Source: Halobacteriovoraceae bacterium
GTDB taxonomy: Bacteria > Bdellovibrionota > Bacteriovoracia > Bacteriovoracales > Bacteriovoracaceae
Assembly: GCA_002712005.1 (NCBI GenBank)
Contig: PASP01000005.1
Coordinates: forward strand, 173,708-237,707
DNA length: 64,000 nucleotides
Reading direction: 5' to 3'
The position numbers and the translations under genes were made by a program. Numbering within the stretch: the first letter of the stretch is position 1; every line of letters starts with the position of its first letter. Shown here piece by piece: positions 1 through 64,000 of the stretch. The notes under the pieces are model-generated. The model was not told the origin of the DNA. It made no database searches and saw nothing but the letters and a program-made list of their open reading frames with translations.

Positions 1-666
1 GCTGGACTTCTTGGCTCCCCATCATTTCTCTACTACCATCTTAAAGAGAAGGCCCACTATTCAAGTAATGGAAAATCTCGACTTCCGAGAAAACTTGTTG
101 ATTCTATTTTTCAAAACCTTCTTTGCAGCTCCCCTGAGAAATATTTTGATAAGAAGTTTCAAAATGAATATCTTGATTCCTTTTCCGATAAAGAAAATAA
201 AATGTGGAACCATCCCATTACCAAAGAGCAGAACTGTTTAAAATGCCATTTACCTCTTGATCAAATGGCCGCTGGTCTGCGACACCTAACGCTTATTCCT
301 TCTCAAAAACAATGCTCTTCTCCCAAGGGCGCTCAGGCAAAAATACAAGTCCTCTACCCTATTTTTCTTAAGTCCACACATAGTGATCAAATTTGGGATA
401 CTCCAAATGAAAATGAATCATTCTTCCCGTCCTCTTATCCCGTAGGTTATTTGGGAACAAAGAAATATAGAAGTTTAAGAGAACTAGGAAAGCTCATTTC
501 AGAGGATCCGCTTTTTTACCAATGTCAGGTTAAGAAGTATTATCAATGGATTCACAATAAATATCCTAAAGAAGAGGTTATCAAGGAATTGGGCCAACGA
601 TACCAAGATCATCAAAATGGAATAAAGTTACTCAACGAACTTATTGGAATGGAGAAAGAGAAATGA
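1..666 (+). CDS. C-terminal part of DUF1588/DUF1585-like haem-binding secreted protein (5' truncated by window)
   Basis: The reading frame is open from the first base, so this is the last ~221 residues of a longer gene; the first internal ATG at 202 is not a credible start. It has one c-type haem motif (CLKCH) followed by a stretch like the DUF1588 'CxxCH..MdpxG' segment. Its last ~60 residues (SLRELGKLISEDPLFYQC, then KYYQWI) resemble DUF1585, which in other bacteria reads like 'elg.lla.dp.f..Cv.r..w.ya'. In Planctomycetes and Myxobacteria such proteins pair with DUF1501/DUF1552 proteins, and the next gene is that type, overlapping by ATGA at 663-666. The function of these pairs is not settled. 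Family assignment is by eye from short motifs. Confidence 0.6.
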   Translation, partial: AGLLGSPSFLYYHLKEKAHYSSNGKSRLPRKLVDSIFQNLLCSSPEKYFDKKFQNEYLDSFSDKENKMWNHPITKEQNCLKCHLPLDQMAAGLRHLTLIPSQKQCSSPKGAQAKIQVLYPIFLKSTHSDQIWDTPNENESFFPSSYPVGYLGTKKYRSLRELGKLISEDPLFYQCQVKKYYQWIHNKYPKEEVIKELGQRYQDHQNGIKLLNELIGMEKEK

Positions 667-1769
667 AACGAAGAACTTTTCTCAAAAATGCCTTTCAACT
701 TTCAGCGCTTTCGAGTCTTCCTATCCTCCAATCGCATTTCTCTCCTTCTATAAAAATAAAACCCTATCAAGTCTTTTGGATACATTTAGAAGGGGCGCCA
801 ATTAGAGAGGTCTTTGATTTTTGGCCAGATCCCTATAATCAATTTTCAACTACGGAACTTGAACATAAGAAAGAAAAACTTTTTCTAAAATTTGGCGAGT
901 ATCTTCTTCCCAAATTATGGAAGGAAAATCCCCAAAGTAAATTCCTTCTCAATCATTGGCTTAGTGTTAGAGGAATAGCTCTTAATGGACCTCATTTAAA
1001 ACAATCAAGATCCTCTTGGTTTCGTAAAAAAGAGGATCCTGAAAAGTCCATTATCGAATCTTTTAATGAATCCTTTCAGCGTGCTCAACTAGGTTCAGCA
1101 AAAATCTATTCGTTAGATGGTCTCACTCGTTCTCTCTATGAACCCCTTCTTAAAAATCAAATCCAAGAGCTTAAGACAGGCCAGTTAAAAGAACTCTTTA
1201 AAGAATGGAAAGATGAAGCCAACCAAAAAAATAAACTGAATCCCCTGCAATTGGGAATCATTCGCTCGCCGTCTCCATTAAGTAAGAAATTTGAAGACTT
1301 TGATCGCTGGGATCAAGATACTAAAGAAGAATATTTAAAATTTTATGATGGTCTTATAAAGGAGCTTACCCAATTTGCCCTATATCTTGATCAATTGGAT
1401 CAGTTCCAACATTCGGCCTTACTCATTACATCAGATAGGCGTAAGGTTCCCACTTCTTTAAATAGAGATCCAGAATTAGAGGCCGTATGGGAGGGTGGAA
1501 ACTTCTCGCTTATTTCGGGTGCCCTTAATGGACCTGTCGTTTTAGGCGATATTTATAGGGAACATCCTAAGTATAAGGAAAGCTACCCGATGACATGGGG
1601 CGCATCACCTCATCCCTACTCTCCTGCCCATATCCATCAATTAATCATGGACCTTTGTCTTGCCGGCCAACAATCTGGAAACTACAATCCGAGGGAAGAA
1701 AATCCATGGGTTGTGCCACGCTCCTTACAAGGGCTCTACATAAAGGGATTAATGGGCAGAGTTATTTAA
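663..1769 (+). CDS. DUF1501/DUF1552-like Tat-exported protein
   Basis: This 368-residue protein begins MKRRTFLKNAFQLSALSS, a Tat-type signal with the twin arginine in an RRTFLK box followed by a hydrophobic stretch, as usual for DUF1501/DUF1552 proteins. The body has the alkaline-phosphatase/sulfatase-like feel of DUF1501: a loop with SALLITSDRR and a C-terminal segment HPYSPAHIHQLIMDLCLAG. I see no clear metal site. The start overlaps the upstream stop (ATGA), so translation is probably coupled to the haem protein. TatC is encoded far away in the same window (58820-59557). Role unknown; a periplasmic partner of the DUF1588-like protein is likely. Confidence 0.6.
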   Translation: MKRRTFLKNAFQLSALSSLPILQSHFSPSIKIKPYQVFWIHLEGAPIREVFDFWPDPYNQFSTTELEHKKEKLFLKFGEYLLPKLWKENPQSKFLLNHWLSVRGIALNGPHLKQSRSSWFRKKEDPEKSIIESFNESFQRAQLGSAKIYSLDGLTRSLYEPLLKNQIQELKTGQLKELFKEWKDEANQKNKLNPLQLGIIRSPSPLSKKFEDFDRWDQDTKEEYLKFYDGLIKELTQFALYLDQLDQFQHSALLITSDRRKVPTSLNRDPELEAVWEGGNFSLISGALNGPVVLGDIYREHPKYKESYPMTWGASPHPYSPAHIHQLIMDLCLAGQQSGNYNPREENPWVVPRSLQGLYIKGLMGRVI

Positions 1770-1902
1770 AAATTCTAACTAACTCTCCTTCTTTTTGTGA
1801 ATTTGTAGCGTTTGTCATATTTAATTCACCCATCGAATACATGACCTTTGGAAGCTCTTCCTATAAATCATCATTATACTTCACGACTAAAAGGATGCTC
1901 AT

Positions 1903-4350
1903 ATGAGTGTAGATAATAATAAAAGCGATCTCTCTAAATTAAAGGAAATGAAGTGGTCTTATCGCTTAGCTTCCTTTATCACGTTTAAGCCGTGGCATTC
2001 ATTGGCGCTATTTGGACTCCTTCTCATCCTCTCTCTTCCTGCTATATTTTCAATCGAGGCCATGTGGAGTCCAAGAATTTGGTTTGATCGTGGCCATCCA
2101 GAAATTCAAAAACTCGATCAATTTGAGCAACAGTTTGGAAGTGATACCTTTATCAGTTTGGGACTTCATTCTGAAAAAGGAGTTTTTCAAAAGGAGATCT
2201 TAGAAACTCTAAAACAAGTCACTGATGAAATGTGGCAAGTTGATAATGTGATACGAGTCGAGTCTTTGAGTAACTATAATTATATCGAAGCTGATGGAGA
2301 TGATATTATCATTGAACCCTTCGTAAGTGATTCGTCTGACTTTTCACAACAAGGTCTAATGAGTTTAAAGAATAAGGCCCTCTCTGATGATGTCCTCCCT
2401 GATTTCTTTGTTAGTCCCGATGCAACTTATACTATTATTTATGCCTATATGATTCCCTCCTTACATGGTGAGGATCCCGACTTTTCAGTTGTTGTTGATC
2501 AAGTCAGAGAGATCATAAAGAAATATCAAAAAGAGGATTTAAACTTCTATATTACTGGACCCGCTGCTGGAAATAATGCCTTTAGAGAGGTTTCTGCTTC
2601 TGATAATATTGTTCTCATCCCCTTTATGTTTACTTTCTTACTCACTCTTCTCTTCTTACAATTTAGAAGCTTTAGCGCGGTTATCTTTCCCCTAGGTCTC
2701 ATTGTAACAACCATTGGTGCGACCTTTGGATTAATGGGTCATTTAAATATTATTTTCAATAGCTTATTATCGGCCATTCCAGGGGTGCTCTTAGCCATTT
2801 GTATAGCTGACTCGGTCCATATATTAAATTCCTTCTTCTATTATCGAAACCATGGTCAAGACTCCAAGAATAGTATTCTCTTCTCCCTTACTAAGAATGC
2901 TCAGCCCACTTTGCTTACGAGTGTCTCGACGGCCATCAGCTTTTTCTCGATTACTCACACAGACCTTGCTCCCATTAGAGACTTGGGTATCCTTAGTGGG
3001 GCGGGTACTCTGATCGCTTGGACATTCACTTATTTATTCTTAGGAGCTGTATTCAGTCTTATGTCTAAGACCCTCGATCGCTACCCTGTTAAGTCCTTTC
3101 ACTTTGATGATCTTCTTCACAGAGGAAAGAAACACCACGAAATGAGTGATCAAGAAAAAAGAGCTTCCTCTTTAAAAAAGGCAAAGCTTATATTTAAGTT
3201 TAGATGGCCTATCTTTCTTACCTTCACCTTTCTATGTATTGGCTCAGTATTTATAGCTATTCAAAATGAAGTTAACTCTGATCCTATGAAATACTTTCAC
3301 CATACGGTTCCCTTGAGACAGGCCTATGATTTCACCTCAACTAAACTTGATGGACTTCGTGGTATTGAATTAGTCGTTGATTCCGGAAGAGCAGAAGGAA
3401 TAAAAGATCCAGACTTCCTAAGAAGACTAGATGCTTATATGAATAAAATTGTAGAAGATCCCAATGTAACCCGAGTCCGCTCTGTTAGAGAGATTATAAA
3501 GAAAATGAATCAAACTCTACATGCGGGTGATCCTAAAGAGTATAGAATTCCAGACTCTTCAGAAGCTGTTGGACAACTTCTCTTTCTCTATACCATGGGT
3601 CTTCCTCAAGGGATGGATTTAAATAATCAGTACACTCTCGATGCAAGAAGATTAAGAATTAAAGTTTCTTGGGATATTGCGACCTCGAAAGAAAGTGAGA
3701 TGAAATCTAAAGAGCTCATTGAAATAGCAAAAGATTTCAATCTCCAAGTCGACTCTGGAGGAAATGCGCCCATTTATCTCTCTATGAACACTAAAGTTGT
3801 TGAGACTTTCTTTAGTTCAATGGCCATGGCCCTTGTCTTAGTAAGTCTACTTCTCTTTATAGTTTATAGAGATCTCTTCATTAGCGTTCTTTCCATGCTT
3901 CCTAATGTTGTTCCTCTCATTTTTGGTGGAGCTCTAATGGAGCTTCTCGATAAGCCTATTGATATTGGGACTTCTATCGTGAGTACCGTTTGTTTAGGAA
4001 TTGCCGTTGATGACACTATCCACTTTATTAGTTCGTATAAGCAATATCGAAAGCAAGGACACGATCCTCTTAATGCTATCGCTGAGACCTTCCTAATCAC
4101 TGGAAATGCACTCATAGTGACAACACTTTTACTTGTTGTTGGATTTGGCTCCTTTGTCTTTGCAGAGTTTGTTCCTAACCGAAATTTTGGAATTCTCTGT
4201 TCGATGATTTTGGCCATGGCCTTGATTACTGACCTTGTCTTCCTTCCCGCACTTTTATTGATAGCTGACCGAAAATCTGAAGATACAGATAAAGATGTGG
4301 AAATAGAGGAAAGGAGTTCAAGAAATCTTGAGCTAAATAAACAAACATAA
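1903..4350 (+). CDS. RND superfamily exporter, MMPL/HAE3 type
   Basis: An 815-residue inner-membrane protein with the two-fold RND layout. TM1 lies near residues 30-50, followed by a periplasmic domain, five clustered helices (~235-400), a second leading helix near 435, a second periplasmic domain, and five more helices (~640-795). The helix set at ~690-770 carries the conserved GIAVDDTIHF segment of MMPL/SSD-type transporters, with the acidic pair used for proton coupling. Length and single-polypeptide organisation fit the HAE3/hopanoid-lipid exporter branch rather than AcrB-type pumps. ATG at 1903 is preceded by AAAGGA. No membrane-fusion protein or outer-membrane channel gene lies nearby. 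Substrate unknown; a lipid or hydrophobic molecule is the usual guess. Confidence 0.85.
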   Translation: MSVDNNKSDLSKLKEMKWSYRLASFITFKPWHSLALFGLLLILSLPAIFSIEAMWSPRIWFDRGHPEIQKLDQFEQQFGSDTFISLGLHSEKGVFQKEILETLKQVTDEMWQVDNVIRVESLSNYNYIEADGDDIIIEPFVSDSSDFSQQGLMSLKNKALSDDVLPDFFVSPDATYTIIYAYMIPSLHGEDPDFSVVVDQVREIIKKYQKEDLNFYITGPAAGNNAFREVSASDNIVLIPFMFTFLLTLLFLQFRSFSAVIFPLGLIVTTIGATFGLMGHLNIIFNSLLSAIPGVLLAICIADSVHILNSFFYYRNHGQDSKNSILFSLTKNAQPTLLTSVSTAISFFSITHTDLAPIRDLGILSGAGTLIAWTFTYLFLGAVFSLMSKTLDRYPVKSFHFDDLLHRGKKHHEMSDQEKRASSLKKAKLIFKFRWPIFLTFTFLCIGSVFIAIQNEVNSDPMKYFHHTVPLRQAYDFTSTKLDGLRGIELVVDSGRAEGIKDPDFLRRLDAYMNKIVEDPNVTRVRSVREIIKKMNQTLHAGDPKEYRIPDSSEAVGQLLFLYTMGLPQGMDLNNQYTLDARRLRIKVSWDIATSKESEMKSKELIEIAKDFNLQVDSGGNAPIYLSMNTKVVETFFSSMAMALVLVSLLLFIVYRDLFISVLSMLPNVVPLIFGGALMELLDKPIDIGTSIVSTVCLGIAVDDTIHFISSYKQYRKQGHDPLNAIAETFLITGNALIVTTLLLVVGFGSFVFAEFVPNRNFGILCSMILAMALITDLVFLPALLLIADRKSEDTDKDVEIEERSSRNLELNKQT

Positions 4351-4425
4351 TAGTTATTTAAAAATATGAAGGAATTATCTAATTTATCATAGCAAAAAGT
4401 TACGTTTCACATTAATATTAATCTT

Positions 4426-5115
4426 GTGAAAGCTTTAGATAGATTAAGTATAAAAATAAGACTCTATAGAACTTCGTTGTCAGTAACTCAACAAGAGATG
4501 GCCAATACTCTTGGCCTTAGCTTACGAACATTCCAAAGAATTGAAACAGGTCAATCACCTATTGATATGGGTATTATCTATAAGATATGTGACTCCTACG
4601 ATATTCCCTTCTTTGACTTGGTTAATCCCGATATAAAAGCAGAAGACTTAAAAGATGCTCATTTCTATGAAAGCCTTGATCAATTTACCAATCAAGGTTT
4701 CTTTGAAGGAAAGTCTGATCTACTAGAGCTCAAAGATCGTGTTATTGCAGCGGTAAAGAAAGACCCGGCAAAGATCAATCTAGTGATGGATATTCCGGAG
4801 TTTGAGAAATCTCCTCATCATCTCTTTGTATCCAATCTTCACTTCTCCATTGGTAATGCCAAAGCAAGATCAATTGCAAGCCTACCAGATGATAAGTATA
4901 GAACAATGAAAACATATAAAAACCCTGAACAGCTCATTAAAGCTTGGGACATTTGCTTAAAGTACAACTTCCCAGCAAATAAGCTCGTATCCGAACATAA
5001 GATTGATGATCTCAATCTTAAGGTTATTTCTTACTCTTTCTTCGAGCCCAACGGAAATATCGAAGACCCCACTAAAAATGAGCCGATCGTTTTTGGAGCC
5101 TTTGAACTTCTATAA
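4426..5115 (+). CDS. XRE-family helix-turn-helix transcriptional regulator
   Basis: 229 residues starting at GTG 4426. Residues ~10-62 form a Cro/CI-type HTH (SLSVTQQEMANTLGLSLRTFQRIETG). The remaining ~165 residues are an unrecognised domain with no metal site or transmembrane segment; it may bind a ligand. The only DNA-binding regulator of this type in the window, it is flanked by the RND exporter upstream and a convergent binding-protein gene downstream, so its targets cannot be inferred. The AT-rich stretch just before the GTG has no strong Shine-Dalgarno sequence. Confidence 0.8.
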   Translation: MKALDRLSIKIRLYRTSLSVTQQEMANTLGLSLRTFQRIETGQSPIDMGIIYKICDSYDIPFFDLVNPDIKAEDLKDAHFYESLDQFTNQGFFEGKSDLLELKDRVIAAVKKDPAKINLVMDIPEFEKSPHHLFVSNLHFSIGNAKARSIASLPDDKYRTMKTYKNPEQLIKAWDICLKYNFPANKLVSEHKIDDLNLKVISYSFFEPNGNIEDPTKNEPIVFGAFELL

Positions 5116-5134
5116 TCAAAATAGACAGAAAATC

Positions 5135-6148
5135 CTATCGCATAGGTGGAGAATAAAGTAATCCTCCATCTTTCCATAAGGCATTTAAGCCCCTCTCTAA
5201 CTTAAGAGGACTCTCTTTTCCCATATTTCTATCGAAGACCTCTCCATAGTTTCCTACTTGCTTTACAATTTGATAAGACCAATCTTCCGAAAGGCCTAAG
5301 GACTTTCCATTTCCTTCTGAAGTACCAAGAAACCTTCTGATAGTGGGATTCGTTGAATCTTTTTTTGAGTCTATATTTTTAGAAGTAAGACCTAATTCTT
5401 CGGCTTCAATAAGGGCAAATACAGACCATTTAACAATATCAAACCATTGGTCATCCCCATGACGAACTGCCGGCCCTAAAGGCTCTTTTGAAATCACTTC
5501 TTTCAGAATTAAGAAATCATCCGGATTTCTTAATTTAGATCTTTCTGCAACAAGCCCGGATGTATCATTGGTGAAGGCATCACAACGTCCTTTTAAAAAG
5601 GCTTGAATCACTTCATCATTAGATTCAAAAACCACAGACTTCATTTTTATTTTATTGGCCCTGAAATAATCAGATAAATTCAATTCTGTTGTCGTTCCCT
5701 GCTGAGTACATATAGTCGCGCCTGCAAGATCGGATATCTTATTTACCTTATCTTTCTTTCTTACGAGAAAGCCTTGACCATCATAGAAAGTTGTAGGGAC
5801 AAAATTAAGTCCTAAGGCCGTATCTCTAGTTAAACTCCAAGTTGTTACTCGGCTTAAAATATCAATTTCACCGGACTGTAAGGCCGTAAAGCGCGCTTGC
5901 CCAGACAATGGGATAAACTTAACTTTATCCTTATCTCCAAAAACAGCGGCAGCAACGGCCCGACAAATATCAACTTCGAGACCAGACCAATTTCCCTTGG
6001 AGTCAGGACTTGAAAAGCCAGGAACCCCTTGGGTGACACCACAGTGAATCTCTTTTCTTTCTTTTACATTCTTTAGAATGCTTCCCTCTACCTTTAGAGA
6101 GGCAAAAGAGAGAAATATAATTCCTATTACCCATGCTTTAGCTTTCAT
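5135..6148 (-). CDS. periplasmic general amino-acid binding protein (AapJ/BztA-like)
   Basis: 337 residues with an N-terminal signal peptide (KAWVIGIIFLSFASLKVEGS), then a type-2 periplasmic binding domain. Hallmarks of the AapJ family are clear: GVTQGVPGFSSPDSKGNWSG near the N terminus, LEVDICRAVAAAVFGD, RFTALQSGEIDIL and TFYDGQGFLV. This family feeds broad-range L-amino-acid ABC importers. No permease or ATPase gene lies in the window, so it is an orphan subunit here or serves a transporter encoded elsewhere. It starts 17 bases after the FMN reductase gene and probably shares its transcript. Confidence 0.88.
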   Translation of the reverse strand: MKAKAWVIGIIFLSFASLKVEGSILKNVKERKEIHCGVTQGVPGFSSPDSKGNWSGLEVDICRAVAAAVFGDKDKVKFIPLSGQARFTALQSGEIDILSRVTTWSLTRDTALGLNFVPTTFYDGQGFLVRKKDKVNKISDLAGATICTQQGTTTELNLSDYFRANKIKMKSVVFESNDEVIQAFLKGRCDAFTNDTSGLVAERSKLRNPDDFLILKEVISKEPLGPAVRHGDDQWFDIVKWSVFALIEAEELGLTSKNIDSKKDSTNPTIRRFLGTSEGNGKSLGLSEDWSYQIVKQVGNYGEVFDRNMGKESPLKLERGLNALWKDGGLLYSPPMR

Positions 6149-6165
6149 CTAAGAGGGATCCTTAC

Positions 6166-6669
6166 TTAAGAGATATAGCTTTTAAGTTGTTCAACAATCG
6201 CCAAAGCCGAATCAGACTTAAGTGGAGAGGAATAAGTTGTCAAAATAGGTCTTGGAAGAACAACGGATCCTAAATGTTCCAACTGAGACCGCATGGCCAC
6301 TAGAACTTTATGACCACCGCCACCAGAGTGAGTCGTTACAACTGAAAACTTTCCATTGAAGCATGAGCGCCAATCATTCTCATCAGTACGACTAATCCAA
6401 GCGATTGCATTATTGAATATAGGAGGTGTGCTTCCATTGTATTCAGGAGCACAAAAGATAAGTCCACTTGCCTGCTTAAAGAGTTCGGCCAATTCTTTTG
6501 CTTTCTCAGGAACTCCATTTGATTTCTCTTCATCCGGTGTATAAAGAGGCAAAGAGTAGTCTTCTAAAGAAATAACCTTCGAATTCATTTCGACCTCTTG
6601 GCACACGCCACCTAGGTCATTTGCTAATTTTAAATTATTACCTTTTGTAGAGCTTACAATCAAAATCAT
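6166..6669 (-). CDS. NAD(P)H-dependent FMN reductase family protein
   Basis: 167 residues with a flavodoxin-like fold. The FMN-phosphate loop is at the N terminus (ILIVSSTKGNN), and the family signature CAPEYNGSTPPIFNNAIAW corresponds to PEYNxSxPxxLKNAIDW. It is slightly shorter than the ~180-residue family norm. Members reduce FMN, quinones or azo compounds with NAD(P)H in the cytoplasm. It lies between the glycosyltransferase and the amino-acid binding protein, 30 and 17 bases apart on the same strand. The precise substrate cannot be read from the sequence. Confidence 0.85.
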   Translation of the reverse strand: MILIVSSTKGNNLKLANDLGGVCQEVEMNSKVISLEDYSLPLYTPDEEKSNGVPEKAKELAELFKQASGLIFCAPEYNGSTPPIFNNAIAWISRTDENDWRSCFNGKFSVVTTHSGGGGHKVLVAMRSQLEHLGSVVLPRPILTTYSSPLKSDSALAIVEQLKSYIS

Positions 6670-6699
6670 TTGGAAATCCTTTTCTCATTTATTTATATT

Positions 6700-7806
6700 C
6701 TAACAAGTTGAACAATCACTTTGCTCAACAACTGGGGAATCTTTTATTTTTGATAGGCGACGATGAACCCATGCTCTAAACTTTAAATCATGAAATCGAG
6801 TCACTGAGCCATGGATTTTTTTCAAATCAAGTCCATTCATCTTATCAAAGAGATCTTTCTTCTCGGAAAGAAAACTTTTTCCAGTGAAAAGACCAACTTT
6901 ATCTCGATCTAAAAAGTCTAAACTCTTTGAGCTTTCAGGTAACCAAGCAGGAGTCCCCGTACTAAGAGCTTCAATCACTTGGATAGGAAATCCTGCCTTT
7001 TGAAAGGAGATATAACCACGAGCAGCTGCTAGTATGGGTGCAAGTTCTCCGGCACAGCGCTCTCCCCAAAATTCTGCTTTTGTTCCCAATTTTTCTTTAG
7101 CAGATTGAAGATGCTCATCTCTACCAATGAATTTAAATTTGAAATTTTCATGAATAAGGTTCTCCCCTATTTCTAAAGCAAGCTCCGTATTCATACTCTC
7201 TGCATCGAGAGCAAAGAAATCATTTGGAAAAACTTTACGAGTTGCTTCAGGAAAGAGAGGAAAATCTGTGGCCTTAAAAAAGGGAGGCAGCAAACTAACG
7301 TTCTTATGCTTTTGTGACCAGTAATCAAATGATTTCTGGGTAGTCACCCATAATTCATCTGTATTTAACAAAGCCTTTTCGGCCCAGTTTTCCAGGTATC
7401 CCCTAAAGATTTTCTCTCTTAGAAATCGAGGTTTTCTCTTTTCGAATTGATTTTCTACGAGATAAGTGACTTGCTTTACACCCTCACACTTAGAAATGCC
7501 TTGAGAGAATCCAGAGGAGATATTAATAACCAAATCAACTGAGCAAGGAATATGGAGCTTCTTCAGAGCACCAGGAATCAGATGGCCCTTCTTCCACCAT
7601 GAATCGTCATAGGGGAAATCTGAATTGAGAAGTCGAGAAAGGAAACTGCTATGAATCTTCCTTTGTTCCACAGGTCCAATAATTTTTCCCTCGTGGTGAA
7701 CAATTGTATAGAGTTCAGCATTTTCGTAGAGAAGGAGCATGGCTTCAACAACGGAGACAGCGTAATCTCTTGCAACAAGGGCATCGCAGCTAACTACAAT
7801 TTTCAT
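6700..7806 (-). CDS. glycosyltransferase, GT4-like (family 1)
   Basis: 368 residues with a GT-B layout. The N-terminal half starts KIVVSCDALVARDYAVSVVEA. The C-terminal donor-binding half carries the FPIQVIEALSTGTPAW segment, which corresponds to the E-x7-E region of retaining GT4 enzymes. It lies 24 bases downstream of the nucleotide-sugar decarboxylase-like SDR, suggesting the two make and transfer a pentose or uronate-derived residue to a surface glycan. Acceptor unknown. The C terminus has an unusual tail ending CSTC. Confidence 0.8.
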   Translation of the reverse strand: MKIVVSCDALVARDYAVSVVEAMLLLYENAELYTIVHHEGKIIGPVEQRKIHSSFLSRLLNSDFPYDDSWWKKGHLIPGALKKLHIPCSVDLVINISSGFSQGISKCEGVKQVTYLVENQFEKRKPRFLREKIFRGYLENWAEKALLNTDELWVTTQKSFDYWSQKHKNVSLLPPFFKATDFPLFPEATRKVFPNDFFALDAESMNTELALEIGENLIHENFKFKFIGRDEHLQSAKEKLGTKAEFWGERCAGELAPILAAARGYISFQKAGFPIQVIEALSTGTPAWLPESSKSLDFLDRDKVGLFTGKSFLSEKKDLFDKMNGLDLKKIHGSVTRFHDLKFRAWVHRRLSKIKDSPVVEQSDCSTC

Positions 7807-7830
7807 CTCTTTCCTCTTTCTTGATTTAAC

Positions 7831-8811
7831 TTATTTCAAAGTTTTAAAATACTCCATCGTCTTAATTAGACCATCTTTAAAACTGACCTGAGGAGAATAA
7901 TCACTAATAGAAGTGAGTTTCGTCAGGTCGGGACGACGTTTTTTAGGGTCGTCAGAAGGAAGAGGATGATAGGTCAGCTTCGATTTACTTCCCAAAGTAT
8001 CAATGATGAACTCTGCAGCTTCTTTAATCGTATACTCATCAGGATTTCCACAGTTAAAGGGAGTGGAATCTTCGCTAAACATGACGGTGTGAATGGCCTG
8101 TACGAGATCCGTTACATAACAGAAGCTTCTCGTTTGAGATCCGTCACCGTAAATAGTTATATCTTCATTATTCATGGCCTGATTGATGAAATTAGGAATA
8201 ACTCTTCCATCATCAGGGCGCATTCTTGGACCATAGGTATTAAAAATACGTACAATTCGAGTATCTACTCCATAACGACGGTTGTACATCATGGTCATCG
8301 CTTCAGCATATCGCTTTGATTCATCGTAGGGAGCTCTCTCACCGATAGGATTGACATGACCAACATAGCTTTCAACTTGAGGATGAATTTCAGGGTCACC
8401 GTAGACTTCAGAAGTCGAAGCTTCGAGAAATCTCGCTCCCTTCTCTTTGGCCAATTCGAGTAGGTTCTGAGTTCCCATTGAATTAACTTGCATGATTTCA
8501 AGAGGAATCGTTTTAAAATCGATGGGAGAAGCAGGAGAAGCGAGTGAAAAGATAAAATCAATCGTACGTCCTGAAAAGTCGGGAAGATTTTTGGATATAT
8601 CCCACTCCATGAATTCAAATCCTTCATACCCCTTTAAAATTTCAATATTAGAACGACTTCCTGTAATAAAATTATCGAGGCCTATAACTTGTGCACCAAG
8701 ATCTAAATAGAACTGGGCCAAAGTTGAAGGTACAAAACCGGCGGCACCGGCCACTAAAATCGTCTTTCCTTTTAAGGATTCAGGTAATTTGACTTGCAAT
8801 GGATTGGACAT
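7831..8811 (-). CDS. NAD-dependent epimerase/decarboxylase, UDP-glucuronate decarboxylase (UXS)-like
   Basis: 326-residue extended SDR. It shows the N-terminal Rossmann fold (GAAGFVPSTLAQFYLD, then GLDNFITGSRSN), catalytic serine/threonine in the EASTSEVYG segment, YDESKRYAEA with the YxxxK pair, and the RIFNTYGPRM segment typical of the UXS group. UXS converts UDP-glucuronate to UDP-xylose. The third glycine of GxxGxxG is replaced by proline (GAAGFVP). It leads a leftward run with a glycosyltransferase. Alternatives are a dTDP-glucose dehydratase-like or other nucleotide-sugar enzyme; UXS is favoured by the DNFITGSRSN and ERAPYDESKR motifs. Confidence 0.75.
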   Translation of the reverse strand: MSNPLQVKLPESLKGKTILVAGAAGFVPSTLAQFYLDLGAQVIGLDNFITGSRSNIEILKGYEGFEFMEWDISKNLPDFSGRTIDFIFSLASPASPIDFKTIPLEIMQVNSMGTQNLLELAKEKGARFLEASTSEVYGDPEIHPQVESYVGHVNPIGERAPYDESKRYAEAMTMMYNRRYGVDTRIVRIFNTYGPRMRPDDGRVIPNFINQAMNNEDITIYGDGSQTRSFCYVTDLVQAIHTVMFSEDSTPFNCGNPDEYTIKEAAEFIIDTLGSKSKLTYHPLPSDDPKKRRPDLTKLTSISDYSPQVSFKDGLIKTMEYFKTLK

Positions 8812-8946
8812 CCTATGCTCCTATTCTCTTTAAATTAAAATTAGCTAATATCAGACTTATTATAGCCTTTCTGCAAAGGGATGACTATTAAGTCTATAAG
8901 AATTCGAGCATTTGAGAAAAAATATCAGTCATTCATTATTTTTTCT

Positions 8947-9876
8947 TTAGTAATGCTTCCATTGAATGAGAGTTGAGCCAACTAAAAGTAACACTGCACC
9001 GATAATTTGAGTCAAATTAAGCTGAGCATCGAGAAATATCCAATTTAGGCCAAGGGCACAAAAAGGAAAGAACATCTCGGCCAATGCGGCCATGCGAGCT
9101 TGGGTTCGCTTAAGTCCTAAATAATAGAGACCCATTCCCAAAAGACCACTGACCAAAACCATGACAATTAATTTACCCCAGATAAAACGATCAAAGCTTG
9201 CCAAGGGAGAGAGATCCCCTTGATGAAGAATTAAAGTCATGGGAACCAGTGATATAAATCCAATAGTAAATCGTCCGGTCATAATCTCTTTTTCAGAGTA
9301 GCTAAGAAGACCAAGCTTCTTTCCAAAAACAGTACTTGATCCCCACCCTATTACCGCAATAAAGGTAAAGAGAAGGCCATAAAAATGCTTTTCGGTAAGA
9401 AGCTTCTCCTTGGGATCATCCAAATTCTCTGAAATATAGGCCAAGGCCGAACTTACTTCCTCAGAGGCCATTAAAAAACCACCCAATAAACAGACTAGGC
9501 CTAAGAGAACAAACTCCTTACTTAATTTTTCTCCCAGCACCCCATACGCTAAGGAAATGGCAAAGAGAGGCTGAAACTTCTGAAAGAAAATAACTAAAGA
9601 AGGGTTAATCAAGGCAAAAGCTTTAGTGAAAGTAATGGTGGCCACAGCAGAGCCTAATCCCCCTATAACAAGAAATGACTTCCATCCTTCAAAATGATGG
9701 GCCTTCCACTTTAGGAAAAGACCCTTTAATTGGGGCAAGAAGAAAAGGCATAAAAAGAAATGTTCGATTAATACAATATACTCAGCAGCGATACCTGAAT
9801 AAATCAAAGGATAGCGAATCAGGGTATCCAGGGCCCAACAAAAAGCTGCTGCGATAATGAGTAAGAAGCCAAACAT
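8947..9876 (-). CDS. EamA/DMT-family transporter
   Basis: 309 residues, almost entirely hydrophobic, with about ten predicted helices in two EamA repeats (first about 1-140, second about 165-309). A hydrophilic loop near 150-165 (ENLDDPKEKLLTEKH) separates them. The family exports metabolites or amino acids, and the substrate is not predictable. It begins 18 bases after the end of trmFO on the same strand, so co-transcription is plausible without functional meaning. Confidence 0.85.
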   Translation of the reverse strand: MFGFLLIIAAAFCWALDTLIRYPLIYSGIAAEYIVLIEHFFLCLFFLPQLKGLFLKWKAHHFEGWKSFLVIGGLGSAVATITFTKAFALINPSLVIFFQKFQPLFAISLAYGVLGEKLSKEFVLLGLVCLLGGFLMASEEVSSALAYISENLDDPKEKLLTEKHFYGLLFTFIAVIGWGSSTVFGKKLGLLSYSEKEIMTGRFTIGFISLVPMTLILHQGDLSPLASFDRFIWGKLIVMVLVSGLLGMGLYYLGLKRTQARMAALAEMFFPFCALGLNWIFLDAQLNLTQIIGAVLLLVGSTLIQWKHY

Positions 9877-9893
9877 TCCTTATATTCCTCAAT

Positions 9894-11309
9894 TTAGGGT
9901 AGCGGGTTTTCTTGTGCCTGAGGGGTATAGCTAGGAATCACTCGAGGAAGAAATTCTTCAAAGCACTCTCTTGCTCTTTGTGATGCCAATTCTTTTTTCA
10001 ACTTCTTCCTTCCCTTTCTCTTTCTTCGTTGCTCTTTGGTCAAAGCGACAGCGGGTAAGAGACCAAAGTTAATATTAGATGGACTAGGCTTTACACTTGT
10101 CATCACATAATTCACAAGGGCACCAATTCCTGTCTCCAGTGGCCATTCAATAGGCTCGAGTTGATGGATTTTTCTCAAGACCTGAGATGCTACATAGAGC
10201 CCCATGGATGCCGACTCCGTGTAACCCTCTACTCCTGTGATCTGGCCGGCAAAAGAGAGATGAGGAAATTTCTTGGAAGAAAAATCAAAATTGAGAAGTT
10301 TTGCCGAGTTTAAAAAGGTATTGCGATGGACACTTCCTAAGTGAAGAAAACTCGCATTTTCTAGACCAGGTATCATTCGGAAAACTCTAACTTGCTCGGG
10401 ATATTTTAGCCTTGTCTGAAATCCAACCAGATTAAAAGCAGAGCCCTGCAAATTTTCTTTTCTTAATTGAACACAGGCATGGGGAAGACTGCCATCTGGA
10501 AGCTCCAGACCAATAGGCTTCATACATGAAAATCTCGCCGTCTCCACCCCTCTTTCTGCCATGATATCGACAGGAAGGCAGGATTCAAAAAACTTATAAT
10601 CTTCAAAATTTTGAGCGGGTACTTTCTCAGCCTCCACTAAAGCAGCAATGAATTTCTCATATTGCTCTTGATTCATTGGTGCATTGAGATAGTCAGCATC
10701 AATCCCCTCTTCATCAGAAGTAGGTTTATGACGGTCTTTAAAGTAGAGTTTTGAATAATCTAAACTTTCCGCATCTACAACCGGTGCAATCGCATCATAG
10801 AAATAGAGATCTTCCTTAGCAATTTCATCCCCCATCCATTTCTCTAAATCTGGAGTGGTAAGCGGACCGGTGGCAATAATGATTTGCTGACAACCCTTTG
10901 CTTTGGCGAACTCAAGAGGATTTTTGACCTCTTCATAACAGACTTCAATAAAGGGAGAATTCTCAACAACTTCCGTAATTTTCTGTGAAAAAGCATCACG
11001 ATCAACGGCCAGCGCATCCCCAGCAGGAACAGAAGTCATCTCTCCCACTTCAAGAACCACTGAGCCCATTCCTTTCATTTCGTGTTTTAACAGCCCATGC
11101 CCAGAGGCCGGATTCTTACTTTTAAGAGAATTGGTGCAAACCAGCTCTGCCATCGTATCAATTTTCTGAGCGGGATTGAGCTGAGTTTTCTTTGATTCTG
11201 CTAGGACAACTCTTACACCATGACGGGCCAGAAAGAGAGAGGCTTCTGTACCTGCCAATCCTGCTCCCACCACAAGAACTTTAACTGCTTCACCTTTGTC
11301 TGCGGCCAT
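9894..11309 (-). CDS. trmFO: methylenetetrahydrofolate-tRNA-(uracil-5-)-methyltransferase
   Basis: 471 residues, slightly longer than the ~440 norm because of a basic C-terminal extension (KEQRRKRKGRKKLKKELASQ). The N terminus has the FAD dinucleotide-binding motif VGAGLAGTEAS, followed by the TrmFO/GidA-family block ELVCTNSLKSK and GHGLLKHEMKGMGS. TrmFO makes ribothymidine at position 54 of tRNA using methylene-THF and FADH2. It is divergent from nadE across an 85-base gap that must contain both promoters. Confidence 0.93.
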   Translation of the reverse strand: MAADKGEAVKVLVVGAGLAGTEASLFLARHGVRVVLAESKKTQLNPAQKIDTMAELVCTNSLKSKNPASGHGLLKHEMKGMGSVVLEVGEMTSVPAGDALAVDRDAFSQKITEVVENSPFIEVCYEEVKNPLEFAKAKGCQQIIIATGPLTTPDLEKWMGDEIAKEDLYFYDAIAPVVDAESLDYSKLYFKDRHKPTSDEEGIDADYLNAPMNQEQYEKFIAALVEAEKVPAQNFEDYKFFESCLPVDIMAERGVETARFSCMKPIGLELPDGSLPHACVQLRKENLQGSAFNLVGFQTRLKYPEQVRVFRMIPGLENASFLHLGSVHRNTFLNSAKLLNFDFSSKKFPHLSFAGQITGVEGYTESASMGLYVASQVLRKIHQLEPIEWPLETGIGALVNYVMTSVKPSPSNINFGLLPAVALTKEQRRKRKGRKKLKKELASQRARECFEEFLPRVIPSYTPQAQENPLP

Positions 11310-11394
11310 ATTATTCTATTCCTTAATTAATTAAATTATATTAAATGCATTCTTAACACGAAATGACCCAAAATTCATAGATTAGGACCTATTC

Positions 11395-13152
11395 ATGAAA
11401 ATAATCCTCAAGCAGACCCACCATACGATTGCAGATTTCGACTCTATCCTGACTGAGCTTAAGACCCACTTAGATAAAAGTAGTGATCCCTTGCTGAGTG
11501 AGCCCCAAATCGTCATCTATCCGGAACTCTTTCTCACAGGATATCCCCTGCAAGACCTCGTTTTACAAAGAGAATTTATCGAAAGGTATACACAATTTAT
11601 CGATGAGCTTAATCACCTTCTCACCTCAAAGAAGCCTGCAGAATATAAAAATCAGAAAATTCTAGTTGGCGGACTGACCTATGAATTTGATCAAAATGGA
11701 CTCCCCTTATACATAAGAAATGTCATTTTTGATCTCAAACCGGGATATCCCCTAGAGGCGATCTATACCAAGTGTCTACTACCGAACTACGATATTTTTG
11801 ACGAGCAAAAGTACTTTAGTGCTGGAAGTGAAGCAAAGATCCTAGAGTTTAAAGATTTAAAGATCGGCTTGTTGATCTGTGAAGACATGTGGTTTAGCTC
11901 AACTCACAAGATCGACCCAGTAGGACTTCTATTCGAAAAGGTTCAAGCGGAAGGAATCGATTTAGATTTAATCGTTAACCTAAGTGCCTCTCCTTATTTT
12001 ATTGGAAAAGCAGAAAAAAGAATGAATCGTGCCCAAGAAATCTCCCATCAATTTGGCTGTAGCTTTGCTTATGTCAACCGAGTCGGTGGAGAAGACGAAA
12101 TCCTCTTTGATGGGGAAAGCTTTGTTTACCATCCTGAATCTACTCAACAGGCCAAAGCTTTTTGCGAGGACACCCTAGAGTTTTCACTTCAAAGTGCCCC
12201 AAAATTTAAGAGAAAAGAGTCAGAGCTTAAAAACGAAGAAAATAGCTGGGAATCTCAATTTAAGGCTGACTTTACTAGAGACCATCCTATTCGTTTAAAA
12301 AGATGGACTGATGAGCAATGTGAAAAAGTGATTGAAACCCTTTGCTTTGGATTACAAGAATATACAAGGAAATGTGGTTTTAAATCATTTACCGTAGCTC
12401 TATCTGGTGGAATGGATTCAGGACTGGTTCTCACCTTGGCCAAACTCGCCCTCGCCCCTGATCAAAGTCTTGAGGCCATCTATATGCCCAGTCAATACTC
12501 TGCTGATCTCTCTTTAGAGCTCTCCCAAAAATTATGTGATCAGCTCGAAGTTCCTCTCAATATCCTTCCCATTAATGAACTTCATGATCATATGAGAGAA
12601 CACTTTAATCGCTTTCTTCAAAATCCCTTAGAAGGGCTTGCAGATGAGAATATTCAGAGTCGATTAAGAGGCTCCCTTCTCTATGCTCGATCCAACCAAG
12701 TCGGAAGTATGGTTATCAATACTTCCAATAAGTCTGAGCTAGCAGTTGGATATTCTACCTTATATGGTGACAGCGTAGGGGCTCTAAGCCTTCTAGGAGA
12801 CTTGTATAAGAGTGAAGTATATGACCTGGCCCACTATATCCATCGCACTCGCAATCTTATTCCTATTGGGTTTATGGACCGTGCTCCCTCCGCAGAATTA
12901 AGAGAGAATCAAGAAGATGCCCAAAGCCTTCCCCCCTATGAAATCTTGGATACGATCCTAGAGGGACTTCTTTCTTATCGGCATAGTGTGAAAGAATTAA
13001 TCGAATTGGGTCTACCTGAACAAGATGTAAAAAAAGTCTATGGCCTTTATACAAAATCAGAGTATAAAAGGAATCAGTTTTGCCCCATTATAAAGGTGAA
13101 GGCAAAGAGTTTTGGTTTCGGCTATAGAGTTCCGATAACAAAGAAAATATGA
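11395..13152 (+). CDS. nadE: glutamine-dependent NAD+ synthetase
   Basis: 585 residues with the two-domain layout. Residues ~1-270 are a nitrilase/CN-hydrolase glutaminase domain with the catalytic Glu in YPELFLTGYPL, Lys in KCLLPNYDIFDE and nucleophile Cys in LLICEDMWF. Residues ~295-585 are the NAD synthetase domain with the PP-loop SGGMDSGLV and the substrate segment NTSNKSELAVGYSTLYGD. It amidates nicotinate-adenine dinucleotide in the last step of NAD synthesis. The next gene starts 40 bases downstream. Confidence 0.95.
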   Translation: MKIILKQTHHTIADFDSILTELKTHLDKSSDPLLSEPQIVIYPELFLTGYPLQDLVLQREFIERYTQFIDELNHLLTSKKPAEYKNQKILVGGLTYEFDQNGLPLYIRNVIFDLKPGYPLEAIYTKCLLPNYDIFDEQKYFSAGSEAKILEFKDLKIGLLICEDMWFSSTHKIDPVGLLFEKVQAEGIDLDLIVNLSASPYFIGKAEKRMNRAQEISHQFGCSFAYVNRVGGEDEILFDGESFVYHPESTQQAKAFCEDTLEFSLQSAPKFKRKESELKNEENSWESQFKADFTRDHPIRLKRWTDEQCEKVIETLCFGLQEYTRKCGFKSFTVALSGGMDSGLVLTLAKLALAPDQSLEAIYMPSQYSADLSLELSQKLCDQLEVPLNILPINELHDHMREHFNRFLQNPLEGLADENIQSRLRGSLLYARSNQVGSMVINTSNKSELAVGYSTLYGDSVGALSLLGDLYKSEVYDLAHYIHRTRNLIPIGFMDRAPSAELRENQEDAQSLPPYEILDTILEGLLSYRHSVKELIELGLPEQDVKKVYGLYTKSEYKRNQFCPIIKVKAKSFGFGYRVPITKKI

Positions 13153-13192
13153 GTTATAAAATCTTATTTTTATATAAATCAGGAGAAGAAGC

Positions 13193-13789
13193 ATGACTCA
13201 AAAAAATATCACTAAACAGTGGAATGAAATGAAAAAAGAAATTGAGTCTCTTGTGAAAAGAGGCCAAACTTCAGTGAAAGAAGTACAAAAGCAAGTTGAT
13301 TCTTTCATTAAAAGTGCTGAAAAAGAATTTAACGGAGTACTTGAAAAAGACGTACCCAAGCTTGTCGTAAAATTGAAAAAAGAGCGCAACACTCTCGAAA
13401 AGAAAGTTGAGTCCATTGTTAATGACGAAATCAAAAAAGCTAAAAAGTTTCTTGATGATCAGAAGAAGGAATTAAACAAGCTTCAAAAAAATCTTGAGTC
13501 CTATCTTCCTCATGCCGCTAAAAAAGCAGCAAAGAAAACCACTAAAAAAGCGGCTAAAAAGGCTTCAAAGAAAACCACAAAGAAAACGGCAAAGAAAACC
13601 ACCAAGAAATCAGCTCCAAAAGCTACAAAGAAAACTACCAAGAAAACGGCAAAGAAAACCACCAAGAAAACGGCAAAGAAAGCTGCAACTAAAACGGCAA
13701 AGAAAGCGACTAAAAAAGCTACTAAGAAAGCTACTAAGAAAACGACTAAAAAAGCAGCAAAGAAAACTACCAAGAAAGCATCTAAATAA
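13193..13789 (+). CDS. lysine-rich histone H1-like protein with coiled-coil N terminus
   Basis: 198 residues starting at ATG 13193 after an AGGAG box. Residues 1-~108 are a highly charged amphipathic helical region, coiled-coil or phasin-like. Residues ~110-198 are a low-complexity tail of AAKKTTKKA-type units made almost only of Lys, Ala and Thr, as in bacterial histone H1-like proteins (chlamydial Hc1/Hc2, Bordetella BpH1). Such tails bind DNA and compact nucleoids, so a nucleoid-associated role is inferred. The tail is encoded by near-identical DNA repeats that could change length by slippage. A strong hairpin follows the stop. Confidence 0.8.
   Translation: MTQKNITKQWNEMKKEIESLVKRGQTSVKEVQKQVDSFIKSAEKEFNGVLEKDVPKLVVKLKKERNTLEKKVESIVNDEIKKAKKFLDDQKKELNKLQKNLESYLPHAAKKAAKKTTKKAAKKASKKTTKKTAKKTTKKSAPKATKKTTKKTAKKTTKKTAKKAATKTAKKATKKATKKATKKTTKKAAKKTTKKASK
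13510..13787 (+). repeat. degenerate tandem repeats encoding the KKTTKKAAKK tail
   Basis: The DNA is built of 6- and 12-base units such as AAGAAAACCACC and AAGAAAACGGCA, several repeated exactly (for example around 13570-13612 and 13627-13682). This is a plausible site of recombinational or slippage length variation in the tail of the histone-like protein. Long open frames seen in other frames here are by-products of the repeat. Confidence 0.85.
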
Positions 13790-13799
13790 GTACACAACC

Positions 13800-13826
13800 A
13801 AGACCGCGCCCCAAAAGCGCGGTCTT
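13800..13826. terminator. perfect 10-bp GC-rich hairpin, probable terminator
   Basis: AAGACCGCGC (13800-13809), 7-base loop, GCGCGGTCTT (13817-13826). It lies between the stop of the lysine-rich protein gene and the 3' end of the convergent PAP2 gene. The arms end in TT/AA, so it could act in both directions, although no long T run follows. Confidence 0.75.
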
Positions 13827-13844
13827 AATCTCTTCTAATCCTTT

Positions 13845-14678
13845 CTAAAAATTATAAGTAAAACGTCCATAAGCTCCATCCATATTTGAAGTAGGAGCAA
13901 CAGCAAATGAAAACGGTAGATTTCTTCTATAGTGATTATTATAAATACCTAAAGCATAAGAAATCCCCAAGGCCGCACCAAAAATACTATCATGATAATA
14001 GTGGCTTCCATCCTCAATTCGGCTATAAGATATCCAAGAAGCAACCAGTGTCGAAAAAATCCCCCATTTGTAGCCTTGGGTTAACCAAATTGCGGTAGAA
14101 AAGGCAAAAGAGGAAGAGGCATGACCTGATGGAAACGAATCCTGCTTCAAGCGATCCTTAGGTCTCCCTTGAGAGATTAGGGTCTTCATTGTAAATGTCA
14201 TCAAGGCCGTATAAACCACAGACTTGGTAACATACTCAGCATCTTGCCAAACTTCTTCGATGGCCTTCTTATCTTCTAGTGTTTGATTTTCCATAAAAGT
14301 GGTTCGCAGGGCCTGAATCCCCAGAAAGGCAACAGGAAGAGCTCCCCATCCCAGAGTATCTCCAATTTTTACCCAATTCTTTTCGCCCCCTTTTTTATAT
14401 TGTTTCTCATAATTTCTCTGACGCTTTTCTTCAAAATCATCTTTAAATACGAGATAAGTCAGATATCCACCTGATAAGAGGAATACGGAACTTTGATAGG
14501 TAAAGGGAGCAAGAGCATTATCCCACTCATTATTAAAGAAGAGATCATAGCGATCCGGCTTATCGATAATATCGAGAGCTTTTGTCGCCTCTCCATCGAC
14601 TCGGGCCAAAGTGTTTGTAAAAGAAAGAACTCCCAATAATAAGATTATAAATCTTAAGTTCCTAAAGAATGCTGTCAT
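13845..14678 (-). CDS. PAP2-superfamily phosphatase with signal peptide
   Basis: The start is taken as ATG at 14676-14678, whose A overlaps the stop of the upstream PAP2 gene (TAATG); an in-frame ATG four codons earlier (14690) is the alternative. The first ~25 residues (FFRNLRFIILLLGVLSFTNTLA) form a signal peptide. All three PAP2 motifs are present: the RP of motif 1 in QGRPKDR, PSGHASS, and SRIEDGSHYYHD (SR-x5-H-x3-D). Substrate is probably a lipid phosphate or pyrophosphate in the periplasm or outer leaflet (undecaprenyl-PP, lipid A or phosphatidate). Several hydrophobic segments suggest membrane association. Confidence 0.85.
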   Translation of the reverse strand: MTAFFRNLRFIILLLGVLSFTNTLARVDGEATKALDIIDKPDRYDLFFNNEWDNALAPFTYQSSVFLLSGGYLTYLVFKDDFEEKRQRNYEKQYKKGGEKNWVKIGDTLGWGALPVAFLGIQALRTTFMENQTLEDKKAIEEVWQDAEYVTKSVVYTALMTFTMKTLISQGRPKDRLKQDSFPSGHASSSFAFSTAIWLTQGYKWGIFSTLVASWISYSRIEDGSHYYHDSIFGAALGISYALGIYNNHYRRNLPFSFAVAPTSNMDGAYGRFTYNF

Positions 14679-15433
14679 TAAAATCTCCACGAAAATTTCC
14701 CAGAGGAGAATCCTCCAGGGCGATAGTCAAAACTCAGTTTGACCTGGTCATCTTTATTAAATAAGTAATAGTGAAAGAAGTGGGAAAAGAACTTCCCCAA
14801 AGAGTAGCCTACCAAAACATCCGTTAAGTGATGTTTTTTGGCCTCCATTCTCGCCCATGCAACCGATCCAACGAGGGCCTCATTAAAATAGTAAATTCCA
14901 TTATAAGAATCACCTTCATAAAGAATTCGAGAATGGTAATTGAATTCTTCATTCAATGAACTGGACAGGGAGGCGTGAGCAGAAGGAAAACTTAGGTCAT
15001 TACTGGAGTCCGGGCGAATCCTCCCCGTTCTATCTTTAATCACCCTATTCATAAAATAAGTTACGGCCGGAGCTAAGAGGAAGGATGTGTAGTGAACCAA
15101 GAGGTTAGGATTATGTTTATTTTGATAATGCGAAACTCCCTTACTAATAAGATTAGCCGCAGGCAGGTAATAGAAGGCCACTGCATCACTATAGTTCTTA
15201 GCATTTTTGATATTTCCAAATATCGGTTTATTCTTTGAGGCCCAGTCAGAGATTTCTCCATCTTGACCAGTAATGGCAAAAAGAAGAGCTGAAGCGGAAG
15301 GAATCCAAACATTCTTATTGAGAGCTGCTTTTTTTACACTCTGAGTAAAACTAAGAGAATAAATAGGAAGGCTCATAAAACTCAATGCGACGGTCAAAAT
15401 AAAATATTTAGATAATGGGTTCAGAAATCTCAT
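14678..15433 (-). CDS. PAP2-superfamily phosphatase paralogue
   Basis: 251 residues with an N-terminal hydrophobic signal. PAP2 motifs are visible as RTGRIRPDSSN, FPSAHASLSS (PSAH rather than PSGH) and ARMEAKKHHLTD (AR-x5-H-x3-D in place of SR). Motifs 2 and 3 are therefore slightly off consensus while the catalytic histidines remain. It is transcribed ahead of, and overlaps by one base with, a second more canonical PAP2 gene. The pair could act in sequence on one lipid carrier or have different substrates. Confidence 0.78.
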   Translation of the reverse strand: MRFLNPLSKYFILTVALSFMSLPIYSLSFTQSVKKAALNKNVWIPSASALLFAITGQDGEISDWASKNKPIFGNIKNAKNYSDAVAFYYLPAANLISKGVSHYQNKHNPNLLVHYTSFLLAPAVTYFMNRVIKDRTGRIRPDSSNDLSFPSAHASLSSSLNEEFNYHSRILYEGDSYNGIYYFNEALVGSVAWARMEAKKHHLTDVLVGYSLGKFFSHFFHYYLFNKDDQVKLSFDYRPGGFSSGKFSWRF

Positions 15434-15611
15434 GTTAAAAATGATACTTACTCCTTTGATAAATTTCCTCGATCCTAGCGTCTAGATTCTGTTTAAATCT
15501 ATACACAAATCTAAGACGGCCATGAATATCACCATTATGCTAACGTACTTACAATAAGTTACAAGATTTATTCTTGTTTGAATTCAATAACCGTTCAATT
15601 AACATAAGTAT

Positions 15612-17870
15612 GTGAAAAAATTAGAAAGAAGTTTAGGCTTAGGTGCCGTTGTCTCCATTTCCATATCTGCCATGATCGGCAGTGGAATCTTTGTTCTCCC
15701 GGGTATCGCAGCGACGACGACGGGTCCTTCCGTATGGTTGGCCTATCTTCTAGCTGCCTTTGCAGTTTTACCTGCAGCATTATCAAAATCAGAACTTGCA
15801 ACGGCCATGCCCACCTCTGGTGGAACTTATGTTTATTTAGAGAGAACTTTTGGCCCAATAATGGGAACCATTTCTGGTTTAGGCCTTTGGATCTCACTTC
15901 TCTTGAAATCAAGTTTTGCACTCGTTGGATTTGGAGCCTATCTTAAAATCCTCGCTCCTCAACTTGATTTAGTTACCACTAGTCTAATCATCCTCTTTTT
16001 TATCATCCTTCTTAATATTCTTGGGGTGGGAAAAGTTTCCGGTCTTCTCATGTTTGTTGTAGGGCTTTGTATAACCCTACTATCCGGAATTTCGGCCGCC
16101 TCGGTCTTCTCTTTTGATCTGCAACTTATGAAGCCCTTCTTTCCTAATGGTCATGACGGGCTGGCCGCTGCTACTGCACTTGTCTTTGTTTCTTACGCAG
16201 GAGTGACAAAGGTTGCAGCTATTGCCGAAGAGATCAAATCACCAGAGAAGAACCTCCCCAGAGGAATTCTAATTTCTCTTGTTATTGCGACTTTGATCTA
16301 TTCAGGTGTTACCTTTCTTCTTTTCGGAAATCTTCCCATTGAAGAAGTAAAAGGAAACCTCTCTCCTATTTACTCTTTTGCTCAGCATCTTAATATTCCC
16401 TTTCTTGCCCCTATTACTGCAGTTGTCGCCATTATTACGATGAGCTCTATGGCCAATTCAGGGATACTGGCTTCCAGTAGATTCCCCTTTGCCATGGCCC
16501 GGGACAAATTACTTCCCTCTTTCCTAGGTTCCCTTAATAGAAAGTTTCTCACCCCTATTTGGAGTATTATTATTTCAGGCTTAATTGTAGCCACAGTACT
16601 CCTCACAATGGATGTGGGAAAAATAGCTAAATTTGCATCGGTCTTCATGATTATTATCTACATGGCCGAAAATATCGCAGTAGTGGTTTTAAGAGAGTCT
16701 CGTATTCAGTGGTACAACCCAGAATACAAATCACCTCTATATCCCTATGTGCAAATTTTTGGAATTCTCATTAATGTAGGATTACTTGTGGGAATGGGAG
16801 CTACCCTTGTGGCCAAAGCCGTTCTCTCTATTTCCATCCCCGGTCTCATTATATTCGTCTTATACTCTCGCCGTAAAACAGAGCGTAAAGGTGTTGTGGG
16901 TATCCGTGGAAAGAGAAATGATCTTGTGGAACAAGAACAAGTTGTTCAACTTAGATCCAAACTTGAAGATATCGATCTCTCTGTAGATGCCAATGTCGTT
17001 ATTGCTCTCTTTGGTGAAGAGAGATCTCCAGAGATGCTCATTGAAATGGGTGTAACCTTAGCCCAACATGGAAATTGTGAAGTGGCCCATATCACTGAAG
17101 TTCCAGAGCAGACTGATCTTGATGATATGATGGATGAACCGGCCGTTTTACGCTCTTTGCGAAGAAGAGTCGTCGCCATGGCCGTAGAGAAAAAAGAAAC
17201 GATTACTTTTGATCCTGTTGTTACCCACGACCTAACTAAGACCGTTTATCATATTTCCCAGAGGCTTCATTGTCAGTGGCTCCTCATAGAGTGGCGTGGA
17301 AAAACCTCAGGTGGTTTTACCATACACAATCCAATGGGATGGCTCAAAGGCCATCTCCAATGCAACCTCGGTATCTTTAGAGATGCTGGAGTTCGCTATA
17401 TCAGAAAAATAATGTGTTACCTCAAAGGTAACGAAAATGATGAGCTCATTCTCAGCACTGCCGATCACCTCGCAGAAGTTAATCGTGCAGATGTTGTAAT
17501 TATTAGAGTTGTTTCCAAGCAAGGAATTTCGGCCAAGCTTGATGCCCAGGCAAAGGAACAGCTCGAAAAAAGTCAGCAGGACAGAGTTGAAGAAGTTGAA
17601 AATGAAGTACGTGAATTAGCAAAGACTTGTGTGGCCAGAACAAGCTTTCAAGTTATTGAAAGTAATAATCCTGTTGAAACCATACTTAATCAAACAGTTG
17701 AATATGACTTGTTTCTCTTTGGAGCATCTCGCTTTGGAATCATGTCATCTCTCTTTGGCTCAGATGATGATAAGCTTCTTGCAAAAGCAGCTTGTTCAGT
17801 AATCAGTATTCAAAAGGCTCCCAACTTCCAAGAAGAGGAAGATGAGAGAATTAAGAATTACTTTAGATAA
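15612..17870 (+). CDS. APC-family amino-acid permease fused to two universal-stress-protein-like domains
   Basis: 752 residues from GTG 15612. Residues ~1-430 form a 12-helix APC permease beginning with SISAMIGSGIFVLPG, the conserved TM1 binding helix. Residues ~475-752 are cytoplasmic and look like two tandem USP domains, the second ending FLFGASRFGIMSSLFGSDDDKLL then CSVISI. APC-USP fusions exist in other bacteria, where the USP part probably regulates transport through nucleotide binding. The ATP loop G-x2-G-x9-G(S/T) is not clearly intact. No partner genes nearby; substrate probably an amino acid. Confidence 0.85.
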   Translation: MKKLERSLGLGAVVSISISAMIGSGIFVLPGIAATTTGPSVWLAYLLAAFAVLPAALSKSELATAMPTSGGTYVYLERTFGPIMGTISGLGLWISLLLKSSFALVGFGAYLKILAPQLDLVTTSLIILFFIILLNILGVGKVSGLLMFVVGLCITLLSGISAASVFSFDLQLMKPFFPNGHDGLAAATALVFVSYAGVTKVAAIAEEIKSPEKNLPRGILISLVIATLIYSGVTFLLFGNLPIEEVKGNLSPIYSFAQHLNIPFLAPITAVVAIITMSSMANSGILASSRFPFAMARDKLLPSFLGSLNRKFLTPIWSIIISGLIVATVLLTMDVGKIAKFASVFMIIIYMAENIAVVVLRESRIQWYNPEYKSPLYPYVQIFGILINVGLLVGMGATLVAKAVLSISIPGLIIFVLYSRRKTERKGVVGIRGKRNDLVEQEQVVQLRSKLEDIDLSVDANVVIALFGEERSPEMLIEMGVTLAQHGNCEVAHITEVPEQTDLDDMMDEPAVLRSLRRRVVAMAVEKKETITFDPVVTHDLTKTVYHISQRLHCQWLLIEWRGKTSGGFTIHNPMGWLKGHLQCNLGIFRDAGVRYIRKIMCYLKGNENDELILSTADHLAEVNRADVVIIRVVSKQGISAKLDAQAKEQLEKSQQDRVEEVENEVRELAKTCVARTSFQVIESNNPVETILNQTVEYDLFLFGASRFGIMSSLFGSDDDKLLAKAACSVISIQKAPNFQEEEDERIKNYFR

Positions 17871-17877
17871 AGAGTGC

Positions 17878-18930
17878 TTAAGACTCCGAACAAGATGTTT
17901 TGGAGTCTAAGAGATCAGAGGTAAAACAGACTCTTCCCCTACCGCCTTTCTTAGCTTCATACATCATACGGTCTGCGATAGATAAGATATCCTCTTTATT
18001 TGAAGCATCTTTTGGGTAAGTGGCAACACCTATAGAAACAGTTAGTCTAAACTCATCTATCTTAGTGTTATCCACTTGGGATTTAATTTTGAAAATTTCT
18101 TCTTTTACCGCCTCAAGAACACGGTTTCCAATCACTTTACCAATATCGTGTCCGACATCCGGAATTAACATAACAAACTCATCGCCTCCATAGCGATAAA
18201 TCAGATCTGATTCTCTCAATGTTTTGGCCAATAACTCACCCATTGCTGTCAAAAGATGGGTTCCGACCAAATGCCCATGCCCATCATTAACTTGTTTAAA
18301 GTGGTCAATATCAATAAATAAGAGGCAAAACTCTTCTTTTAATTCTTTGAAGCGAGAGATGGCCATATCGAGATCTTTTAGTAACTTTCTCTGATTATAA
18401 AGTCCGGTAACATCATCAACATAAATCAAGTTTTCAACTTTCTTTAACTCATCTAAGAGAGTCCAACCCTTAGAGATATTACTCATAAAGACAGAGAAAA
18501 GATTTAATAACTCGTCATCAATCGTTGTTGTTTCTTCAAAAAGTCCAAAAATACATTGGTTCTTTAATTCACCAATTTTATAAAAAATAAAATCTTGCTT
18601 CTGAACTTGAGTACGGGAATAAGTAAATTTACTAAAATCTTCACTACTGACGGAGGCCAAGACCTTATCTATATTTGCTTTTTGATAGTGTCCGCCATAA
18701 CTTCTTTTATTCCAAAGAAATCGAGCCGATTTTAAATCCTTCTTTTTTTGAATAATTTTTTGATTAATGGGAAAGGAAAAAATCATCATAGGACCAGTAG
18801 CGAAAGATTTTTTTAAAAATCTTTCGATCTGAGAATAGGATACCTTCTTTCCCTGGTGAAAATTAAATGTCGCCATCATTTGGGCAAGGTCTTTAAGTTT
18901 CTGAGTATAGTCTTTCATCTCTATTGTCAC
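17878..18930 (-). CDS. diguanylate cyclase (GGDEF)
   Basis: 350 residues. Residues 1-~160 are an unrecognised soluble N-terminal region, perhaps GAF-like, with no transmembrane segment. The GGDEF domain spans ~165-345 with an intact signature GGDEF (248-252) and an intact RxxD inhibitory site (RESD, 239-242) five residues ahead, so it should make c-di-GMP under product inhibition. There is no EAL domain. It starts 11 bases after the large acidic receiver/coiled-coil gene on the same strand, making a two-gene operon very likely and linking c-di-GMP to that protein. Confidence 0.92.
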   Translation of the reverse strand: MTIEMKDYTQKLKDLAQMMATFNFHQGKKVSYSQIERFLKKSFATGPMMIFSFPINQKIIQKKKDLKSARFLWNKRSYGGHYQKANIDKVLASVSSEDFSKFTYSRTQVQKQDFIFYKIGELKNQCIFGLFEETTTIDDELLNLFSVFMSNISKGWTLLDELKKVENLIYVDDVTGLYNQRKLLKDLDMAISRFKELKEEFCLLFIDIDHFKQVNDGHGHLVGTHLLTAMGELLAKTLRESDLIYRYGGDEFVMLIPDVGHDIGKVIGNRVLEAVKEEIFKIKSQVDNTKIDEFRLTVSIGVATYPKDASNKEDILSIADRMMYEAKKGGRGRVCFTSDLLDSKTSCSES

Positions 18931-18941
18931 TAACCCTCTAT

Positions 18942-21900
18942 CTACGGCTTATTATCTTTTTTGGTAGTTTGTTGCCAATCCATGTCATCTTCAAGAACTT
19001 CAATTGAACCTCTTAAAGTTTTCATAATGCGCTCTAATCTATCTTCTAGTTTCTGCTTATCTTCACGAGATTTCTCTTCCTTGATAACAGCATTTTCCAT
19101 ATTGAATTCGAGCTGATCAATTTTTCTTTTAAGATCAAGAATCTTCTTATCTCTTGTTGAGACTTGAGATTCAGAATCCATTTTTGCCAATTCCAATTGA
19201 CCTTCGAGCTCTTTTTCTCTAGCCTTGATTTGATTAAAGTCCATTCTCACTTTGTGCTGAAGGCGATCAAATTCTTTTTGGAGATTTCGTGCTTTCTCTT
19301 CAGCGTAAAGCCTTTTCTCATCTGAGATTCTAAGCTTATATTTCATTTCATCGACTTCGGAAGTATTTCTCTTCTTTAAAATGCTGACTTCAATCTTTGC
19401 TTCATCTAATTCGGCCCTTAAGCCCAGATTATCTTGTTCTAAAAGCTTCTTATCTTGGTTTAAAAGATTGATTTCATCTAATAGAGATTCTCTTTCTTCC
19501 CTTAATTGTCTAATTGTCGCTTGTAAGCGAACGGCTTCCCCTTCATGAAAGGAAGGAGGAATGCGGTCTTCCTGAGAAGTTATACTTAAGTGTCCTGTAC
19601 TTTCTGAGCGAGATGTTGAACTATGTGAATCCTCATCTGGATAAGCAAGGTCTTGATCAACAGGAGCATGGCTTCGCTCTGAGGTTTCTGATCCTGATCC
19701 CATTAGATCATCAGATAAGAGAGTGGCCGTCACGTCTTCTTCATGTCCAAAGTTTACGTTAACCATACTTTCGGTGGCATCTCCCTCTTCTTCCTGATAG
19801 TCAGGGGTATTGTCCTCTTCTTCAACACTGAAGCCTACTTCAGAATCGAGGGAGTCTTGTGAGTCATCGCTCCCCTCTTTATCTAGATTCTGGGCTTCGT
19901 TTTGATCAGAAACGGGAAAGCTGTCTTCACTATCATCGTCTAGATTGAATTCTTGGTCTTCATCTTCATCTTCTTCGATGCTAAAACCTAAATCATCATC
20001 TTCGTCATCACTTAGATTAGGAGCGCTTGGGGTTTGCGGTCTAAACTCTTGTGTGGAAGACATCTGCTCATCAAGCATTCCTTGAACTTCATCAGTCATA
20101 TCTTTAGACATTAACATCGTGGGATTGGTTACATCACCATCTTCATCGGCTTCTGTGGCAAAGAGATCTTCGGCGAGGTCATCTTCAATTTCTTCTTCGA
20201 TACCTGTGGAGGCATCTGGCGCAGCATCTGGATCAAAACTTGACGTCTGCATGCTTTCCCCAGCAGCTTTTCGAGGGTCAAAAACAGTAGTGGCTTCGAT
20301 TTCTTCATCATCGTCTTCATCGCCAAAACTTAATTCTCCAGCATCAAAACTAGACTCTTCTGTAATAGGGCCTTCATCATCATCATCATCGGCACCAAAC
20401 TCAAGTTCACCTGTCCCCTCAGAAACGGACTCTGCACTAAAATCGAGATCCTCTGAACTTTCCGAATCATCTTCATCTAAACTAAAATCTAAATTTTCAT
20501 CTGCATCATCTATACTTTCATCATGATCAGCACTTAATTGATCAAGATCTAATTCATCATCTTCAGTAGCATCAAAATCAAGTGAATCTTCCCCTTGATC
20601 GAAATTTTCGGACTCATCTTTTGCTTCAATTCCAACTTCTAGTTCACCATCTTCAGAATCATCACTCAAGTCGAAGTCTAACCCCGAATCAAGATCATCA
20701 CTATGTCCAGAAGCTTCACTTTCACTTTCCATTTCAAGATCTAAATCATCATTATCTGAAAAGCTCAATTCTCCCTCAGGTGAATCCTCAGAGATATCTA
20801 GCTCATCATCTAAATCAAGCGAGTCATTTTCATCTTTCATACTTATTTCCTCATGATCTTCACTGGAGAGATCAAGTGTGTCTTCGTTTTCGTCTTCGTC
20901 ACTAAAGTCTATAGCAATATCTTCAGGACTTTCGTTGGCCTCATCGAGATTAAAGTCCCCTGTGTTTTCTTCAAACTCAGAAAGTTCTTCAGGACTTGGC
21001 AGTTCTCTATTTTGAGTGAGTTCATCTAATTCATTTTCTAAATCATCATCCAAATGAACGGTAATTGGTGCAATATGGAGTTCATCTTCACTCATGAAGT
21101 GATTGTGAACGGGCTCTTCAGTAGTCGAAACTTCCTGCTCCCTCTCACGGGGAAAAACATGATCAAACTTAGCTTGAATTCTATCGTTGAGATCACACTT
21201 ATAAGGAGCCTCTGCACCAGATACTCGATGAAGGTCCACCAAGTTCTTGACCACTGTATTTACTTTCAATTCTGATGGATTGAAATTTGAAGAGCTATCT
21301 GTAAGGTCTAAATCAAAGTCATCATCAAAATCGTCATCCCCATCATTGATAGGAATATCCTCAGACTCATCATCAAGATTAATCTCTTCATTATCATTTT
21401 CATCATCGAGGTTGAAGTCCATTTCCCCTTCATCCTCAAGGTCTAAGTCGAGATCGTCTTCAGGAATTTCATCAACCTCATTAATTTCACTTTGTGTAGT
21501 TGTGGCTTCAGGATCTTCAATAGCAGGAATACTCTCTAAAGTAGCTTCATCTCGCATGGCCGTTTCTTCATCCATACCAAATAATTCATTTGAAAGGTCC
21601 TCTATTACCTCTTCTTTATTGATCGGCTTTGCAGTGGCTTTCTCTTTGACTTCTTCTTTTTCAGGAAGCTCAAAATCAAAATTATCTTTGTATTGATCAT
21701 ATACGCCAAGGTCTTCTAAAATTTTTCTCAGTAAGACATAGGTCAGAGGTTTTCGTATATAACCATGGCATGATGTTTTACCCTGCTGATGCTTCTTTAG
21801 TTCTTTGATAGACATCTCTGAACTAATTGCAATCCGAATAACACCATCTTCTTTCTTAGAAATTTTCTTATTGAAGGCCTCAACTTTTTTCTTTTCCCAA

Positions 21901-22064
21901 TCAAAATCAAGAAAAAGAATCATTTCTCGATACTCATCTTGCTCGAGAAGATCTTGCACGACGCCTGCTAAATGCTTGGTCTCACGAACAAGGTTCACCC
22001 CTGCCCCGAGGGTCTCGACCCACTTTTGCAAACTTGAATCTACACTAAAAAAAGCAATATTCAT
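18942..22064 (-). CDS. large protein: degenerate receiver domain, long acidic repeat region, C-terminal coiled coil
   Basis: The preferred start is ATG at 22062-22064 (MNIAFFSVD), giving ~1040 residues; an upstream in-frame ATG at 22124 adds 20 residues unlike a receiver start. Residues 1-~125 look like a response-regulator fold: beta-1 NIAFFSVD, an Asp in ILFLDFDW at the phospho-acceptor strand, Ser-Ser after beta-4 (RIAISSE), and the Lys-Pro pair in GYIRKPL. The first acidic pocket is reduced. Residues ~150-840 are extremely Asp/Glu/Ser/Leu/Phe-rich with irregular DLDLDD/ELSFSD-like units and short TTVFDP/SSFDPD patches. Residues ~845-1020 form a long coiled coil. The layout resembles FrzS/AglZ/RomR-type polarity proteins. 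Function inferred only. Confidence 0.75.
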   Translation of the reverse strand: MNIAFFSVDSSLQKWVETLGAGVNLVRETKHLAGVVQDLLEQDEYREMILFLDFDWEKKKVEAFNKKISKKEDGVIRIAISSEMSIKELKKHQQGKTSCHGYIRKPLTYVLLRKILEDLGVYDQYKDNFDFELPEKEEVKEKATAKPINKEEVIEDLSNELFGMDEETAMRDEATLESIPAIEDPEATTTQSEINEVDEIPEDDLDLDLEDEGEMDFNLDDENDNEEINLDDESEDIPINDGDDDFDDDFDLDLTDSSSNFNPSELKVNTVVKNLVDLHRVSGAEAPYKCDLNDRIQAKFDHVFPREREQEVSTTEEPVHNHFMSEDELHIAPITVHLDDDLENELDELTQNRELPSPEELSEFEENTGDFNLDEANESPEDIAIDFSDEDENEDTLDLSSEDHEEISMKDENDSLDLDDELDISEDSPEGELSFSDNDDLDLEMESESEASGHSDDLDSGLDFDLSDDSEDGELEVGIEAKDESENFDQGEDSLDFDATEDDELDLDQLSADHDESIDDADENLDFSLDEDDSESSEDLDFSAESVSEGTGELEFGADDDDDEGPITEESSFDAGELSFGDEDDDEEIEATTVFDPRKAAGESMQTSSFDPDAAPDASTGIEEEIEDDLAEDLFATEADEDGDVTNPTMLMSKDMTDEVQGMLDEQMSSTQEFRPQTPSAPNLSDDEDDDLGFSIEEDEDEDQEFNLDDDSEDSFPVSDQNEAQNLDKEGSDDSQDSLDSEVGFSVEEEDNTPDYQEEEGDATESMVNVNFGHEEDVTATLLSDDLMGSGSETSERSHAPVDQDLAYPDEDSHSSTSRSESTGHLSITSQEDRIPPSFHEGEAVRLQATIRQLREERESLLDEINLLNQDKKLLEQDNLGLRAELDEAKIEVSILKKRNTSEVDEMKYKLRISDEKRLYAEEKARNLQKEFDRLQHKVRMDFNQIKAREKELEGQLELAKMDSESQVSTRDKKILDLKRKIDQLEFNMENAVIKEEKSREDKQKLEDRLERIMKTLRGSIEVLEDDMDWQQTTKKDNKP

Positions 22065-22255
22065 GCACCGTACCAAGTAAAAATGTGCTATCTCTATGAT
22101 ATCACTACTTTTTGAATGCCCCAAATAGGGAAAATTAGTCGTTAATTCACCAATTACCCATTGATAGTAAGGGGAAGAATAGATTAAAATGTCTTATATA
22201 TAGGTTCTTCTGCCAAAAAAATTAATTGACCAAAGCATACGGAGTTTTCCTCACT

Positions 22256-23362
22256 ATGACGCTTACTAATATATTTTCAAAAACATTACTCTGTACTCTT
22301 GTAACTCTCGTTCTCAATCTCAATACGAGCTATGCTGACGAAATGCTCAATAAAGATTACTATCCGGCTCCTCTTCTTGGACTGGATAACTTCTTTGCCC
22401 ACCATGTGATTGTAGCCGAAAAGTCGACTCATAAACTCTACCTTTATCAAAATAAAGAAGGTTTTCCTGCTCTTATTAAAACTTATCAAATGGCGACAGG
22501 AAAGAAGGCCGGAGATAAACAATATCAAGGAGACCACAGAACTCCTGAAGGTGTTTACTACTTAACTCAATTTCTTACTCACCAAGACCTCATCAATCGC
22601 CATGGTAAACAAGGTGAAATCTACGGAGTCGGAGCCTTTGTTCTTAACTACCCTAATCCTATGGATCACCAAGAAGGAAAAACAGGGGGAGGTATTTGGC
22701 TTCATTCAACTAATGATGAAACAAGAATTGAAAAAGGACTTGATTCAAGAGGCTGTATTGTAACGGCCAACTCTGATCTCATTGATATTAGTCGCTATAT
22801 TGAACTGGAGAGAACTCCAATCGTTGTTGTTCACGAAGTACCTTTCTTATCAAGGGATGCTTGGTTAACTAAGAAGGCCAAAGTAGAAAAAACGATTTCT
22901 CAATGGTTAAACTCTTGGAGAAATGAAGATATCAATGGCTATATTGACACTTACCATAACGACTTTCGTGATCCTAGAAAAGGTAACTTGGCCCAATTTA
23001 AAGCTTATAAGAAAGCTGTGTTTGCAGCCTCGGGTACACCTCAGATCGAACTCTATGATTTATCTCTCCTTCAATCAGGTGAGTATATTATGGCCACTTT
23101 CAAGCAATCCTATAAATCTTCAACTATTGAAGACTTAGGAAGAAAGACTCTCTATCTTAAGCAAGATGGTTTCTATAACTGGAAAATCGTTTCTGAAAAT
23201 TGGTCAAAACATGGTGTGCAAGATATTATCACTGAAGAAAACCATGTGGCCTTCGAACCTTCAAATCGTTTCTTTGAAACTAATAATCCTAAGAAGATTT
23301 TAGGTAAGAGACTTCTAAGTAGCCGCATTGAAGAAACTGAGAGTGAAGAGAAGAGTAATTAA
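22256..23362 (+). CDS. L,D-transpeptidase-fold (YkuD) peptidoglycan enzyme with C-terminal NTF2-like domain
   Basis: Start chosen at ATG 22256 (GGAG at 22241); a TTG 30 bases upstream is in frame. It encodes 368 residues with a signal peptide (to ~27). The YkuD domain (~50-200) has the catalytic set GGIWLHSTN with His150 and SRGC with Cys167. Residues ~205-325 match an NTF2-like/Cif fold (QWLNSWRNEDINGYIDTY, then WKIVSENW). YkuD plus NTF2 is the layout of Helicobacter Csd6 and Bdellovibrio Bd1075, L,D-carboxypeptidases that set cell curvature. True L,D-transpeptidase activity is the alternative. It is followed 33 bases later by a membrane coiled-coil gene and a bactofilin. Confidence 0.88.
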   Translation: MTLTNIFSKTLLCTLVTLVLNLNTSYADEMLNKDYYPAPLLGLDNFFAHHVIVAEKSTHKLYLYQNKEGFPALIKTYQMATGKKAGDKQYQGDHRTPEGVYYLTQFLTHQDLINRHGKQGEIYGVGAFVLNYPNPMDHQEGKTGGGIWLHSTNDETRIEKGLDSRGCIVTANSDLIDISRYIELERTPIVVVHEVPFLSRDAWLTKKAKVEKTISQWLNSWRNEDINGYIDTYHNDFRDPRKGNLAQFKAYKKAVFAASGTPQIELYDLSLLQSGEYIMATFKQSYKSSTIEDLGRKTLYLKQDGFYNWKIVSENWSKHGVQDIITEENHVAFEPSNRFFETNNPKKILGKRLLSSRIEETESEEKSN

Positions 23363-23395
23363 TCTCTCTTCCCTTCCCTGCAATCCTAGAAAGAA

Positions 23396-24127
23396 ATGGC
23401 TTCAATGATGAAAGCAACTGACTCAAAGAAAATATCTTTTGTATTATATGAAGACGAGATTTCACCTCGTTTTTATGAAATCAATAAGAACTTTGCCAAA
23501 CTCATTCTCTTTGGCCTACCTACCCTAACTCTCATTGTAATCCTTTTGTTAACTGGTGTTGGAGTTTATTTTAAACAAATCCAAACAATGGCCGAGAGGA
23601 AAGAGCCAAAGATCATCAAAGAACTTAAAGCAGAAAAGAGAGAGCTCATTATTCAAAATGAGCAAATGAGTCTTGAAAGAGATCGTCTTAAAAATAAATT
23701 AGCGAAAGGTGTAGAAAACCCAACGGGTCTAGGATTCTTGGCCCTTTTCAAACAAAGTGCGGGTCGACAAGACTTAACAGTTTCTCCTGAAATGAATCTT
23801 GAAGAGGTAGAAGTCAATTCGAGTGACACTGAAATTGATATCAACTTCAAGATTATTAATCGTACTAAAGATAATAGCCGACTTACAGGTTATCTCTATA
23901 TTATTATGCAAGTTGGTCAATATATTGAAGTATGGCCTGTTAACTCATTTGATGACCAAACTATGGCCCTGTCTTACGCCAAGGGCGAGTATTTTGCGAC
24001 ATCAAGATTTCGTCCAGTCAAGGCCACCTTCAAGAAAATTAGACAAGGTCAGGCCCTCTTTAAAATTATTGTTTTCAGTAGAACGGGAGACCTAATCTTT
24101 AAACAATTAATCTCAAGGCCAGTTTAA
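23396..24127 (+). CDS. single-pass membrane protein with short coiled coil, in bactofilin operon
   Basis: 243 residues (a second ATG at 23408 is possible). There is a short cytoplasmic N terminus of ~35 residues, a transmembrane helix about 36-57 (ILFGLPTLTLIVILLLTGVG), a coiled-coil stem about 60-103, and a globular periplasmic domain about 125-243 of beta-rich appearance. I do not recognise the family. Its place between a YkuD/NTF2 wall enzyme and a bactofilin, with a 2-base gap to the bactofilin, suggests a transmembrane adaptor connecting the cytoplasmic polymer to the wall enzyme, as Csd7 does in Helicobacter. No similarity to Csd7 is claimed. Confidence 0.75.
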   Translation: MASMMKATDSKKISFVLYEDEISPRFYEINKNFAKLILFGLPTLTLIVILLLTGVGVYFKQIQTMAERKEPKIIKELKAEKRELIIQNEQMSLERDRLKNKLAKGVENPTGLGFLALFKQSAGRQDLTVSPEMNLEEVEVNSSDTEIDINFKIINRTKDNSRLTGYLYIIMQVGQYIEVWPVNSFDDQTMALSYAKGEYFATSRFRPVKATFKKIRQGQALFKIIVFSRTGDLIFKQLISRPV

Positions 24128-24129
24128 TC

Positions 24130-24492
24130 ATGAGTGAATTATTTAAATTAGAGTCCCAAACTCATACGTATATCGGCGAAAAAAGCTCAATCTCTGGTGA
24201 ATTTAACTTTCAAGGACATACCCTTATCGCTGGAGAAATTGAAGGTGAAGTTCGCATGAGTAATGAATCACCCCTAGTCATAGAATCTACGGGAAGAATA
24301 AAGGGTATCATTCGCTGCCATCATATAAAAGTCTATGGAGCGGTCGAGGGTCAAATTGAAGCTACGGGAAAAATCACCTTCTTCCCCTCTTCAAGCTTCT
24401 CCGGGGTTATCGAAGCCTCTGATTTAAAAATTTTACCAGGCAGTAAAATCAATATGGAAGCAAGAACCGATGTCCAAAACTTGCCTTCGTAA
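24130..24492 (+). CDS. bactofilin (polymer-forming cytoskeletal protein)
   Basis: 120 residues matching the bactofilin (DUF583) right-handed beta-helix. A short N-terminal tail is followed by hydrophobic/Gly-periodic rungs (TYIGEKSSISGEFNFQGH, LIAGEIEGEV, GRIKGIIRCHHIKVYGAVEG) at residues ~15-112. Bactofilins polymerise without nucleotide and scaffold wall-editing enzymes. Start at ATG 24130, two bases after the previous stop. This is a short, minimal bactofilin lacking long flanking tails. Confidence 0.93.
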   Translation: MSELFKLESQTHTYIGEKSSISGEFNFQGHTLIAGEIEGEVRMSNESPLVIESTGRIKGIIRCHHIKVYGAVEGQIEATGKITFFPSSSFSGVIEASDLKILPGSKINMEARTDVQNLPS

Positions 24493-24534
24493 TTTAATCT
24501 AAATCTCTCTAAAGAATAAAATGAATACAAATAA

Positions 24535-24562
24535 AAAGAAGGCCTCGATGGGCCCTCTCTTT
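24535..24562. terminator. imperfect hairpin between convergent bactofilin and M16 genes
   Basis: AGAAGGCC (24537-24544), 6-base loop, GGCCCTCT with one mismatch, flanked by A-rich left and T-containing right sequence. A plausible bidirectional terminator for the bactofilin operon and the M16 operon converging on it. Confidence 0.5.
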
Positions 24563-24609
24563 AATTAAACTTTAATTTGTAGCGACTCTCCCAACGACTT
24601 AGGAGATCT

Positions 24610-26007
24610 TTACAGGTAGTGCTTATACGATCTCACCTTAACGGTACCAAACTCTTCCATACTCTTTTTAGATTTAGCTGGTGCCAAAATAAGAATATCT
24701 TGCTTATTCCAATCAAATGTATTTTTCATTTCATCGACCAAATCTTTTTCAGTGAAAGAGCGAATTTTTTCGGGGTATTGAGTGAGGGTTGAATATTCTT
24801 TGCCTAGATGATCAAGTTGCATCAACTGTGCGAGAAGTGCACGGGAGCTTTCAAATGCAAAGGGATAACCACCCGCTAGAGAGCCTTTTGTTAATTTAAA
24901 ACCACGTTCATCAATCTTTCCCGAAGTGGCCTTCTCAAGAGTTTCCTTTGTTTTAGTAAGGAGCTTATTGAGAGTGTCGATATTTGTTGAGGTGTAAATC
25001 CCTGAACGACCATAGTGTTTTTGCATACCAGCGAATGCACCAACAGAATAAGTGAGACCATTTTCAACTCTTAGTACATTCATAAGTTGAGAAGTAAATC
25101 CTCCACCTAAGTAGTTACTTGCTAGTTTTTTTATTTCAGTTGAATCGTTTTCTTTTCCCTCTAATGTCTTTCCTATCCTGACCTGAGCTTGATTGGCCGA
25201 TTCTAGTGTGACGAGAGTTAAATGAGGTCCTTTCTTGATTCCACTATAGTCAAATTCTACATTTCTAACAAACTGTCCGGTCCCTTTCCAGCCACAGTCT
25301 CTCATAATAATGTCTTTGATATTAAGAATTTCCTTAGGTCCAGTCAGATAAATTCTCTTTTTTACTTTTTCATTTAAGTAATTAAGCTTGGCCTTTAAAA
25401 TTTTAGAATCCCATCTCTTAATATCTCTTATCTTTCCTCCCACAGGGTAAGAAAAAGGAGTGCCTTCAAGACTAATTTCTCTAAATGCTCTTGAAGCTAA
25501 AAAACCGGGGTTTTGAGCACTATTTTCAAGAGAGGAGATGATTCTCTTCTTCTCTTTCTTCAATTCTGTTCGTGGAAAAGTAGCATCTTGGAATAGATGA
25601 CATACCTTTTTTACTGTAGGGATAATATCTTTAACAAGACCTGAAACAGCATAACTTGAATATTCATGAGTGACTTCTGATCCCATAGATACGCCGAAGA
25701 ATTCAATATTATCTGCAATCTCTTTACGAGAAAAACGACGAGTTCCTAAATTGAGATAATCAAGGGAAGCTTCGATGCTTCCTTTAATTTCGCCATCTCC
25801 AAGAGCGCCGTCAGCAAAGTAAACTCCGAGAGCGTATGTGGGAAAACGATTATCCTCAATATAGATAACATCGAGGTTCTCCCATTTTAATTTTTGAACC
25901 TTATCTGAAAAATAGTCATTAGCCTGAATAGAGGCCGTCCCTAAAATGCTAATGCTCAGACCAATTGTTTTTAATTTCTTATATAAATTTTTATTTAGAA
26001 TGTTCAT
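24610..26007 (-). CDS. M16-family peptidase homologue without catalytic HxxEH (secreted)
   Basis: 465 residues with a signal peptide (LKTIGLSISILGTASIQA). The M16 fold is recognisable in the C-terminal half (ANQAQVRIGKTLEG, then YLGGGFTSQLMNVLRVENGLTYSVGA), but the N-terminal helix that should carry HxxEH instead reads SIEASLDYLNLGTRR, with no zinc ligands. Such inactive members pair with an active M16 protein, as in mitochondrial processing peptidase and the bacterial PqqL-type pairs. It starts 15 bases downstream of the active paralogue. Confidence 0.88.
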   Translation of the reverse strand: MNILNKNLYKKLKTIGLSISILGTASIQANDYFSDKVQKLKWENLDVIYIEDNRFPTYALGVYFADGALGDGEIKGSIEASLDYLNLGTRRFSRKEIADNIEFFGVSMGSEVTHEYSSYAVSGLVKDIIPTVKKVCHLFQDATFPRTELKKEKKRIISSLENSAQNPGFLASRAFREISLEGTPFSYPVGGKIRDIKRWDSKILKAKLNYLNEKVKKRIYLTGPKEILNIKDIIMRDCGWKGTGQFVRNVEFDYSGIKKGPHLTLVTLESANQAQVRIGKTLEGKENDSTEIKKLASNYLGGGFTSQLMNVLRVENGLTYSVGAFAGMQKHYGRSGIYTSTNIDTLNKLLTKTKETLEKATSGKIDERGFKLTKGSLAGGYPFAFESSRALLAQLMQLDHLGKEYSTLTQYPEKIRSFTEKDLVDEMKNTFDWNKQDILILAPAKSKKSMEEFGTVKVRSYKHYL

Positions 26008-26022
26008 GTGTCTTCCTTTTTA

Positions 26023-27468
26023 TTAATGTTTGGCCCAAACAGAAGTCATAATATACTTATCGCTACTAAAGAGTTCCTTACAAGCAGACTTAACTTCATC
26101 TACTGTAATCGCTTGATAAATATCGAGTTCTTTCTTGTAGTAAGCATAGTCATTAAAGAAGTTTTCTCTCAGACCAAGGAAGTGAGCGATTCCATTATTG
26201 GAGTCCAATCCACCTACAAAGCTTACTAAGTATTGGTTCTTCGTTTTTTGTAGAGTTCGAGCATCAATGGCCGTATCGCATGACTTTTTAAGATCTTTTA
26301 TCAGCTGATTTTTAAACCAATAAATGCCTTTCTTTGGAAGCAGCTCCCCTTCTATATAGAAAACACCGCTATATTTTAAAGTGTAATTTCCGGCTGACAC
26401 ACTGGAAAGAATCGGTCTTCTATTGGAAACGTATTTCTCATTTAGAAAGCTACTTTCTCCACTACCCAAGATTGAACTGAGCATATCCAGCACATAACCT
26501 TTATGATCACCCATGGCCACAGATGGATAAGAAAGCATAAAAAGAGGATTCTTTGAGTTTCCTTTAATCTTTATATGCCTTTGATATTTTGCACGATGCT
26601 TATAAAGTTCAGGATTATCTCTAGATTTTCTGTATTTTTGAATCTCTTTAGAGCTTGCATTCATATCACCATATTTATCTACAACCATGTCATAGACTTC
26701 ATCGGCTTCCACATCACCTGCAACAACAATGGTAGCATTATCAGGAGTGTAAAACTTTTTAAAATAATCTCTAACGTGTTCACGTGACAATGACTTTAGA
26801 TCTTCCACTGAACCGATAACACTTCCTCCATAGGGAGTTCCTTCAAACATCGCTTGCATCATCGCAAGGTAGAGCTTCCCGCCTGGACGGTTTTCATAGC
26901 GCATCTTACGTTCTTCCAATACGACATTTCTTTCTTTTTCAAAGGCTTCAGGAACAAGGGCCAGATTGGCCATACGATCCGCTTCAATATCAATAACCTT
27001 TTCCACCATATCCTGACTTTCGCTTACGATCGGTAAATCTTCATAGTAAACGGTATTATCAAAGTTAGTGTAAGCATTGGTTCGCCCACCATTACCTTCA
27101 ATGAGGAAATTGAATTGACCTGGACCATATTTCTTAGCCCCTTTGAACATTAAGTGCTCGAGAAAATGGGTAGCCCCCGTTGTCCCCTTTCCTTCATGTC
27201 GTCCCCCTACATCAAAGAATGTGTAGTAACTAAAGATTGGGAGTTTATGATTTTCATAAACTAAGAGTTTTAATCCATTGGGTAAGGTATATTTTTTGAC
27301 TTCTAAATGAACCATACCATTGGATTCTTGTTTCAGCTTTTCCGACTGAGGCTGAGTTCCCTCAGAATTATGCGAACAATTTACGAGGAGTGAAGAAATT
27401 AAAAAAGGAGCGACTTGAGCTGTCCTTTTAATTTTTTGATTTAGTAACTTATAAATGAAATTTCTCAT
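26023..27468 (-). CDS. M16-family zinc peptidase, probable lipoprotein
   Basis: 481 residues. The N terminus has a hydrophobic stretch ending LLVNC (Cys31), a slightly atypical lipobox. The zinc site is intact: HFLEH (101-105) and the downstream glutamate in VVLEERKMRYENRP, followed by the M16 NAYTNFDNTVYYEDLP segment. It would degrade peptides in the periplasm or on the envelope, probably as a heterodimer with the inactive partner encoded next. It is divergent from ald across a 354-base gap. Confidence 0.9.
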   Translation of the reverse strand: MRNFIYKLLNQKIKRTAQVAPFLISSLLVNCSHNSEGTQPQSEKLKQESNGMVHLEVKKYTLPNGLKLLVYENHKLPIFSYYTFFDVGGRHEGKGTTGATHFLEHLMFKGAKKYGPGQFNFLIEGNGGRTNAYTNFDNTVYYEDLPIVSESQDMVEKVIDIEADRMANLALVPEAFEKERNVVLEERKMRYENRPGGKLYLAMMQAMFEGTPYGGSVIGSVEDLKSLSREHVRDYFKKFYTPDNATIVVAGDVEADEVYDMVVDKYGDMNASSKEIQKYRKSRDNPELYKHRAKYQRHIKIKGNSKNPLFMLSYPSVAMGDHKGYVLDMLSSILGSGESSFLNEKYVSNRRPILSSVSAGNYTLKYSGVFYIEGELLPKKGIYWFKNQLIKDLKKSCDTAIDARTLQKTKNQYLVSFVGGLDSNNGIAHFLGLRENFFNDYAYYKKELDIYQAITVDEVKSACKELFSSDKYIMTSVWAKH

Positions 27469-27822
27469 CAGACTTGGCCTTCCTTTTCCTTTAATGAGCT
27501 AAACAATTGATAATATAGTAATCCTACCGGGTTACGGTGGCAATCATTGCCCTGAGATTGTTTAAGTGAATTCATTATCGATCCATTTGCTGCACCAGTC
27601 CATTTCTTAAATATTTTCCCCCTCTTGCCCACTTTAAATCGGACGTACGTGCCCTTTTTTGTCGATTTTTAGAAATTCAATGAAAAGGATACTTTATCTT
27701 CGTTTTTTGCTTTTTATTCAGGGATCGATACTTTATATTTCCCGTAAATTTTGAATAAAAATACCTTATTAAAGTAAAGGGCGCAGGTCTTAATCCAGTT
27801 AAGATCTTAGGAGGACTTAATC
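27469..27822. promoter_or_regulatory. 354-base intergenic region between M16 operon and ald, with direct and inverted repeats
   Basis: The only gene-free stretch above 300 bases. It contains an inverted repeat GGCAAT-C-ATTGCC (27539-27551) nearer the M16 side, two exact copies of GATACTTTAT (27688-27697 and 27727-27736, 39 bases apart) nearer ald, and a strong TAGGAGGA ribosome-binding site just before the ald ATG. The repeats look like regulator sites for ald; the regulator is not identified. No ORF or RNA gene is apparent. Confidence 0.45.
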
Positions 27823-28929
27823 ATGAAAATTGGTGTACCCGGAGAGATTAAAAATAATGAAAACCGTGTTGGACTTGTTCCATCAGGAGTAAGGCAACTT
27901 GTTGACGATGGTCACGAACTTTATATTGAAACTAATGCTGGTGCCAATATTGGATTTGAAGATGAAGCTTATATCGAAGCTGGAGCTAAAATCCTTCCCA
28001 GCCTTGAAGCTGTATATGAAACAGCTACTATGATCATCAAAGTAAAAGAGCCTCAGCCTGTAGAAGTAGCACTTCTTAAGCCTCATCATATTCTTTACAC
28101 CTATCTTCACTTAGCGGCTGATAAAACGCTTACAGAAGGTCTTATGAACTCTGGTTCGACTTGTATTGCCTATGAAACAATTCAAGCTATGGACGGATCT
28201 CTTCCCCTTCTTCTTCCCATGTCAGAAGTTGCAGGAAGAATGGCCACTCAAGTGGGTGCGACTTATCTTCAGAAAGATAAGGGCGGAAAAGGCGTTCTTC
28301 TCGGCGGTGTTCCCGGTGTAAAAAGAGGGAAAGTAACCGTTATTGGTTGTGGTGTTGCCGGAACCAATGCTCTAAAAATGGCCATGGGTCTTGGAGCTGA
28401 TGTAACTGCGATTGATCTCAACGTTCAACGTCTAGCTGAAATGGATGACCTCTTTGATACTCGTATTACAACTCTATTTTCGAATACTCAAAATATTGAA
28501 GAAGCAGTCATTAACTCTGATTTAGTTATTGGTGCGGTTCTTGTTCCTGGAGCAAAAGCTCCAAAGCTTGTGACAAGAGATATGATTTCTAAGATGGAGC
28601 CAGGTTCTGTAGTTGTTGATATTGCAGTAGACCAAGGTGGATGTATTGAAACTTGTAAGCCTACGACACACCAGAATCCAACTTTCTTAGTTGATGGTGT
28701 AACTCACTACTGTGTGGCCAATATGCCTGGTGCCGTTGCTAGAACTTCCACTTATGCTCTTACTAACGTGACGTTAAAATATGCACGTATGATTGCTAAA
28801 ATGGGTGTAGAGGAAGCTGCGAGTATTGATCCTGCTTTTAAACTGGGAATTAATATTTTCAAGGGTGATCTCGTTTATAAGCAAATCGCCGACGATCTTG
28901 AACTTAAGTACACAGAACTCAAGATCTAA
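27823..28929 (+). CDS. ald: alanine dehydrogenase
   Basis: 368 residues, the normal length. The N terminus [18 protein letters not shown] and the downstream [12 protein letters not shown] are the AlaDH signature. The NAD site is at [19 protein letters not shown], and the pyruvate-binding Lys and His lie in IIKVKEP and YTYLHLA. It converts L-alanine and NAD+ to pyruvate, ammonia and NADH, allowing use of amino acids as carbon source. It is monocistronic, with a strong terminator after it and repeats in its leader. Confidence 0.95.
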
Positions 28930-28950
28930 TCCAAATGATTAAAAATTACC

Positions 28951-28980
28951 AAGCCCCCTTAGTTTAGGGGGCTTTTTTTT
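28951..28980 (+). terminator. rho-independent terminator of ald
   Basis: AAGCCCCC (28951-28958), loop, GGGGGCTT (28967-28974) running into an eight-T tract. Textbook intrinsic terminator. Confidence 0.92.
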
Positions 28981-28995
28981 GCCTCTCATCCTCTA

Positions 28996-29025
28996 TTTTC
29001 CTTAGTTTTCCCTTGTTTTCCCTTA
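28996..29025. repeat. three tandem 10-base repeats (TTTTCCYTTR)
   Basis: TTTTCCTTAG, TTTTCCCTTG and TTTTCCCTTA stand in tandem just upstream of the polysaccharide deacetylase promoter region. The helical-turn period makes it a candidate binding site or slippage tract; a chance origin cannot be excluded. Confidence 0.4.
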
Positions 29026-29153
29026 AAAACCTATAATTTGTACATTTCAGCAGTTCTTAGGCCTATAAGTTTTTCCAGCAGATTGTTTTAAATTCTGAAA
29101 AAGGTATAAATGCCAAAATCACAAATCTAATGTCTATCGACGAGGAAATAGGT

Positions 29154-30209
29154 ATGAATATCTATAAAAGTACAATTTTGGCCCTTTCTCTTTGTTCCGT
29201 AAGTACAATGGCCTCTTTGTCTGCCGTTCAACCAGCAAAGAAAGAGATTGTTGAAAGCGGTGTACCTGCTACAGATTCAGAAAAGAATTGTGAGGAGCTC
29301 GTTGAGAGTGAAGCCGAACAAACGGAAGAGATCATTGGAGATGAATCTGAGCAAGTGAAAAAAGCTTGTAAGAAAGGTCCTAAAGAGGACAAAGAAGAAT
29401 TCAATCCCGACTATAATTCAGATGATGCCAATCCTATTGGCGGTGTTACTGGTGGAACAAAAATTGGAGTGACCAATCTTATTACCGCCATTTTTAAAGG
29501 TGACGATACTTCTTCATCACGTAAGATTCTCGCCGAATACAATATTGATAATATTCACCAAGGTTCGAAGGAAATTGTTATCACTATCGATGATGGACCA
29601 ACTCCTGGTGTAACGGATAAAATTTTAGACTCTCTAGCAAAATACAATGCTCAAGCTGTTTTCTTTGTTATCGGAGAAAAGGCCCAACGCTACCCTTCTC
29701 TTATGAGAAGAATTCAAAGAGAGGGTCATATTGTTGCTAATCACTCTATGACTCACGCTAATCTTGGTAATCTTTCTTTTTGGAAGAGAAGAAAAGTAGT
29801 TAAAGAAGAATTCCTTGGTGGTCATGAAGTGACTAAGAATTATGCTACCAATTCTCCTTACTTTTATTTCAGAGCTCCTTATGGATCTTGGGAAGATAAA
29901 GTGGCCAAAATATTAAATCGTACTGAAGTGGGACAGAAGTATATTGGACCTCTACTTTGGGATATCGGTGGAACAATGGATACTCAGTCTTACACTAAAG
30001 CTGCTGATTGGGCCTGTTGGTCAAAAGGTGTTTCCGTTTCTAATTGTCTTCAGGGATATACAAATGAAACTCTTAGAAAAAAGGGAGGGGTTGTACTCTT
30101 TCATGATCTAAAGAAAAACTCTGCCCAACTTATTGATGGATATCTTAAGGAATTCTCTAACCGTTCAGACTATCGATTTATCTCAATTGATGAACTTGAT
30201 CTTCAATAG
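29154..30209 (+). CDS. secreted polysaccharide deacetylase (CE4/NodB domain)
   Basis: Start chosen at ATG 29154 (GAGGAA box upstream, signal peptide immediately after) rather than the in-frame ATG at 29130. 351 residues: signal peptide to ~25, an acidic low-complexity linker (~30-90), then the CE4 domain. Catalytic motifs are IDDGP (145-149; the first Asp is the base), HSMTH (197-201; zinc histidines), RAPYGSW, and LFHDL with the final His. Members remove acetyl groups from peptidoglycan or chitin-like GlcNAc. Bdellovibrio uses such enzymes to mark the prey wall, so a similar role is possible but not shown. Confidence 0.88.
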   Translation: MNIYKSTILALSLCSVSTMASLSAVQPAKKEIVESGVPATDSEKNCEELVESEAEQTEEIIGDESEQVKKACKKGPKEDKEEFNPDYNSDDANPIGGVTGGTKIGVTNLITAIFKGDDTSSSRKILAEYNIDNIHQGSKEIVITIDDGPTPGVTDKILDSLAKYNAQAVFFVIGEKAQRYPSLMRRIQREGHIVANHSMTHANLGNLSFWKRRKVVKEEFLGGHEVTKNYATNSPYFYFRAPYGSWEDKVAKILNRTEVGQKYIGPLLWDIGGTMDTQSYTKAADWACWSKGVSVSNCLQGYTNETLRKKGGVVLFHDLKKNSAQLIDGYLKEFSNRSDYRFISIDELDLQ

Positions 30210-30255
30210 ACTAAAAAATCGATTAAAGCACTCATCTATTCTTTTAATTATCAAT

Positions 30256-30280
30256 TCCCCCTGCCCAAGGGGGATTTCTT
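30256..30280 (+). terminator. hairpin after polysaccharide deacetylase
   Basis: TCCCCCT (30256-30262), 5-base loop, AGGGGGA (30268-30274), then a modest T-rich stretch. Likely terminator, 20 bases ahead of fliL. Confidence 0.55.
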
Positions 30281-30299
30281 ATTGTATGATTAAAGAGTT

Positions 30300-30770
30300 A
30301 TGACTGGAAATAAAAGCCTCGATAATATTCTTCTTCTTATAGCAAGCTTAATAACTGCTGCTACTTTAGGTATTTTTGTTTATTCAGAAATGCTCTACCA
30401 AAAACCTCTTCCCTCTGATGAGATCGAAAAACAGAATCTCATCGAAGATAGTAAAGTATCAGTCGCTCCCGATATTTATAAAGTTGAAAAACTCATCATT
30501 AATCTCAATTCAGCTTCAAGAAGACTTCGATTCCTTGAATTGGAAGCTCATCTTGTTCCTTTCAAAAGTAACTCTCTCGATATTTTTGAAGCTAAGAAAT
30601 TCTATGTGAAGGATGCCATTATAGATATTGCCAGCAATATGGCACCTGAAGAGCTTAATACAGTGGCTGGAAAAGTCATTTTAGAAGAAAGAATACGAAA
30701 ACGCTTAAATGATTTCTTCGGAAAAAGTCTGGTTAAAGAAATTTATTTTTCTATTTTTGTTGTTCAGTAA
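30300..30770 (+). CDS. fliL: flagellar basal body-associated protein FliL
   Basis: 156 residues: one transmembrane helix about 9-29 and a periplasmic domain with the FliL pattern (KVEKLIINLNSASRRLRFLELEAHL) ending in the characteristic IYFSIFVVQ. FliL surrounds the stator around the flagellar motor. It stands apart from other flagellar genes here, 25 bases upstream of a parvulin gene. The alternative is a FliL paralogue with a non-flagellar role. Confidence 0.78.
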   Translation: MTGNKSLDNILLLIASLITAATLGIFVYSEMLYQKPLPSDEIEKQNLIEDSKVSVAPDIYKVEKLIINLNSASRRLRFLELEAHLVPFKSNSLDIFEAKKFYVKDAIIDIASNMAPEELNTVAGKVILEERIRKRLNDFFGKSLVKEIYFSIFVVQ

Positions 30771-30795
30771 AATTGCCACTTAGAAGGAAATTCTC

Positions 30796-31065
30796 ATGAG
30801 TAAATTTAGGGCCAAACATATTCTTGTTGAACATAGCTATGAGATCGACGATCTTTTAAGAAAAATTGAACAAGGCATACCTTTTGAAAAATTAGCTCAG
30901 GACTTTTCTCAATGTCCTTCTGGAGCCCAAGGCGGAGATCTCGGAGAATTTTCAAAGGGCATGATGGTAAAACCCTTTGAACAGGCCCTAGAAAAGTTAA
31001 AACCCGGTGAAATATCTGGCCCTGTTAAAACTCAGTTCGGTCATCATTTGATCCTCAGATATTAG
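30796..31065 (+). CDS. parvulin-type peptidyl-prolyl cis-trans isomerase (PpiC-like)
   Basis: 89 residues, a stand-alone parvulin domain: RAKHILVEHSYE, then FEKLAQDFSQCPSGAQGGDL, MVKPFEQALEKLKPGE and TQFGHHLIL. The size and lack of a signal match cytoplasmic PpiC. ATG 30796 follows AAGGA. Confidence 0.93.
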   Translation: MSKFRAKHILVEHSYEIDDLLRKIEQGIPFEKLAQDFSQCPSGAQGGDLGEFSKGMMVKPFEQALEKLKPGEISGPVKTQFGHHLILRY

Positions 31066-31261
31066 GCGTATGCCCTATTTTTGTGCAGCTCTCTGTGCCA
31101 ACCTCCCCTGACCTATTATTTATTTATAGACCTCTAACTATCTTAAATTAGGTAATTTCATACCTTTATCCCTAGGCAATAAGTTTCTCTTTTCTATTTC
31201 CCTTTAAAATAGAGCTAAACCTTTAGGTTTTAAGGAAAATTTACCGAAAAATAAGAGAAAT

Positions 31262-33211
31262 ATGGATAAGGAAGTTCTTTTAAATCTATTCAAAAAAATC
31301 ACAGCTACATTGACCATCATGGCCTTGATGCATTCTTGTGTCCCCGGTGGTGGAAGCGCTCGCTCAAAACGTGAGAGTAATGACTCCAACCAAATTGGAG
31401 GCAGCTCTGGAAATGGTCAGGGCGCGGGAACAAGCGATGGTTCTATTGATGGTGGTGAGATTGAAGTGATTGAAGGAAAGGTTGACCTTAAACATATTGT
31501 CGATCCTTTTACCGGAACCTATAAAACCAAAGTCACGATACCTAAGAATTACAAAGGAAAACTCTATCTCTCGGGACTCAATGTCACCTCTTTGAATAAC
31601 CGACATGTTAAAGTACGTTTTCGTTTTGGTAGAGAGTATGAAGAAAAAGTCATTCAGGCCACAATCGGAAGAGCTACCGGAATAACTCCTTCTACAGATG
31701 TGGAACTTCTTATCTTAGATCTAGAAGATCAGCCTTTTCAGGATATGAGACTTCTCTACGATCTCTATGACTATAATGACTACGATACTAACGATGATGG
31801 AATTGAATTTGGTAGCGATGATAATGAACAAGAACCTACTCAAGATGTAAGAGATTCTGGACTCTATTGTCGAGGACTTTATCTCGAAGACGATCCTACT
31901 TTTACCATTAGCTCAACCAATGATTCTTGCGACTCTGCAGGAGAAACTTGTCTATACTCCTATGCAAGGATTTTAGATTCAGGACTCTATTATCTCCAAG
32001 GAAGTAATCTTATTGGGATCACCCCTTCTGAGCCTCAGATAGATATGGAATCAAATGGGTATGCTTCTCAATCAGATGATGAATTGCTCAAAAAATGCCT
32101 TCCCGATGTAGATCATTTGGCGAGTATTGAGAATGTATTAAAAGATGATGCGATCTCAGCTTCCAATGCTACAAAAGCAGCTTATGGTGACTCTGCCTTT
32201 GGTGGAGACTACACCTATTTTGGGCCTTATCGAACTGTATCTCGTGCCAATTGGGAAATAAAAGCAGGGGCTCTATTTAGTGATGTCAGTTCTTCGGGAA
32301 CAGCTCCTACTGGATTATTCCAAGCAGCTCTTAATAATTCGCCTGTCGGCAGCTCATCGGATCAGAATGCCCGAGCAGCTGGGGGAATCAAATCCTTTCT
32401 CTTTCCTCGTGCAGGAAAAATGTCTCTTCAGGCCAATGTTGAATATATTGGTTTTACCGATCTCACCACTCCCCTAACCGTTGAAAGAACGATCAGAGAA
32501 TTGGTTTCATCGGGAGAGACGGCCTATATGGATGGCTGTAATCTAAGAGTAAGTTCCTATGATGAAGTCAGAAACGAAACAGTGGCCAGCTGTAATGTTA
32601 CTGCAACAATCGATCTTATCACTACTGACGAAAATGGTGACGTTGAAGTCATTACCAGTGCTACTGATTTAAAACTCCAATTAACTCGTGCCAGTGAAAC
32701 TGATTACGAAGGAAATGAAGTGCGTTTTTCTGCACTTAATAAGTGTAGCAATTCAAATGCCTGTGGTGCTAACGAATGTTGCTTTAATGAAAGATGTTGG
32801 TCTAAAGATCTTGTTAGCCAATGTATGGAAGACTCTGGTTCCGAAGGAAATCTTTCCATTGGTCAAAATTGTGGGTCGGACTATCAATGTCAGAGTCTAT
32901 GCTGTTCGAAATCAACAGGGACATGTGCCGTACATAATCCAGACCTTGATGCTTACTGTGGAAAGACTCCTGGTCAAGAATGTGTAGCCCAAGAGTTCTG
33001 TCGTGAAGAAATGGTTCAAAAATGTTTAAAAGTTAAAACAGGTGTTAATGCTAATGGAGAAACGACTTGTGCCCTTCGATGCTACTATGTGCCCACTTAT
33101 GGTTCTTGTGTAGAAGGTGTATGTGTTGCTCCAGATACTCCAGATATTCCTTCTTTTGATCCCAACAATCCTCAATGTGGTGATGCAGAAGAGCCTCCTA
33201 CGAGTCTTTAG
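31262..33211 (+). CDS. large secreted lipoprotein with cysteine-rich C-terminal region
   Basis: 649 residues, not recognised. Residues 1-~26 are a lipoprotein-like signal ending LMHSC. A Ser/Gly-rich linker (35-65) leads to a beta-rich region (~75-170) with an Asp/Asn-rich patch (YDYNDYDTNDDG) that could bind calcium. Residues ~490-635 contain ~24 cysteines in CC and CxxxC spacings (NACGANECCFNERCW, QSLCCSKSTGTC) suggesting disulfide-knotted modules. It was probably surface-exposed before or after lipid anchoring. Its 3' end overlaps the convergent beta-propeller gene by 14 bases. Confidence 0.75.
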   Translation: MDKEVLLNLFKKITATLTIMALMHSCVPGGGSARSKRESNDSNQIGGSSGNGQGAGTSDGSIDGGEIEVIEGKVDLKHIVDPFTGTYKTKVTIPKNYKGKLYLSGLNVTSLNNRHVKVRFRFGREYEEKVIQATIGRATGITPSTDVELLILDLEDQPFQDMRLLYDLYDYNDYDTNDDGIEFGSDDNEQEPTQDVRDSGLYCRGLYLEDDPTFTISSTNDSCDSAGETCLYSYARILDSGLYYLQGSNLIGITPSEPQIDMESNGYASQSDDELLKKCLPDVDHLASIENVLKDDAISASNATKAAYGDSAFGGDYTYFGPYRTVSRANWEIKAGALFSDVSSSGTAPTGLFQAALNNSPVGSSSDQNARAAGGIKSFLFPRAGKMSLQANVEYIGFTDLTTPLTVERTIRELVSSGETAYMDGCNLRVSSYDEVRNETVASCNVTATIDLITTDENGDVEVITSATDLKLQLTRASETDYEGNEVRFSALNKCSNSNACGANECCFNERCWSKDLVSQCMEDSGSEGNLSIGQNCGSDYQCQSLCCSKSTGTCAVHNPDLDAYCGKTPGQECVAQEFCREEMVQKCLKVKTGVNANGETTCALRCYYVPTYGSCVEGVCVAPDTPDIPSFDPNNPQCGDAEEPPTSL

Positions 33212-34328
33212 AAGACTTAGAAGACTTAGTATTCTTAGATTTCTTTAAAGAAAGGATTATAATTTTACCGCTATCTGTACCTATGACGATATGACCCTGG
33301 GGAGATTCTTTAATCACACGTAATCTTTCTTTCTGTTCTTTTAAATATTCCTTTTCATCTATGACCTTGGAACGATCTTTATTTAAGGTCACTCTTCTCA
33401 AATGACGAGAACTCAGATTGGCCAAGAAGAGATCCCCCTTCCAAGCTGGGAAATGATCACCCTTATAAATCATTAAGCCTGAGGGAGAAATTGAAGGTAC
33501 CCAATAATGAAGTGGCTGCTCCATTCCTTTCTTATGAGTTGGTCCGATTTTTGGACCATAATATTCTCTTCCGTAAGTTATACTCGGCCAGCCATAGTTC
33601 TTACCTTTTTGAATAATATTGAGTTCATCACCTCCTTGAGGCCCAAACTCGGTTGAAAAAATCGTTTTGTTATTTAGATCTAAGGCCAGGCCTTGTGGAT
33701 TTCGATGGCCATAACTATAAATAAAGGGGGCATCTTTAAAGGGATTAGCGGGATGAGGCTTTCCCTCTTTTGTGATACGAATTATTTTACCGTGATGATT
33801 TTTTAAACTTTGCGCCTCTTCCCTTACTCCTCTCTCCCCAACACTCATTAAGTAAGAATCATCATAAACTATAACTCTAGAGCCAAAGTGATAGCCGGTA
33901 GAACTAGAAGTCTTTGCGACAAAGAGGTCTTGGCCAACGAGCTTATTCTCTTTGCGATTAAGTTTACCTTTATACAGAGCTGTCGTAATTTCTCCACGGT
34001 TTAACCCCAATGAATAGGTCAGAAGAATATCATCGCCATCAACAAGAAGATCAAGTAACCCTCCTTGTCCATTTACCTTAATTTTTAAATCATGCTTAAT
34101 TTTTGTCTTCTTATTTTCGGATATTGAATATAAGTAAATATCTCCAGATCTTGTGGTAAAAAGTATTTCATCTTGAGTACCTAAGAAATCCAGCCCCCAT
34201 ATCACTTCCTCCTCTACTTCACGGATATCCATTTCAAAAAGATCAGAAGCCTCCACACTAGCGACAGAAGTCATTTTGCCTATTAGAAGAAGTAAGAATA
34301 AAAAAATATAAATCGGATTCTTTTGCAT
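33198..34328 (-). CDS. PQQ-dependent sugar dehydrogenase-like (GDSH) beta-propeller, secreted
   Basis: 376 residues with a signal peptide (IYIFLFLLLLIGKMTSVAS). The GSDH/YliI-type propeller is recognisable from YSYGHRNPQGLALD, TEFGPQGGDELNIIQKGKNYGWP and SPSGLMIYKGDHFPAWKGDLF. Soluble PQQ glucose dehydrogenase relatives oxidise aldoses in the periplasm. The loop catalytic histidine cannot be confirmed by eye. The C terminus is a Lys/Ser-rich tail (KKSKNTKSSKSSKDS) that overlaps the neighbouring lipoprotein gene. Confidence 0.82.
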   Translation of the reverse strand: MQKNPIYIFLFLLLLIGKMTSVASVEASDLFEMDIREVEEEVIWGLDFLGTQDEILFTTRSGDIYLYSISENKKTKIKHDLKIKVNGQGGLLDLLVDGDDILLTYSLGLNRGEITTALYKGKLNRKENKLVGQDLFVAKTSSSTGYHFGSRVIVYDDSYLMSVGERGVREEAQSLKNHHGKIIRITKEGKPHPANPFKDAPFIYSYGHRNPQGLALDLNNKTIFSTEFGPQGGDELNIIQKGKNYGWPSITYGREYYGPKIGPTHKKGMEQPLHYWVPSISPSGLMIYKGDHFPAWKGDLFLANLSSRHLRRVTLNKDRSKVIDEKEYLKEQKERLRVIKESPQGHIVIGTDSGKIIILSLKKSKNTKSSKSSKDS

Positions 34329-34427
34329 TCAGCTTTCCTAGTCGTACGTTTGAGTCTCATTTTAGATCAGAAGTATCACAGAGCCATGCGCCCAGCAGCA
34401 TAAGAGAGACATTTCGAAAAAAGTCGC

Positions 34428-34433
34428 TATAAT
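34428..34433 (+). promoter_or_regulatory. perfect -10 box (TATAAT) 7 bases before a start codon
   Basis: TATAAT at 34428-34433 and ATG at 34441 would place the transcript start at or within a base or two of the start codon, i.e. a leaderless mRNA. No Shine-Dalgarno sequence is present. The -35 region is weak. Confidence 0.4.
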
Positions 34434-34440
34434 ATTCGCA

Positions 34441-34818
34441 ATGAGTAGTCCATCTATCCTTCCCATTCCTATGATTCTCTTGGGACTTTTTCTTCCTCTT
34501 TTTCAGGAATTAAAGGCAGCTGAGATAAAAACGAAGCCCTTGTTCAATGCTTCTGAATTACAGGAGATTGATATGCTGTTAAGCTACTCTTATAAGAAAG
34601 AGATACTTCATCAAATTTTAAAAAATGAAGCTCATAAAAGAATAGATTTAATGACTCAGACCTATTTAAAAGAAGCTTCTCTTAATGAAAAGATAAAGAG
34701 CGAGGAGTTTGTAAAAAACGACCCTTGGCTAAAATGGGAAAAACTTGAAAACTACAATGCTCTTGAGCGTTGGTTAAATAGGATTTCTCCTCAAAATATA
34801 AAAAAAGAAGTACGTTAA
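34441..34818 (+). CDS. small secreted protein of unknown function
   Basis: 125 residues with a signal peptide (PMILLGLFLPLFQELKAAE), followed by a mostly helical, charged mature part with no cysteine or catalytic motif. I do not recognise it. It is 18 bases ahead of the VOC epimerase ATG, so the two may be co-transcribed. Confidence 0.6.
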   Translation: MSSPSILPIPMILLGLFLPLFQELKAAEIKTKPLFNASELQEIDMLLSYSYKKEILHQILKNEAHKRIDLMTQTYLKEASLNEKIKSEEFVKNDPWLKWEKLENYNALERWLNRISPQNIKKEVR

Positions 34819-34836
34819 CTCTAAAGGATTTTGCTC

Positions 34837-35262
34837 ATGATACCTGAATTAAAAGATTGCGTTTTGGACCACATCGCTATTGCTGTTAATAATATTGATG
34901 AGAGTGTAAAAATATATGAAGATTTAGGGCTTAAATTTTCAGAAGAAAGAGAAGTGGTTAAAGAGCAAGCGGTGACAACAGCTTTTGCTCACGTTGATCA
35001 ACACGCCCATATTGAATTACTTGAACCCTACGGAGAAACTGGACCTATCCATAAATTTTTAGAAAAGAAAGGTCCTGGAATTCATCATATGTGCTTTCGA
35101 GTAAAAGATGTGGTTAAAACTTGTGAAGATCTCAAAAGCAAGGGCTATAAGCTTCTTAACGAAAACCCTGTAAAGGGAGCGAATAATTGCTTAGTTAACT
35201 TTCTTCACCCAAAGAGTACGGGTGGTGTCTTAATAGAAGTGTCCCAACCCAATGACAAATAA
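34837..35262 (+). CDS. VOC-family protein, methylmalonyl-CoA epimerase-like
   Basis: Start taken at ATG 34837 (AAAGGA at 34823-34828); a TTG two codons earlier is less likely. 141 residues with the paired beta-alpha-beta-beta-beta vicinal oxygen chelate modules: LDHIAIAVNNIDESVKIYEDLG (His ligand), AHIELLEPYG (Glu region), GIHHMCFRVKDV (His) and GVLIEVSQP (Glu). These four metal ligands are the methylmalonyl-CoA/ethylmalonyl-CoA epimerase set. No mutase gene is in the window. Confidence 0.85.
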   Translation: MIPELKDCVLDHIAIAVNNIDESVKIYEDLGLKFSEEREVVKEQAVTTAFAHVDQHAHIELLEPYGETGPIHKFLEKKGPGIHHMCFRVKDVVKTCEDLKSKGYKLLNENPVKGANNCLVNFLHPKSTGGVLIEVSQPNDK

Positions 35263-35264
35263 AG

Positions 35265-35298
35265 TATAATAGAAACTCAGAAGAAAGAACTGAGTTTT
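35265..35298 (+). promoter_or_regulatory. TATAAT box and small hairpin between epimerase and rhomboid-like gene
   Basis: TATAAT at 35265-35270 overlaps a hairpin AAACTCAG (35273-35280), 9-base loop, CTGAGTTT (35290-35297). This could be a promoter for the rhomboid-like gene, a weak terminator of the epimerase gene, or both. Confidence 0.35.
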
Positions 35299-35323
35299 AG
35301 AATAACAGAAAAGGAACTCTCAT

Positions 35324-36079
35324 ATGTATACTCAACTTCCAAAAATGGGACGAGTTAATCTTATTATTGTATGTACGATACTCACGCTCTTTGTCGCCTC
35401 CGCGGCACTCTCTAAAATGGGAGCTTCTCTCCCTATGCTCCTAGGCCTAAGTAGTACGGGTTTCTTTTCTGGAAAAATTTGGACTCTCCTTACCTATGCT
35501 CTTATTCCCCACAGCTTAATGTCGGCCATCTTTGATGCCCTTATTTTTTGGTTTATAGGAAGTGAATTAGAATCGATTTGGAGTACAAAACGCTATGGCC
35601 AATTCTTACTTACTACCGTCATTGGCGCAGGGGTTATTTTCCTAGGAATAGGTCTCATTTTCTTTAGTGGCTCAAGTCTAGCGAGCTATCCTCTAACTGG
35701 ACCAGGTGGAGTTGCTGCTGCCATGTGTGTCGTCTATGGAATTCTCTTTCCAGAAAGAACGATGTACTTCTTTGTTTTTCCGGTAAAGGCCAAATGGTTT
35801 GTAGCGATACTGGTAGGAATTAGCCTCTACCAAGGAATCTTCTCTCCTGGCGGCCTCTTAGCTTGGGCCCAACTAGGGGCCATGCTGTCTGGAGTTCTTT
35901 GGATGGTAGGAGTAGCTAAACATAAATTCAATTTACCAAAGTCGCCAGGACCTCAAGTTCCTCACTTGGGTAAAACACGAAGAAAGGTAAATAAAAACAG
36001 CCACTTACATATTGTCGAAGACCCTTCAGAATATATTGACGAAGATGATGATGATAAAACGCCTCCTACCTATCACTAA
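35324..36079 (+). CDS. rhomboid-like membrane protein lacking the catalytic dyad (pseudoprotease)
   Basis: 251 residues with about six helices in rhomboid order. The L1/TM2 region KIWTLLTYALIPHSLMSAIFDALIFWFIGSELE matches the family's WxxxTyxFlH...N...lw.fG.elE pattern. The active-site GxSG is LTGPGG, so the serine is missing, and the TM6 histidine region reads AQLGAMLSG without His. The conserved TM2 Asn is also absent. It is therefore probably a derlin/iRhom-like non-proteolytic member. A hydrophilic, acidic C-terminal tail (~205-251) faces the cytoplasm. Confidence 0.75.
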   Translation: MYTQLPKMGRVNLIIVCTILTLFVASAALSKMGASLPMLLGLSSTGFFSGKIWTLLTYALIPHSLMSAIFDALIFWFIGSELESIWSTKRYGQFLLTTVIGAGVIFLGIGLIFFSGSSLASYPLTGPGGVAAAMCVVYGILFPERTMYFFVFPVKAKWFVAILVGISLYQGIFSPGGLLAWAQLGAMLSGVLWMVGVAKHKFNLPKSPGPQVPHLGKTRRKVNKNSHLHIVEDPSEYIDEDDDDKTPPTYH

Positions 36080-36163
36080 ACTTACATGCAGGTATAGACA
36101 TCAGCGTTTAAAACGTGTTATTTTGGGCGCTTAAACCATTATGAATTAAAAAGAGGTAAACTT

Positions 36164-36358
36164 ATGCGTTTGGCCCGTGCTCTAGATGATAAAAAATATG
36201 ATGTAAGACTTCGCGATAAACTTATCGCTGATAAGAAATTAGCCTACTCAGATGTAGAATCTTATATCTCTAATCTTTCAGATGATACTACGATTGCAAC
36301 AACCACTGATGAAGTTGCTAACAAGTCTTCTAACGAGAGCTCTGAAGAAAATAGCTAA
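36164..36358 (+). CDS. small hypothetical protein with Ser/Thr/Glu-rich tail
   Basis: 64 residues: a charged N-terminal half (MRLARALDDKKYDVRLRDKL) and a disordered C-terminal half rich in Ser, Thr, Asn and Glu. A plausible ribosome-binding site (AGAGGT) stands before ATG 36164 and two hairpins, one with a T run, follow it. No family recognised. It is considered real because of its signals and its position in an otherwise empty gap. Confidence 0.6.
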   Translation: MRLARALDDKKYDVRLRDKLIADKKLAYSDVESYISNLSDDTTIATTTDEVANKSSNESSEENS

Positions 36359-36382
36359 GAAAATAACTGAAAAATAAGAAGA

Positions 36383-36412
36383 AGAGTATTTTAACTTAAT
36401 CATCAATACTCT
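36383..36412 (+). other. 8-bp hairpin without T tract
   Basis: AGAGTATT (36383-36390), 14-base loop, AATACTCT (36405-36412). It sits between the small protein's stop and the terminator at 36458-36501; possibly a transcript-stabilising structure. Confidence 0.4.
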
Positions 36413-36457
36413 ACTCCTTACAAAGCGACTCAAATTTGTTTAAATACTAAATATAAG

Positions 36458-36501
36458 ACCTCATGCCGATGAACATCATCATCTAAGCATGGGGTTTTTT
36501 T
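36458..36501 (+). terminator. rho-independent terminator with nested inner hairpin
   Basis: ACCTCATGC (36458-36466) pairs with GCATGGGGT (36487-36495; one G-T wobble), followed by a seven-T run. The loop holds a GATG/CATC mini-stem. Terminates the small gene upstream. Confidence 0.8.
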
Positions 36502-36522
36502 ATATCCTTTTAAACCTATGGG

Positions 36523-37203
36523 ATGGCCATGGACTCTCAAAAACCTTTACACCACCCTGAGACTACCGGACAAGCATTTGAACTCGATCGCTATTTAAGT
36601 GCACGATCTACCGCTTGGAAAACCCTCGATAAAATTCACAAAATCATTGAGCAAAACTATCAGCAGCTCTCCGAAGAAGAGATCTCCATTCTTATCAAAG
36701 AAGAGTTTGGCCCTAAAACAAAGTTTTGGCATCCTCACAAAGTTCGCTTTGAAGAGAATACCCAATGTAGCTTTAAAGAAAAATCACGTCCTGGACTCAA
36801 ACTAAAAGCGAAGAGCCTATATTTCATCGATATCGGACCTATTATTGATTTTCACGAAGCTGATGTTGGAGATACTTACCAAGTTGGAAACCCTGACTTT
36901 GAAAATCCAGCAAAAACCATTTTCAGACAATTAGAGCAATATTGGCTCGACGAGGGATTAACTGGAGAAGAGCTCTACAAGAAGGCAGAGCTTATGGCCT
37001 TAGATTTCGGACTTGAACTCAATGAAAAGATGGCGGGACATCGTCTGGGAGATTTTCCCCATGCTCTTTTTCATAGAGGTGGACTTAATGAGTTTGAAAA
37101 AAGTCCCAAGGAAATGCTATGGGTTCTCGAAATTCATCTAGTTGATAAGAAAAATCAAAGGGGTTATTTCTTTGAAGATATTCTTGGAGCTCCAAAAATC
37201 TAG
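36523..37203 (+). CDS. M24-family (creatinase/aminopeptidase P fold) metallopeptidase-like protein
   Basis: 226 residues; ATG 36523 or 36529. The pita-bread domain is recognised from IDIGPIIDFHEADVGDTY (the two metal Asp residues of the M24 DxG...D pattern), MAGHRLGDFPHALFH (His) and WVLEIHLVDK (Glu). It lacks the N-terminal creatinase domain, and the last metal glutamate is not obvious. It could be an active small prolidase or a binding-only relative. The 3' end overlaps the convergent membrane gene by 4 bases. Confidence 0.72.
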   Translation: MAMDSQKPLHHPETTGQAFELDRYLSARSTAWKTLDKIHKIIEQNYQQLSEEEISILIKEEFGPKTKFWHPHKVRFEENTQCSFKEKSRPGLKLKAKSLYFIDIGPIIDFHEADVGDTYQVGNPDFENPAKTIFRQLEQYWLDEGLTGEELYKKAELMALDFGLELNEKMAGHRLGDFPHALFHRGGLNEFEKSPKEMLWVLEIHLVDKKNQRGYFFEDILGAPKI

Positions 37204-37904
37204 AGTTGGCTCGCTCTATCCTCTTTTACAAATTCATAAACATAGAGAATAAAAATAAGTTCGAAGAAGAAATATAGAGCTCCTCCAAAGGGGGAATACA
37301 GTAGCGACCATATACTCTTCATTGTCCCCGTAAGAAAGAAAAGAAGTCCTTCAGGAATAAAGGGAATGAAGCTCGTTAAGATAATTAAGAAAGCTGTATT
37401 TTTAAAATTTTGGGATGAGAATTTCTTGGCCAATAAAAAAGTAGTGCCTCTATAGTCTGGATAGAGCACTGAAAGTATGGGTGCCATATAGAAAATAATA
37501 CCCGTGTAAATTCCAGGAATAACGAGTAGGCAAAGCCCTAAAACAAAGCTGAGAAACCAAAGAATTGACTGTAGAATAAAGCCAGGCAAGAGTAGAAATG
37601 ATTCACCAAAAATACGCCATTTTGATACTTCCCTATTTATCTTAATCGAATGAATGGAATGAATATAGAATACATTCGTCCATAGAAGTAAAACTTGGAA
37701 ATAAATTTCAATATAGCGAGAGCTTTCAGGATTTCCAATCACTTGATTTTGAAGATAGAAATTAAATAAGTCTTCAACAAATAGGAGAAGAATAAAGAAC
37801 AAGAAAACCTTCCATTCTATTTTAATAAAATCAACGGCCCGATTAAAGTATTGAGCAAATTCAGTAGTCATTGATTGATTTAGGTTGGCGCTCTGATTTT
37901 TCAT
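37200..37904 (-). CDS. polytopic membrane protein of unknown function
   Basis: 234 residues with about five or six hydrophobic helices (near 32-50, 70-85, 105-125, 128-150, 170-190, 200-222) and short polar loops. A central LLVIPGIYTGIIFYMAPIL segment is reminiscent of DUF975/YciC-like membrane proteins, but the match is weak. It lies 21 bases downstream of the short asparaginase gene on the same strand. Confidence 0.65.
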   Translation of the reverse strand: MKNQSANLNQSMTTEFAQYFNRAVDFIKIEWKVFLFFILLLFVEDLFNFYLQNQVIGNPESSRYIEIYFQVLLLWTNVFYIHSIHSIKINREVSKWRIFGESFLLLPGFILQSILWFLSFVLGLCLLVIPGIYTGIIFYMAPILSVLYPDYRGTTFLLAKKFSSQNFKNTAFLIILTSFIPFIPEGLLFFLTGTMKSIWSLLYSPFGGALYFFFELIFILYVYEFVKEDRASQL

Positions 37905-37925
37905 TCTTATATTTTCTATTCCTTT

Positions 37926-38474
37926 TTAAAAAGACTCAAAGGTTCGCTTTTCTTTATTCTTTCTCACATTAGGGAGTTCAAAGACTCGATTGTGAAAAGA
38001 AATATAAACTCCAGGCTTTAAGATTTTTGCGGCTAAGAGAGCTTCTGTAACATTTTGATTACTATCTGAATCCTCAAATCCCATTGGTTTCATCGCCCCA
38101 GTAAAGACAATAGGAGCAACGAGCTCAGAGTTATCTTTCAACTTTTCATGAACGACATTGGCCGTTTTCGCCATAGTATCAGTACCGTGTAAGATGACGA
38201 TCGGAAGTTTTTTATAGAGATGACCTTCAATTGTCTTCGCAATCAATACTCTGTCATAATCCGTCATATGGAGGCTATCTTTGGCCATGAGAGAAAAGAC
38301 GTTGAGTTTTGTGTAGGGTAATCTCAATTTAGAGAGAATTTTTTGACGAATAGAACTTTCTCTATTGGCCAATGACCCATCAAATTCATCGTAAGTTTTT
38401 TCAATCGTCCCCCCTGTAGTCATGACAATAATTTCGGTAAAGCCAGGAAGAAGCTCTGAAGTCTCTTTTTGCAT
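37926..38474 (-). CDS. short asparaginase-domain protein
   Basis: 182 residues, about half the normal 330-residue asparaginase. The N-terminal catalytic elements are intact: TTGGTIEKTY (Thr nucleophile), LHGTDTMAKTA (Thr-Asp pair) and FTGAMKPM (Lys). The C-terminal domain of type I/II enzymes is absent, and the gene ends naturally rather than by frameshift as far as I can see. Stand-alone short forms exist in other Proteobacteria. Activity on asparagine is uncertain because the missing half normally completes the active site of the neighbouring subunit. Confidence 0.8.
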   Translation of the reverse strand: MQKETSELLPGFTEIIVMTTGGTIEKTYDEFDGSLANRESSIRQKILSKLRLPYTKLNVFSLMAKDSLHMTDYDRVLIAKTIEGHLYKKLPIVILHGTDTMAKTANVVHEKLKDNSELVAPIVFTGAMKPMGFEDSDSNQNVTEALLAAKILKPGVYISFHNRVFELPNVRKNKEKRTFESF

Positions 38475-38623
38475 CTCTAAAAAATCCTCTGGTGACTTAA
38501 TATTAAGATTGAATGTGATTATCGAAGTATATCCTTATCATGCGCCTGCCCATAATCCTATGGAAAGTTGCGGAAATAATGGAAATTACACGGAGCACAT
38601 AAGATTTTTCGCGTTTTTGAGGG

Positions 38624-38653
38624 TTGACGCCTATCCATTTGCTCCCATATTAG
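38624..38653 (+). promoter_or_regulatory. sigma70-like promoter of htpG
   Basis: TTGACG (38624-38629), 18-base spacer, TATTAG (38648-38653), 59 bases before the htpG ATG. No CIRCE element is visible. The ribosome-binding site AAGGAGA is at 38701-38707. Confidence 0.5.
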
Positions 38654-38712
38654 GCTTATCTATTTATTTAAAGCATTGAAAATGAATTCACTCAATATCT
38701 AAGGAGAATTGT

Positions 38713-40638
38713 ATGACAGAGAATGTAGGAGAAAGAAAAGGAACGATTTCGGTTCAAACAGGAGATATCTTTCCCATAATAAAAAAATGGCTCTATTCTG
38801 AGCATGATATTTTCCTTAGAGAGCTCGTAAGTAACTCTACTGACGCCATTACAAAGAGGGCCACTTTAGGTAGGACAGAAAATGTTGAAATACCTGAAGG
38901 TGAAATTAAAGTTTATGTAAACAAAGAGGCCAAAACAGTAACCATCGAAGACAACGGTCTAGGGATGACAGAAGAGGAAATTGAGAAATATATAGCTCAA
39001 TTGGCATTCTCTGGAGCAGAAGAATTTGTTAACAAAATGAAAGATGCGGGTGAAACTGCAGATATCATTGGTAAATTTGGACTTGGTTTCTATTCAGCGT
39101 TTATGGTTGCAGATAAAGTTGAAGTTGAATCACTCTCATGGAGAGAAGGAAGCAAGCCTGCTAAATGGATTTGTGAAGGTGATGTCGACTATACTTTTAC
39201 AGAGTCAAATAAAGAAAAAGTAGGAACCTCTATCACTATGCATATCAATGAAGAGTCTTCTGAATTCTTAGGAGTCTTCAAGGTTCTCGACATTCTTCGA
39301 AAATATTGTGATTTCATGCCTTATAAAATTGAAGTTATAGACACTAAAATAAGAAAGAATGATAAAGGTGAAGAAGAAGGACCTAAGTCTTATCAAGTAA
39401 ATGAAACAGAACCTCTATGGCGTAAAGACCCTAGTGAACTAAAAGATCAAGACTACCTTGATTTCTACAAGAAGCTCTACCCTATGGATAGTGAGCCTCT
39501 CTTTTGGTTGCACTTAAAAGTAGATCATCCTTTTACCCTTGAAGGTATTCTATACTTCCCTAAAATTAATCCTAAAATGCCTTTTAATGAAAAGAATATT
39601 CGTCTTTATTCAAAGCAGGTCTTTGTTAGCGACAACGTAAAGAATATTATTCCTGAATTCTTAAGCCTACTAAAAGGAACGATCGACTCTACAGATATTC
39701 CATTAAATGTGTCTCGCTCTAGCCTTCAAGGGGATCCCAATATTAAGAAGATCTCTAACTATGTTGTGAAAAAAGTAGCGGAATCTCTTAAGAAGCTATT
39801 TAATAATGACAGAGAGAAATTTGAGTCTATTTGGTCAGATTCAGGTCTATTTGTGAAATATGGATGTGTATCGGATACCAAATTCGATGAACTCATGAGA
39901 GAGAGAATCATCTTTAAAAACTCAGATCAAAAGTATGTCACTCTTCCTGAGTTTTTTGAATCTATCCCAGAGCAGTACAAAGAAAAATTAGGAGAGAAGG
40001 CCCTCTACTTTGAAAAAGATAAAGCAGATCATGCCATTATCAATCAGCTTAAAGATTCTGGAATTATGGCCTTAGAGATGGATGATCATATTGACCCCCA
40101 TTTTATGCAACATGCAGAGATGCACGCGATTAAGGACAAGAAAGTTCAATTTGCTTCAGTAGACTCTGAAATCGCAAACCTTCTCGAAACTGAAAATACC
40201 ACTGATGAAGATATGAAGGTTCAAGAACTCTTCAAAAAAGTTCTCATTGGCAAAACAGAGAAAAAAGAAGGTGAAGACGCTGCTCCAGACTCGATGGATA
40301 TCGAAATCCAAAAAATCAAAGGTGCGACAACTCCAGCCTATTATAAAGTTGATGAACAAATGAAGCGTTTTCAAAAAATGGCAGAGAGTATGGGCCAAGG
40401 TGGAGCTCAAGCTTTTCCTCTTAAGAAAACACTTGTCATCAACCCAACAAACCCTCTTATTCAAAATGCTCTGAAACTTCATGAGCAGGGTTCAAGAGAG
40501 GACTTAGTGGAAAGAATTGTTCACTATGTTGGTGATTTAGCTTCGATCTCAAGTGAAGGACTTAAGAATGAAGATAAGGAACAATTTGTAAAACGTTCTC
40601 AAGATCTTATTCAAGATTTAACGTCTCAATTACAATAA
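38713..40638 (+). CDS. htpG: molecular chaperone HtpG (Hsp90)
   Basis: 641 residues, full length. The N-terminal GHKL ATPase domain shows FLRELVSNSTDAITK, VTIEDNGLGMTEEEI and IGKFGLGFYSAFMVADKVEV. The middle domain has LPLNVSRSSLQGD-like text (IPLNVSRSSLQGDPN) with the catalytic-loop Arg, and the dimerisation domain lies at ~530-641. ATP-dependent cytoplasmic chaperone. A perfect 14-bp hairpin follows the stop. Confidence 0.96.
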   Translation: MTENVGERKGTISVQTGDIFPIIKKWLYSEHDIFLRELVSNSTDAITKRATLGRTENVEIPEGEIKVYVNKEAKTVTIEDNGLGMTEEEIEKYIAQLAFSGAEEFVNKMKDAGETADIIGKFGLGFYSAFMVADKVEVESLSWREGSKPAKWICEGDVDYTFTESNKEKVGTSITMHINEESSEFLGVFKVLDILRKYCDFMPYKIEVIDTKIRKNDKGEEEGPKSYQVNETEPLWRKDPSELKDQDYLDFYKKLYPMDSEPLFWLHLKVDHPFTLEGILYFPKINPKMPFNEKNIRLYSKQVFVSDNVKNIIPEFLSLLKGTIDSTDIPLNVSRSSLQGDPNIKKISNYVVKKVAESLKKLFNNDREKFESIWSDSGLFVKYGCVSDTKFDELMRERIIFKNSDQKYVTLPEFFESIPEQYKEKLGEKALYFEKDKADHAIINQLKDSGIMALEMDDHIDPHFMQHAEMHAIKDKKVQFASVDSEIANLLETENTTDEDMKVQELFKKVLIGKTEKKEGEDAAPDSMDIEIQKIKGATTPAYYKVDEQMKRFQKMAESMGQGGAQAFPLKKTLVINPTNPLIQNALKLHEQGSREDLVERIVHYVGDLASISSEGLKNEDKEQFVKRSQDLIQDLTSQLQ

Positions 40639-40644
40639 CGATCA

Positions 40645-40683
40645 TTGGCCTCTTTAAATAATTATATCTTTTAAAGAGGCCAA
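40645..40683. terminator. perfect 14-bp hairpin between htpG and maf
   Basis: TTGGCCTCTTTAAA (40645-40658), 11-base loop, TTTAAAGAGGCCAA (40670-40683). There is no T tract after it, so it may attenuate or process the htpG transcript rather than terminate it outright. Confidence 0.55.
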
Positions 40684-40711
40684 CCTAACTTATCCTCAAT
40701 CGGAGTCTCTT

Positions 40712-41293
40712 ATGAGCCCATTAATCCTTGCAAGTACTTCCCCCTATCGTAAAGAGCTACTTGAAAGACTCATGATACCTTTTCAAACTCACGACTCTCA
40801 AGTTGATGAAGATCAATTTAAAAATGATATTTCTGATCCCCTTGTTTTGACTAAAACATTGGCCTTTGAGAAGGCCAAATCCGTTTTTAATCATAAGGAT
40901 GACTCCTATATCATTGGTGGCGATCAAATCGGCCTCTTCGAAAATCAAATTCTAGGAAAGCCCAAAACCAAAGAAAATGCTGTCGTCCAGCTCAGAAAGC
41001 TGGCCGGGAAGACTCATGAGCTGATTACATCTACTTGTATTCTCGGCCCCAATGGTTTTGTCTATGAATGGACCAATCACACAACTCTTCGTATGCGATC
41101 CTTAACACTTGAAGAAATAAAGCGCTATATCGACAAAGATGATCCGCTCAACTGTGCTGGCTCTTATAAAATTGAAAGTGTAGGTATTTCTCTTTTTGAA
41201 TCCATTCAGACCGAGGACTCAACTGCTATAGTAGGACTTCCACTGATTGAATTATCAAAGGTCCTGAGAACTTTAGGTTTTGAACTTCCCTAA
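40712..41293 (+). CDS. Maf-family nucleoside triphosphate pyrophosphatase (YceF-like)
   Basis: 193 residues. ILASTSPYRKELLERL at the N terminus is the Maf nucleotide-binding loop in its YceF form. GGDQIG holds the catalytic acid, and LGKPKTKENAVVQLRKLAGKTHE and CAGSYKIESVG complete the family. YceF-type enzymes hydrolyse m7GTP, the general Maf role being removal of modified nucleotides. A terminator follows. Confidence 0.9.
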   Translation: MSPLILASTSPYRKELLERLMIPFQTHDSQVDEDQFKNDISDPLVLTKTLAFEKAKSVFNHKDDSYIIGGDQIGLFENQILGKPKTKENAVVQLRKLAGKTHELITSTCILGPNGFVYEWTNHTTLRMRSLTLEEIKRYIDKDDPLNCAGSYKIESVGISLFESIQTEDSTAIVGLPLIELSKVLRTLGFELP

Positions 41294-41313
41294 AGATATT
41301 ACTAGAAATTTTA

Positions 41314-41349
41314 AGAGAGCGGACAATGAAGGCCACTCTCTATTTTTTT
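41314..41349 (+). terminator. hairpin plus T7 run after maf
   Basis: AGAGAG (41314-41319) with further GG/CC pairing to CTCTCT (41336-41341), followed by TTTTTTT at 41343-41349. Confidence 0.7.
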
Positions 41350-41360
41350 GTAAGCTCTTA

Positions 41361-41762
41361 TTAGTCTAAGCAAACAACTTCAAATGAATCTACCACGTCT
41401 AACTTATCGTGATCATCATACAGAGTTCCTGCTTCAATTTGCCCGCGATAGTCTACAAAGTCCTCATTATCATAAATTCTTACAACCGCTTTAGGTCCAA
41501 CTTCAATAAAGTTGATATCTTTTTCAATATCAAGTCCTAAAACATGGTCGATATCACTTACTGAAGAGTTTCCTAGCATATTTAGGATGATGAAATCATG
41601 GGTCTTATCCATATGAAAGCGAGCAAAACATCCCAAGGTTGCCCTTTGGTCATCTACAGACATATCTGTTCCTGCTTCACTCCAATAGGCTTCTCCACTT
41701 ACGTAAGCAGATGCTGTAGTTGTAAAACTTAGTGCTAAAAATAAACTCATTAATTTCTTCAT
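41361..41762 (-). CDS. small secreted protein of unknown function
   Basis: 133 residues with a clear signal peptide (KKLMSLFLALSFTTTASA). The mature part (~114 residues) is acidic with two cysteines (in LGCFARF and at VVCLD near the end) that could form a disulfide. No family recognised. It stands alone, with a convergent terminator of maf downstream. Confidence 0.7.
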   Translation of the reverse strand: MKKLMSLFLALSFTTTASAYVSGEAYWSEAGTDMSVDDQRATLGCFARFHMDKTHDFIILNMLGNSSVSDIDHVLGLDIEKDINFIEVGPKAVVRIYDNEDFVDYRGQIEAGTLYDDHDKLDVVDSFEVVCLD

Positions 41763-41916
41763 AACAATTCCTTAGTAGATAAAACGTTAAAATTTGCCAT
41801 CCGTTGGATAACTTCTTGATTGATATCCATGCTAAGGGATGAAGAGATTTCTGTAGTCTACGATTAATGAAGAAAATGTGTAAATTTATCCAATGAATTT
41901 AAAAGAAGCAAAGACT

Positions 41917-42489
41917 TTAGGGTTTAATGAGGGGATCGATTTTGAGTTCTATTTGTTCCGTGATGTATTGGATTTGTTTTGAATTAAGTTTCTTACGCCA
42001 GTAATTAAGTTCAGTAAAAATACTATCGTATTGTTTTGCGATATCTGCAATATGCCTCTCTTCTCTTTCAAAGTAAGGTACTTCTACATCCCAACCATAT
42101 CCCCATCTCCAAGGAAATCCTGTTTGGGGTGCGCCACCAATTTCAACTCCAATTTCCATAAGTTCAGCTTGAGACTTATTCGTTACTTTCTCTACGCATT
42201 GACGTAGCTCTTGATCAGCGAGATTCTTTTCTTCACGCGCCCCACCAATCCAATAGGAAATATCATGAGCAATACAACAATGTAGCCATTCATTCTTTCG
42301 AGTCGAGAGGCGGCCATTGGGAAAAGAGGAGCAGCCATCTGTCTTGAAAGGATTTAGCCGAATGGAAACACCTTCCACTGAACTTGGCCCAAATAAAGCA
42401 CAGCCATTAAATATAATGAGGGAGATAAAAATAAGAAAAGGATAAAGAGATCGCATCGATCTATTGGAAAATCTATAACAAGAAGTCAT
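41917..42489 (-). CDS. phospholipase A2-like lipoprotein
   Basis: The longest open frame reaches 42606 but would overlap a small upstream gene; ATG 42489 or ATG 42456 (MRSLYPFLIFISLIIFNGC) is more credible, the latter placing the lipobox IFNGC at a normal distance. The mature protein contains DGCSSFPNG followed by CCIAHDISYWIGG, the CxxHDxxY helix of secreted phospholipase A2 (catalytic His-Asp pair), then a second helix with ADQELRQC. Its size suits the bacterial group XIV type. It would cut membrane phospholipids from an envelope-anchored position. Confidence 0.75.
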   Translation of the reverse strand: MTSCYRFSNRSMRSLYPFLIFISLIIFNGCALFGPSSVEGVSIRLNPFKTDGCSSFPNGRLSTRKNEWLHCCIAHDISYWIGGAREEKNLADQELRQCVEKVTNKSQAELMEIGVEIGGAPQTGFPWRWGYGWDVEVPYFEREERHIADIAKQYDSIFTELNYWRKKLNSKQIQYITEQIELKIDPLIKP

Positions 42490-42529
42490 TTCCCTGTTCA
42501 AGAAAAGGCCAGTCTTTAAGTCTAAAAGT

Positions 42530-42721
42530 CTAATCTTCAGGAGCAAGATGTCTTTTCTCTTTGGGAAAAGATTTTCTGTATTTAAAGAAGATTGTGTAGA
42601 TAGCAATAAGCATTACCGAAATTTCAACAACTTCTAACGCCAAAGATGGAAATGCAGCCTGGGTATTAGAAGGAATCTGCTCAACGTGGTTTAAAACTTT
42701 ATGTTGCTGATTTTTTTTCAC
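42530..42721 (-). CDS. small single-pass membrane protein
   Basis: Start chosen at GTG 42721 because a GAGGAG box stands 7 bases before it; the ATG codons nine and six codons upstream lack such a site. 63 residues with a charged N terminus, one transmembrane helix (~28-46, LEVVEISVMLIAIYTIFF) and a basic tail. Not recognised. It lies 41 bases ahead of the PLA2-like gene on the same strand. Confidence 0.5.
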   Translation of the reverse strand: MKKNQQHKVLNHVEQIPSNTQAAFPSLALEVVEISVMLIAIYTIFFKYRKSFPKEKRHLAPED

Positions 42722-42921
42722 AATTAGGCTCCTCTTCATTAGCCTCAATATTTACTTAAATTCTAGACGCTTAGAATAGCTCATTCTTTAGGATTCGTAC
42801 AGAATTTATGTCATACCGCGCACCACATTAAACTAGGATTCCCCTTTAAAGTCTCAAATGCCCCCCTGTGCTTAGGATTTCCTATGGGATTTCCTATTTG
42901 AATGTAATGGGTTAAATAAGG

Positions 42922-42935
42922 GTCATCCCCATGAC
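42922..42935. promoter_or_regulatory. inverted repeat upstream of the histidine kinase
   Basis: GTCAT-CCCC-ATGAC, 20 bases ahead of the preferred start of the kinase gene. Possible operator or small hairpin; it would lie inside the coding region if the upstream ATG at 42931 were used. Confidence 0.35.
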
Positions 42936-42954
42936 TAGGGGACTTCGGAGAAGC

Positions 42955-44235
42955 ATGAATCTAAATAAGAAATACTCATTCACTTTAGACAATCCTTATA
43001 CCCTCACCCAAATTAGAGGCCCCATCCTTCTTCTACTTTTCAGCTTACTCTCTCTTTCCTTTTACCTAGACCATATCGAATACCGTCAATTTTCCCTCAG
43101 CTTACTGGTTCTGCTTCCGGGATTCGTCTTTAATCACTTTTTCTCTTCGCTACAGACCAGCCCCAAGGATAATATCATTCCCCTATCCTTAGACTTTTTA
43201 ACTACCTTCTTTCTTCTCTTCATCAATGGAGGTCATGACAATCCTCTATACTTAGTGCTGCTCTTTCATATTTTCTTAGCCCCCTTTTACTTGGGACATT
43301 TAACGGCCTTCATTTTTAGTATGCTCTGTATCTGTGCCTTTATGATTCTTCCTTTTTCGCCCTTTCACTTTCAACTCCACCTTAATCAACCCTTTGCCGA
43401 TCTTCACTTTCCCTTTGTCGCCATTTCCATAAGTGGACTTATTTTTTGGATGGTGGCCTCGTGGTTCGTCCTTGAGATAAAGAAATTAAATCATCTTTTG
43501 CAAAAATCTCTTAAGCTACAATATAGCGCTGATCGATATAGATCACTGGGTCTTTTGAGTGCAGGGGTTTGTCACGAACTTGGTACTCCCCTTCACACTC
43601 TTAATATGAGAACTCGACAGCTCCAACGTAAGATTCTATCCCAAGAGGATAGGAATAATGAGATGCTTAAGGATCTTGAAGTTATACTAAGAAACGCGGA
43701 TCAATGTTCTGACTCGATAAAGAAGCTTAATTCACAAATCCATAATCCTGAAAGCTATCAAGAACAATTAAAAAACACTTCTTGTATCGCTTCAGAAGCG
43801 ATCTCAAAGGGGATCCATTTATTTCAAGATCAGTTCGACCTAGAACAAAACATACAAATAGAATATAAGAAAAGTCCTGAGAGCGAGGGATGTCGAGTGG
43901 ATCTTTCTCAGTCTCATCTCACCCAGCAAATCATAGATCTCCTCTTAAACTCGAAAGAGGCCAAGTCCACCAAAATCCTAATTGAATTGAGAAAATCTCT
44001 CCTAGATCAAGATTATGTGGAAATCGACCTTATCGACAATGGAATTGGTTTTAGCTCAGAAGTTTTCAAACATTTAGGTCAACCCTTTGTCACAACCAAA
44101 GAGAGAGGCTCTGGTCTAGGTCTCTATCATCTGAAAAACTTAATTGAATATATTGATGGCCAACTTATTTTTGATCATTCAAAAAAAGAGGGCGCACATC
44201 TCACCATTTCCCTCCCCCAAGGAAAAAGCTTATGA
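42955..44235 (+). CDS. RegB/PrrB-like membrane sensor histidine kinase
   Basis: Start taken at ATG 42955 (GGAGA box); 426 residues. Six hydrophobic helices occupy ~20-180. The H-box is SAGVCHELGTPLHTL, the redox-kinase HELGTPL form, followed by the N-box (LLLNSKEAKS), G1 DNGIGFS and G2 GSGLGLYHLKN. RegB-type kinases respond to quinone or redox state. A cysteine stands right before the phospho-His here, which differs from the classical RegB redox box. The gene overlaps the response regulator by 4 bases. Confidence 0.88.
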   Translation: MNLNKKYSFTLDNPYTLTQIRGPILLLLFSLLSLSFYLDHIEYRQFSLSLLVLLPGFVFNHFFSSLQTSPKDNIIPLSLDFLTTFFLLFINGGHDNPLYLVLLFHIFLAPFYLGHLTAFIFSMLCICAFMILPFSPFHFQLHLNQPFADLHFPFVAISISGLIFWMVASWFVLEIKKLNHLLQKSLKLQYSADRYRSLGLLSAGVCHELGTPLHTLNMRTRQLQRKILSQEDRNNEMLKDLEVILRNADQCSDSIKKLNSQIHNPESYQEQLKNTSCIASEAISKGIHLFQDQFDLEQNIQIEYKKSPESEGCRVDLSQSHLTQQIIDLLLNSKEAKSTKILIELRKSLLDQDYVEIDLIDNGIGFSSEVFKHLGQPFVTTKERGSGLGLYHLKNLIEYIDGQLIFDHSKKEGAHLTISLPQGKSL

Positions 44236-44789
44236 AGCAAAAATCATTACTTCTTATTGATGATGATCAAGACTTCTTAGAGACGATGTCCTATGAATTA
44301 GAACCCCTAGGTTTTAAAACAAAAATGGCCAATAGTGCCTCTGCAGCCCTTGAAATCGTAAATAAGACACAGGAGACATTTCATTATATTGTCGTCGATC
44401 TCAGAATGGGAAATGAATCAGGTTTAGACCTACTCGAGAACTTAAGAAGTCGTCAGCCCCATGCAATGATTACTATGCTTACCGCCTATGGCTCTATTGC
44501 GACGACGGTTGAGGCCATGAAAAGAGGTTGTGATAATTACTTACAGAAACCTTGTAGTATTCAGGAGCTTTTAGCGGCCTTGCAAATATCTGATGAGGAT
44601 AAGAGTGAGGCTAAAGAAAATATACCTGCTACTTCTGAAGAAATACCCGATCTCTATCGCAAAGAGCGTGAGTATATTGATTTTGTCCTCAAACTTAAGA
44701 AAGGGAATATTAGCCACGCTGCTAAGGCCCTAGGAATAAAACGTCAAAGTTTACAACGCAAATTGAAAAAATTTATTCCAAAGAATTAA
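44232..44789 (+). CDS. RegA/PrrA-like response regulator
   Basis: 185 residues. The receiver domain (1-~118) has the DDD acidic pocket (LLIDDDQDF), phospho-acceptor Asp in VVDLRMG, Thr in MLTAYGSIAT and Lys in LQKPCS. A linker leads to a Fis-type HTH (~150-182: GNISHAAKALGIKRQSLQRKLKK). This short receiver-Fis layout is the RegA/PrrA/ActR class, which controls genes by redox state. ATGA overlap with the kinase gene. Confidence 0.92.
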   Translation: MKQKSLLLIDDDQDFLETMSYELEPLGFKTKMANSASAALEIVNKTQETFHYIVVDLRMGNESGLDLLENLRSRQPHAMITMLTAYGSIATTVEAMKRGCDNYLQKPCSIQELLAALQISDEDKSEAKENIPATSEEIPDLYRKEREYIDFVLKLKKGNISHAAKALGIKRQSLQRKLKKFIPKN

Positions 44790-44884
44790 TGTCCAATGTT
44801 TTTATGATTTCTATCATTCTCATGAGTCAGGGCTTCGAGTAAACTAAATATAGTGACTACTCGCCCCCAAACGAAGGAGATAGG

Positions 44885-45331
44885 ATGAGAGAAATCGTTT
44901 TATGTACTACTTTAACTGATCATAGCTTAGACCTTATGAAAGAGTTAAAGGGCTCTCCCCTACTTGATGATGCTAGGATCCATATCGTTCACTGCTTTGA
45001 AATTCAAGTTTATACTAATGAATTTAGCCCCTATATTTATCCTACAGAAGACAAGTATCCTGAACTTACTGAAGCTGCTCAATCGATTCTTCAAAGTGTA
45101 GAAGATGAGTTAAAGAAAGAGCATCCCTCAAGTGAGTATATTAAAGAGGTGTACTTTACCCAATCACCTAAGCAAAAGATGAAAGAATACCTCTCCGAAA
45201 TAAATGCCGACTTAGTGGTCGTCGCCACTCGAGGAAAGCATGGAATAGAGGGATTATTCACCAGCTCTTTTGCAGAGTTTCTAGTCAAATACTCACCCTG
45301 TGATATCCATATTCTACGACCGAAAAACTAA
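44885..45331 (+). CDS. universal stress protein
   Basis: 148 residues of UspA fold. The C-terminal nucleotide loop reads ATRGKHGIEGLFTSSFAEFL then SPCDIHIL; the G-x2-G is kept but the later GS is SS, so ATP binding is uncertain. AAGGAG precedes ATG 44885. It follows the RegBA-like pair at 95 bases and could be a target of it. Confidence 0.88.
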   Translation: MREIVLCTTLTDHSLDLMKELKGSPLLDDARIHIVHCFEIQVYTNEFSPYIYPTEDKYPELTEAAQSILQSVEDELKKEHPSSEYIKEVYFTQSPKQKMKEYLSEINADLVVVATRGKHGIEGLFTSSFAEFLVKYSPCDIHILRPKN

Positions 45332-45343
45332 CATTTTCTAACT

Positions 45344-45392
45344 CAATAACGAGGTAAAGAGTTTAAATTATGACGTTTTTATCTCGTTATTG
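45344..45392. terminator. long hairpin (about 15 bp) after USP gene
   Basis: CAATAACGAGGTAAA (45344-45358) pairs with TTTATCTCGTTATTG (45378-45392; one G-T wobble) across a 19-base loop. No T run follows, so it is either a Rho-independent terminator of weak type or a stable RNA structure. Confidence 0.5.
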
Positions 45393-45579
45393 TCCCCCTC
45401 TCATAAGAGACCCTTTATTCATGGGCCTTCAAGCCATCCGATTAATTTTCCTCGCCGCACAAATTAATTTTGCTAACATAATCTTAAAATAAGTTTTCTC
45501 TTCCTAGGGTTTCAAATTTGTAATCCACCAGTTAGCCTACTAAAGCGGTAAACATAAAAAACAGTCCAAGGATCGGGCC

Positions 45580-46377
45580 ATGAAATTAAAAAATGATGAG
45601 CAATCTTTAAGCACAGCTTTATTTAAAATTGCCAGTCTCACAACTCTACTCTTAATTGCGATTTCAACTCGTGCATCAGTAGCAGAGTTTGACTATTATA
45701 AAGAGCACTTATCTTCCCTGCAAAAGTCTAAAGATAAGGATTTAATTTCAAATCTTTATAAGGCGATCTCAAATAATAAGAGATTAAGCTACAAACAAGC
45801 ACGAACTCATCTCTTTGGAGATATATACCTCGATAATGATAATGGTAAGTACACCATCAAAGATGTTTACTGTGAGAAGACATTTGGTCAATCCGCAGGT
45901 GTCGGCCCAGGTAGAATTCCCAATCATCAGGTATTAAATTGTGAGCACACTTGGCCACAGAGCCGATTTAGCTCACGAGAAAGCTCTTCAATGCAAAAGG
46001 GTGACCTTCACCACCTTTATCCTACTGACTCCCGTGCAAATAGTACTAGAGGAAATATCCCCTTTGGTGAAGTTGATGGTGAAGAAGTAACAGGTTGTCC
46101 CCTATCGGAAAGAGGAGATGATATTTATCGTGGAATCTCTTCTTTTGAACCTCCTAAATACCACAAAGGAAATGTTGCGAGGGCCCTATTTTACTTCTCT
46201 GTACGCTATCGAATTTCAATCAATGATACTGAAGAAGTATTCCTTAAGCAGTGGCACAGAGATGACCCTGTAGATCAAGATGAAATCAGAAGAAACGAGA
46301 AGATCTACCAAATTCAAGGTAATCGAAACCCTTTTATTGATGATCCTGAACTCGTTGATCAAATTGATAATTTCTAA
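45580..46377 (+). CDS. secreted endonuclease I (EndA/NucM family)
   Basis: 265 residues with a signal peptide near 15-37. The beta-beta-alpha metal nuclease signature is intact: NCEHTWPQSRF (catalytic His), then GDLHHLYPTDSRANSTRGNIPFG. Such enzymes cut DNA and RNA in the periplasm or outside the cell; EndA of E. coli is ~235 residues. A strong terminator follows. In a predatory bacterium it could digest prey nucleic acid. Confidence 0.93.
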   Translation: MKLKNDEQSLSTALFKIASLTTLLLIAISTRASVAEFDYYKEHLSSLQKSKDKDLISNLYKAISNNKRLSYKQARTHLFGDIYLDNDNGKYTIKDVYCEKTFGQSAGVGPGRIPNHQVLNCEHTWPQSRFSSRESSSMQKGDLHHLYPTDSRANSTRGNIPFGEVDGEEVTGCPLSERGDDIYRGISSFEPPKYHKGNVARALFYFSVRYRISINDTEEVFLKQWHRDDPVDQDEIRRNEKIYQIQGNRNPFIDDPELVDQIDNF

Positions 46378-46404
46378 GCGCCAACTTCAAGGCGCTTTTT
46401 TTTT
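46376..46404 (+). terminator. rho-independent terminator of the nuclease gene
   Basis: AAGCGCC (46376-46382), 8-base loop, GGCGCTT (46391-46397) running into nine T. The stem overlaps the stop codon. Confidence 0.9.
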
Positions 46405-46494
46405 GAACAAACACGATCTTTTCATAAGTAGCTAAATCCAAAAAACAATGAGAATATCTTATTTATAGATTATTTGTCATAGAAGGGGTTATTT

Positions 46495-47565
46495 TTGGAA
46501 AAATCAGAAAGAGTTAATTTAAGAATTTTCATTCTTCTTTTTCTTCTCATTATTTTACAAAATATTTTCCTTTTTAAAGGCATGTTCCATTCACTAGCTT
46601 TTGCTGCCATCATTGCGGGAACTTTCTATCCATTTCACAATTACCTAAGTGCAAAGTTAAAATTGCGTGATGAATTCAATGCCCTCATTACTACTTTTAT
46701 TGTTACCGTTCTTATTCTTATTCCCCTAGTCTTTCTTCTCTTTCAAGTCTCTAAAGAAGGCGTCAATCTCTTCAGTGATATCAAGTCCGGAATGTCTGTC
46801 GATGAAGTTAAGAATTTTGTCTTCGGCGATGGGCCATTAGCTATTTTATTAAAGAAAGTGATCAATACCCTAGAGCTTGATATTGACCTCAACACTATAT
46901 ATGAAAATATCCTTGGCAAACTTCAAAATTATTCAGGTAAAGTATTTGGAACTCTGAATAAAATTATTTCAGATGTTTTTAACTTTATCTTTCAATTTCT
47001 CATCATGATTGTGGCCATATTCAGCCTCTTTCTTGATGGCCATAAAATGAAGAAGTTCTTCTTTGATCTTTCTCCGCTTCCTGACGATCAAGAACAAATG
47101 ATCTTAGAGAAATTTTCTCAAATGAATTTTGTGACTCTTGTATGCAATGGCCTAGGTGGTGTGATTCAAGGGGTTTTGGCCGGACTAGGATTTTGGTTGG
47201 CCGGTCTAAATTCCATATTCCTATGGACTACAGTAATGATTGTTTTGGCCTTTATTCCTCTTGTTGGAATTTCTATAGTCACGATACCTGCCTGTATCTA
47301 TCTCTTCGCTATTGGTCAGCAAAGTGCCGCGATCATGCTCTTCATCTACACATCAGTAATTGCTCTTATCGTTGAAAATTGGTTCAAACCTAGATTTATG
47401 GGCCCAAGAGTAAAAGTAAATTCTCTCGTGCTTCTCTTTTATATTATTGCAGGGATGCAGACTTTTGGAATGGCCGGAATCTTCTATGGCCCTCTTCTTT
47501 GCACTATATTTTTAGCGATGGTAGATCTCTTTAATGAGCACTATCTACCCAAACTTTATAACTAG
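46495..47565 (+). CDS. AI-2E-family (PerM/YdiK-like) membrane transporter
   Basis: 356 residues starting at TTG 46495 (GAAGGGG box 6 bases before). About seven or eight helices, with the family's long central soluble loop (~95-150) and the C-terminal block GVIQGVLAGLGFWLAGL, IPLVGISIVTIPA and GPRVKVNSLVLLFYIIAG. Family members export AI-2, or act in sodium/proton exchange or other transport. No luxS or transport partner is nearby. Confidence 0.9.
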   Translation: MEKSERVNLRIFILLFLLIILQNIFLFKGMFHSLAFAAIIAGTFYPFHNYLSAKLKLRDEFNALITTFIVTVLILIPLVFLLFQVSKEGVNLFSDIKSGMSVDEVKNFVFGDGPLAILLKKVINTLELDIDLNTIYENILGKLQNYSGKVFGTLNKIISDVFNFIFQFLIMIVAIFSLFLDGHKMKKFFFDLSPLPDDQEQMILEKFSQMNFVTLVCNGLGGVIQGVLAGLGFWLAGLNSIFLWTTVMIVLAFIPLVGISIVTIPACIYLFAIGQQSAAIMLFIYTSVIALIVENWFKPRFMGPRVKVNSLVLLFYIIAGMQTFGMAGIFYGPLLCTIFLAMVDLFNEHYLPKLYN

Positions 47566-47584
47566 AGTAGATGAATTTAATAGC

Positions 47585-48412
47585 TCAATGGTTGTGAGCA
47601 TCATTCAAACATTGATCATCAAAAATCACTTCATTACCCGTGCTAATATAGTCACGGATGAATTGTTGTAATCCATCACGTCCTTCATTCAACCAGTACA
47701 TAACACACTTTTGATTATTACAGTGATCCCCATGCTCTTTATCTTGATGATCTATCGTCATACGAAGTCCATTATTGACAAGTCCTAGGGCATGTCCTAC
47801 TTCGTGAACGAGTACAGATTGTTCAGAAAATCTAGCGACCCAAGTATTTTCACTTGCTTCAATCTTCTTGATTACATCTTTAAATATTACAATATGAGTT
47901 GTCCCCGTTATATGGATTCCCAAAACACCCTCTTGGACTTCTCCAGCATTATCTCTAAAATGACCACTTACAAATATTACCGATAGGATTCCTTGGTTTG
48001 AGTTTGCTTCTTTAGCCCCTAATTCAGAAAATAAAGAATTCAATTCCTTTGCACTCCACGAGGTTTGAGTGCGTTTATCAAAACGAGTCATTTCATTTAA
48101 CTTCGTATCAATGGAAATGGACAAAGAATTACGCTCTGATGCTTTGAGGATCTCTTTTAGATTAACTTCAAATAAATTCCAATAGTCTTTTCCTAATACA
48201 GTGGTGCCGGTATAAGGCTCACTTTCATCTTCATAGAAAACTTCTACTTCTAAAGAGCTCATTTTATGAAAGAAGACATTGAGAAGTGAGGCCTGTTGCA
48301 AATTTTGGCCTGTCTCAGAAAGTGAATCAGAGTCGGAAGGCTCCTGACCACAAGACATAAGTCCTAAAAGAATAAGATGTAAGAATATATAAAACTGAAA
48401 ACTCTTAATCAT
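47585..48412 (-). CDS. lipoprotein zinc metalloprotease-like protein
   Basis: 275 residues; signal with a good lipobox (LLGLMSC, Cys21). The zincin motif HEVGHALGLVNNG starts at 203. The metzincin third ligand position is Asn rather than His, but a cluster DHQDKEHGDHC with nearby CNNQKCVMYW follows, giving alternative histidines and two cysteines spaced as in archaemetzincin-like proteins. It is probably an outer-membrane-anchored protease. It overlaps the ABM-domain gene by ATGA, so the two are translationally coupled. Confidence 0.75.
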   Translation of the reverse strand: MIKSFQFYIFLHLILLGLMSCGQEPSDSDSLSETGQNLQQASLLNVFFHKMSSLEVEVFYEDESEPYTGTTVLGKDYWNLFEVNLKEILKASERNSLSISIDTKLNEMTRFDKRTQTSWSAKELNSLFSELGAKEANSNQGILSVIFVSGHFRDNAGEVQEGVLGIHITGTTHIVIFKDVIKKIEASENTWVARFSEQSVLVHEVGHALGLVNNGLRMTIDHQDKEHGDHCNNQKCVMYWLNEGRDGLQQFIRDYISTGNEVIFDDQCLNDAHNH

Positions 48413-48720
48413 TTTGCGAATACGACCTTAGTCTTAGTAACCTTCTTTAATCTACCGTAGAATTGATTACGTTTCTGCTCTATATCTTTATCCTCAAAGA
48501 AGGCTTCATAAGCTTCAACACTCTTCCATTGTCCGTAATTCACAAGGGTTTCCTCTTCTTCACTATAGTGAAGATTAAAGGAAATCACGCCTGGACGGGC
48601 CTTCAAACTCTCTTCAATAAATTGGGAAAATTCTTTGATAAAATCTGATGAAATTGATTTTGGAACTTCGAAGTATTCGAAAGTCGTTGTTATATTTCTA
48701 AATCGATCAATTATGGCCAC
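48409..48720 (-). CDS. antibiotic biosynthesis monooxygenase (ABM)-domain protein
   Basis: 103 residues from GTG 48720 with AAGGAG 7 bases upstream. One ferredoxin-like ABM domain: FSQFIEESLKARPGVISFNLHYSEEEE, then NYGQWKSVEAYEAFFED. Members are often cofactor-free monooxygenases or haem-degrading enzymes. The 4-base overlap with the zincin lipoprotein is unusual pairing; the role is unknown. Confidence 0.85.
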   Translation of the reverse strand: MAIIDRFRNITTTFEYFEVPKSISSDFIKEFSQFIEESLKARPGVISFNLHYSEEEETLVNYGQWKSVEAYEAFFEDKDIEQKRNQFYGRLKKVTKTKVVFAK

Positions 48721-48814
48721 GGACCAACTCCTTAAGGTTAACTCATATTCCTTATCGGGAGCTGATCGCTAAAGCTAAAGAGTAGCCCAAAACCATACTG
48801 AATCAATCAGGTAC

Positions 48815-48997
48815 CTAGACGCCTGTTTTATTGTCGATTTTTCTCACTAAATGAAAGATAAGAGAAATAACAAATCCAATAATAAAGACAAAGAATAATA
48901 TCTTAGCAATACCTGCCGACGCCGTTGCAATACCACCAAATCCAAAGATGGCCGCTACAACTGAGATAAATAGAAAAACCAGTGAATAATAAAGCAT
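48815..48997 (-). CDS. DUF1328 small membrane protein (YtjA-like)
   Basis: 60 residues, two hydrophobic helices with the glycine-rich [19 protein letters not shown] signature of DUF1328. Often induced in stress and found beside CsbD-type genes, as here. Function undefined. Confidence 0.9.
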
Positions 48998-49011
48998 ATC
49001 TCTCTCCTTCG

Positions 49012-49218
49012 TTAAATGAGACCTATTTTCATAAGTAGAGAATTGATCTGCCCTTTAGTACAGGCCAAATTCGAACCATACTTTCTAGAAAGATTATCAA
49101 CAAAGTGATCGATACTATCACGAGCAATTTCGATTTCTTCATCAGTAAGCTGATGCCAATTTTCTTTAATCAACTCGCGAAACTCAATCCATTTACCAAT
49201 ACTCTTAAAAGGGCTCAT
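49012..49218 (-). CDS. CsbD-family stress protein
   Basis: Start chosen at ATG 49218, which has GGAGG 5 bases before; the frame extends nine codons upstream without a ribosome site. 68 residues with the CsbD-like core ([27 protein letters not shown]), ending in a short extension. CsbD proteins are general-stress, osmotic or phage-shock related. It lies 15 bases ahead of DUF1328 on the same strand, so the pair forms a small stress operon. Confidence 0.82.
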
Positions 49219-49333
49219 AAATCCTCCGTAACTTATGATCATCATCTAATTTCACTATAGCTTAGTGATCAAGAGGACTCTTGAATGAACAGAGAAGAAA
49301 TTGTGTAGATATTTAAATACTGAGTGTTTAAGT

Positions 49334-49363
49334 GCGAAAACAGAGTTAAGACCCTGTTTTCGC
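49334..49363 (-). terminator. 10-bp hairpin downstream of the BCCT gene
   Basis: GCGAAAACAG (49334-49343), 10-base loop, CTGTTTTCGC (49354-49363); arms are flanked by AAGT/ACTT that can extend the stem. It stands just beyond the stop of the leftward BCCT gene. Confidence 0.6.
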
Positions 49364-49373
49364 ATACTTAAAA

Positions 49374-51329
49374 TTAGGATAATGACTGGGTTGATCGTAG
49401 AAACTGAAGATGACGATCATACTGCTCTATGACATCTCCAATGATCTGTTCAGTGGTAAAGTCGTAGATGCTGTAATTTGCTCCCCCTTGAAAGAGAAAG
49501 ACTTCAGCGAGAAAGAGTTTTTCTCTATCTTGAGTTTGAATATTTTCAGGTAAAATATATTCAATTAATCTTACCTCATAGATGAAATCGACACACTCAT
49601 CTTTGAAGACAGTAAAAGTTACTTTTTCAGACTCATGGGTGATCTCTGCTTTTAAATCATTCTTTAAGAACTCAGTTTTCAGAGTTTCAAAAGACTTCAC
49701 AACTTCAGTCTCAATAAATTCTTTAACTTCATCTTTCTTAGGATGATCAAGAATTGTTTTGAGCCTCTCTTTCCAATCAGGATGAGGTTTTTTCACAAAG
49801 ATATCGTGGCGAGGATTGGTGACCGCTTCTCTCAAATTATAGTCCTCTCGCAACTCTTTAAAGAGACAATAGGCCGCTATAATGAGAATGATCATAATAG
49901 GAAAAGCACTAGAGATTGTCATCGCTTGTAAGGACTCTAATCCTCCTGCATAAAGTAAGGCAGCGGCTACAAGACCTTCCGTCACGGCCCAGAAAATTCT
50001 CTGCCAAACAGGAGGCTCTTCTGCTCCACCAGAGGTTAAGGTATCAATGACGAGAGAACCAGAGTCTGATGAAGTCACAAAGAATGTCGTTACGAGAAGT
50101 ACACCTAAGATCGAGAGAAAAGTTGATCCTGGTAATAGCTCAAAGAATTTAAATAGAGAGACCGGAACATTCTCGGCAACAGCAGCAGCAAATCCACTCT
50201 CCCCTTTATGAAGGATAGCATCAATGGCCGTATTTCCAAAAACGGTCATCCAAGCAAATGTAAAACCTGTTGGGATAAAGAGAACACTGACAAGAAACTC
50301 TCTAATCGTACGTCCTCTTGAAATACGGGCAATGAACATTCCCACAAATGGACACCAAGAAACCCACCAACCCCAATAAAGAAGGGTCCAACCACCAATC
50401 CACTTCTCTTTGGGATCATAAGAGTACAAGTTAAATGTTTTCTTAACTAATCCTCCTAAATAAATCCCTAAGTTCTGTGTGAAGCTATTAAAGATGTGGG
50501 CCGTAGGTCCTACCACTAAAACAGTGAGAAGAAGTCCTACAGCAATAATCATATTTAAATTTGAGATTTTCTTAATCCCGCCATCTAACCCCATGACCAC
50601 AGAGATGGTCGCAAAGGTTGTTATGACAGCAATTAATATAAACTGCACTCCAAAGCTTTCAGGTATTCCCGTCAAGTAAGAGAGCCCAGAATTGACCTGA
50701 GTCACACCAAATCCTAGGGATGTAGCAACTCCAAACATGGTCCCTACAACCGCAAAGGTATCTATAACGTGACCAATGGGTCCAAAGATTTTATCTTTAA
50801 AAAGAGGATACACAATGGATCGAGGTAATAAGGGTAAGTTGTGGCGATAGGAAAAGTAGGCCAGAGATATCGCGAGTAGAGCATAAATTCCCCAAGCGTG
50901 AAGGCCCCAATGAAAGAAAGTAATATTCATGGCCTCACGGGCAGCTTGAATAGACTGTGGGTCTGCATTAGGTGGACTCACTAAGTGCATAACAGGCTCA
51001 GCAACGCCGAAAAAAAGAAGACCAATTCCCATTCCTGCTGAAAAAAGCATCGCCAACCAAGACCCGTAGGAATAGTCAGGAGTCGAGTGATCTGGACCAA
51101 GCTTGATATCACCATAACGACTAAACATAAGTACAAAGCAGAAAATCAAAGCTGCTCCTACAGTTAACATGTAGAACCAACTTAATGTTGAATTTAACCA
51201 TGACTTAATTGCAGTGAAGAGCTGCCCTATTTGTTCAGGAATCAGAGCTCCAAGGATAGTCACTATAAATATGATAACAACTGACGCAAAAAATACCGGT
51301 TTGTTCAAACCTGATTCATTTGAATTCAT
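49374..51329 (-). CDS. BCCT-family transporter (glycine betaine/choline/carnitine)
   Basis: 651 residues with about 12 helices. Family signatures are SAGMGIGLLFFGVAEP, FFHWGLHAWGIYAL (conserved Trp residues) and YWGWWVSWCPFVGMFIARISRGRT. A long C-terminal cytoplasmic tail (~150 residues, beyond helix 12) resembles BetT and BetP-type regulatory domains, suggesting osmotic activation. It imports compatible solutes with Na+ or H+. It suggests life in changing salinity, consistent with a marine or estuarine host. Confidence 0.93.
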   Translation of the reverse strand: MNSNESGLNKPVFFASVVIIFIVTILGALIPEQIGQLFTAIKSWLNSTLSWFYMLTVGAALIFCFVLMFSRYGDIKLGPDHSTPDYSYGSWLAMLFSAGMGIGLLFFGVAEPVMHLVSPPNADPQSIQAAREAMNITFFHWGLHAWGIYALLAISLAYFSYRHNLPLLPRSIVYPLFKDKIFGPIGHVIDTFAVVGTMFGVATSLGFGVTQVNSGLSYLTGIPESFGVQFILIAVITTFATISVVMGLDGGIKKISNLNMIIAVGLLLTVLVVGPTAHIFNSFTQNLGIYLGGLVKKTFNLYSYDPKEKWIGGWTLLYWGWWVSWCPFVGMFIARISRGRTIREFLVSVLFIPTGFTFAWMTVFGNTAIDAILHKGESGFAAAVAENVPVSLFKFFELLPGSTFLSILGVLLVTTFFVTSSDSGSLVIDTLTSGGAEEPPVWQRIFWAVTEGLVAAALLYAGGLESLQAMTISSAFPIMIILIIAAYCLFKELREDYNLREAVTNPRHDIFVKKPHPDWKERLKTILDHPKKDEVKEFIETEVVKSFETLKTEFLKNDLKAEITHESEKVTFTVFKDECVDFIYEVRLIEYILPENIQTQDREKLFLAEVFLFQGGANYSIYDFTTEQIIGDVIEQYDRHLQFLRSTQSLS

Positions 51330-51391
51330 TATTAGCCTTTATTTAGAGTGTATTTACTCATCGGCGTAAATAGATGAATTCTTTAATCAAC

Positions 51392-51426
51392 AAAAAAAGC
51401 CCCTTCTACCTAAGTAAAAGGGGCTT
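51392..51426 (-). terminator. rho-independent terminator of the DksA/TraR-family gene
   Basis: On the minus strand, a 9-bp stem (AAGCCCCTT / AAGGGGCTT, 51397-51405 and 51418-51426) is followed by seven T (51398-51392). It lies downstream of the leftward zinc-finger gene and upstream of BCCT. Confidence 0.85.
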
Positions 51427-51529
51427 CATACCCTACGAAGCTATTCGCTATCGTTTATTTATCTTCCTTGACTCTTTATTTAGCTCATCCTTGAACAATT
51501 CTTAAGTCATAATTCATTTTTTAATAAGT

Positions 51530-52003
51530 TTAATTGATATTAAATTTATTCTCCCGTTTACGCCCATCTCCATCATCATTGAGTTTGAGTTGAATCACAT
51601 TGGCAGACTTTTGAGAAAATCCAGTTCCATGTGTATGAGATCTTTTTTGGTAGGGAATATGTTTTTCCCCATTTTCTTGTTCTTCTTTACATTGAATACA
51701 TTGAGTTGCTGTAGGTCTAGCGAGAAGCCTACCTTCTCCGATTTCGCCATCACACTCTTCACAAATTCCAAATGTACCGCGATCAATTTTATCAAGGGCC
51801 AACTCAACTTTTTTAAGGAAGAAGCTTTGACGTCCTTTTAGTTTAAGCGCCAATTGCTGCTCGCGATCTCCTGTAGCTAGATCAACTACATCACCACCCT
51901 CTCTTGTACTAAGAGGCTCAGTCCAAGAGTTCTCATCAAGAGCCGCTTGGTTGAGAATATTATTAAAAAGACTTTTAAAGTGGTTAAGAGTTTGCGTTTC
52001 CAT
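51530..52003 (-). CDS. DksA/TraR-family zinc-finger protein
   Basis: 157 residues: an N-terminal helical hairpin region, then the four-cysteine zinc finger FGICEECDGEIGEGRLLARPTATQCIQC (CxxC-x17-CxxC) characteristic of DksA. It probably binds the RNA polymerase secondary channel and modulates the stringent response. The C-terminal tail (~120-157) is basic and not conserved. It is monocistronic with its own terminator; a 16-base palindrome sits upstream. Confidence 0.9.
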   Translation of the reverse strand: METQTLNHFKSLFNNILNQAALDENSWTEPLSTREGGDVVDLATGDREQQLALKLKGRQSFFLKKVELALDKIDRGTFGICEECDGEIGEGRLLARPTATQCIQCKEEQENGEKHIPYQKRSHTHGTGFSQKSANVIQLKLNDDGDGRKRENKFNIN

Positions 52004-52098
52004 AATTCATCTCCCTATTCATGTGAGTTTGTGGGTCTCTCCGTTTATCCTTAGAGTCTCATCTCGCATCCTGCTCGATGGGCCGTCCTGGCCGCTTC

Positions 52099-52114
52099 TG
52101 CTTATATATAAGCA
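52099..52114. promoter_or_regulatory. 16-base perfect palindrome upstream of the DksA-family gene
   Basis: TGCTTATATATAAGCA, about 95 bases ahead of the leftward start codon. It could be a repressor site or contain the -10 region; GGCC sequences flank it on both sides. Confidence 0.4.
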
Positions 52115-52258
52115 AGGCCTATGCCAACTTTTGAACTATGTAATTTCAGGGACTTAAATCTTTTTCACCCAATGTCATTATGGCCTAGAGGCAAATTGTC
52201 TCTATGCATTTTGACTCTATTCAATATTAACTATTTAAAATTGTTAGATAATTTTAGA

Positions 52259-53179
52259 CTACCATGGGGTTACGGTAACAGTAATGACGTCACTGTACTC
52301 TCCGGTATCAGGATTACTCGGCATAGTTCCAATTCGTGCCTCGATTGGAAAAACCTCATAATTTACCGGAGTAGAAATATTCCTTTGAGTTATATAGTAG
52401 CTTTGTCCAGGATTCGTTAAGCTCCTATGCCCTGCTTGATTTACGTTAATCGTATAGGGAATTTCTGATGCCCCTTTTTTTAAGACAGAGCCATTTAATG
52501 AAGACATATAAACACCAAAAGAAACGGTACTTTTGACATTAAGAGCAGCCTGAGCTGTTTTACCTGTACTCAAGTTTCCAAAGGACATTATATGTTGGGT
52601 AGAGCTTGGATCGTGAGGACTCCCCATTGGACCTAGACTCAATTCTGCGTATCGAGGAATAATGATTTGTATATTTATGTAAGTACTCGTTTGATAAACC
52701 TCTTGGCCATTAGCTCTAACTGAATAGAGTTTTACTTCAATAAGGTCATTATAGTAGCCTGGACCATTTGAGAAAACAGAATCTAAATCAACGACTTTTA
52801 CAAAGAAATCAATATCGTAAAATGTAAATCTTCTATTAATTCTGAAATCTATATATTCATTTGTCCCTGCATCTCCAAAATCTTTTAAAATATTATTTAG
52901 AGCAGTCTCTTTATATAAGTTATAGGCAACCGTTTTACTTCCTGAAAAAGCTTTTCGACTATAGTTATTTGCATTTCCTCTACTAAAATACATTCGCGCA
53001 TTTCTACAGTTATTACTATTACTAAAACTCCATAATCTAAGAGGATGAGCAACAGACTGCTCAGAAGTTCCTATTTCTGCTACAAAATTAGAACTCGTAA
53101 AGTAATAGCCACAATATTGACCCCAAGCTGAGGAAAGATTAAAAAAAAGATAAATGAGAGTGAGATAAAGTTTTATCAT
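52259..53179 (-). CDS. chaperone-usher pilus tip/adhesin subunit (spore-coat-U-like)
   Basis: 306 residues with a signal peptide (LTLIYLFFNLSSAWG). The C-terminal ~140 residues look like a pilin/SCPU beta-sandwich (FGNLSTGKTAQAALNVKSTV, ending GEYSDVITVTVTPW, a donor-strand-accepting pattern). The N-terminal ~150 residues are an additional domain with a CRNA motif and many aromatics, the likely receptor-binding part. Two-domain tip adhesins are CsuE-like. It follows the usher gene by 4 bases. Confidence 0.75.
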   Translation of the reverse strand: MIKLYLTLIYLFFNLSSAWGQYCGYYFTSSNFVAEIGTSEQSVAHPLRLWSFSNSNNCRNARMYFSRGNANNYSRKAFSGSKTVAYNLYKETALNNILKDFGDAGTNEYIDFRINRRFTFYDIDFFVKVVDLDSVFSNGPGYYNDLIEVKLYSVRANGQEVYQTSTYINIQIIIPRYAELSLGPMGSPHDPSSTQHIMSFGNLSTGKTAQAALNVKSTVSFGVYMSSLNGSVLKKGASEIPYTINVNQAGHRSLTNPGQSYYITQRNISTPVNYEVFPIEARIGTMPSNPDTGEYSDVITVTVTPW

Positions 53180-53183
53180 GATC

Positions 53184-55622
53184 TTAATCCCTTTGCAGCG
53201 TTATGGTACCTAAATCCAAAATACCTTTATACTTCTTAGATGCATCCAAATTCAATTCAGTACTACCTATACCATCAACTTCCAAAATATAAGAAGTTCC
53301 TCCTACTCCCGATATATAAAAGTGCCCCTCTAAATCGGTAAAAGAAATTGACTTACCTATTCTTATCAATTTGAAAGAAAGAGCTTCATTTTGATAAATA
53401 AGTTTACCTTTAATGCCAAACTCTCCATCACTTTCAATAGGAATAAGATGACCCGATTTATAACCAGAGTGAAGAATAAATTTTTCTTTCTTTAGTGAAG
53501 TACCTTCATCTAATAGAGTAGGATCAATCTGAACTTCCCGGTACTGGTAATCAACAAGATTCGGAAGAGAGAGTGAGCCAATAAGTGGCGTTTCCGTGTC
53601 AGCATAGGGAGAAGTAGAGCGAATTAATATTTGGTCATCTTCAATATCATCTGAAGCATTAAAAACAGCAAAGCTTCCTGAATTCGATCTCGAAATAGCA
53701 TAGCTAAATTCCGTTCTATCTTCTTTAAAGTTGGCAGCAAAAAGTAAAGCACTCCCAAGACTTATGACCCCTTGTTTTTGGATACCAGTTTTTTCATCAT
53801 AGGCATCATCTTTAACAGCTATTCCTTTTATAGCAATATCGGCCATGGGCGTTGGTATATTAACTCTTGTCTCAAGTCTCCTATCTTGGTCGCCATTTTC
53901 TAGGTTAACATTGTATCGAGGACGATACATTTGGTTATTATTGTCACGAGTAACACTGAGACGAGATCTCTTGTTTTCAAAATCATGAAAGTAATTGGCG
54001 TAATGTTGAGAAGTATCAAAGTTCCAAGTAAGAAACATTGAGAGGGCAACATTAGTTGGTTGATTAGCTTCTTTAACTCGAGATCCAAATATACTCATGC
54101 TTAGACTATTCATCATTCTAATATTTGAGGAAATATTATAAGAAGTCCTTTTTCCAAGAGATCTGTCTTGGAAATAAGCAACACTTGCTCCCCCACTAAC
54201 TGACATAAAGGTAGATAAAGGTGAAGACAGATTGACTTGGTAAGAATAATCTAATGGATTAAGGTCCGTGGAATATTGCCTCGTAAATGAATTCATATAA
54301 TCTTCGATTCGAACACTTGAAGATACTCGATAAACCCCTTGATAATTTGAATTCTGAAGCTGCCAAGTAAGTGCATTTCCTATCCCCGATCCATATCGAT
54401 CTTGATTGGAATAAGCAACTTCGTAAAAGAAATTCCCCCATGTCGTACTGATTCCGTTAATAAGACCTCCTAAAGAAAGATCTTCTTCAAACATAGAATA
54501 ACTGGCTCCAGTATAAGTAGAGGAAAAACCATATTGTCCATAAAGGGAAACAAGATTATTTCCATTATAACTTCTTTCTAAATTATTATCGTTATAAGAC
54601 CTCCCCGCAGAGAAGTGAAAATCAAAGACACCTTCTTTTAATATCTGAGTCGAGGTTGGTATATCAAAAGTTTGAATACTTTTTTCTCCAAAAGCATTCT
54701 CAATCTCAAGTTTCACAAAATTGATACCGTCAATAAGAGGAAGTCTTGAGAGCTTGTAATTGCCAGCGGGAAGAAATTCGTCTTTGATAAGTGTACCGTT
54801 TACAAAAGTTCTTACTCGAGAGCGAGACAAGAGAGTGAACTCTCTTTCTCCTTGTGGAAAGGGTCTTTCATAGGGATTAATCGAAAATTCTCTTGATAGG
54901 CTCAATCCCCCAATATTTCGGGCGGTCATAAATCCAAGGTTTCGAGTCGAAGTATCCCCCAATTGAAAACGAATTCGATCATCTTCAAAGTCTTTTGTAA
55001 GGCGGGTATTTCCCCTAAACCAGCCTTCTTCTCCTAGTCCTCTGCCCTCTTGGTAAAAGCCTTGAGACTCTAATAAGTATCCTTTAAAATTTATAAAGGT
55101 GTTATATGATGTCGTAAAATAATCACCACCAAAATATTGATCGGAAAATGATTTCTCTGCATTCCAACCTAAACTTCCCGATAAGTCTGCTGGATTCAGC
55201 GCCTGCCCTTCATATTTTATCGAAGGATCTAAATCAATATTATAAAAATCAGGTTGTAATTCATCATATTGTAATTTGATAATGATTCTTAATTGCTCAT
55301 CATCATAGACAATTGGAAAAGGAAACTCTTCAATTAGATAGGGAAAAGAGAGAGGTTCAATTTTCTGATAAACATCTTCTTTTAACAGTCTCCTCAATAT
55401 TTTTTTCAGTCTTCTATCTTTTAATGCTGTTAGCTCATTTCCTAAGAACTCAACTTTAAAGTCTCCTATTCTCTGTTCATTAATATAGATTTCAAGATCT
55501 GTTTCAATAGACTGATTAAAATTAAAAGCCGGAGTTTGAGCATAAATGACTTCAAGAATAGCCCCATCTAATGGCATGAGAAGAAAGCTAAGAAAGAGAA
55601 GAGATCTTTTAAAATTAATCAA
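53184..55622 (-). CDS. outer-membrane usher of a chaperone-usher pilus
   Basis: 812 residues with a signal peptide. It has the usher N-terminal domain, a long beta-barrel region (tyrosine/serine-rich strands, ~150-640) and C-terminal domains including a carboxypeptidase-like beta sandwich near 700-780. Recognisable usher text: FQLGDTSTRNLGFMTARNIGG and VRTFVNGTLIKDEFLPAGNYKLSRLPL. It would form the pore through which pilin subunits are secreted and assembled. The gene overlaps the chaperone by 8 bases. Confidence 0.88.
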   Translation of the reverse strand: MINFKRSLLFLSFLLMPLDGAILEVIYAQTPAFNFNQSIETDLEIYINEQRIGDFKVEFLGNELTALKDRRLKKILRRLLKEDVYQKIEPLSFPYLIEEFPFPIVYDDEQLRIIIKLQYDELQPDFYNIDLDPSIKYEGQALNPADLSGSLGWNAEKSFSDQYFGGDYFTTSYNTFINFKGYLLESQGFYQEGRGLGEEGWFRGNTRLTKDFEDDRIRFQLGDTSTRNLGFMTARNIGGLSLSREFSINPYERPFPQGEREFTLLSRSRVRTFVNGTLIKDEFLPAGNYKLSRLPLIDGINFVKLEIENAFGEKSIQTFDIPTSTQILKEGVFDFHFSAGRSYNDNNLERSYNGNNLVSLYGQYGFSSTYTGASYSMFEEDLSLGGLINGISTTWGNFFYEVAYSNQDRYGSGIGNALTWQLQNSNYQGVYRVSSSVRIEDYMNSFTRQYSTDLNPLDYSYQVNLSSPLSTFMSVSGGASVAYFQDRSLGKRTSYNISSNIRMMNSLSMSIFGSRVKEANQPTNVALSMFLTWNFDTSQHYANYFHDFENKRSRLSVTRDNNNQMYRPRYNVNLENGDQDRRLETRVNIPTPMADIAIKGIAVKDDAYDEKTGIQKQGVISLGSALLFAANFKEDRTEFSYAISRSNSGSFAVFNASDDIEDDQILIRSTSPYADTETPLIGSLSLPNLVDYQYREVQIDPTLLDEGTSLKKEKFILHSGYKSGHLIPIESDGEFGIKGKLIYQNEALSFKLIRIGKSISFTDLEGHFYISGVGGTSYILEVDGIGSTELNLDASKKYKGILDLGTITLQRD

Positions 55623-56298
55623 AGGTTATTTGTCCTTCCCAATTATTTTTCAAACCAAGAACAGGATTAAATATAAAATGGCGTGTTGTATTGGCCAAAA
55701 TATTTTGTCCCTCTAGTTTCTCTAATTCTTTCTTAGGGATCTCTATATTCTTCTTACCTTCTTTGAATTTAATATTTACGTTATATAAATACTGATGGGC
55801 ATTTCCAGAATTTGTAACAAAGACATGCAACTTATTATTTTTAATCTCATATTCTGAGATCTTCAACTGAGATTTATAGTCTTTATTTCTAATATATAAA
55901 GCATTTTGAAACTTCAGTAACATCTTAATCCCGGTTTTCTTTTTATCAGTTGATAGATTTACGGGAACCTGCTGGGCAATGATTCGATAAGACTTCTCTT
56001 GCGAAAATTTATCATTCCCTTTAAAAGTCACTCGGACAGACTTCTTCTGTCCTGAAGCCAGTAACATCTGAGGTGGAAAAACTTGAATTTCCTTAGTCTC
56101 ATTATTAACTTCTGTACCATCAGACTTTTGAACCCTTGTTACTGCTCTAAAAATAACCGGGATCGTTTCTGCACTTGAGTTTTCAATCAAATACCGAGCA
56201 AACTTTTGTCCTTTATGAAGTTCGATGGTTTGTTGCATGGGTGAAAAGGTAAAAGAAAAGAGAACGGGAAGCGATAATAAGACAATCAAATAACGCAA
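55615..56298 (-). CDS. periplasmic pilus chaperone (PapD-like)
   Basis: 227 residues with a signal peptide (MRYLIVLLSLPVLFSFTFS). Two immunoglobulin-like domains: domain 1 has FPPQMLLASGQKKSVRVTFKG and the IRNKDYK-linked strand, domain 2 the NAHQYLYNVNIKF strand. It delivers pilin subunits to the usher. Sequence divergence from classical PapD is strong, as expected for archaic systems. Confidence 0.85.
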   Translation of the reverse strand: MRYLIVLLSLPVLFSFTFSPMQQTIELHKGQKFARYLIENSSAETIPVIFRAVTRVQKSDGTEVNNETKEIQVFPPQMLLASGQKKSVRVTFKGNDKFSQEKSYRIIAQQVPVNLSTDKKKTGIKMLLKFQNALYIRNKDYKSQLKISEYEIKNNKLHVFVTNSGNAHQYLYNVNIKFKEGKKNIEIPKKELEKLEGQNILANTTRHFIFNPVLGLKNNWEGQITFD

Positions 56299-56355
56299 GG
56301 TAATCCTCCTTTTTGATGACCTAGCAGCTTATATATTATGCCTCAATTTGAAAAT

Positions 56356-56619
56356 TTAATGAAATGTAACTTCTATATAGAAGTTCTTTTTATCTTTTAT
56401 TTTTCGAACTTGATATTTCTCAGAACGAGAATTTGAACTCATAAATTTCTTGAGCTCATTTGAATCACTTGAATTAGCGGCAATCAAAGAATTGATATCG
56501 CCCAGTCCAACGACACTGGGAACCATTCCCCTTAAAACAAGAGTTTCAGACTCTCTTGCACCGATAGAGAAGGAAAAGAGGGCCAGAATGAAAAAAAGCT
56601 TGAGTACCTTCATACCCAA
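56356..56619 (-). CDS. short pilin-like subunit, lacks most of the pilin fold
   Basis: 87 residues: signal peptide (LKLFFILALFSFSIGA) and a mature start ETLVLRGMVPSVVGL closely similar to the major pilin's GNLLLKGIVPEELSI. It then stops after only ~65 mature residues, too short for the full pilin sandwich. It may be a decayed pilin or a specialised terminator/anchor subunit offering only a donor strand. It lies between the pilin and the chaperone. Confidence 0.65.
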   Translation of the reverse strand: MGMKVLKLFFILALFSFSIGARESETLVLRGMVPSVVGLGDINSLIAANSSDSNELKKFMSSNSRSEKYQVRKIKDKKNFYIEVTFH

Positions 56620-56686
56620 GCCTTTCGGTTGGTTTTATAATAATCTAAAGTTTTATGTTATTTCGCTCACTAACCTACTTAAATTA

Positions 56687-57163
56687 TTAGTTTGCAGAAA
56701 TCGTAAAAGTCACAGTGTCACTATAGGAACCTTCAATTAAGCTAGCATGGGGCACACCCGTATAGCTGATCTCTACATCTTTATTCGTATCTACTGAGGC
56801 TGCACTATTAAATGTAAAATCATCCCCATTAGCGAGATCTACCGTATTACTATCATATTTCAAGGTATAGGCAATGGAAGATGAGCTCACAGTTTCATGA
56901 ACTAAATTACCTAAATTACTGGAGGAGATCGATACTTTATAACCCGTATTTGAGTTGGACTTTTCATTAATTGTCGCTACTTTAGTATCGGCTTGGGTTG
57001 TATCTAGAGGTAAAGAAGCCGCTATCGTTTCTGGAGTCACGGATATAGAAAGTTCTTCAGGAACGATTCCTTTTAAAAGTAAGTTTCCAGAAGTTGCGGC
57101 AAAACTCTGACCTGTAGTCATTAAGGCCAAAGCAATTAGGGTCATTTGTTTAAAATTCTTCAT
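56687..57163 (-). CDS. major pilin subunit, chaperone-usher (spore-coat-U-like)
   Basis: 158 residues with a signal peptide (KQMTLIALALMTTGQSFA). Mature protein begins with a donor-strand-like stretch SGNLLLKGIVPEELSI and ends EGSYSDTVTFTISAN, the archaic-pilin C-terminal strand. It is Ser/Thr/Val-rich with no cysteine, unlike classical type 1 pilins. First gene of the leftward cluster; the order pilin, subunit, chaperone, usher, tip mirrors csu. Confidence 0.8.
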   Translation of the reverse strand: MKNFKQMTLIALALMTTGQSFAATSGNLLLKGIVPEELSISVTPETIAASLPLDTTQADTKVATINEKSNSNTGYKVSISSSNLGNLVHETVSSSSIAYTLKYDSNTVDLANGDDFTFNSAASVDTNKDVEISYTGVPHASLIEGSYSDTVTFTISAN

Positions 57164-57348
57164 TTCATCTCCTTAAACACGAAACTTAAAAAGTTCCTCA
57201 TTTTTCTCCCAGTTTATAAAGCAAGAACTAGGCCAAAAATGAAGAAACTAATTTTAAGGATTTAAGGAAAAGGCCTTTGATAAAATGACCAAAAAGTCAC
57301 CAAATGAAAAAAGTCTGATCGTTCTTATTGGTGCAAATTGCCCCTTTC

Positions 57349-58323
57349 TTAGTAATAACTGTTTGAATTCATTAAATAATTTTTAACGTAATCTGTGACA
57401 GAATCTTCCAAACTTGTAAATTTAAACTCTGGAAATACAGATTTAAATTTACTCATATCGGCTTGGGTATAGTACTGGTACTGATCACGAATAGACTCGG
57501 GCATAGGAATGAATTCAACATTTACTTTTTCTCCCATGGCCTCAAAAGTTGCTTTGATGAGATCATAGAAAGAGCGTGCTTGCCCAGTTCCCATATTATA
57601 AATCCCTGAACTTCCTGGAACCTTATGATTCATGAGTTCAAGAGCTCCCCTAACCACATCTTTCACATAGACAAAGTCTCTTAACTGCTCGCCGTCTTTA
57701 AAGCCTTCTTTATGTGATTTAAAAAGTTTAACTTTACCTGTCTCTCTTATTTGTCCAAAACCTTTATGGACTAAACTTCTCATATCATCTTTATGATACT
57801 CATTTGGACCAAAGACATTAAAGAACTTGAGCCCAAACCAAAAACTTGGCTTCGCCTCACGATCAAGAACCCATTTATCAACATATTGCTTAGAGAAACC
57901 ATAGCCATTTAATGGTCTTAGTGAACTGATCTTCTTATGATCGTCACTATAACCATTTTCTCCAGCTCCATAAGTGGCTGCCGAGGATGCATAAAGAATT
58001 GGAATATCTTTCTCTGTGGCAATATTAAAAAGTTCTTGAGAATAACGGATATTATTATCCCAAAGATAATCCATATTTCTTTCTGTTGTCGAAGAACAAG
58101 CTCCAATATGATAAATCTGTGTGATTCCATCCCAGAATTCTCGCTCGAGATGAAAGAGCTCATCAGCATGAATATAATCTTCAAAATCTAGACCTGCGAT
58201 ATTTCTCCATTTATCATCACTCTCAAGACGATCGACTATCCAAATATCTTTACGGCCCATTTTATTGAGTTCTTTGACGAGAACACTTCCAATAAAACCG
58301 GCGGCACCTGTTACTAAAATCAT
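57349..58323 (-). CDS. hldD: ADP-L-glycero-D-manno-heptose 6-epimerase
   Basis: 324 residues, normal length. Extended SDR with GAAGFIGSVLVKELNKMG, IYHIGACSSTTE, the YGFSKQYVDKW catalytic Tyr-Lys, GLKFFNVFGPNE and RDFVYVKDVV. It makes ADP-L-glycero-beta-D-manno-heptose for the LPS core, showing a heptose-containing LPS. ATGA overlap with the DUF4149 gene upstream, in an operon led by tatC. Confidence 0.93.
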   Translation of the reverse strand: MILVTGAAGFIGSVLVKELNKMGRKDIWIVDRLESDDKWRNIAGLDFEDYIHADELFHLEREFWDGITQIYHIGACSSTTERNMDYLWDNNIRYSQELFNIATEKDIPILYASSAATYGAGENGYSDDHKKISSLRPLNGYGFSKQYVDKWVLDREAKPSFWFGLKFFNVFGPNEYHKDDMRSLVHKGFGQIRETGKVKLFKSHKEGFKDGEQLRDFVYVKDVVRGALELMNHKVPGSSGIYNMGTGQARSFYDLIKATFEAMGEKVNVEFIPMPESIRDQYQYYTQADMSKFKSVFPEFKFTSLEDSVTDYVKNYLMNSNSYY

Positions 58324-58811
58324 ACGGTCTCCATTTGATCTTCATTTTCTTTACGGGCAATTCCTGCGCCAATAAGAAAGAGTAGAATTAATATTTTAAC
58401 TGAATCTGTTTTTCTAAAAGTTGAATGAAGGAACTGATGCTCTTGATTCAGAACTTGGTACTCCCGAGTTCCCTCTTGAAGATTCCATTTCGCCCTATTC
58501 ACTTCGGTAATCCTTGGACTCATGTAGAAGGCATAAGTAAGGCTTAAAAGAATTAAAAAGGTACATAGAAAACCATAGGTCTTCTTAAGTTTTATCTTTT
58601 CTTTGAAAAGAAAGGTGCAACTCGCAAATAGCACAGCAAAAACCACTTCAACATAATTGAAGGTGTTGAAAATAATCATTCCTAAAGTTCCCGCTTCTTG
58701 TCGAGACGAAACATTTCTAAAGACAGCAGGTACAGCAACAAAGTCGATCAGGCAGGTCATACCGATCCACATTCCTAAGATAACAAAAGATAGCTTGAAG
58801 GCTTTACTCAT
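58320..58811 (-). CDS. DUF4149-like membrane protein
   Basis: 163 residues with four hydrophobic helices. The first helix pair carries the pattern WIGMTCLIDFVAVPAVFRNVSSRQEAG, as in DUF4149 (W.G.....a.P.lF....s...aG). Function unknown. It sits 8 bases downstream of tatC and overlaps hldD. Confidence 0.65.
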   Translation of the reverse strand: MSKAFKLSFVILGMWIGMTCLIDFVAVPAVFRNVSSRQEAGTLGMIIFNTFNYVEVVFAVLFASCTFLFKEKIKLKKTYGFLCTFLILLSLTYAFYMSPRITEVNRAKWNLQEGTREYQVLNQEHQFLHSTFRKTDSVKILILLFLIGAGIARKENEDQMETV

Positions 58812-58819
58812 AAAAACTC

Positions 58820-59557
58820 CTACCGGTGAACTCGAGCGAGATACGGATGAACAATGACGGCAACGGCCAAAATACCTAATTCAAAAAGTAAGACTAAGGG
58901 AAACCATAGCCCTAACATGGTGTAGGGATCAGGAGGTGTAAGCATTGCCGATAAGACAGCAAATCCTACATAGACATATCTCCTCATTTCTCGCAGAGAA
59001 TACTTCGTAACTAATCCCATAAATCCCAAAATTAATAAGATATTGGGTAATTGAAAGACAAGGCCCAAAAAAACAAGAACCTTACTTGAGAGAACTAAGT
59101 AATCCTTTAATGAGATCGTGGCCTGAACATTCTTAACTCCAAAACTAAGGAGCGTTTCAAAAGTTAAGGGGAAAACTAAGAAATAACCAAAGCACACCCC
59201 TAAGCAAAAAAAGATAAATCCTATTAGTAAAAAAGGTCTAACCGCTTTAATCTCATGACTGTGAAGACCTGGTTTTACAAACTTCCAAACTTGATAGAAC
59301 CAGACAGGAGAAGAAATAATAATGGAAGTCCAAAAGGCAACTTGAAGTTGACTCATCACTTTATCCAAGAGACCTAAATAAACAATTTGACCAGCATTAG
59401 CTCCTTCTAAAGAATTTCGTAGAGGATAGAGAAGAAACTCAGCAATATACTCTCCATAGCCATAACAAACAAAGAATGACAGGGCCAAAATAATGACGAC
59501 ATTAATCAGTGTCTTTCTCAGTTCTTCCAAATGTTCCGTTAAAGTCATTTCTTTCAC
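58820..59557 (-). CDS. tatC: Sec-independent protein translocase TatC
   Basis: 245 residues, six helices. MTLTEHLEELRKTL is the conserved N-terminal TatC motif, and PVWFYQVWKFVKPGLHSHE and FGYFLVFPLTFETLLSFG complete the signature. ATG at 59557 or 59548. The tatA/B genes are not in the window. A putative Tat substrate is encoded at 663-1769. Confidence 0.94.
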   Translation of the reverse strand: MKEMTLTEHLEELRKTLINVVIILALSFFVCYGYGEYIAEFLLYPLRNSLEGANAGQIVYLGLLDKVMSQLQVAFWTSIIISSPVWFYQVWKFVKPGLHSHEIKAVRPFLLIGFIFFCLGVCFGYFLVFPLTFETLLSFGVKNVQATISLKDYLVLSSKVLVFLGLVFQLPNILLILGFMGLVTKYSLREMRRYVYVGFAVLSAMLTPPDPYTMLGLWFPLVLLFELGILAVAVIVHPYLARVHR

Positions 59558-59668
59558 GACTTATCTCTCTCCTCATTGAAGTTCGTTTCTCTACGGTTGA
59601 CTATTCTCCCTTGAGAATATGATCAAAGAACTTCATAATATTAGGTGCCCCCATTATAGGATGAATTA

Positions 59669-60265
59669 ATGAAGTTGACACTAACACTATGCTTCTTTTT
59701 ATTACTCAGCTTTTCAGCACTCCATGCTGCGCCCTCACCTATTTTGATTTGCCTTGGTCAAGAGGAGCTGCAGCTCCATAAAACAAAGAATAAGGGACCT
59801 GTCTATAATCTCAATCAAACTTTGATTAATAAGTTGGCAACAATCCCCAATATTATTGTCTCAAAGAAACACACGGAGATGATCTGTAACAATAAAGATT
59901 ATGGTCCCTCAATCTCCCTTTTAAGGCTAATCTTACTTGAAGGAAAGTCCCTCTTTAAAATTAAGAAGAATGTTGCCGGTCATGGTCTGGCCGTTGGTCA
60001 ACTTGGTAACTTTATTGAATCCGCCCCCCATATCATGTTCGATTATCTCAATGAAGTTCAAGGCCTAATGCCAACTGCTTACTGCTTAACCACTCATATT
60101 CCCGAAGTTCAATTCTTCTATGATCGTTATAAATATTTAGAGGAAGACTTAAGTGGATTTCAACTTATCGAAGATAAGAATAGACTCGATCAAATTTTCA
60201 AAAAGATGAAGCGAGTTGATATAATCATGGATCAATGTAAAAAGAAGAAAAGTAAGGCCAATTAA
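59669..60265 (+). CDS. secreted hypothetical protein
   Basis: 198 residues with a signal peptide (LTLTLCFFLLLSFSALHA). The mature protein has four cysteines (ICLGQE, MICNNKD, AYCLTTH, DQCKKKK), a glycine-containing centre (GHGLAVGQLGNF) and a lysine-rich end. I do not recognise the family. Its last 4 bases overlap the convergent BFD-like gene. Confidence 0.7.
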   Translation: MKLTLTLCFFLLLSFSALHAAPSPILICLGQEELQLHKTKNKGPVYNLNQTLINKLATIPNIIVSKKHTEMICNNKDYGPSISLLRLILLEGKSLFKIKKNVAGHGLAVGQLGNFIESAPHIMFDYLNEVQGLMPTAYCLTTHIPEVQFFYDRYKYLEEDLSGFQLIEDKNRLDQIFKKMKRVDIIMDQCKKKKSKAN

Positions 60266-61056
60266 TTCTTGATCTGAACTTCTAGTCCCACTCCAAAGGC
60301 TTCATCAAAAGATACCTGAATGGAAGAAGTCTTTTCTTCATCTAGTGCTTCTTTGGACTTGATAAGAATGCTACCAGGACGTGTGCCCAGTAATCTTAGT
60401 TCACTATTTATCTGGGAAGAGAGACCTTTGAGTAAAGTAAAGCTTTCTCTGGCCAATGTTTGCGAATCAAGAGACTGCCAACGGGGAATCTCAGGCTGCA
60501 TATCCCGTTCGCTAGGTTGAGATACTTCAGGAGCACTCTCCTCTCCTTGGATATACTCTCTTACAAGAGATTCAACATCAAGTTTACAAGAAGCACATCC
60601 TACGGCCACCCAAAGATCAGATTCTAATTTATGATAGACTTCCTTTGCATCATAGACCTCATTATCCAATTGCTGACAAATGAGCTCTCTAATCTCACTT
60701 TCATATACGGCACTACAACGACAAATAAGTTCCTGAGGATCTTTCCCCTTTAAAACGGATATTGGAGGAGAAGGCTCTTTTATACTTTGGATAAATCGAC
60801 GATAGAAAAAGAATACGGGTGACCAGCGTTCACAATCAGAAGGAAGAACCGGCTCATTTAAATGAGCCCCTTCTATTTTCTTAGCATAGTCTGAAAATTC
60901 AGCTAGGAAATAAGGCCTGCCATCCCATTTATAATAAAATCCTGAGACCTTTTCTTTCTTATCGACTTCTAAATAGAGATGAAGCTGACTCTCTTTATAT
61001 TTAAAGGAGTCGCTATAACGAAAGAGCGCAGGGCGCTCATTATGATAATGATCCAT
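60262..61056 (-). CDS. [2Fe-2S] BFD-like domain protein
   Basis: 264 residues. The central part (~112-165) is a BFD/Fer2_BFD-type domain: CRCSAVYESEIREL, then ~30 residues later VGCASCKLD (CxC ... CxxC). The N-terminal ~105 residues and the C-terminal ~95 residues are unrecognised; the C-terminal piece has the feel of an iron-sulfur carrier-like alpha/beta domain. No transmembrane part. It begins directly after the map stop (TAA then ATG), so the two are in one operon. Possibly Fe-S related maturation. Confidence 0.65.
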   Translation of the reverse strand: MDHYHNERPALFRYSDSFKYKESQLHLYLEVDKKEKVSGFYYKWDGRPYFLAEFSDYAKKIEGAHLNEPVLPSDCERWSPVFFFYRRFIQSIKEPSPPISVLKGKDPQELICRCSAVYESEIRELICQQLDNEVYDAKEVYHKLESDLWVAVGCASCKLDVESLVREYIQGEESAPEVSQPSERDMQPEIPRWQSLDSQTLARESFTLLKGLSSQINSELRLLGTRPGSILIKSKEALDEEKTSSIQVSFDEAFGVGLEVQIKN

Positions 61057-61836
61057 TTAGCTTAGCTTCCACTCTTTGGACTCTTCCTTTCTCAAGGTAA
61101 GGATTTCATGTCCCTCGTCAGTAACTAAAATCGTATGCTCAAATTGAGCAGAAGGTTTCTTATCTTTAGTGATCACTGTCCAATTATCTTTTAGGAGCTT
61201 ACAGTGGCGAGAACCTAAATTAATCATAGGCTCAATAGTGAAAGTCATTCCTTTCTTTACCTCAACTCCGGTTCCCTTCTTACCAACATGGACAACCTGA
61301 GGCTCTTCGTGAAACTCTCTACCAATACCGTGACCACAATATTCTTCAACAACACTATAGCCATGACCGTGAGCGATCTCTTGAATGATTGCTCCAATAT
61401 CACCGATGTGAGAACCTGGCCTAACCGTATTTATACCGGCTCGCATACAGTCATAAGTGACATCAACCAATTTCTTGATTTCAGGATCAACTTCTCCTAC
61501 AAAGAAAGTTTTATTTGTGTCCCCATGAAACTTATTTAAATAAGTTGTGACGTCAATATTGAGAATATCTCCATCTTTTAAAATATCTTTATTATTAGGG
61601 ATTCCATGACAAATAACCTCATTCAAGCTGGTACATACCGACTTAGGAAAACCGTGATAATTCAAAGGTGAAGGATAGGCATCGTGCTTGATGATATATT
61701 CATGACATAGTTGATTCAGCTCTTCTGTTGAAACCCCTGGCTTGATATAGGATTCAATATATTCAAGAGTACTCTTGGCCAACTCACAAGTCTTTCTCAT
61801 AAGTTCTATTTCACGGGATGATTTAATTGATATCAT
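61057..61836 (-). CDS. map: methionine aminopeptidase, type I
   Basis: 259 residues with the type I fold: SSREIELMRKTCELAKSTL, metal Asp residues in DGDILNIDVTTYLNKFHGDTNKTF, His in EEYCGHGIGREFHEEP, Glu in GMTFTIEPMIN and the last Glu in AQFEHTILVTDEG. It removes the initiator methionine. The gene ends immediately before the BFD-like gene. Confidence 0.95.
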   Translation of the reverse strand: MISIKSSREIELMRKTCELAKSTLEYIESYIKPGVSTEELNQLCHEYIIKHDAYPSPLNYHGFPKSVCTSLNEVICHGIPNNKDILKDGDILNIDVTTYLNKFHGDTNKTFFVGEVDPEIKKLVDVTYDCMRAGINTVRPGSHIGDIGAIIQEIAHGHGYSVVEEYCGHGIGREFHEEPQVVHVGKKGTGVEVKKGMTFTIEPMINLGSRHCKLLKDNWTVITKDKKPSAQFEHTILVTDEGHEILTLRKEESKEWKLS

Positions 61837-61953
61837 TTAAAACCTCTAAATATTTATTCACGCAATGCATTCTTTTTTTAGCATGAAGCCTTCAAGGAAA
61901 CAAGAATCAGCGGCTAAAATCATAGACATCTCACTTTTCTTTATAGAATTAGA

Positions 61954-61978
61954 GAGACATCAGGAGACATAGAGACAG
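61954..61978 (+). repeat. three short direct repeats (GAGACAT/G) upstream of the 2-hydroxyacid dehydrogenase
   Basis: GAGACAT (61954), GAGACAT (61964) and GAGACAG (61972), spaced 10 and 8 bases, 30-55 bases before the ATG at 62011. Possible operator or ribosome-region repeats; may be chance. Confidence 0.3.
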
Positions 61979-62010
61979 AAAACGCCTTTTTTGCTATTCT
62001 CATTCGCATT

Positions 62011-63033
62011 ATGCCACAAACTCGACTTCCTGACACATTTTTAAGATTAGATGCCTCCAGTTATCATCGCCCCCAGTTTTTTCAAGATGAAAAGAATTTG
62101 GCCCAGTCCCTAGGTATGAAATATCAACTTATCCACTTCTCGAAGATGGATTCTCTTAAAAAACAAGAAGAGCTACAGCACTTAACCAACACAGCACAAA
62201 GTTTCTGCCTCGTCACCAATACCCATACCCCTATCGTTAAACTGCCAAAGGACTTATTAGAGAAAACTCATATTCTTCTTCATCCCAACAGTGGATACGA
62301 CAATTTCCCTATGGATTGGGTCCAAAAACAGAAATTCCCCATCGTCCTAGGTAATGAAATTAGATCTCAGGCCGTAGCCCACTATACTATTAATGAACTC
62401 CTCCAGCATGAAAATAGGATCCCATCCCAAAAGAGCTGGGACAAGAGTCGAAACTGGGATCGAACCCTCTTGGATGAAAAAGAAATTCTACTTATAGGTA
62501 TGGGAACGATCGGTCATTTAATCCAGCAAGTTTTAACGCCATTAACTTCAAGGCTTAGCCTATTTGATCCCTTTAAAGGTCATGGTAAGTTTAGCGACTT
62601 TTCAAGTCTCTTAAAGAAGGCCGATATTATCCTTTTTGCCTGTTCTTTAAATGAAAGCTCTCGACACCTCCTAAGTGAAGAGAATATTGATCTTCTTAAA
62701 GAGGATATATTGATTATTAATGGTGCCAGAGGTCCTCTCATTAATGAGTCCTCCCTGATCGATTTTCTAGCAGATCATCCAAAGGCCTATGCCGTTTTAG
62801 ATGTCTTTGAAGAAGAACCCTTTCAGAATCAATTTGAGAAGCTTAACAATATAAAAACCACTTCTCATATTGCGGGAGTCTCTAAGAATTTAGATCAGAG
62901 AATTCTAAATTTTGAGGAAAAATATTTAGAACTCTTACTTGAAGACAGAGAACTGCCTAAGGACCTACTTCTCCAAAACCGAATCATCTCCCATGCCACC
63001 AATACGAACAAAGAAAAGAGGATTCTCTTATGA
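62011..63033 (+). CDS. D-isomer 2-hydroxyacid dehydrogenase family protein
   Basis: 340 residues. NAD-binding fold with LLIGMGTIGHLIQQVL (GxGxxG), catalytic Arg in INGARGPLINESSL, Glu in the VLDVFEEEP segment and His in TSHIAGVS. The N-terminal domain is divergent from the usual serA/ldhA types. Family members reduce 2-ketoacids (glycerate, erythronate-4-P, lactate). Substrate unknown. It overlaps the following gene by 4 bases (ATGA). Confidence 0.85.
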   Translation: MPQTRLPDTFLRLDASSYHRPQFFQDEKNLAQSLGMKYQLIHFSKMDSLKKQEELQHLTNTAQSFCLVTNTHTPIVKLPKDLLEKTHILLHPNSGYDNFPMDWVQKQKFPIVLGNEIRSQAVAHYTINELLQHENRIPSQKSWDKSRNWDRTLLDEKEILLIGMGTIGHLIQQVLTPLTSRLSLFDPFKGHGKFSDFSSLLKKADIILFACSLNESSRHLLSEENIDLLKEDILIINGARGPLINESSLIDFLADHPKAYAVLDVFEEEPFQNQFEKLNNIKTTSHIAGVSKNLDQRILNFEEKYLELLLEDRELPKDLLLQNRIISHATNTNKEKRILL

Positions 63034-63590
63034 TTTCTCTATACTTACTCAATCATGATCCAGGCTCACCCTTTATAGAAACAAGCCTGCGCGAGTTAGA
63101 CTCGACGATCAATATTCAATTTATAAATGACTTAAGTGAAATACCAAATACTGAAGACTTGAAGATAAGTATGGGCCCATCCTTTAGCCAGGAGGCTCCT
63201 ATTTTAAGTAAAAGAGATACAACTTACCATGCATTGAGCTTCGACTCTTCTTCTTCCCTAAGTGAAAGGAAAATCAAAGGTCCCCATTTGATTCATATAG
63301 ACTTACGAATTGTTGATCCCAAACGGGCCAGTGCAGTTGAATGCCATCAGGAGGAAGGATTTCCCTATCTCTCTTGGGAAAGTCTTATGATAGAGATTTT
63401 AGGTAGGAAAGATAAAAAGGGAATTACCCATTTTCATCTCTCTGGATTTTCACCGATGGTGGATAGAAATATCCTGTTAAAGTTGAAAAAAGGAATTCAA
63501 ACTCACCATCTTCAAAATACTCAGGAAACCCTTCTCTTTCTTATAGGATTGATTCAAAATTGTGCTGAAGTTTTAAATGAGAATTTATAA
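63030..63590 (+). CDS. ureohydrolase (arginase/agmatinase)-like protein lacking metal ligands
   Basis: 186 residues. The segment HIDLRIVDPKRASAVE (from ~89), followed by GFPYLSWESLMIEIL and FHLSGFSPMVDRN, aligns by eye with the C-terminal half of arginase-family enzymes (S.DIDvlDP..., GGlsyre..., vvEvnP.yD). The second Asp of the metal DxD is Arg93. The N-terminal half lacks the GDHS-like and DAHxD motifs. It is thus a pseudo-enzyme or a very distant relative; identification is tentative. Translationally coupled to the dehydrogenase. Confidence 0.5.
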   Translation: MISLYLLNHDPGSPFIETSLRELDSTINIQFINDLSEIPNTEDLKISMGPSFSQEAPILSKRDTTYHALSFDSSSSLSERKIKGPHLIHIDLRIVDPKRASAVECHQEEGFPYLSWESLMIEILGRKDKKGITHFHLSGFSPMVDRNILLKLKKGIQTHHLQNTQETLLFLIGLIQNCAEVLNENL

Positions 63591-63616
63591 ATGAGATCAG
63601 GAGAAATGAAAAACCT

Positions 63617-64000
63617 ATGGCCATAGAAAAATTCCCCCCCATTGAATCAGCAGATCCTAGTGGCCTCTTGGCCTTGGGCGGAGACTTAGAAGTGGAAAGT
63701 CTAGTTCTTGCTTATCAAAATGGAATCTTTCCTTGGCCAATATCAGATGATTTCCCCTTGGCCTGGTTTTCGCCCGACCCTAGAGGAATCTTAGAGTTTG
63801 ATCGTTTAAGTATTGGTAAAAGATTGAGACGATATCTTCGAAATTGCCCGTATCAGATAACTTGTAACCAATCCTTCACCGAGGTCATAGACTACTGTTC
63901 GAAAGTCCCAAGATCAGACCAAGATTCTACTTGGATAACATCTGAAATTATTAAAGGCTATAAAGACCTATTCGCAGAAGAGTTGGCCTATAGTGTAGAA
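63617..64000 (+). CDS. aat: leucyl/phenylalanyl-tRNA-protein transferase (3' truncated by window)
   Basis: The first 128 residues are visible. ESADPSGLLALGGDLEVE and LAYQNGIFPWPISDDFPLAW, then FSPDPRGILEFD, are the Aat signature. Start at ATG 63617; an AGGAG box stands 13 bases before. Aat adds Leu or Phe to the N termini of Arg/Lys proteins and marks them for ClpSAP degradation. It probably belongs to the same transcript as the two preceding genes (26-base gap). Confidence 0.92.
   Translation, partial: MAIEKFPPIESADPSGLLALGGDLEVESLVLAYQNGIFPWPISDDFPLAWFSPDPRGILEFDRLSIGKRLRRYLRNCPYQITCNQSFTEVIDYCSKVPRSDQDSTWITSEIIKGYKDLFAEELAYSVE

Follow-up and report, generated by a model that had tools for sequence, protein, structure and literature searches.

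Three adjacent genes in the window, the 64,000-nucleotide stretch of a Halobacteriovoraceae contig (PASP01000005.1) analysed here, form a real and conserved module that varies the known theme of a bactofilin, a bitopic membrane protein and a wall enzyme. The genes, called Y, M and B from first to last (Table 1), encode a predicted secreted YkuD+NTF2 protein, a membrane-spanning protein of no known family and a minimal bactofilin. The module is not described in the literature searched. We infer that it is likely to have a role in cell shape, and we propose that it is a bactofilin-guided wall-editing module, in which a filament of B, bound by M, positions Y; we regard this model as a whole as evenly poised.

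All three genes lie on the + strand with intergenic gaps of 33 and 2 bases, as the first-pass annotation had read them, and, judged from this spacing alone, they would be transcribed as one operon. A promoter-like site and a terminator-like hairpin flank them, and no RNA families were found in the region. Two M16 (insulinase-like) peptidase genes (window 24610-27468, - strand) are convergent with the operon, and many relatives throughout the phylum also keep them beside M-B.

Table 1. Features of the Y-M-B locus, in window coordinates.
Feature	Position	Strand	Basis or remark
Promoter-like site, TTGATA-18-TAAAAT	22161..22190	+	Upstream of Y; consensus match alone, many expected by chance
Y, 368 aa, predicted secreted YkuD+NTF2 protein of Bd1075/Csd6/Pgp2 type	22256..23362	+	Pfam, PDB match, AlphaFold2
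Catalytic His150 (22703-22705) to Cys167 (22754-22756) of Y	22703..22756	+	Alignment
NTF2-like domain of Y, residues 210-315	22883..23200	+	Pfam Cds6_C
Trp316 of Y	23201..23203	+	Counterpart of Bd1075 W303 by alignment
C-terminal motif FxPSxRFF of Y, residues 333-340	23252..23275	+	Past the end of Bd1075
M, 243 aa, bitopic membrane protein of no known family	23396..24127	+	Pfam/NCBIfam negative, AlphaFold2
Cytoplasmic beta-hairpin of M, residues 12-30	23429..23485	+	AlphaFold2 strands 12-19 and 22-30; proposed bactofilin-binding element
Transmembrane helix of M, residues 31-68	23486..23599	+	AlphaFold2; one long helix directly continuing the hairpin
Coiled coil of M, residues 72-103	23609..23704	+	AlphaFold2, second helix
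Periplasmic Ig/FnIII-like beta domain of M, residues 133-242	23792..24121	+	AlphaFold2 and Foldseek
B, minimal bactofilin, 120 aa	24130..24492	+	Pfam Bactofilin E 1.5e-20; PDB 6ria E 2.5e-6
Terminator-like hairpin	24532..24563	.	Between B and the convergent M16 gene

The first gene had been taken for a YkuD/NTF2 enzyme, and Pfam bears this out, with a YkuD domain (E 1.3e-17) followed by a Cds6_C NTF2 domain (E 2.4e-19). Among solved structures the nearest is Bd1075 (PDB 7o21, E 2.5e-41) from Bdellovibrio bacteriovorus, a predatory relative of Bacteriovorax-type bacteria, with Csd6 of Helicobacter and Pgp2 of Campylobacter (PDB 4xzz and 6xj6), which have the same layout, behind it; 7o21 is also the best fold match to the AlphaFold2 model of Y (TM 0.89 by target length). 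All catalytic residues are present. The pair named at the outset, His150 in a G-W-H motif and Cys167 in an S-R-G-C motif, aligns with H141 and C156 of Bd1075 and is invariant in 27/27 operon relatives. Y may further share a secretion signal with Bd1075, its N-terminus being signal-like on reading the sequence and containing a predicted helix at residues 10-22, and it has a counterpart of Trp303. This residue, Trp316 in Y, is invariant in the 27-relative alignment, whereas the C-termini of Csd6 and Pgp2 are shorter and lack the Trp; in Bd1075, W303 was reported to be special to Bdellovibrio homologues and required for convex-face targeting (PMC8938487). From its sequence Y is predicted to be an L,D-carboxypeptidase that would convert tetrapeptides to tripeptides. 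Unlike Bd1075, it carries an additional conserved motif, FxPSxRFF, which is found in 43/45 operon copies and is modelled at a pLDDT of 72-81 after a disordered linker. We rejected this motif as a marker of operon-linked enzymes, as an unlinked copy in another family also has it, and for the same reason, together with the moderate confidence of the model, the tail is only a candidate docking site.

The AlphaFold2 model of M, built on an alignment of 27 relatives (mean pLDDT 82), agrees with the single transmembrane segment, coil and periplasmic domain that had been read from the sequence, and adds a cytoplasmic beta-hairpin. The hairpin region is conserved (K-LSF-LYE...PRYYEI), a disordered linker separates the coil from the beta-sandwich, and most of the invariant residues (G165, P181, G197, E198, R206 and G231) are in the beta domain. 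No Pfam or NCBIfam family was assigned to M or to ten diverged homologues, and sequence searches of Pfam, NCBIfam and the PDB with M and diverged homologues gave chance matches only. Foldseek returned generic Ig/FnIII-like folds and no informative relative, and the periplasmic domain is therefore most likely a binding domain rather than an enzyme. We also considered DUF6776, which we take to be a gammaproteobacterial family lying near bactofilins. It never matched M, and the searched literature holds no paper joining DUF6776 and bactofilin.

The best functional parallel for M, by analogy of layout, is LmdC of Hyphomonas and Rhodospirillum. LmdC is encoded beside a bactofilin; its cytoplasmic beta-hairpin binds BacA, and after the hairpin come a transmembrane segment, a coiled coil and finally the M23 endopeptidase domain (PMC10945521). 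M shares with the LmdC-BacA system the position of its gene beside a bactofilin gene, the hairpin, the membrane segment and the coil. However, where LmdC ends in a peptidase, M has an Ig-like beta domain, most likely non-catalytic, with no Pfam match to M23, and the enzyme of the present system has its own gene and belongs to a different class. Thus M resembles LmdC in its layout without belonging to the LmdC-type M23 peptidases. In a profile comparison between M and LmdC-like M23 proteins of the phylum, the hairpin, membrane segment and coil aligned in register (E 5e-6), although the score came mainly from the coil, with the hairpin adding about 7 bits (40 shuffles). Common descent of the two hairpins could not be shown by this comparison.

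This genome itself encodes an LmdC-like M23 peptidase, P0004 (G000:C14:11731-12882, L126), which is not beside a bactofilin here. It could be another client of the bactofilin, which weakens the suggestion of the first-pass annotation that a complete shape-determining system lies in one operon. Taken further, the main client of M and B would be a different wall enzyme or scaffold, either this peptidase or the acidic protein encoded next to the operon, with Y secondary. P0004 itself has a hairpin-like N-terminus on the cytoplasmic side, a membrane segment and a coil, and proteins of its type occur in 59/59 phylum genomes searched; however, they are equally present in genomes without M and B, so their distribution does not follow that of the module. 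The second candidate, a very acidic protein (1060 aa, window 18942-22124, - strand), has a coiled-coil C-terminus and no Pfam family. That C-terminus is encoded near M-B at 23/26 named family loci and at 33/40 loci outside the family, with the N-terminal part detected in the family alone, but the gene is divergent from the operon and transcribed away from it. The acidic protein may act together with the module, or else in cell polarity. We judge it improbable that either protein is the main client.

The third gene was confirmed as a minimal bactofilin, matching Pfam Bactofilin with 73.7 bits (curated cut-off 27.9) over residues 13-108 of 120, with short flanks. Many bactofilins have an N-terminal membrane-targeting peptide of the MFSKQAKS type (pattern from PMC12448750). 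By inspection the F2/K4/K7 pattern appears to be absent from the N-termini of the operon bactofilins, e.g., MSELFKLESQ, which would fit a B filament that relies on M for contact with the membrane. The genome has a second bactofilin (G000:C11:116321-116608, L001), located between parB and ATP-synthase genes, and a parB-bactofilin linkage has been reported for Bd3904 of Bdellovibrio (PMC7186360). The parB-linked bactofilin occurs in the same genomes as B but is a separate gene and, by its position, not the partner of M; it is absent from four of the sampled genomes, all belonging to a single genus of the family.

Evidence for a functional unit comes from the way in which the three genes are kept and lost together. 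Loci with M numbered 30 (the window and 29 relatives), and in all 29 that have sequence upstream of M the order Y-M-B is found on one strand. The same order was present in 26/26 named public-genome loci (titled Bacteriovoracaceae, Halobacteriovorax, Bacteriovorax and similar), several of which are of the same species as members of the 29-locus set. In a sample of 291 genomes of the phylum, 90 genomes of the family have M and seven do not. In 87 of the 90, M is immediately preceded by Y on the same strand; in two of the exceptions Y and M are on different contigs, and in the third, a genome 82% complete, Y was not found. Y is absent from 7/7 of the genomes without M, as is the operon bactofilin. 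Four of these, members of a single genus with completeness reaching 99%, lack bactofilins altogether, and the other three have one each, the parB-linked one, whereas five M-bearing genomes searched alongside each had two bactofilins as well as Y. Because completeness is only 85-88% for some of the seven assemblies, missing sequence may explain part of the joint loss, but it cannot account for the four-genome genus. This joint keeping and loss suggests that the filament would use the linker to place the enzyme and bend the cell.

Synteny over about 90 genomes together with joint loss excludes chance adjacency of the three genes. A related explanation, that neighbours without a functional link were kept together by slow genome rearrangement, draws on the wide conservation of the surrounding block (acidic protein, M16 peptidases and alanine dehydrogenase), and part of the Y-M-B synteny could indeed be passive. 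We nevertheless find this very improbable as a full account, since Y appears to have entered the block after M and B were established and then stayed beside M, and since Y, M and B vanish together while the par bactofilin is kept in three genomes.

Beyond the family the picture is different. Scanning contigs with the single M protein gave no match and a 29-row alignment was too diverse, but a 10-row alignment worked; by profile search M homologues were found in 150/291 genomes of the phylum. Outside the family a bactofilin is downstream of M in 39/40 loci, the sole exception (L204:3843-4622) having an M16 gene instead. Across the phylum M therefore almost always adjoins a bactofilin, the opposite of the two never being neighbours. 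Of the outside genomes with M, 17 were checked, and in these M and the best YkuD+NTF2 gene were on separate contigs. A genome from another family encodes a YkuD protein, seemingly without an NTF2 domain, directly before M-B (L099:2-1651), which is possibly a second, independent pairing. Thirteen outside genomes had no M match. Eleven of these have a single bactofilin, with parB upstream in ten and the remaining locus ending before that point; the other two have a second bactofilin with a diverged transmembrane protein of M-like layout directly upstream, too distant for the first M profile. In a tree, the operon Y proteins form a group that also takes in a single unlinked copy and stands apart from the majority of the phylum's other enzymes (support 93/99, with long branches that make details unsure), and another family has unlinked Y-type proteins with the FxPSxRFF tail. 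Most simply, the M+B pair is ancestral in Bdellovibrionota, or at least old there, and was joined by Y in the Bacteriovoracaceae-type family, with stray copies elsewhere. The three-gene operon is on this evidence an older two-gene unit to which Y was added in this family only, which does not support calling it a complete shape system, and M, being mostly without an adjoining Y, has work that does not require Y in its operon.

These observations bring forward another reading, in which M and B are the working unit, as a membrane-tethered bactofilin that serves some other envelope process or acts as a stiffener, and Y is merely co-expressed, both affecting shape without touching, like Csd6 and CcmA. 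Nearly all loci outside the family have M+B without an adjoining Y. In Helicobacter, interaction of Csd6 with CcmA, Csd5 or Csd7 has not been seen. In Bdellovibrio, bd1075 is monocistronic (PMC8938487), and genome G104, which encodes Bd1075 at 100% identity, has a single bactofilin and no M; unlike the genomes with the operon, Bdellovibrio lacks M and a second bactofilin, yet it is curved. An enzyme of this class can thus set curvature without M and B, acting alone without the bridge. Against this stands the near-perfect adjacency and joint loss of Y in the family, which exceed the usual pattern of genes sharing a pathway. We consider this reading unlikely, though by no means negligible. The parallel with Csd6 and Bd1075 drawn in the first-pass annotation accordingly stands for the enzyme layout but not for the bridge. 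Csd5 and Csd7 are, as M most likely is, non-enzymatic transmembrane proteins; they bind bactofilin, Csd5 through its cytoplasmic N-terminus, whereas for M binding is presumed. Csd5 also has a peptidoglycan-binding SH3 domain, of which there was no match in M in Pfam or among the Foldseek matches listed. M itself matched no named family.

In the model that we favour, a positioned wall-editing enzyme, B would polymerise on the cytoplasmic side of the inner membrane, as expected from its family, and the predicted N-terminal hairpin of M would bind the filament as in LmdC. The predicted helix would cross the membrane, the coil would probably dimerise M, and the Ig-like domain could hold or orient Y near one stretch of wall, with contact through the NTF2 domain or the FxPSxRFF tail of Y. 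By homology with Bd1075, Y would remove the terminal D-Ala from stem peptides, and this local change to the wall would set cell curvature or shape. By analogy M is likely to be the bridge between B and Y; the contact between Y and M is the weakest step, given that Bdellovibrio, with Bd1075, is curved with a single bactofilin and no M. In evolutionary terms, the old M+B unit would be a bactofilin-adaptor pair of Bdellovibrionota, in front of which the Y gene was later fixed in the Bacteriovoracaceae-type lineage. A broader proposal is that M is the founding member of a family of non-catalytic bactofilin adaptors that spans the phylum. In this lineage the adaptor would link the bactofilin in the cytoplasm with a soluble L,D-carboxypeptidase in the periplasm and give the enzyme a positional cue for one side of the cell, as a two-piece counterpart of the one-piece LmdC; we hold this tentatively, with a little less than even confidence.

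Banks et al. (2022; PMC8938487) state that Bd1075 requires its NTF2 domain for targeting to one side wall, and that the way in which a protein is directed to a single lateral wall has no known mechanistic basis. The Y-M-B module is a compact and testable candidate for the way in which a cytoplasmic filament could steer a periplasmic wall enzyme, and M adds an uncharacterised protein family that is present in about half of the sampled Bdellovibrionota genomes, almost always beside a bactofilin.
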